In this document: positions 1 to 21,210 of the stretch, in pieces | Layout of the letters: each line of letters begins with the position of its first letter | Position numbering within the stretch: the stretch's first letter is position 1 | Source: a virus | Virus record (IMG/VR): IMGVR_UViG_3300005095_000047 | Location: 1 to 21,210 of that record | Direction: 5' to 3' (one strand) | Length of the DNA: 21,210 bases | Notes under the pieces: generated by a model | The model's input: the letters and a program-made list of their open reading frames with translations, nothing else | Database searches by the model: none | Told to the model about the DNA's origin: nothing | Program-made: the position numbers and the translations under genes

Positions 1-876
1 ATAATTATCAAATAGTTTAACCTCTTGGGAATATTTGATATTATTAGATTCTAGAAATTCTCTAATTTTCCGTTCACCTTTTGATTCGGAATTTTCTTGA
101 GCGCATTTTGGACATTCACAATTCATATTACTATGGGTATTTGGAGTTTGCCAAAAACTCCCATGTTCAGGACATATTATTTCTATTTTTTTCATACTAT
201 GTAAATATTGAACTTTACTGTAATCGTATTTATTACCATGAACTTTTTTAAAATTATTAATAGCTTCATACTGAGTTAATAACCGATTTTGAATATTACA
301 TTTTGGACAACCAGATCCTTTTATGTGGTATTTTGGAGCTTGTAAAAATTCCCCATGTTTTGGACATATTATAGTTATCTTAGAATTAAGATTTTTATAA
401 TGTACTTTCGAATAATCATATCTATCGCTATGAACTTCTTTAAACTTTTTTATAACTTCTTTCTGAGTAAATTGATTTCGGCCAGCGCAAATGGGACAAC
501 CAATTTTTCGTAAATGGTCATTCGGTAATTGAAAAAAACTTCCGTGCTTTGGACATACTATTTCTACTTTAGTCATAGTATTTATATATTGAACTTTACT
601 ATAATCGTATTTATCTCCATGAATTTTTTTAAACTCGGTTATAACATTTTCCAAAGATTTTTTTAAAATTTTTTTAATCTTATTAATTCCACATTTAGGA
701 CAACCGGCTCCATTTTTATGTCCATTTGGGGTTTGTAAAAACTCTCCATGTTCTGGACAAATAATAATAACTTTAGTATTATTATTTTTATAATTTACTT
801 TTGAATAATCGTATTTATCTCCATGAACATTTTGAAAATCTTTTATGGTTTCTTCCGACGTTTTTCGTCTAGCCAT
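1..876 (-). CDS. Homing-endonuclease-like protein, zinc-repeat plus VSR-type nuclease (partial, runs off left edge)
   Basis: The frame is open from ATG at 876 to the left edge (292 residues seen); the C-terminus is missing. It carries four copies of a roughly 60-residue repeat with the pattern VHGDKYDYSKVxY, then a hydrophobic strand, a Cys and an HG(E/S)F motif, then a His and a closing CPxC pair, so each repeat could bind zinc. After the fourth repeat comes GERKIREFLESNNIKYSQE, the beginning of the same nuclease domain found complete in the gene at 3635-4558. The start follows the nrdB stop by eight bases, and its AGGAAA ribosome binding site overlaps that stop (TAGGAAAAAATATG). By family precedent this is probably a mobile endonuclease targeting the adjacent nrdB; that is inference. 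The catalytic part lies outside the window, so activity cannot be judged. Confidence 0.8.
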   Translation of the reverse strand, partial: MARRKTSEETIKDFQNVHGDKYDYSKVNYKNNNTKVIIICPEHGEFLQTPNGHKNGAGCPKCGINKIKKILKKSLENVITEFKKIHGDKYDYSKVQYINTMTKVEIVCPKHGSFFQLPNDHLRKIGCPICAGRNQFTQKEVIKKFKEVHSDRYDYSKVHYKNLNSKITIICPKHGEFLQAPKYHIKGSGCPKCNIQNRLLTQYEAINNFKKVHGNKYDYSKVQYLHSMKKIEIICPEHGSFWQTPNTHSNMNCECPKCAQENSESKGERKIREFLESNNIKYSQEVKLFDNY

Positions 877-884
877 ATTTTTTC

Positions 885-2123
885 CTATTTTGATATTAGA
901 GATTCTCTAATATTTTTTCTAGTCTGGGTATTTATAGTTTCGTCTTTAATTGGGTCACTGACATAGTCCACTGCTTCCGACTCTTGTAAAGATGTTTCGA
1001 CACTATGGAGATTAATATATTTATTACTCCATTTAATTGGATTAGTTTTTACTTCTGGATTAATAGGTTTAAAACCTATTGCTAAAAGTCTTTGATTTAC
1101 AAGATACTTCGTATATTGTTTACTAATCTCCGCATTCATTCCAGGAAGATTTCCTTTTGAGAATAAATGATCTGCCCACTCAAATGATTCTTCTTGAGCT
1201 TCGAAATATGCGTCATATATCCAAGGTTTTAATCTTTGAACTACTTTTTCAAAAAGAACATGTTTCTTTAAAGAATTAAATAAGTACTGAGTAAGAGCTA
1301 AATGCTGTTTTTCATCTCTTTGAATAAATTGGAGAATTCTTGAACTACCAGCCATCTTCCCACAGAATTCAGTAATACTCCAAATAGCCATAAAACCAGG
1401 GTAGAAATGAATTCCTTCTAGAATATTCATACTAATAATAGCCTTAATAATATCTTCCAGAAGTTCTTCAAACTCTTCATCTAAAATATCAATATTATTT
1501 TTAGTTTTATAAAGATATGTAATAATACTGTCGTATAATTTATTTGGTTCGCGTACTGTTGTAGCAGCTGCTTTAAGAAGAACCTCATTATCCCAAATAT
1601 TATTAAAAATGATATCTGGATCGGTATATAAATTCTCAACCATATAACTATAACTTCTTGAATGTATTCTACTTTCTTGAAATTCTTGTTCAAGAAGCAC
1701 TGCCTCAAATTCTGGATTAGTAGTTAATTGGCCAAATGTTAATAATGGACTACGTCCCTGTAAAGAATCTAAGAATACTAATCTAGATAATTGTTCCGAA
1801 TAAACAAAGTCTTCTACTTCGGTAAAGGTTTCTTTATCTAATTTATCTTTTTGCAATTTAATTTCTTCTGGAAACCACATTTGTCTTTGAATAGTCATTG
1901 CCATATTACTTAAGAAATTAAAATTATTTTTATCATATCTTTGTGTATTTCTAGCTTGTCCAAAAAAAAGTGGCTCAGCTACAGTATCTACTTTTTCTAA
2001 AGTATATATATCGTATTTAGTTTTCTTTTCTTCAATAAAAGCGCAATCATCCAGAATTAATAATTCCGGTCGTTCCCCTCTAGGATAATTTTTTAAATCT
2101 TTCTCTAAAGAATGGTTATGCAT
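885..2123 (-). CDS. nrdB: Ribonucleoside-diphosphate reductase small subunit (class I, NrdB)
   Basis: 412 residues. The protein should house the metal/radical cofactor that activates NrdA for reduction of ribonucleotides. Visible landmarks, with E. coli R2 equivalents, are EPLFFGQ near 50, FLDSLQGRSP with D119 (D84), IHSRSY with H154 and radical Tyr Y158 (H118, Y122), ILEGIHFY with E236 (E204), and RDEKQHL with E271 and H274 (E238, H241). The Glu ligand equivalent to E115 is E150, but it sits four rather than three residues before H154, a one-residue insertion in the ligand helix. The N-terminus is about 35 residues longer than in E. coli, and the C-terminal tail ends RESLISK. The ATG overlaps the stop of the upstream P-loop gene by eight bases (ATGCATAA), suggesting translational coupling. 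It belongs to the same transcription unit as nrdA, separated by four small genes. Confidence 0.95.
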   Translation of the reverse strand: MHNHSLEKDLKNYPRGERPELLILDDCAFIEEKKTKYDIYTLEKVDTVAEPLFFGQARNTQRYDKNNFNFLSNMAMTIQRQMWFPEEIKLQKDKLDKETFTEVEDFVYSEQLSRLVFLDSLQGRSPLLTFGQLTTNPEFEAVLLEQEFQESRIHSRSYSYMVENLYTDPDIIFNNIWDNEVLLKAAATTVREPNKLYDSIITYLYKTKNNIDILDEEFEELLEDIIKAIISMNILEGIHFYPGFMAIWSITEFCGKMAGSSRILQFIQRDEKQHLALTQYLFNSLKKHVLFEKVVQRLKPWIYDAYFEAQEESFEWADHLFSKGNLPGMNAEISKQYTKYLVNQRLLAIGFKPINPEVKTNPIKWSNKYINLHSVETSLQESEAVDYVSDPIKDETINTQTRKNIRESLISK

Positions 2124-2490
2124 GATATTCCTTATGTTTTAATTTATCTATTAATTTAGTACTTGAGTATCCAAGAACGTTTATATTATTTTTAATACAA
2201 TATTTAATTAAATATTTAAATATTTTTTTATTCATGAATGCAAATTCATCCAGAAATATTTTATTTGGTTTTTTAAATTTTAGAATTTTTTTAAGTTCTT
2301 TTTTTGTACTTGGTAATACAGAAACCAAAGATTTTGTTTTTCCATAAACCGTTCTGGCAATATTAGGTGTAATTACGAATAAAACATTATCGTTTGGGTA
2401 TTTTTCTTTATTCGCTTTTTTAATTAATTTTGTGGTTTTTCCACTTTGTCTATCCCGATATTTTAAATCTATTTTTATTTTAGATTTCAT
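2116..2490 (-). CDS. Small P-loop NTPase-like protein
   Basis: 124 residues, strongly basic. A Walker A-like motif, RDRQSGKTT, lies at residues 12-20 and a Walker B-like strand, KIFLDEF, at 77-83 (D81, E82). Between them is a hydrophobic strand, VLFVITPN. Near the C-terminus a strand followed by polar residues (NVLGYSSTK) could act as a sensor. This is about the smallest arrangement that could fold as a P-loop NTPase core. The RQxGKTT form of Walker A is reminiscent of phage terminase/helicase-type ATPases, but no such domain is complete here. It overlaps the nrdB start by eight bases and has an AAAGGA site before its ATG. Its function is unknown; it could be a remnant of a larger ATPase or a small nucleotide-binding accessory to the nucleotide-metabolism operon. 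Confidence 0.6.
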   Translation of the reverse strand: MKSKIKIDLKYRDRQSGKTTKLIKKANKEKYPNDNVLFVITPNIARTVYGKTKSLVSVLPSTKKELKKILKFKKPNKIFLDEFAFMNKKIFKYLIKYCIKNNINVLGYSSTKLIDKLKHKEYHA

Positions 2491-2505
2491 AGTAATCCTT
2501 TTAAT

Positions 2506-2817
2506 TTAATTATCTTTTATATTCTTCCAAAAATCTATAGCTTTCAATACTTTATTAATTCTAACTGTATCTCTATCTAAGTAATGAACATTTAATAATT
2601 TTTTTAAATGTTCATCTAATTTTTGAATTCTGTATTCTATAAATTCATCTGGGATATATTCTATATCTTTTGTGCCATAAAGATATTCGGTCTTCGATAA
2701 AGAATTATTTTGTAGAACCTCTTCTGCTTTTTTAGTATTGATCATTGTTGGTTCTTCAAAAATATATTTATCTTTTTTGTCATTAAATAAATCATTTTCG
2801 GTTATATAATGGGCCAA
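2506..2817 (-). CDS. Hypothetical protein with TTG start
   Basis: 103 residues, no family recognised. The product is charged and probably helical in its C-terminal half (IEYRIQKLDEHLKKLLNVHYLDRDTVRINKVLKAIDFWKNIKDN in outline), with no signal peptide or membrane segment. The start is called at TTG (2817) because AAAGGA lies about six bases upstream, directly over the end of the protease gene, and because the frame has no earlier start. The first in-frame ATG is 24 codons further in and lacks such a site. It sits between the ClpP-like gene and the P-loop gene with only three bases separating it from the former, so it is surely cotranscribed. Confidence 0.6.
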   Translation of the reverse strand: MAHYITENDLFNDKKDKYIFEEPTMINTKKAEEVLQNNSLSKTEYLYGTKDIEYIPDEFIEYRIQKLDEHLKKLLNVHYLDRDTVRINKVLKAIDFWKNIKDN

Positions 2818-2820
2818 ATT

Positions 2821-3600
2821 TTATCCTTTAAAATAAGTATTTTGTTTTTCATAATACTTCTTAAGTTTTTTAATACCTTTTTTATTATTATAAATTTTTC
2901 CATCTATAATAATTCCAGTACAGATTCCTCGTTTTAACATATCTTCTGAATCTAACCAAAAATCTTTTCCACGATTCAACCGCTTCCATTCTTTTTTAGT
3001 AAAATATTTTTGAGCAATTCCTAAAAATTTATCTAAATGTTTTTTAGAAAATTTAACTCTATTTATCATATCTGACATTTTTCCAGAAGCCCCACCTGAA
3101 CTATGATGAAACATAATTCTCGAATTTGGATAAATATATCTATTTTTTAAAGATATAAATGTAAATGCCCCAGCACTAGAAGCATGCGAAGTAATAGTAA
3201 TACTAATTTTATTTAATCTATTTTCTTTTTCAAAAGCTCTTTCCAAATCCTGTAAAGTATTAATGAATTGTTGACATTCTGTAACATATCCCCCATTACT
3301 AGATACATGTATTTTTACTGTATCTAAAGAAGGGTTAACCATTCTCAATTCATCTAATATTTTATAAAGAGTTGGTTCATCATTTAAAAAATTATCTAAA
3401 TTTAATAAAAATAATTTTGGGTGAAGATACTTATTTTTCTTTTTATCAATAAGAATTGGTTCTTGTGGTTCTACCGTTAAATGATGCTTTTTAGCAGATA
3501 TATTATATAATTTACCTTTATGTTCTTTTTTAACTTCCGGAGATTTTTTAATTTCGGTTGGTTTATTTTGTGGTTTGCTTTGTGTATTTTTCTTTTTCAT
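2821..3600 (-). CDS. ClpP-fold (S14-like) serine protease
   Basis: 259 residues. After a Lys-rich, probably disordered first 30 residues there is a ClpP/crotonase-like core. Residues 97-104 (HVSSNGGY region) resemble the oxyanion loop of ClpP. HASSAGAF at 139-146 gives nucleophile S142, RIMFHHSSGG at 161-170 gives H165, and KDFWLDSEDMLKRGI gives D213, in the order and approximate spacing of the ClpP triad. All three catalytic residues are therefore present. Phages use ClpP-fold proteases as head-maturation enzymes or for unknown regulatory proteolysis; no Clp ATPase-docking evidence can be seen here. Its position inside the RNR operon, far from the structural genes, does not settle the role. 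The start ATG has AAAGGA eight bases upstream. Confidence 0.82.
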   Translation of the reverse strand: MKKKNTQSKPQNKPTEIKKSPEVKKEHKGKLYNISAKKHHLTVEPQEPILIDKKKNKYLHPKLFLLNLDNFLNDEPTLYKILDELRMVNPSLDTVKIHVSSNGGYVTECQQFINTLQDLERAFEKENRLNKISITITSHASSAGAFTFISLKNRYIYPNSRIMFHHSSGGASGKMSDMINRVKFSKKHLDKFLGIAQKYFTKKEWKRLNRGKDFWLDSEDMLKRGICTGIIIDGKIYNNKKGIKKLKKYYEKQNTYFKG

Positions 3601-3634
3601 ATTTTTCCTTTAAATTTATAATTTTAAGGATGTA

Positions 3635-4558
3635 CTATAATGTACATCCACCACCAGAACACTCCTCATTATCAGAAATAACCTCGAGAACTTCTTCAAC
3701 GTCTTCAAAATATCCTATTCGAATTATTCTTATATTATTCTCTAAACAATACTCTGTTTTAATTTTATCCCGTTGAGTCTTTAAGAATCCTTCTAAACCA
3801 CCAAAATAATCTACTGGTTCGAAATGTTGTTTTCCATCGTACTCGATAACAGTATTTAAATCTTCTAGATAAAAATCAAATGGCAATTCTTTTTTAAATT
3901 TACAATCCTTAAAACGATATTCCTGAAAATATTTAATATTATTTTCTTCTAAAAAAATTCGAATGCGTTTTTCTCCAATAGATTCTAAGCATTTTGGACA
4001 ACCAGAACCATTAGAATGAGTATTTGGTCTTTGAAAAAAACTCCCATGTTCTGGACATCTTATTTCTACTTTAGTCATAGAATTAATATAATTAACTTTT
4101 GAATAATCGTATTTATCACCATGAACTTTTTTAAATTTTATCAATGATTCTTTTGTATTCAAATTAGAATTTTTTCTTGCACAGAATGGACAACCTTGCC
4201 CATTCTTATGTTGTATGGGAGTTTGAAAAAAACTCCCATGTTTAGTGCATATTATTTCTACTTTAGTATTTGCTTTTATATAATTAATTTTACTATAGTC
4301 GTATTTATCAGAATGAACTTTTTTAAATTCATCGATAATTTCATTATTGTTTCTAATTCTGTATTTATTGCATTTTGGACACCCGGAACCTTTCCAATGC
4401 TCAGAGGGAAGTTGAAAAAAACTTCCATGTTTAGAACATAATATTTCTACTTTGGTAGTAGTATTTAAGTACCGAACTTTACTATAATCATATTTATTTC
4501 CATGAACTTCTTTAAATCTTTTTATAACTTCTTCTTGGGTTAATTTTTTACCCATCAT
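3635..4558 (-). CDS. VSR-type homing-endonuclease-like protein ending in a duplicated NrdA tail
   Basis: 307 residues from ATGATG at 4558. Three zinc-type repeats lie at about 12-63, 75-126 and 138-190, each with VHxxKYDYSK, C-x2-HGSFFQ, a His and a closing CPxC. A nuclease domain follows at about 194-292: GEKRIR (E196), PFDFYL (D228), IEYDGKQHF (E239, D241, H245) and QRDKIKTEYC (D263). This matches the Glu-Asp-x-His-Asp pattern of VSR-fold homing nucleases such as I-Bth0305I. After the final helix (EDVEEVLE) the protein ends VISDNEECSGGGCTL, nearly the NrdA C-terminus. The ATG overlaps the nrdA stop (ATGATGG contains TGA), and the Gly codons of the nrdA tail (GGTGGTGGA) can serve as its ribosome binding site. 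An ATG upstream within nrdA (4582) is less likely as the start. A mobile endonuclease targeting nrdA is the best reading. Confidence 0.85.
   Translation of the reverse strand: MMGKKLTQEEVIKRFKEVHGNKYDYSKVRYLNTTTKVEILCSKHGSFFQLPSEHWKGSGCPKCNKYRIRNNNEIIDEFKKVHSDKYDYSKINYIKANTKVEIICTKHGSFFQTPIQHKNGQGCPFCARKNSNLNTKESLIKFKKVHGDKYDYSKVNYINSMTKVEIRCPEHGSFFQRPNTHSNGSGCPKCLESIGEKRIRIFLEENNIKYFQEYRFKDCKFKKELPFDFYLEDLNTVIEYDGKQHFEPVDYFGGLEGFLKTQRDKIKTEYCLENNIRIIRIGYFEDVEEVLEVISDNEECSGGGCTL
3642..3661 (-). repeat. Direct repeat copy 2 (distal NrdA-tail copy, end of nuclease gene)
   Basis: On the minus strand this reads TGTTCTGGTGGTGGATGTAC, identical to 4562-4581 and 920 bases from it. It encodes the CSGGGC of the nuclease C-terminus. 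Similarity continues upstream, with about 40 of 48 coding bases shared. The pair flanks the nuclease gene, so recombination between the copies would delete it and leave one nrdA tail. Confidence 0.9.
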
Positions 4559-7089
4559 AAAGTACATCCACCACCAGAACAACCTTCGTCGTCAGAATTA
4601 ACCTCTTGTAGTTCCTCCAAATCATTGTCTGTTTTAGTTTTAGCATAATACAATGTTTTAATTCCAAATAGCTCCGTAAATAAATCTCTTCTAATTACTT
4701 CTGATTTTGGAATTTTAGAATCTGGGTATTTTGTAAAATCAACATATTCATTAATACTGATGGCTTGATCTATAAATTTTTGCATAATAGCGATAAGTTT
4801 CCAGTACTCAATCATATCCAAATTCCATGCAGAATTATATTCATAAAAAGAATCGTATTCTTTTGAATTAGGAAGAATAGCTGTAATTTTCATATTGTTA
4901 TCTTCAATACTGTATTCTGTACCTTGTGGAGGGTTAATACCTGAGATCATGTTCCCAGGTCTACTTGAATTTGAACTAGGAACTGCTGTAAGTAAAGTAC
5001 TATTTCTTAAACCATATTTTTGAATATCTTTTCTAAGAAGTTCCCACATACTTATAGAAATACTTTTTTCTTCACCATCTTCAAATTTGACAACATCTTT
5101 TAAATCATATAGTTTATCTACATTCTTTTCATAAGTATCTATTGGTAAAATACCTTTCGAGTATTTAGTATCCGCGAAATAATTACAAGCGCCTTTTTCT
5201 TTAGCTACTTCGTTACTAGCTTTTAAACCATAGTATAAAAATTCTTCAAATACCATAGCAGTTAATGCTCTAGCTTCTTTAGTATCATAATTAAAACCAT
5301 GTTTAGCTAACATATAAAAATAATTTCCTGGACTGATACCAAGGGCTCTTCTATTCTTAGTAAATTTTTCAAATGGTTTTATATCTTGATAATCCTGTTT
5401 ATCGATCATTTCATCCAAGAAGTATACCATTAAGAACATATTTTTTTCCAATTGTTTTTTACGTTCCTCTGTATCAGTACTTAAGTTTCCAAAGTTAATT
5501 CCTCCAAGAATACATGAAAATATTTCTCCAAAATTAAGAATATATTTTTCTTGAAATTGTTCGGATCCTTCTTTAGAACTTAAAAAACTTAAATGCATAT
5601 CTACTACCCATGAATTTTTTTCATCGATAATACCATATCTAATAAATCTATATAATTGATACCATTTACCATCTTTATAAAGACCTTCGATAAATAATTC
5701 ATAATCATGAGAATCATTTACATAAAAAATATAATCTTCATCTGGAAAACTTGGTAATGCTATTTCCGTACATAAATTTGAAGTATATACTGGTAAATCA
5801 AATGCACTGTGTTCTTGCATATGTCTAGCATTTACTTTATAATTTCTAGCAGTGATATATCTTTCATGAAAGTATCTATCTTCTAAAGAAGACGCTTTGA
5901 TTACTTTTCTAAATATTTTTCCTTCTTCGGCTAGTTTCTCGTATTTAAGATACTCTGCTTCAAATTCTGGGGTACCAATAAGACTATATAATTCCCCAAC
6001 ATCATTCATATAAAATAAAGAGATATCTTCTTCATTATCTAAACGTTTTCTAAATAATGGATCAAATACTATAGCATGATCGGAATGTCTGACGGAAGCT
6101 TCGTCTGAACCTTTGTTATTTTTAAGTTGTAAAATATCTTCTATCTCAATATGGAAAAAAGGATAATAATTTGTAATTGCTCCAGAACGACCAGAATTTG
6201 GTTGAGTACTACTTCTAGAAATTGCCTCGTTAGCTTTTGCATAAGGAGTTATACCAGTATGTATTTCAAAACCATTTCCAATATCTGCTCCAAGTCCTCT
6301 AATATTTCCTATATTTGCTCCAATACCTGCTCGAAGTTTAGTAATTAATTTATATAAAGATTTACTTCCATTTGCTATAGCTTCGATACTATCCCCAAAG
6401 TCAAGACCGGAACATGAAGTCCAACCTTTCATATTAGTACGGATACCAACCATTCCAGGAGTAGGTAAAAATATATCAAATACTGCTAACGCATGATAAA
6501 ATTCTCTTACCATTATTGCGCGGAAGTCTTTATCTTTGATATCGGAGAAGATATATAATGGAATTAAAAAGAATATTTCTTGAGGAGTTTCAATAGGTTT
6601 CCCATCTCTTTTAATGCTGTATTTTTTAATAAGTTGATTTAATCCTAAATAAGTAAATCTTAAATCATTATTATAATCAATGCATTTTGCTAATTCATTT
6701 ATTTCATCGTCGGAATAATAAAAGAATATTTCTTTATCATAATATCCTTTTCCAGCTCTTTCTCTTAGTAAAGCCGCGTCAAATGCTGGAGTATACCCAC
6801 CATAAATATCTTTATATAAATCTTGTAACATAAGTCTCGCAGGAGGATATTGAGAATCTGGATTATTTTTATCAATCATATCTGCCGCCGTAAAAATAGC
6901 AGCTTTTTGAATTTCTTCCGATTTCATTTCTTGTTTTAAACGTATTTTAAAATTACTAAAAATTTCAAATGGATCTACATTTAAATCTTTACAGGCATAT
7001 TTAAAATGCTTAAGTATTTTTTCAGAATTAAATGGTTCGATTCGTCTGATCCCATTTTTTTCTCTTTTTATTACGGTATAATTTTCCAT
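4555..7089 (-). CDS. nrdA: Ribonucleoside-diphosphate reductase large subunit (class I, NrdA)
   Basis: 844 residues. This is the catalytic subunit that reduces ribonucleoside diphosphates. The N-terminal 95 residues look like an ATP-cone (YTVIKREKNGIRRIEPF onward). Catalytic residues are in place: C226 in TSCSGLDFGDS, N438/C440/E442 in SNLCTEIALP, C526 in GEIFSCILGG, Y814/Y815 in KTLYYAK, and the C-terminal thiol pair C837/C842 in CSGGGCTL. E. coli NrdA has 761 residues. Most of the extra length is an insert of about 63 residues between C440 and C526 (23 residues apart in E. coli, 86 here). The insert shows no intein junction motifs. The start has AAGGAAAAAT upstream. The stop overlaps the nuclease gene start. 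An RNR partner is encoded at 885-2123. Confidence 0.96.
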   Translation of the reverse strand: MENYTVIKREKNGIRRIEPFNSEKILKHFKYACKDLNVDPFEIFSNFKIRLKQEMKSEEIQKAAIFTAADMIDKNNPDSQYPPARLMLQDLYKDIYGGYTPAFDAALLRERAGKGYYDKEIFFYYSDDEINELAKCIDYNNDLRFTYLGLNQLIKKYSIKRDGKPIETPQEIFFLIPLYIFSDIKDKDFRAIMVREFYHALAVFDIFLPTPGMVGIRTNMKGWTSCSGLDFGDSIEAIANGSKSLYKLITKLRAGIGANIGNIRGLGADIGNGFEIHTGITPYAKANEAISRSSTQPNSGRSGAITNYYPFFHIEIEDILQLKNNKGSDEASVRHSDHAIVFDPLFRKRLDNEEDISLFYMNDVGELYSLIGTPEFEAEYLKYEKLAEEGKIFRKVIKASSLEDRYFHERYITARNYKVNARHMQEHSAFDLPVYTSNLCTEIALPSFPDEDYIFYVNDSHDYELFIEGLYKDGKWYQLYRFIRYGIIDEKNSWVVDMHLSFLSSKEGSEQFQEKYILNFGEIFSCILGGINFGNLSTDTEERKKQLEKNMFLMVYFLDEMIDKQDYQDIKPFEKFTKNRRALGISPGNYFYMLAKHGFNYDTKEARALTAMVFEEFLYYGLKASNEVAKEKGACNYFADTKYSKGILPIDTYEKNVDKLYDLKDVVKFEDGEEKSISISMWELLRKDIQKYGLRNSTLLTAVPSSNSSRPGNMISGINPPQGTEYSIEDNNMKITAILPNSKEYDSFYEYNSAWNLDMIEYWKLIAIMQKFIDQAISINEYVDFTKYPDSKIPKSEVIRRDLFTELFGIKTLYYAKTKTDNDLEELQEVNSDDEGCSGGGCTL
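4562..4581 (-). repeat. Direct repeat copy 1 (NrdA tail proper)
   Basis: Minus strand TGTTCTGGTGGTGGATGTAC, the last codons of nrdA encoding the redox-active Cys pair. It is an exact copy of 3642-3661. The base following the repeat and the stop codon differ between the copies (ACTTTATGA here, ACATTATAG there), so the duplication has diverged slightly and is not an assembly echo. Confidence 0.9.
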
Positions 7090-7164
7090 ATTTTTCCTTC
7101 GATTAAAAACTGTTTTATTTATTGTATTGAAATATATCTATAAAATCTATATGACGTACTCTAG

Positions 7165-7590
7165 CTATTTTAAAGTAATTTCCGTTAATGGATCTATTTC
7201 AAAATCCTTTTTATTTTTATGTAATTCGGAATTTTTTACAAAAATTCTATTATTAATACACAATGCTTTTTGTATATGTTTTATTTCTTCGCCTGTATTT
7301 TTTACAATAAAAGTTTTTGTTTTATAAGGATTATAATAAATTTCAATATTATAATCTAAATAATCATTTATCGTTTCATCTAATAATTTATAATCTTCCG
7401 ATACTAAAACAGCATGAACATTTTTTCTTTTTTCGCGTATAACTCTTTCCCTACCTTTTTGAGATACTTTAAATTCTACGTTAATCAATAAAACTTTTTT
7501 TGGCCTTTGTATTACCAATCCTCTATTTTTAATACTAAATGAATCATTATGTAAATTTCTATAAGTATAATATTTTGCTAGAATTGCCAT
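7165..7590 (-). CDS. Conserved phage protein of unknown function
   Basis: 141 residues, basic, no membrane segment. The first half (YYTYRNLHNDSFSIKNRGLVI, then FKVSQKGRERVIREKRKNVHA) resembles, as I recall it, a small protein conserved across unrelated phages with the pattern RNLHxxxxSI...GRxRVxxxKRKNVHA. No biochemical role is known to me. It is the first gene of the left operon, behind a plausible promoter at 7608-7637 and an AAAGGAAAT ribosome binding site, and 75 bases upstream of nrdA. The second half (residues 70-141) alternates strands and charged turns and is not recognised. Confidence 0.7.
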   Translation of the reverse strand: MAILAKYYTYRNLHNDSFSIKNRGLVIQRPKKVLLINVEFKVSQKGRERVIREKRKNVHAVLVSEDYKLLDETINDYLDYNIEIYYNPYKTKTFIVKNTGEEIKHIQKALCINNRIFVKNSELHKNKKDFEIDPLTEITLK

Positions 7591-7607
7591 TTTATTTCCT
7601 TTATTAA

Positions 7608-7637
7608 ATTATAATTGTTTAACATATCTGTATTCAA
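7608..7637 (-). promoter_or_regulatory. Possible sigma70-type promoter for the left (RNR) operon
   Basis: On the minus strand TTGAAT (7637-7632) is followed after 18 bases by TATAAT (7613-7608), with the first gene starting 18 bases beyond. It lies just downstream of the palindromes at 7645-7690, where a regulator bound there could affect it. In such AT-rich DNA the match could be chance. Confidence 0.4.
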
Positions 7638-7644
7638 TATTACA

Positions 7645-7690
7645 AGTTAACTATTAATAGTTAACTATTGATACTACGTGGTATCAATAG
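7645..7690. promoter_or_regulatory. Two adjoining palindromes, possible operator
   Basis: 7645-7666 is a perfect 22-base palindrome made of two AGTTAACTAT-type arms. It shares two bases with 7665-7690, a 26-base palindrome with arms CTATTGATAC / GTATCAATAG around a TACGTG centre. They lie immediately upstream of the proposed promoter at 7608-7637. The first contains the same ATAGTTAACTAT core (7657-7668) that occurs in the 42-base repeats. Confidence 0.55.
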
Positions 7691-7736
7691 TAAATATAGT
7701 TATCTATATACGTTTGTCTTTTTAGTTGATGGTATG

Positions 7737-7778
7737 AATAGTTAACTATTCATAGTGTGTGTACTGATAGTTAACTAT
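7737..7778. repeat. 42-base intergenic repeat, copy A (paired ATAGTTAACTAT palindromes)
   Basis: Two perfect 12-base palindromes ATAGTTAACTAT (7738-7749 and 7767-7778) start 29 bases apart and flank a non-palindromic centre TCATAGTGTGTGTAC. The block matches 21092-21133 in 40 of 42 bases. The first palindrome extends to 22 bases (TATGAATAGTTAACTATTCATA, 7733-7754 in outline). Both copies lie between a terminator and the first gene of an operon, so a regulatory role (operator or promoter for a phage factor) is likely but unproven. Confidence 0.75.
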
Positions 7779-7806
7779 AGATAAAAACTAGAGTATTTTA
7801 TGTTGG

Positions 7807-7859
7807 TTAGTTCGTTTAAAGACAGGAAATTAACTTAGAGAATATTCTCTAAGTTAATT
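7807..7859 (-). terminator. Terminator hairpin with CTGTC trailer
   Basis: 7828-7859 is a perfect 32-base palindrome (arms AATTAACTTAGAGAAT / ATTCTCTAAGTTAATT) eight bases past the stop of the gene at 7868. On the minus strand it continues TTTCCTGTCTTTAAACGAACTAA. The same trailer follows the hairpins at 10067-10096 and 11816-11847, and in shorter form 21165-21186. Confidence 0.75.
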
Positions 7860-7867
7860 AAACTATT

Positions 7868-8350
7868 TTAAAATCTTCCTGGTTTGCGGTTACTTTTTCT
7901 AATAACTCTTTCCGGAGTAGTTTCTATTTTTGGAGAAGTTGCTCTAAAAATAGCATCTTTTGTACTAGATATTATATTATCTTTAGTATCTTTTATTTTA
8001 GACGATATCTTTTCAACTGTATTTTTATTACCTACCCAATTCCCAGTTCCATTTTGAAAATCATTTTTTCTTTGAAATCCAACAGAACTTGCTTTATTTT
8101 TAGATAATGCTTTCGTTTGTTGATTAATAGTATTTGCATGTTCTCTATTAGAATACCCATTATTATCTATTTTTGAAGGATTTTTAAGAAGTTCCGTTCG
8201 TTCGGACCGTTTTGTTTTTATAGCAGTTGCTATACTTTTTCTAGCCGGGTTTAAACTTTTTAAAGCACTTTTTACCCGACCTTTAAGAGACTCCTCCAAC
8301 ATTTCGACAGCTTCTTCTACTAACATATTTTTATTTATTTCTAATATCAT
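7868..8350 (-). CDS. Basic hypothetical protein, possible virion-internal protein
   Basis: 160 residues, not recognised. The N-terminus is a short acidic amphipathic helix (MILEINKNMLVEEAVEMLEE). The rest is Lys/Arg/Ser-rich and low in hydrophobic residues, with a basic tail (ERVIRKSNRKPGRF), so it may bind DNA or be disordered. An acidic leader followed by a basic body resembles phage head-packaged proteins. L10-V11-E12 and L18-E19-E20 would fit a T4-type LxE cleavage rule, but that is inference. It is the last gene before the terminator at 7828-7859. AAGGAA precedes its ATG. Confidence 0.65.
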   Translation of the reverse strand: MILEINKNMLVEEAVEMLEESLKGRVKSALKSLNPARKSIATAIKTKRSERTELLKNPSKIDNNGYSNREHANTINQQTKALSKNKASSVGFQRKNDFQNGTGNWVGNKNTVEKISSKIKDTKDNIISSTKDAIFRATSPKIETTPERVIRKSNRKPGRF

Positions 8351-8374
8351 TTTATATTCCTTGTTTATTTTTAT

Positions 8375-9667
8375 TTAAATTATTTTATTTTCTTTTATAA
8401 TTGTCATTGATTTTTGATTAAGTACTAGTTCTTCTAAACGTTTTTGAAGTTTAGAATCTATTTCGTACATATCTGGAAACAATTGAGAATTATAATTTAA
8501 AGTACAGAACAATGCTATAAGTTTTGGTAAGAATGTATAATAATTATAGTATTCTTTTTCTCCAACGTTTTGAATCATAAGTGTTTTAAAAGTACTTGGG
8601 GTAATTTTAATAATATCAAGTATTTCTAAAAGTCTAGCAAAATCCTCGAATTTTTCTGGACGAAATTTAGCAAAATCTTTCATTACTTTTTCATAGTATT
8701 CTTTAGATTCTTCGCCTTTTGAAATCATATTTTCATGTCTTGCTTTATCTTCATAAGGGGTTCTATTCTTTTTAGAGTCTGGTCCATCATCTGGGAATAA
8801 TACATCTAAAGAAACCCTCACGAATTCACTTTTATTAGCTTTTAAAATTTCTAAAGCACTTTTAGTACTCATTTGTAAAAAATATGTTAACATCATAAAT
8901 TGAACTGCTAATCTAAGTTTAATAATTTTGATATCTTTTTCCGTTTTGATATCTTCTTCAGTTTCTGTTTTAATAGCTGGTTTTAATGAAGAATCTACTC
9001 TAGAAAGAACTTTACGAATCTGTTTGAGTAATAGATCTTCTGTAGTTTTATAAACTTTTACTTTTTCTGGTTTATTTTTATTAGTAGCATTATACGCATA
9101 GAATTGTAATAATCCAAAATAAGCTAAATCGACCATTTTTAACCAATCTATTTCTGCCATAAATTTTTCAATGTATTCTTTTTTATCTTTTTCCAAAGCG
9201 TCTATTTTAAGAACTTGTTGAGAAGTAATTAATGTTTTAGTACCTTTTAACGCATTTAATGTATTATGTAAACCATATATAATTTTTTTAAATTCTTCCA
9301 TTCTTCCTTTACCACCGTAATTTAAGACGGCAAATGGATTAATAAATATTTTATGTAAAGTATTTTCTTTATAAATTATTTCTACTGGTACCTCTACATT
9401 AATTTGTCCAAATACTATTTGATTTTTAGTCATTAGTTCATGAACCAGTTTAGTCTTTTTAGAAGTACTGAATTTTGATAAAGCTACTTTAAGTTTTTCG
9501 TTAACTGCTTTAAAAAAATCTTTATCGTTAAATAAATTCATTCCTAATGCGGCCGTTGGATCCTTTAAATAAGAATATTGTTTAGATGAATTTAGCGTCC
9601 CAGTATCTGTTCTAGAAGTTAAAGATTCTTTTAACGTTCCAGAAGTATTTGTATTTGTCATATTCAT
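8375..9667 (-). CDS. Hypothetical protein, probably virion-associated
   Basis: 430 residues, no family recognised. After a Thr/Ser-rich first 35 residues the protein is charged and mostly helical, with segments such as VDLAYFGLLQFYAYNA and LAVQFMMLTYFLQMSTKSALEIL that are amphipathic rather than membrane-spanning. There is no signal peptide and there are no obvious enzymatic motifs. It is transcribed after the 106-residue gene and before the basic protein at 7868, with short spacers and an AAAGGA site. Its place at the end of a long run of structural-type genes suggests a particle or assembly role. An enzyme cannot be excluded. Confidence 0.7.
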   Translation of the reverse strand: MNMTNTNTSGTLKESLTSRTDTGTLNSSKQYSYLKDPTAALGMNLFNDKDFFKAVNEKLKVALSKFSTSKKTKLVHELMTKNQIVFGQINVEVPVEIIYKENTLHKIFINPFAVLNYGGKGRMEEFKKIIYGLHNTLNALKGTKTLITSQQVLKIDALEKDKKEYIEKFMAEIDWLKMVDLAYFGLLQFYAYNATNKNKPEKVKVYKTTEDLLLKQIRKVLSRVDSSLKPAIKTETEEDIKTEKDIKIIKLRLAVQFMMLTYFLQMSTKSALEILKANKSEFVRVSLDVLFPDDGPDSKKNRTPYEDKARHENMISKGEESKEYYEKVMKDFAKFRPEKFEDFARLLEILDIIKITPSTFKTLMIQNVGEKEYYNYYTFLPKLIALFCTLNYNSQLFPDMYEIDSKLQKRLEELVLNQKSMTIIKENKII

Positions 9668-9676
9668 ATTTTTCCT

Positions 9677-9997
9677 TTATATTAAATAATTTTGTAAAAA
9701 TTCTAGTTTTGGTACAAGAATCTGGTTATTTAGATTTTCTTGAGTAAATTGAAATAAACTACCAACATTATTTGCAAATAATATTACTTGATAATATTCC
9801 ATAATTCCATATTGTTCATAAGCTACTAAATCCGGTCTTTTATTATATTTTGCTCTGAAATCAATTCTGATACAATTGCTTAATAAAAAATCTTCCGTTA
9901 CTAATAATTGATTTAATAAAAAAGGTTTTGCCTCTACTAAATTATTCAAAGCCTGATTTTTAGATTCTATCCTAGTGGGAGCTTCATATACAATCAT
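9677..9997 (-). CDS. Small hypothetical protein
   Basis: 106 residues from ATG at 9997. The start is chosen because AAAGG lies six bases upstream; a TTG two codons earlier overlaps that site and is less likely. The sequence is mixed alpha/beta, with Tyr/Phe-rich stretches (YEQYGIMEYYQVILFANN, LFQFTQENLNNQ). Its pattern loosely recalls small baseplate-wedge or lysozyme-linked gp53-like proteins of T4-type phages (a start-to-end layout of length about 100 with RxDY/Y-rich core), but I cannot assign it. It begins a new unit just after the terminator at 10067-10096. Confidence 0.6.
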   Translation of the reverse strand: MIVYEAPTRIESKNQALNNLVEAKPFLLNQLLVTEDFLLSNCIRIDFRAKYNKRPDLVAYEQYGIMEYYQVILFANNVGSLFQFTQENLNNQILVPKLEFLQNYLI

Positions 9998-10042
9998 AAC
10001 CAACCTTTATATTTTTTTATATTTGTGTAATTTTTATATTAT

Positions 10043-10096
10043 TTAGTTCGTTTTAAAAAGACAGGAAAAACCTATTGGTATTAACCAATAGGTTTT
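10043..10096 (-). terminator. Terminator hairpin enclosing the stop codon, with CTGTC trailer
   Basis: A 13-bp stem (AAAACCTATTGGT 10067-10079 with ACCAATAGGTTTT 10084-10096) and a four-base loop. The TAA stop of the gene at 10081-10737 lies across the loop and stem edge, so the last codons are part of the hairpin. On the minus strand a TTTTTCCTGTCTTTTT tract follows, then AAAACGAACTAA. Confidence 0.85.
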
Positions 10097-10737
10097 ATTT
10101 CTGGTTTTAATTTAGTATTATCTTTACTTCGACATTTAATATTATTCAAATCTTTTTGACTAGAACAATCCAATTCTCTATTAATTCGTGGAGTTCCAGT
10201 TGTCGTTAAATTTCCAATTTTTGCATTATGTAAATATCTATTTACTTTTAATCCATTATCTTCATTTTTTTGGGACATTTTTGGACCTTTTAAACCAGTA
10301 GTATTTATTTTTTTCTCGCCAATTATACCATCGGTTTGATATTTAATTCCTGGATCTGGTTTAGGCAATTCTCCAAAAGCTCGTTCTTCGAATAATCTTG
10401 GTAAAGCAGTTTCCTCAAACATTGAATTACTTGGCGTACTTTTAGAAGAACTTAATTTATCGATTACCGATTTAATATTATGTTTATCGTTTCTTTTTAA
10501 ATTAGTAAGAACTGTTTTAGAACCTTGTAAAACATTTTTTTCTGGACTCTGAACATCGCTTTTTAAATGTCCTAATGGATTCGCTATTTCACTCTGAACA
10601 CTATTTACCGTACTTTTATCATACGCCGTTCCTCTATCCCCAACCGAAATATTATTACGTTTTTCTGATATTTTTTTATTTAAATCTTTAAACATAGTTG
10701 GAGAAGATAAAGGATTGTTATAAGATTTCTCCAACAT
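10081..10737 (-). CDS. Hypothetical basic, low-complexity-leaning protein
   Basis: 218 residues, not recognised. It is rich in Lys, Asn, Ser and Pro with few hydrophobic residues, so it is likely largely disordered. No motifs, signal or membrane segment are seen. The composition (many Ser/Thr/Pro blocks such as SSSKSTPSNSMFEE) would suit a linker, scaffold or packaged protein. It follows P1' at 10747 after nine bases and ends inside the terminator at 10067-10096, making it the last gene of that unit. The AAGGAT site upstream of the ATG supports the start. Confidence 0.6.
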   Translation of the reverse strand: MLEKSYNNPLSSPTMFKDLNKKISEKRNNISVGDRGTAYDKSTVNSVQSEIANPLGHLKSDVQSPEKNVLQGSKTVLTNLKRNDKHNIKSVIDKLSSSKSTPSNSMFEETALPRLFEERAFGELPKPDPGIKYQTDGIIGEKKINTTGLKGPKMSQKNEDNGLKVNRYLHNAKIGNLTTTGTPRINRELDCSSQKDLNNIKCRSKDNTKLKPEIKPIG

Positions 10738-10746
10738 TAAAAATCC

Positions 10747-11223
10747 TTATAAACTTAATAACTTTTTAGCTATATCTTCTGGTTCTAACTCGACTGATTC
10801 CATTAATCCTTCGCCAGTAGCAATTCCATTATCCCCAAGTTCTGGTATTACTCCAGAAGATTCATCTTCTTGATTTTCTACTTCGCTTTGAAATTCCCCA
10901 CCATCTACTTCATCTTCATTATCTTCATTCTCATCATCTTCCGAAGCTGGTGTATCTACTGGATCCAAAGCACCAGTTACAGGATTATAAATATATTCAT
11001 TTCCTTGTTCATCAGTTAATACTTTCTCCGATAACGGTGTTTCCTGTACTTCATCTTCACTTTCGATTTCATTAGCTAATTCTTCTGCAGCTTCTGTAAT
11101 AACTTCAAAAGTTAGTTTATTTAAGAATTTAGCTTCTTCTAAAGTAACTTCACCATTATTTTTTAAATTAAAATTAATTAATTTTGTGGTTATATAATTA
11201 ACCGCTTCTTCAATATTTTTCAT
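10747..11223 (-). CDS. P1' acidic protein, paralogue of the frameshifted gene at 12396-12888
   Basis: 158 residues from ATG at 11223, chosen because AAGGAGA lies eight bases upstream; a longer frame beginning at 11265 inside the preceding gene lacks such a site. The N-terminal half contains NGEVTLEEAKFLNKL followed by FEVITEAAE, almost identical to residues 35-58 of the gene at 12888, which shows common descent. The remainder is extremely acidic and low in complexity (ASEDDENEDNEDEVDGGEF), then a short C-terminal helix EPEDIAKKLLSL. A cleavage after VITE (E44) would match the T4 prohead protease rule (I/L-x-E), but this is inferred. It is coupled to P2' by a TAATATG junction. Confidence 0.75.
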   Translation of the reverse strand: MKNIEEAVNYITTKLINFNLKNNGEVTLEEAKFLNKLTFEVITEAAEELANEIESEDEVQETPLSEKVLTDEQGNEYIYNPVTGALDPVDTPASEDDENEDNEDEVDGGEFQSEVENQEDESSGVIPELGDNGIATGEGLMESVELEPEDIAKKLLSL

Positions 11224-11224
11224 A

Positions 11225-11740
11225 TTATTCTCCTTGTCTTTTTGGTCCCGAAACGGGTTTATCAAAACTTTTATTTAATTCTTTAACTGCATTATTTTCC
11301 GGATGAATTTTTTTAGCTTCTATAGCAGATTGAACATCGTTGGTATTTTTTAGGTTTAGATTTCTAACATATTCTCGATCTTTTTGTAATTGATTGGTTT
11401 GATCAGTTTGATTAGTTTCTGTATCGGTTATAGAATTTTTAGCGTCATTATAAACTTCTTTAGCTTTTTCTATTCCAGTACCAACTGTTTCTCGAACTTG
11501 ATCCATATGATCCATTCCATAAGTAGCCGCTGCGCCAATACCAACACCGGCGGCTATTTTACCACCATGATTTTTCAATGTATCCAATAAACCCTCTTCT
11601 ACTAAAATTTTTTTAATAAAATTTAAATTCTCGATAAGATATTTCTTAGTTTTTAAAGATTCTAATTCTGTAGTTCCTTCTTCGAGTACCTGAATTAAAT
11701 ATTCATCTCTTTTATTTTCTAAAATCATTTCTAATGACAT
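11225..11740 (-). CDS. P2' protein with glycine-rich hydrophobic segment, paralogue of 11853-12386
   Basis: 171 residues. Residues 8-50 (ILENKRDEYLIQVLEEGTTE, then LESLKTKKYL, ENLNFIKKILVEEG) match the N-terminus of the gene at 12386 nearly residue for residue. Afterwards the two diverge. A Gly/Ala segment, KIAAGVGIGAAATYG, at about 61-75 could insert into a membrane as a glycine zipper or form a packed helix. The tail is a polar, Gln/Thr/Asn-rich helix region. A conserved leader with a variable body is the pattern of phage proteins targeted to the head and trimmed. It starts after the terminator at 11816-11847, with AGGAAT ahead of the ATG. Confidence 0.75.
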   Translation of the reverse strand: MSLEMILENKRDEYLIQVLEEGTTELESLKTKKYLIENLNFIKKILVEEGLLDTLKNHGGKIAAGVGIGAAATYGMDHMDQVRETVGTGIEKAKEVYNDAKNSITDTETNQTDQTNQLQKDREYVRNLNLKNTNDVQSAIEAKKIHPENNAVKELNKSFDKPVSGPKRQGE

Positions 11741-11789
11741 AGTGATTCCTTATTTTTTTAATTAAGTTTTTGTTATGTTTGTTTAACTA

Positions 11790-11847
11790 AGAGTTTACTG
11801 TATTTCAACGACAGGAAAATAATCTTCCCATCGGGGAAGATTATTTT
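11790..11847 (-). terminator. Terminator hairpin with CTGTC trailer
   Basis: A 14-bp perfect stem (AAAATAATCTTCCC 11816-11829 with GGGAAGATTATTTT 11834-11847) and tetraloop ATCG, five bases past the stop of the gene at 11853. The minus strand continues TTTTCCTGTCGTTGAAATAC, the third instance of the trailer. It separates P2 from P2'. Confidence 0.9.
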
Positions 11848-11852
11848 TATTA

Positions 11853-12386
11853 TTACATTCCTGGAATAGGTCCGTTTAGTTTAGATAAATCTGGTCCTTT
11901 TACATCAGCCGCTGATCCATTATTATCCAAATTTGGAGTATTTGGATCAATTGGAGCTTGAGTTGGAACAAACATCTGTTTTACGTTATCATAATAACCA
12001 TGAATTTTATCTTGAGCACTCTGAAGAGCTTCTTGAGTATTAAGACCAGCTACAGTAGGATCTACCATATCGAGTCCTTCTGCTTTAGCTTGCATAGGAT
12101 TTTGAGCAGCATCTACTAGGTTACCAGCCATTTCTGGATTAGCGATTGCAGCAGCACCCGCTCCAACAACACCAGCACCAGCAGCATATTTGCCCCAGTT
12201 ATTAGCCAAGTTAGCTTTAGCAGCGTCTACAACACCTTCTTCCATAAGAATTTTACCAATTAAAGTTAAATTCTCAGTAAGATATTTCTTAGTTTTTAAA
12301 GATTCTAATTCAGTTGTACCTTCTTCAAGTACTTGAATCATATATTCGTCTCTTTTATTTTCGATTACTTTACTTAATATTGCCAT
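11853..12386 (-). CDS. P2 protein with glycine-rich hydrophobic segment
   Basis: 177 residues. The N-terminus (residues 8-50) is shared with the gene at 11740. A Gly/Ala run, KYAAGAGVVGAGAAAIA, at 66-82 follows, then a polar Pro/Asn/Asp-rich tail. The probable ribosome binding site TAGGAGA overlaps the stop of the preceding gene, so the pair is translationally linked. The strong site and strong terminator directly after suggest high expression, as for an abundant particle component. L47-M48-E49 at the end of the shared leader fits an LxE cleavage rule. No enzymatic motif is seen. It could equally be a membrane-active internal protein ejected with the DNA; neither role is shown. Confidence 0.75.
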   Translation of the reverse strand: MAILSKVIENKRDEYMIQVLEEGTTELESLKTKKYLTENLTLIGKILMEEGVVDAAKANLANNWGKYAAGAGVVGAGAAAIANPEMAGNLVDAAQNPMQAKAEGLDMVDPTVAGLNTQEALQSAQDKIHGYYDNVKQMFVPTQAPIDPNTPNLDNNGSAADVKGPDLSKLNGPIPGM

Positions 12387-12395
12387 TTTATTCTC

Positions 12396-12888
12396 CTAGA
12401 AAAGTTTGTTAATGAGGTTATTAACAATTGCTTCAGATTCAGTAAGTTCTTCTTGAGCTGGTGTAGCTTCAACTACTTCTTCAGTTTTAGCTTCTTCTGC
12501 TTTAACATCCTGAGTACTTTCTTCAACTACTTCTTCAGTTTTAGCTTCTTTCTGCTTTAACATCCTGAGTACTTTCTTCAACTACTTCTTCAGTTTTAGC
12601 TTCTTCTGCTTTAACATCTTGAGTACTTTCTTCAACCGTTTCTTCAGTTTTAGTACTTTCTTCAACTACTTCTTGAACTTGATCTGGTATTTCAATTGAA
12701 TCTGGGATAAAATCTTCCGCAGCTTCTGTAATAACTTCAGATGCCAATTTATTTAAAAATTTAGCTTCTTCGATAGTAACTTTTCCATTTTTTAGTAATG
12801 ATTCCATTACTAGTCTATTTGTAACAATTCCTGTAGCTTCTTCAAGTACAGCAGCTACTTCTTGAGACATAATTTGCTTTAATTCCAT
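12396..12888 (-). pseudogene. P1 acidic protein, split by a one-base insertion in a 54-base repeat
   Basis: From ATG at 12888 (site AGGAGA) the frame runs 115 residues and stops at 12541 (AERS then TAA). The next frame continues the same repeat to a stop at 12396 (end VNNLINKLF). Removing one base from the TTT run at 12549-12551 gives a single protein of about 163 residues, close to the 158 of its paralogue P1' (10747-11223), with which it shares NGKVTIEEAKFLNKL and EVITEAAE. The body is a Glu/Thr/Val-rich repeat (EESTQDVKAEEAKTEEVV). It may be a broken gene, a programmed or slippage-corrected frame, or a sequencing error. The short frame beginning near 12581 has no convincing ribosome binding site and is not called separately. 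Confidence 0.7.
12475..12637 (-). repeat. Three tandem 54-base coding repeats (one with an extra base)
   Basis: Units lie at 12475-12528, 12529-12583 (55 bases, extra T in 12549-12551) and 12584-12637, nearly identical, with a partial fourth to about 12675. They encode an 18-residue acidic repeat in P1. High identity implies recent expansion by slippage or unequal recombination. Confidence 0.9.
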
Positions 12889-12913
12889 AAGAATTTCTCC
12901 TAATTTTTTTTAG

Positions 12914-12939
12914 AAATATATTTCACGTGAAGTATATTT
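12914..12939. promoter_or_regulatory. 26-base near-perfect palindrome around CACGTG
   Basis: Arms AAATATA / TATATTT-like around TTCACGTGAA with a single mismatched pair. It sits in the 78-base gap upstream of P1 and just past the gene ending at 12967. On the minus strand it is followed by TCTAAAAAAAATTAGGAGA, so it could be a weak terminator for the upstream gene or an operator for the P1-P2 unit. A second inverted repeat (TTTATAACT 12947-12955 with AGTTATAAA 12969-12977) spans the preceding stop codon. Confidence 0.5.
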
Positions 12940-12966
12940 ACTATATTTTATAACTTATTTCTATTT

Positions 12967-14670
12967 TTAGTTATAAAGTAAAATACTATTATAATAATCC
13001 TGAGGATTATCTATTTCATCGGCTTCGGCCAAGATGTATTTACTTTTAATTAAATAATGAAAATTTGTATCGGTTGGAAATATTTCTAATTTTGAATTTT
13101 CTTCCAAAGTATATATATCATCTAAATTATTAGTTGGAATAATACAAAAACGAAAAACTTTATTAGTAATAGATTCATCGTAAATAATATCATACCAAGA
13201 ATAAATACCTGGAAATTCTATTCCATTTAGAATTCCGCCATTAAAAAGAATATCTATATTTTCTTCTATATCTTTTGTTGGGTCCTGTTTTACTACGATA
13301 GTTTCAAAAACTTTATCCTCTTTAGCTTTTTCATTAAATAAATAATTTATTGGTATAAATTTCTCGATATTCGTATCGTCGGTTAAAGTTAATAAATCTG
13401 TGTATATGCGTTTTTTCCAAAATCCGATTCCACTATAATTATCTTTTAATAAAGTTCCAAAATTAATTTCCGTACCAAAGGACAGAATTTTATAAGGACT
13501 ATGTATTAAAAGATTTTGTTGATCTAAGATAATAGTTTCTTTAATAGTTGCTGATTTAGAACCAAGTTTTAAAAGATCATCGCTTTCGATATCAATAAAA
13601 CTTTCCGCAGTTAAGGTATTCAATAAAGGCAATCTATTAATAATACCATTATTTAATTTTAAATCAATATCCGTTGTGATTTTATGTATTCCTATTTTTG
13701 TTTTCTTATAAACATTCGTTGGAACAGTTAATCCAAATATAAAATCTAAGGTTAATGTATTTTCATTGGTTTCTTTAGAAACGCTTTGGGTAACGTTAGT
13801 GAGTTCCATTGATGGTTCAAATTCCAATTTACCATAAGTATATAATTTATTACTATACGTATTACTTGGTATTACTATTAAACCATAATAAGTATGTTCT
13901 TTTTTCCAATTTTTAGTTACGCTTGATATATTTATATAGTTATAATATTTTGGCGTATATACTGTATAATTAAGTGGTATATGCGTATTTATATTACTTA
14001 TATAATCTAGCATTTCAGCTGAACTTTCTAACGATAATTCGACTGATATATTAATATAATTATACTGAACTGAAGTAAAAATAATTTCATCCAAATCTTT
14101 ATTCTCGGCTATAATAATATTATTAGCTGGTGTTTTACCAAGACTTTGTCTAGATATATATTGAACATTATCCATTGGTCTGACATCTACTAAGTTAATT
14201 TTAGCGAATGGTAATTCATAAGATGCTCCATCGTAATAATCGATCGAAGACATAATTTGAGAACCATAATTAAATGAAAAGTTTTTAATGTATTGTACTT
14301 CTCCAGTTCTTGATTTGTAACCTTTTGTCAAATGAGTACCTAAAAAATATTTTAAGTACTTAAAGAAGTTTATATAAAAGTTATGGTAATTATCAAATAA
14401 ATCTGCTTGATCCGTTCCTATAACTACTTCATTACTATCTGGATTAATATATTCATCTATTTTTTCTAATGTTTCCTCTGATAAAGGTTCTTCTGGTAAA
14501 TCTTCATCATTTGGAGGAAGATTTAAAGCATTTGCTTTACCAGTAAATGGGTTAATCTCTTCCTGAGCTTCATTTTTAATTTTTTTACTAATATTTTTTA
14601 AATTAGCAATATCTTCTTCAGTATAAGTAACTTGGCCAATATTGCTAAATTCTATTCCTAATTCAGCCAT
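12967..14670 (-). CDS. Large hypothetical protein, likely virion structural
   Basis: 567 residues, not recognised. The first 80 residues are polar and acidic (PNDEDLPEEPLSEETLEK). The rest is rich in Tyr, Asn, Ile and Thr in alternating beta patterns (YNYINISVELSLESS, YNYINISSVTKNWKKEHTYYG), typical of tail, baseplate or capsid proteins rather than enzymes. There are no signal, membrane or catalytic motifs. A perfect GGAGG site precedes the ATG, and the start overlaps the preceding stop by eight bases (ATGGCTGA). It is the last gene of a tightly packed series running from 16956, and its neighbours are similarly beta-rich. Confidence 0.7.
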   Translation of the reverse strand: MAELGIEFSNIGQVTYTEEDIANLKNISKKIKNEAQEEINPFTGKANALNLPPNDEDLPEEPLSEETLEKIDEYINPDSNEVVIGTDQADLFDNYHNFYINFFKYLKYFLGTHLTKGYKSRTGEVQYIKNFSFNYGSQIMSSIDYYDGASYELPFAKINLVDVRPMDNVQYISRQSLGKTPANNIIIAENKDLDEIIFTSVQYNYINISVELSLESSAEMLDYISNINTHIPLNYTVYTPKYYNYINISSVTKNWKKEHTYYGLIVIPSNTYSNKLYTYGKLEFEPSMELTNVTQSVSKETNENTLTLDFIFGLTVPTNVYKKTKIGIHKITTDIDLKLNNGIINRLPLLNTLTAESFIDIESDDLLKLGSKSATIKETIILDQQNLLIHSPYKILSFGTEINFGTLLKDNYSGIGFWKKRIYTDLLTLTDDTNIEKFIPINYLFNEKAKEDKVFETIVVKQDPTKDIEENIDILFNGGILNGIEFPGIYSWYDIIYDESITNKVFRFCIIPTNNLDDIYTLEENSKLEIFPTDTNFHYLIKSKYILAEADEIDNPQDYYNSILLYN

Positions 14671-15148
14671 TATATACCTCCGGTTTATTTTTATTATTTT
14701 CTAAAAATGTATTTATATTTGAGTAATCTTTAGAAAAATATACTAAAGTTTCCGAAGATATATTTTCAAACGTTTTATTAATTAAAAAAATGCTAGTATT
14801 GTTTTTTATTAAATTCATGATAATTATTTTAGAATTATTTATTTCTAAAGTACTTATTAAATTAAAATTGGCAAAAAAATTTATTTTTTCGGAAGAATTT
14901 AAATTAATTTTATCGAAATTTCTAATAATACCAATATCTAAACCATAATTTTTATTTAAATATTCAAACGAAATACTAATTCTATAATTTTTAGTATCTA
15001 AATGATTTCTTATAAAAAAATATGGTTTCGGAATTTTATCATTAGAAACAGAATTAAAATCAAAACAAAATGGAAAAATATCAGTACGTATTATTTGGAT
15101 TTCTTCTCCATTTTGAAATTCATTTTTAGTTTTTATATTAAATATCAT
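14663..15148 (-). CDS. Hypothetical beta-rich protein
   Basis: 161 residues from ATG at 15148, chosen because AGG lies eight bases upstream and it begins four bases after the previous stop; an earlier in-frame start at 15187 would overlap the upstream gene by 35 bases. The sequence is unusually rich in Asn, Ile, Phe and Lys and alternates in a beta pattern (YRISISFEYLNKNYGLDIGI). No family is recognised. Overlaps on both sides place it firmly in the run of genes from 16956 to 12967, which suggests the products act in one assembly. Confidence 0.6.
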   Translation of the reverse strand: MIFNIKTKNEFQNGEEIQIIRTDIFPFCFDFNSVSNDKIPKPYFFIRNHLDTKNYRISISFEYLNKNYGLDIGIIRNFDKINLNSSEKINFFANFNLISTLEINNSKIIIMNLIKNNTSIFLINKTFENISSETLVYFSKDYSNINTFLENNKNKPEVYNG

Positions 15149-15152
15149 CGTA

Positions 15153-15662
15153 TTACCTAATTTCAATATTCGTAAATAATTTATCATTTAAATCTGGAGG
15201 AAGATTATATTTATCTTTAAGGTATTGTACTTTTTGATCATCCAAATCATTGGTTTTAACTTTACATTTGGCTTCGGTAAGATTGATTAGAAAAGTATCT
15301 TTAATTCTATTTAAATCATTAGTACCAAGATTAACATTACTTCCTTTTAATTCTACGGCTGCCGTACTAAAATGAGTATATATTCTTACAGTATTTGGTT
15401 GGATTTTTAAAATAGGATATGGGAATAATTGATTAATCATTATATACTTATTAGAATCTAATTTAATATATTTACCATGACTTGGATAAGGAACTTTTAA
15501 TTCAATATCGTAAGGTTTTTGATAACCAAATTTAGTATTTTTTAAACGAACTTTATAAATTTTAAATCTATTCTTAATATTATCTTCAAAAGATATTTTA
15601 ACGTCCTGTACTTTTAGACCAGCTTCTTTATCCATTTCAAGTGATTTAAATAAATCAAACAT
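15153..15662 (-). CDS. Hypothetical beta-rich protein, virion-type
   Basis: 169 residues from ATG at 15662 (MFDLFKSLEMDKEAG). This gives the eight-base overlap ATGTTTGA with the preceding stop, the same junction type seen at 2116-2123 and 14663-14670. ATG at 15674 and TTG at 15677 are in frame and cannot be excluded; a GAAG lies six bases before each ATG. The product is beta-rich (FKIYKVRLKNTKFGYQKPYDI, ILKIQPNTVRIYTHFSTAAVELKG). No family is recognised. It could be part of the same structural complex as its neighbours; no catalytic motifs are present. Confidence 0.65.
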   Translation of the reverse strand: MFDLFKSLEMDKEAGLKVQDVKISFEDNIKNRFKIYKVRLKNTKFGYQKPYDIELKVPYPSHGKYIKLDSNKYIMINQLFPYPILKIQPNTVRIYTHFSTAAVELKGSNVNLGTNDLNRIKDTFLINLTEAKCKVKTNDLDDQKVQYLKDKYNLPPDLNDKLFTNIEIR

Positions 15663-16956
15663 TGATTGCTTCATCAAGTACTTCGTTAAATTCGGTTTGC
15701 TGTTTATTATAACTAGTATATGTTTCTATACCAGTAGCTTTAATTGGGTCGTAATAAATATTTTTAGGAAGATTTGCTTTATTGACTTTAATACTACCAT
15801 TAAATTTAAAATTTATTTCTTTAAGCAATTGAACTTCTTTTAGATATTTGGAAAATTTTGGATCTTTTTCCAAATCTTCTAAAATTTTATCGTGTTTTAA
15901 ACTATCTTTTTTTAAATTATTGGTTTTAGAAGTATTTCTGGTAATTATTTCATTAGCCTGATTTAAAATATTATTTATTTTTACTTCGGTTTTTGGATCT
16001 TTAATACCATTATCCAATTCTTTAACTTTATCTAATTTTTCAAGAATTTCTTCTTTAATTTTTAAAGTTTTATCATTAGATTTAATTTTTGTACCATCAA
16101 TTACTTTTATATCAGAATCGATATTTTTTAATTCATTTGATTCTGGTTCTTCTAAGATTTCGTCTGGGTTTAATCCAACACGGCTCAAATCTTTTTTATG
16201 TTCTTCTAAAAGCGCTTTGTTAATTTTATTTAATACTTGAATATTAATTGCTAAATTATTTCCATTTAAAGAAGTTTTAATTTCTGTTAATGGGTAATAC
16301 ATATTTTTTACTTTAACAATTATTCCTTTAAATTGAGGAATACTTGTTAAATCGATTAAAGAATTTTTAATACGATAAAATTTTAAAAACATATCCAATA
16401 TTTCTTTATTATCATAATTGGTTTCTATAATTACATAACTATCTTTTTTATAAAACGTTTTATGGTATTCTTTTATTATACTTAGCAAAAGATTCATTAA
16501 TTCTTGAATTGCTTTTATTTCTGAAATACTAGAAACCGATTTAAATGATTCTGCTAGCGATGTTAAATCATAAAATGAACTTTTTTGTAAAATTTCAGTT
16601 TTAGTTAAAGGAATATTTTTTAAAACCTTACCTGAAATATTTACTTTAACCATAGCGCTTTTAAAAAATTTAGAGTACTTAAGAGTACTCACCCTATGAT
16701 TATAAAATACAAATGAAGGAGGAATAATAAAAGTATTGAAATATGTTTTATTTTTAGATTGGGCTAAAAAAGATAAACCCGTAAATTCAGTAATATTTTT
16801 TTTATCAGCCTTAAAATTTATATGAGTAACGTTTGTAAAATATATTAAATTTATACCCGTTCCTGATTTACCAGAACTATCATTGGTTAAATTTTTAAAA
16901 GTTATTCCTTTTATACCATTTAACCCAGTACTGGTAAATATTTTTTTTATTTCCAT
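15655..16956 (-). CDS. Hypothetical two-part protein, likely virion structural
   Basis: 433 residues, not recognised. Residues 1-240 are beta-rich (GTGINLIYFTNVTHINFKAD, FIIPPSFVFYNHRVSTLKYS). Residues 250-380 are charged and helical, probably coiled coil (LKIKEEILEKLDKVKELDNG onward). The C-terminus has KANLPKNIYYDPIKATGIET, a Pro/Tyr-rich stretch. The plan of a globular head plus coiled coil suits a particle protein. AGGAAT precedes the ATG, and the gene overlaps its downstream neighbour by eight bases. Confidence 0.65.
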   Translation of the reverse strand: MEIKKIFTSTGLNGIKGITFKNLTNDSSGKSGTGINLIYFTNVTHINFKADKKNITEFTGLSFLAQSKNKTYFNTFIIPPSFVFYNHRVSTLKYSKFFKSAMVKVNISGKVLKNIPLTKTEILQKSSFYDLTSLAESFKSVSSISEIKAIQELMNLLLSIIKEYHKTFYKKDSYVIIETNYDNKEILDMFLKFYRIKNSLIDLTSIPQFKGIIVKVKNMYYPLTEIKTSLNGNNLAINIQVLNKINKALLEEHKKDLSRVGLNPDEILEEPESNELKNIDSDIKVIDGTKIKSNDKTLKIKEEILEKLDKVKELDNGIKDPKTEVKINNILNQANEIITRNTSKTNNLKKDSLKHDKILEDLEKDPKFSKYLKEVQLLKEINFKFNGSIKVNKANLPKNIYYDPIKATGIETYTSYNKQQTEFNEVLDEAINV

Positions 16957-16969
16957 TTTAAATTCCTTT

Positions 16970-18058
16970 TTATCTAAGGTTCAGAATAGATCCCGGAACC
17001 GATTCAATTTTTTTTGGTTCTTCTTTAACTTCTTGAGCTTCTGGAAGTTTTTCGTTATAACTATTATATTTATTTTTTAATTCTTCTTCTTTGGCTAATT
17101 GTTTTTCTTTAGCTAAATTAGCTAATTTAGCTGCTGCTACAGCAGAAGTTCCCCCACCAACGATAGCACCAACACCAGTACCAATAGAACCATATTTAGA
17201 TTGATAATCTTTTATTGCTTCTGGAGTACTAAGTTGCTTTATTTTATCTTGAGTATTATTAAAATTTTCGGCATTTTGCTCTAATTCTTTATCGATACTT
17301 TTCTCAACTATTGGTAATTGTTGTTTATTATATTCCGGAATTTTTTCTGGATCAATACTATCGTTTAGAGTATGTACTGTTTTAGCTTGTTTTATTAAAT
17401 TATCAATAGCCTGTCTGTTTTTAATATTTTCTGGGGTTGGATTATCCAAATCATCATTTTGAAACATTCTTTTTAAAAAGTTTGGTTCTATTTTATCGAT
17501 GTTTCCACCAAGAATATCTTTTACTTCACCATCTTTACCAATACCCATGAAATTTAAATTTTCGTTTGCTCTATCGAATAAATAAGTTTTTTGAGCATTA
17601 TAGTTATCCCAAATTCTAGATTTAGCTTCAGTATCATTTGGATCAATATTCGATAATTGTCTTTCTCGTTCTGCTTCTATATTTTGAAGAACTTTGTTAA
17701 CTCCATCATGCTTTAATAAATATTCATCTATAGATAATCCAGATTCTGGTTGAAATTTTTCTAAGGCGTCTTTTTTCTCTAATATATCCCCAGTATGATT
17801 ATTATAAAATTCAGCTTGGGCTTTAGTATTATCTAAATCTTCTGCGTGGGCTGAGGTTCCATATTGTTCACCAAGATCATTACCAAGATATCCAAGACCA
17901 GCTGCTCCAGCTAAACCAGCTGCTCCAGCAGTTAACGAAGTTTTATTATCGTTCACGAAATTCATAAATTTATTTTCTTTTGGTTTATCTAGGAAATCAG
18001 CCGAACTTTCCTGTATTAATTTTTTTATAGTTGTTAATTCTTCGAATTTAATTTGCAT
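16970..18058 (-). CDS. Protein with two Gly/Ala hydrophobic segments, possible internal virion protein
   Basis: 362 residues, family not recognised. A short leader (MQIKFEELTTIKKLIQESSA) precedes a first Gly/Ala segment at about 41-59 (SLTAGAAGLAGAAGLGYLG). A long polar helical body (80-285) follows, then a second Gly-rich segment at 290-315 (GSIGTGVGAIVGGGTSAVAA) and a Lys/Glu-rich tail with Pro at the end. The segments look like glycine-zipper helices that could pack together or enter a membrane. The layout parallels P2 and P2' (leader, Gly/Ala segment, polar tail), and I15-Q16-E17 would fit an IxE cleavage site. A role as an ejected or head-internal protein is inferred, not shown. TAGGAAAAT precedes the ATG. 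Confidence 0.65.
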   Translation of the reverse strand: MQIKFEELTTIKKLIQESSADFLDKPKENKFMNFVNDNKTSLTAGAAGLAGAAGLGYLGNDLGEQYGTSAHAEDLDNTKAQAEFYNNHTGDILEKKDALEKFQPESGLSIDEYLLKHDGVNKVLQNIEAERERQLSNIDPNDTEAKSRIWDNYNAQKTYLFDRANENLNFMGIGKDGEVKDILGGNIDKIEPNFLKRMFQNDDLDNPTPENIKNRQAIDNLIKQAKTVHTLNDSIDPEKIPEYNKQQLPIVEKSIDKELEQNAENFNNTQDKIKQLSTPEAIKDYQSKYGSIGTGVGAIVGGGTSAVAAAKLANLAKEKQLAKEEELKNKYNSYNEKLPEAQEVKEEPKKIESVPGSILNLR

Positions 18059-18076
18059 TATATTTTCCTATTTAAT

Positions 18077-18802
18077 TTATTTATTTTTATTTTCAATTTT
18101 TGAATATTTATTGGTAATAATATTTTCTAAATAACTATTATCCAATTTTTTATTTTTATCGGTAAGTTTTGTCATTAGATACTTATTAGTATAACCATAA
18201 CTAAATCCCATAATATTACTAAAATTATGAGAAGATTTTGTAAAATCTATAGCATATTTTTTGGAATATTTTTTATTGGTAAGTCTTAATGGAACTAATT
18301 TTCCATTTTGAGTATCCGCAAACATTTGCGTAATAATAGTTTCTATATTAAATATATCGATATTGGTAACGCCTGATAATTGATTATATACGTTAAGTAC
18401 TAGTTCATATATATCTTCGGATATATATTTAATTCTGTTTTGAAATAGAGCAGATAATACATCAATATTTGTATTTTTATTTTTAAAATGTGCGGTAAAT
18501 ATGGTATCTCCAGGCATAAATCTGAAAATCAATTCTTTAGAATTTTTACCATTTACTACATTATGTTTGTATAAATTTACGTTATAAGGTAACGTAAATT
18601 GTATACTATTTAAATCATTTGGAAAAACTATTTCAAAAAACCCATGTATATTTAAAACTAATTCACCTCCATCACTACTATCTTCTTTTATTATTTCTTC
18701 GGAAACATTTTTATATTCATCCAAATTAATAATAATAATACATTCTTTTTTAGCTTTAATTTCGTTTTTACTTATATCTAAATATTTAGATTTGTCTTTC
18801 AT
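18077..18802 (-). CDS. Hypothetical protein, likely virion structural
   Basis: 241 residues, not recognised. It has beta-rich segments (CIIIINLDEYKNVSEEII, GELVLNIHGFFEIVFPND, ELIFRFMPGDTIFTAHFKNK) and a helical middle (YISEDIYELVLNVYNQLSG). No motif, signal or membrane segment is evident. GGGAGA six to seven bases before the ATG is one of the stronger ribosome binding sites here. It is the first gene after the weak hairpin at 18853-18872 and is followed after 18 bases by the Gly/Ala protein, so it probably begins a transcription unit of particle genes. Confidence 0.65.
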   Translation of the reverse strand: MKDKSKYLDISKNEIKAKKECIIIINLDEYKNVSEEIIKEDSSDGGELVLNIHGFFEIVFPNDLNSIQFTLPYNVNLYKHNVVNGKNSKELIFRFMPGDTIFTAHFKNKNTNIDVLSALFQNRIKYISEDIYELVLNVYNQLSGVTNIDIFNIETIITQMFADTQNGKLVPLRLTNKKYSKKYAIDFTKSSHNFSNIMGFSYGYTNKYLMTKLTDKNKKLDNSYLENIITNKYSKIENKNK

Positions 18803-18852
18803 TAAATCTCCCTATTCCTTTAAATTCGATAATTTTTATTAACTCTTAATAA

Positions 18853-18872
18853 GGTCTTATAAAAATAAGACC
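18853..18872 (-). terminator. Possible weak terminator hairpin
   Basis: An eight-bp stem GGTCTTAT (18853-18860) / ATAAGACC (18865-18872) with loop AAAA, 15 bases past the stop at 18887. The minus-strand sequence after it (TTATTAAGAGTTAATAAAAA) is AT-rich but not a clean U-tract, and it lacks the CTGTC trailer of the other terminators. Confidence 0.5.
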
Positions 18873-18886
18873 CTATAAAAGTTAAA

Positions 18887-19414
18887 TTAAATTCTATAAA
18901 ACTGAGTACTATATAAAGTAGTTTCTTCTTTATACTCTCTTACTTTATCCGGTAGTCCACGTTTTTCTTTTTGTTTTTCGTCGGGAATTCTCGCAGTTAG
19001 TGGAATTTCGTCATAAGCTAATTCGGCTTCGTCTTTTTGAATAACAGCTTTAACTCTAGCTGCGATAGCTTCCTTAATTTCTTTTGCTTTAATTTCTTTT
19101 GCTTTTGTTTTTGCTGCTTCTGCCGCTTCTAATTCTAATTTATATTGGTTTTGAATTTCAATTGCTATTTTAAGTGTTTCATCATCGCCAGAAATCTCAG
19201 CTTCTGTTACTTTGTTTTCGGCTTCTGTTAATTTTACTTTTACTTCTTCCACTTTTTTAATAGCTTCTTTTTCTACTTTTTCTGCTTTTTTAGCTTCTTT
19301 TTCTTCTTTAATAGCTGCTGTCTCCGTTTCGATAGCTTCTTGTTTTTCTTTTTTTGCTACTTCTAGCGCTACTTGAGTATCTTGTACTTCTACATCTTTT
19401 TTCTTACGTGCCAT
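18887..19414 (-). CDS. Lys/Glu/Ala-rich coiled-coil protein
   Basis: 175 residues. From about 15 to 140 the sequence is almost entirely Ala, Glu, Lys, Val and Ile with heptad-like spacing and no Pro or Gly apart from one SGDDE turn, so a long coiled coil (possibly a helical hairpin) is expected. The last 35 residues differ (IPLTARIPDEKQKEKRGLPD, ending TQFYRI) and may form a small docking region. It resembles scaffolding or tail-fibre-type coiled coils in composition only; no family is recognised. The site AAGGAT precedes the ATG. It stands between the genes at 20313 and 18802 with a hairpin after it. Confidence 0.65.
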   Translation of the reverse strand: MARKKKDVEVQDTQVALEVAKKEKQEAIETETAAIKEEKEAKKAEKVEKEAIKKVEEVKVKLTEAENKVTEAEISGDDETLKIAIEIQNQYKLELEAAEAAKTKAKEIKAKEIKEAIAARVKAVIQKDEAELAYDEIPLTARIPDEKQKEKRGLPDKVREYKEETTLYSTQFYRI

Positions 19415-19470
19415 ATTATAATCCTTATTTTTAATATATTTTTTTGTTTTGTTCGTAATTATATATCATA

Positions 19471-20313
19471 TTAATTTAGAAAATATATATAATTATCTGG
19501 TGGAAGGTCATCTAAATCCTGAATTACTTTTTCTCTGAGCTGAGTACCTTCTTGCAGTATTTCATCGGCATTGATATCAATCTGTGCTTGTGGAGTATTA
19601 AAATTTGAAAATTTCTTACGAATTCTCCCTATAGTAATAAAAACAGTAGCTAAAGATAAATCCCTTAAATATGGATACATATCTGGATCGACCGTACTTG
19701 GATCTTTGTGAATACAGTTTAGTTCTACTATAAAATCTAAAACGGAACCGTAATTATTACTACCTCTTATCAACTGCAATTTGTCCGGAGCAAAAAATTT
19801 CCAAGTATCTTGAGATACAAAATCTTTAGACATACTAAAAGAATTTTGAGCGATTAACATGTCGGTTAGGTCTCCAGAGGTCTGTTGCAAATTATAATAT
19901 TGGGTTATATCTAATACCGATGGTTTTCTAATTAATCGGTTAACATTTAAAATTTTATATTTAAAATTTTTAAATTGGAATACTAAAGCTGGACTTCTAG
20001 AAATGATATTTTCAAATTCATACATTACATAATATCTTATTAATGGAACGTATCTACTAAACTCCGGAAGAACATGTTCGTTAATAATTTCTATTATTTC
20101 TTCGTCCGTCAATTCTATATTATTAACAGAGCTTCCTAAATGTAATTTAATATATGATAAAATATTTTCCCAATTACTCCAAGTAATACTAAAAGAAGAA
20201 TCCTCAATATTATTTTCAATATCATCTATAAAAGTATCGAATTGGTCTAAGTTCGCGCAATCGTCTTCTATTCTGGTTATATTATCTACTAATTCCGTTT
20301 CCGTAACAGACAT
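19471..20313 (-). CDS. Hypothetical protein, likely virion structural (neck or baseplate type)
   Basis: 280 residues. A helical, acidic N-terminus (about 1-75) is followed by a mixed core, IRYYVMYEFENIISRSPALVF to YLRDLSLATVFITIGRIRKKF, and a C-terminus FNTPQAQIDINADEILQEGT. The pattern of a core helix, then a xTPxGxIxINxxELxxxG-like stretch with a helix, reminds me of structural proteins of large myoviruses, but I cannot name the family. No enzymatic motif, signal or membrane segment is seen. The gene is joined to the upstream one by GGAAAATAATATG, where the ribosome binding site lies over the previous stop. Confidence 0.7.
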   Translation of the reverse strand: MSVTETELVDNITRIEDDCANLDQFDTFIDDIENNIEDSSFSITWSNWENILSYIKLHLGSSVNNIELTDEEIIEIINEHVLPEFSRYVPLIRYYVMYEFENIISRSPALVFQFKNFKYKILNVNRLIRKPSVLDITQYYNLQQTSGDLTDMLIAQNSFSMSKDFVSQDTWKFFAPDKLQLIRGSNNYGSVLDFIVELNCIHKDPSTVDPDMYPYLRDLSLATVFITIGRIRKKFSNFNTPQAQIDINADEILQEGTQLREKVIQDLDDLPPDNYIYFLN

Positions 20314-20314
20314 A

Positions 20315-20998
20315 TTATTTTCCTTTTAAAATTTTTTTAGCATCCGAAACTATTTCTTTTTTATATATTTTAATAGTTTTTTGTTCTTTTGGTAGAATAT
20401 TTTCTTTTTTGGAAGCAATTTTAATATTATCGACTTTTTTAAATAATTTGCTATTATCTGGTCGCATAATTTTATCTTCCTTTTCTAGTATTCCTAAAAA
20501 TTCCTCTATTACTTTGGTTTTATCTTTAGAATTATTTACAGAAGATTTTTTAGAACCTAATCCACCCGCCTTTGGGTAAGAGTCTTTTATCATAGTTCCA
20601 GAACCACCCATAGGAACGATTGGGCTTCCTCCAGAAGCCACCATCCCACCCTCCATCTCTTGAAAAGCTTGGACATTTTTAGCAGAAGTATTTGGATCCA
20701 ACATACTTAAAACACTTTCATTGAAATAATCTTTTTTAATTCCTGCTTTTTTTAACATATCTTTTAACATTCCAGTCTTCTTTAATTTTATTATACTTTT
20801 ATATAAATCATCGGAATCCTTTAAAATATCTTTCATTCCAGTTGCTTTTAAAGTTAAACGTTTCTGTAATATATTATGTTTTGATTCTCCAGCATCTAAT
20901 GGATAAGCTTTTTGTTTTGATAAAGCTTCTTTTTGAAAATCTATAGTTCCAGAACCATTTTTATTAATGGCTAGTATTTGATCTTGAGTAACGCCCAT
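20315..20998 (-). CDS. Hypothetical protein, first gene of the right operon
   Basis: 227 residues, basic, not recognised. Its N-terminal helical region (about 30-90, LKKTGMLKDMLKKAGIKKDY) is followed by a Gly/Ser/Met-rich linker (GGMVASGGSPIVPMGGSGTM) and a Lys-rich C-terminus. The linker suggests two separately folding parts. Composition resembles the protein at 10081-10737, which also has a polar, disordered character, but no clear homology can be claimed by eye. It starts after AAGGAAAT and is the first gene after the intergenic region with the 42-base repeat and the terminator at 21165-21186. Confidence 0.6.
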   Translation of the reverse strand: MGVTQDQILAINKNGSGTIDFQKEALSKQKAYPLDAGESKHNILQKRLTLKATGMKDILKDSDDLYKSIIKLKKTGMLKDMLKKAGIKKDYFNESVLSMLDPNTSAKNVQAFQEMEGGMVASGGSPIVPMGGSGTMIKDSYPKAGGLGSKKSSVNNSKDKTKVIEEFLGILEKEDKIMRPDNSKLFKKVDNIKIASKKENILPKEQKTIKIYKKEIVSDAKKILKGK

Positions 20999-21037
20999 TT
21001 TTATTTCCTTAGATTTTTTTAATATTATTTAGTTCCA

Positions 21038-21043
21038 ATTATA
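21038..21043 (-). promoter_or_regulatory. Possible -10 element for the right operon
   Basis: TATAAT on the minus strand, 40 bases before the ATG at 20998, in a context (TTATAATT) like that of the candidate at 7608-7613. No good -35 hexamer is found at 16-18 bases, so if real it may depend on another factor, perhaps via the repeat at 21092-21133. Confidence 0.3.
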
Positions 21044-21091
21044 AATTCGGGAAATTTAAAAATGCGTTTTATAAATTCTTGAAAAACTATC

Positions 21092-21133
21092 AATAGTTAA
21101 CTATTCATAGTGTGTGTACCAATAGTTAACTAT
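21092..21133. repeat. 42-base intergenic repeat, copy B (paired ATAGTTAACTAT palindromes)
   Basis: Palindromes at 21093-21104 and 21122-21133 start 29 bases apart, as in copy A (7737-7778), with the same centre TCATAGTGTGTGTAC. Only two adjacent bases differ between the copies (CA here, TG in A). It stands between the terminator of an off-window gene and the gene at 20998. Confidence 0.75.
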
Positions 21134-21144
21134 CATACGACACT

Positions 21145-21186
21145 TAGTTATTTCAAAAAGACAAAAATTTTCAAAACCGAAAATTT
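21145..21186 (-). terminator. Terminator hairpin with short trailer (of a gene beyond the right edge)
   Basis: An eight-bp stem AAATTTTC (21165-21172) / GAAAATTT (21179-21186) with a six-base loop. The minus strand continues with T residues and TTTGTCTTTTTGAAATAACTAA, a variant of the CTGTC trailer. A third copy of TAAATTTTC (21197-21205) allows an alternative pairing. An unseen gene must end to the right. Confidence 0.6.
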
Positions 21187-21210
21187 AAGAAATAGTTAAA
21201 TTTTCAAACA

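Follow-up and report, generated by a model that had tools for sequence, protein, structure and literature searches.

The nrdA locus

The window, i.e. the whole stretch of viral DNA that was analyzed, comprises 21,210 nucleotides (positions 1 to 21,210 of IMG/VR record IMGVR_UViG_3300005095_000047); a virus record of 24,457 bases contains it. The following features, listed from high to low coordinates, were found in its first 7,089 positions.

4555..7089, minus strand: nrdA, encoding the large subunit of a class Ia ribonucleotide reductase (RNR); an open reading frame of 844 aa, complete with its C-terminal Cys tail
4558..4605, minus strand: tail copy 1, the last 16 NrdA codons (EVNSDDEGCSGGGCTL), continuous with native nrdA upstream
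3635..4558, minus strand: nuclease gene, 307 aa, its ATG overlapping the nrdA stop
3983..4558, minus strand: about three zinc-finger repeats of the nuclease, treble-clef or CapR-type, presumed to bind DNA (Pfam DUF4379, 7.4e-11)
3686..3982, minus strand: Vsr-like catalytic domain of the PD-(D/E)XK type; the common core of the nuclease ends here with ..YFEDVEEVL
3635..3685, minus strand: tail copy 2 (EVISDNEECSGGGCTL followed by TAG), continuing the nuclease reading frame
3601..3634, minus strand: native nrdA-clpP intergenic DNA, joined to tail 2 and matching L046 downstream of its single nrdA tail
2821..3600, minus strand: gene of a ClpP-like protease, the native right neighbour (Pfam CLP_protease, 3.4e-10)
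885-2123, minus strand: nrdB
1-876, minus strand: second nuclease, of the same family as the one adjoining nrdA; it begins immediately after nrdB and is truncated where the contig ends

The nrdA product matches Pfam Ribonuc_red_lgC (6e-81) and its gene ends with TGA (4555-4557). The nuclease ATG (4558-4556) overlaps this stop as ATGA, with a second ATG directly after it. The nuclease is a separate open reading frame adjoining a conserved essential gene, outside any intron or intein. A group I intron was ruled out, as no Rfam family reached its gathering score in window positions 1-8000, and no intein was seen in the 844-aa NrdA product.

A preliminary description, made from the sequence alone, had proposed that nrdA with a complete tail is followed by the nuclease and then by a second tail in the nuclease frame, and that the nuclease start overlaps the nrdA stop; both points were borne out. 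The last 16 residues of the nuclease (EVISDNEECSGGGCTL) and of NrdA (EVNSDDEGCSGGGCTL) are identical at 13 positions, and the underlying DNA at 40 of 48 bases including 20 identical nucleotides in a row (TGTTCTGGTGGTGGATGTAC), just as described. The local alignment score of this repeat (58) was reached in none of 1000 shuffles under a dinucleotide model (maximum 24) and in none of 200 mononucleotide shuffles (maximum 27), by which chance similarity of the tails is ruled out.

A perfect 8-bp inverted repeat (GGATGTAC/GTACATCC, 6-base loop; window 3628-3649) spans the stop codon of tail 2. L045 and L046 share it at their native 3′ ends; it is absent at tail 1 and in L047.

The nuclease

The window nuclease belongs with PHROG 559 (‘HNH endonuclease’, 7.5e-79) and shows DUF4379/DUF723-type zinc-finger matches in Pfam. 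Invariant Cys and His columns of the zinc-finger repeats recur in the alignment of the relatives, and their fold recurs in the AlphaFold model, which was calculated with 21 relatives and has a mean pLDDT of 84. The C-terminal half of the model resembles E. coli Vsr (Foldseek; 1vsr and 1cw0; probability 1.00, TM by target 0.55 and 0.50, E only 0.03). The earlier label ‘VSR-type’ is therefore apt with respect to the predicted fold, though a search of solved structures with the nuclease sequence gave no match. F-D-F, E-x-D-G and a His are invariant in the alignment of the relatives and are candidates for catalytic residues. Residues 297-307, the last 11 and all within the tail, have a pLDDT <50 and are unstructured in the model. 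One position of the alignment (KTQ-RDKIKT) is occupied in 20 of 20 relatives but is a gap in the window nuclease, and with this residue missing the copy may be damaged or inactive.

Occupied and empty nrdA alleles

For this clade no more than four nrdA contigs were found, of which the window and L045 hold the nuclease and L046 and L047 are empty; a wider scan for nrdA alleles returned only those contigs and one remote relative. L045 (IMGVR_UViG_3300028534_000021), a close relative from IMG/VR, has the layout of the window with two tails identical at 62 of 62 bases, so the tail repeat is not an accident of a single assembly. In both empty alleles a single tail is followed by clpP as the next gene. 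Upstream of window tail 1 lies an ordinary nrdA body, and downstream of window tail 2 the sequence continues as TAGTACATCCTTAAAATTATAA..clpP, as it does in L046 after its only tail. The native flank of tail 1 is therefore the left one and that of tail 2 the right one.

Window tail 1 is identical to tail 1 of L045 at 45 of 48 bases, and to the empty alleles and window tail 2 at 40-41 of 48. Between the window and L045, identity amounts to 93.1% in nrdA, 98.0% in the nuclease core, 85.4% (41/48) in tail 2 and 88.6% in the downstream DNA (intergenic region plus clpP). The drop falls exactly at the junction of core and tail 2 (Fisher test, core versus downstream p = 1e-15, core versus tail 2 p = 1e-4), and the junctions themselves differ, reading ..VEEVL|EVISD in the window versus ..VEE|ELQEVISD in L045. 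A core at 98.0% identity next to a less similar tail 2 and downstream region is the pattern that would be expected of a nuclease that has moved. A clpP-nrdB stretch is also 99-100% identical between the two contigs; the clade is recombining, and high identity is not unique to the nuclease.

Most simply, these alignments are read as reflecting a common recent history of the nuclease and the flank upstream of it, tail 1 included; window tail 2 would be the recipient’s own nrdA end. The identical tails of L045 we read as probably due either to later gene conversion or to recent local duplication. Comparison with relatives lacking the nuclease, which had been suggested as the means of telling which tail is native, hence yields a well-argued answer for the window and an ambiguous one for L045, where the tails are identical.

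In the empty allele of L047 (3952-7842), NrdA is apparently interrupted by an intein of ~450 residues that follows NMKGWTSC, and nrdA of this clade has thus been hit by two kinds of mobile element.

A common end point of the nuclease core

When close relatives of the nuclease located at different sites were compared, similarity of both DNA and protein ended at one point, ..YFE(D/E)VEE(V/I)L. What follows is site-specific, namely KGLI behind nrdB, KPLITGSRELV and NELTINS before the terminase gene, and the NrdA tail at the locus studied here. Judged from these alignments, the nuclease core is without a stop codon of its own and has its end supplied by local downstream sequence, the NrdA-like tail being one case of this rule.

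Family members at nrdB and at a neck gene are intergenic, and none of those tested at these two genes showed a tail copy. The nucleases at the nrdB site of L045, L046 and L008 end with ..EILKGLI or ..KILKGLI, likewise without a copy of the NrdB tail.

Flanking repeats at the site between the HU and terminase genes (L014, L018) were not counted, as repeats are already present in that intergenic region. Repeated palindromes of the TTAACTATTAATAGTTAAC type fill it (L007 4640-4925, L010 3150-3405, L014 6740-7010), and it is the site of several nucleases. Tandem nuclease genes with nearly identical C-terminal halves occur in L006 (6001-7783), L007 (4917-6915) and L014 (6934-9216), the second gene beginning where the first ends or close by. 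A repeat in L074 concerns another gene on the opposite strand.

The same layout in two other host genes

The host gene of site B encodes an exonuclease fragment of a family B DNA polymerase that ends with KLNKEIHFEV. In L177 the nuclease at this site ends with ..REKLNKEIHFEV, and the two tails differ by five synonymous and no other codons. In L175 the nuclease ends with ..VLNKEAYFKV and the second tail has decayed; the related nuclease of L176 shows no clear tail, and the allele of L178 is empty. The host gene of site C encodes a SWIM-finger protein ending with LKYLIQTGR. Here the nuclease of L186 reads into LKYLIRTRR, followed by a frameshift, while in L189 the nuclease stop is closely followed by an exact 18-base tail copy; the alleles of L187 and L188 are empty. 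The tail repeats of L175, L177, L186 and L189 were matched by 0 to 4 of 1000 shuffles. An endonuclease reading frame between two copies of a host C-terminal end is accordingly present in the window, L045, L175, L177 and L186, and in L189 with the copy behind the nuclease stop.

When the tail pairs were pooled, 11 synonymous and 7 non-synonymous codon differences were counted, whereas random changes would be synonymous in ~19% of cases (p = 1e-4). This synonymous excess shows that both copies descend from tails selected as host protein.

A fourth gene (L012/L193), a polymerase fragment with a nuclease ending ..LVKVT, is only suggestive of a further tail case; the nuclease is followed by native downstream sequence, and the repeat by itself is weak, being matched by 41 of 1000 shuffles.

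The nucleases of L175, L176 and L177 have a site-specific N-terminal region in common, and the C-terminal end of that in L175 is of another type, likely reflecting a domain swap of the catalytic half. The DNA polymerase is apparently split in L142 (reverse strand) and L030 (4905-5987), with the exonuclease-domain fragment downstream of a reading frame with a DTDS motif like that of polymerases; a further polymerase piece is matched by L012 4643-5983.

Origin of the tail-nuclease-tail arrangement

Free-standing phage homing endonucleases are usually thought to be confined to intergenic DNA unless hidden by an intron or intein. The element found here consists of a tail copy and a stop-less nuclease core, and resides inside the 3′ coding end of at least three genes for which empty alleles exist. 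In our view it probably represents a free-standing homing-type endonuclease, composed of zinc-finger repeats and a Vsr-like domain, that inserted within the nrdA 3′ coding end together with a replacement C-terminus. The preliminary description had inferred just such an invasion, with the original tail left fused to the nuclease; this is supported and fits the two empty alleles, the contexts of both flanks, the jump in divergence at the junction of nuclease and tail 2, and the recurrence at two further genes. Tail 1 is accordingly read as the putative donor or replacement tail and tail 2 as a presumptive scar consisting of the native nrdA 3′ end.

A possible course of events is as follows. The nuclease would cut nrdA alleles that lack it, the candidate cut region of empty 3′ ends being near GAAGAACTYCAAGAAG. 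Repair would copy the nuclease and the donor’s upstream flank from an occupied genome, whereby the recipient’s NrdA would be completed by the donor-derived tail. The native tail of the recipient and the sequence downstream of it would stay behind the nuclease and provide its C-terminus and stop, fusion perhaps taking place at short common words (GAAGAA at nrdA, TTAAA at sites B and C). Translation of the nuclease might be coupled to nrdA termination through ATGA. Tail 2 would later decay or occasionally be overwritten by tail 1, and recombination between the two tails could remove the nuclease cleanly.

An alternative in which nothing was carried in, both tails stemming from the same genome by local tandem duplication or template switching as the nuclease landed beside nrdA, appears rather improbable to us. 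The identical 62 bases in L045 and a junction within GAAGAA, which is common to nuclease and nrdA, are in line with it, and such a duplication could be the origin of the first insertion. However, the two window tails disagree at 8 of 48 bases, and tail 2 resembles the empty alleles at least as much as it does tail 1, whereas window tail 1 matches that of L045 at 45 of 48 next to a core that is 98% identical. The exclusively synonymous differences in L177 are also better explained by two separately selected alleles. We see hardly any chance that an ordinary intergenic insertion behind nrdA later captured a tail-like sequence fortuitously, or that the repeat is an assembly artefact. Family members do occupy intergenic positions at nrdB and the neck gene, but the repeat surpasses every shuffle, is present in a second contig and recurs in layout at two other genes with empty alleles, so that L045, L177 and L186 contradict this explanation; moreover, diverged repeats are not assembly duplications.

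It had also been proposed that a benefit to the nuclease is the reason why the tail was retained, for instance docking in the NrdA active site or competition with the swinging redox arm. In line with this, the window and L045 alike have CSGGGCTL and both cysteines unaltered, and at the nrdA, polymerase-fragment and SWIM-gene sites the tail is read in the same frame as that of the host. Recency or gene conversion, however, explains the intact cysteines, and the last 11 residues of the window nuclease are those modelled with a pLDDT <50. In close relatives the end point of the core is the same irrespective of what follows, and there are relatives without any NrdA-like tail or with unrelated host tails. 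At other sites the second tail is an unrelated peptide; it has decayed in L175, is frameshifted in L186, lies untranslated behind the nuclease stop in L189 and is absent from L176. The tail was accordingly rejected as a conserved nuclease domain. Since the second tails differ by site and range from exact copies to decayed, frameshifted or untranslated ones, they are taken as insertion scars and not as a kept domain, and in our view the redox tail does not serve the nuclease. The proposal thus finds no support; docking of the nuclease tail at RNR is unlikely, and a functional role of the fused tail in general is very improbable.

With regard to the insertion of an endonuclease carrying a replacement C-terminus, the tail-nuclease-tail layout looks like a means of entering coding DNA that leaves the host gene unbroken: because the nuclease brings a spare C-terminus, coding DNA of essential genes can be occupied. 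The two flanking tail copies would also permit clean loss of the nuclease by recombination. Since the C-terminus of the host gene would then come from another phage, such elements would be a route for shuffling protein ends. More tentatively, these intron-less phage elements might be natural cleave-and-rescue drives, in which the nuclease would cut a conserved 3′ coding end and the synonymously recoded C-terminus carried along would restore the host protein and resist cutting.

Relation to known systems

The homing endonuclease I-Bth0305I is akin to Vsr. Of the EDxHD type, it resembles the present nuclease in belonging to a phage class with a restriction-enzyme-like active site, but is intron-encoded (PMC3943268), as opposed to the present nuclease gene, at which no intron was found. 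Phage homing endonucleases with DUF723, DUF4379 or CapR zinc fingers likewise have tandem DNA-binding repeats and lie near RNR, terminase and polymerase genes; their zinc fingers are combined with T5orf172 (GIY-YIG) instead of a Vsr-like domain, and tail replacement is not described in the sections of that article drawn upon here (PMC10448857).

In phage T4 the start of mobE, encoding the free-standing endonuclease MobE, overlaps the nrdA stop (UAAUGA), and nrdA of phage Aeh1 is split by an endonuclease into two polypeptides (PMC2988022). Both resemble the present case in having an endonuclease gene at nrdA and in the targeting of essential replication genes. They differ in that the endonucleases are of the HNH type, mobE is intergenic and the Aeh1 NrdA is split; a duplicated tail is not described in the portions of this source on which we rely (PMC2988022).

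Closest in layout are the mobile reading frames with C-terminal replacement in fungal mitochondria, i.e. in Allomyces atp6 and in Glomus atp6, atp9, cox2 and nad3 (PMC3630166). The comparison drawn in the preliminary description holds, the order being the same: an endonuclease reading frame behind the host gene, with the inserted C-terminus in front and the native C-terminus behind it, empty alleles in relatives and largely synonymous tail differences (PMC3630166). The fungal endonucleases are LAGLIDADG or GIY-YIG enzymes and mitochondrial, and the native tail is often untranslated (PMC3630166), whereas the Vsr-like zinc-finger nuclease of the phage uses it as its own C-terminus and stop. No example of tail replacement by an endonuclease in phages was found in the literature searched, which lay mostly outside subscription journals. 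Homing endonucleases carrying a C-terminus are thus already known, and on the best reading of the present sequences what appears new is their occurrence in phages and with a Vsr-like zinc-finger nuclease.

Ten loci from cultured phages were fetched, and the eight that were tested showed no tail copy. Among these cultured phages, all without an example of tail replacement, Lactococcus phage WRP3 has the same nuclease family right behind the gene of the RNR large subunit.
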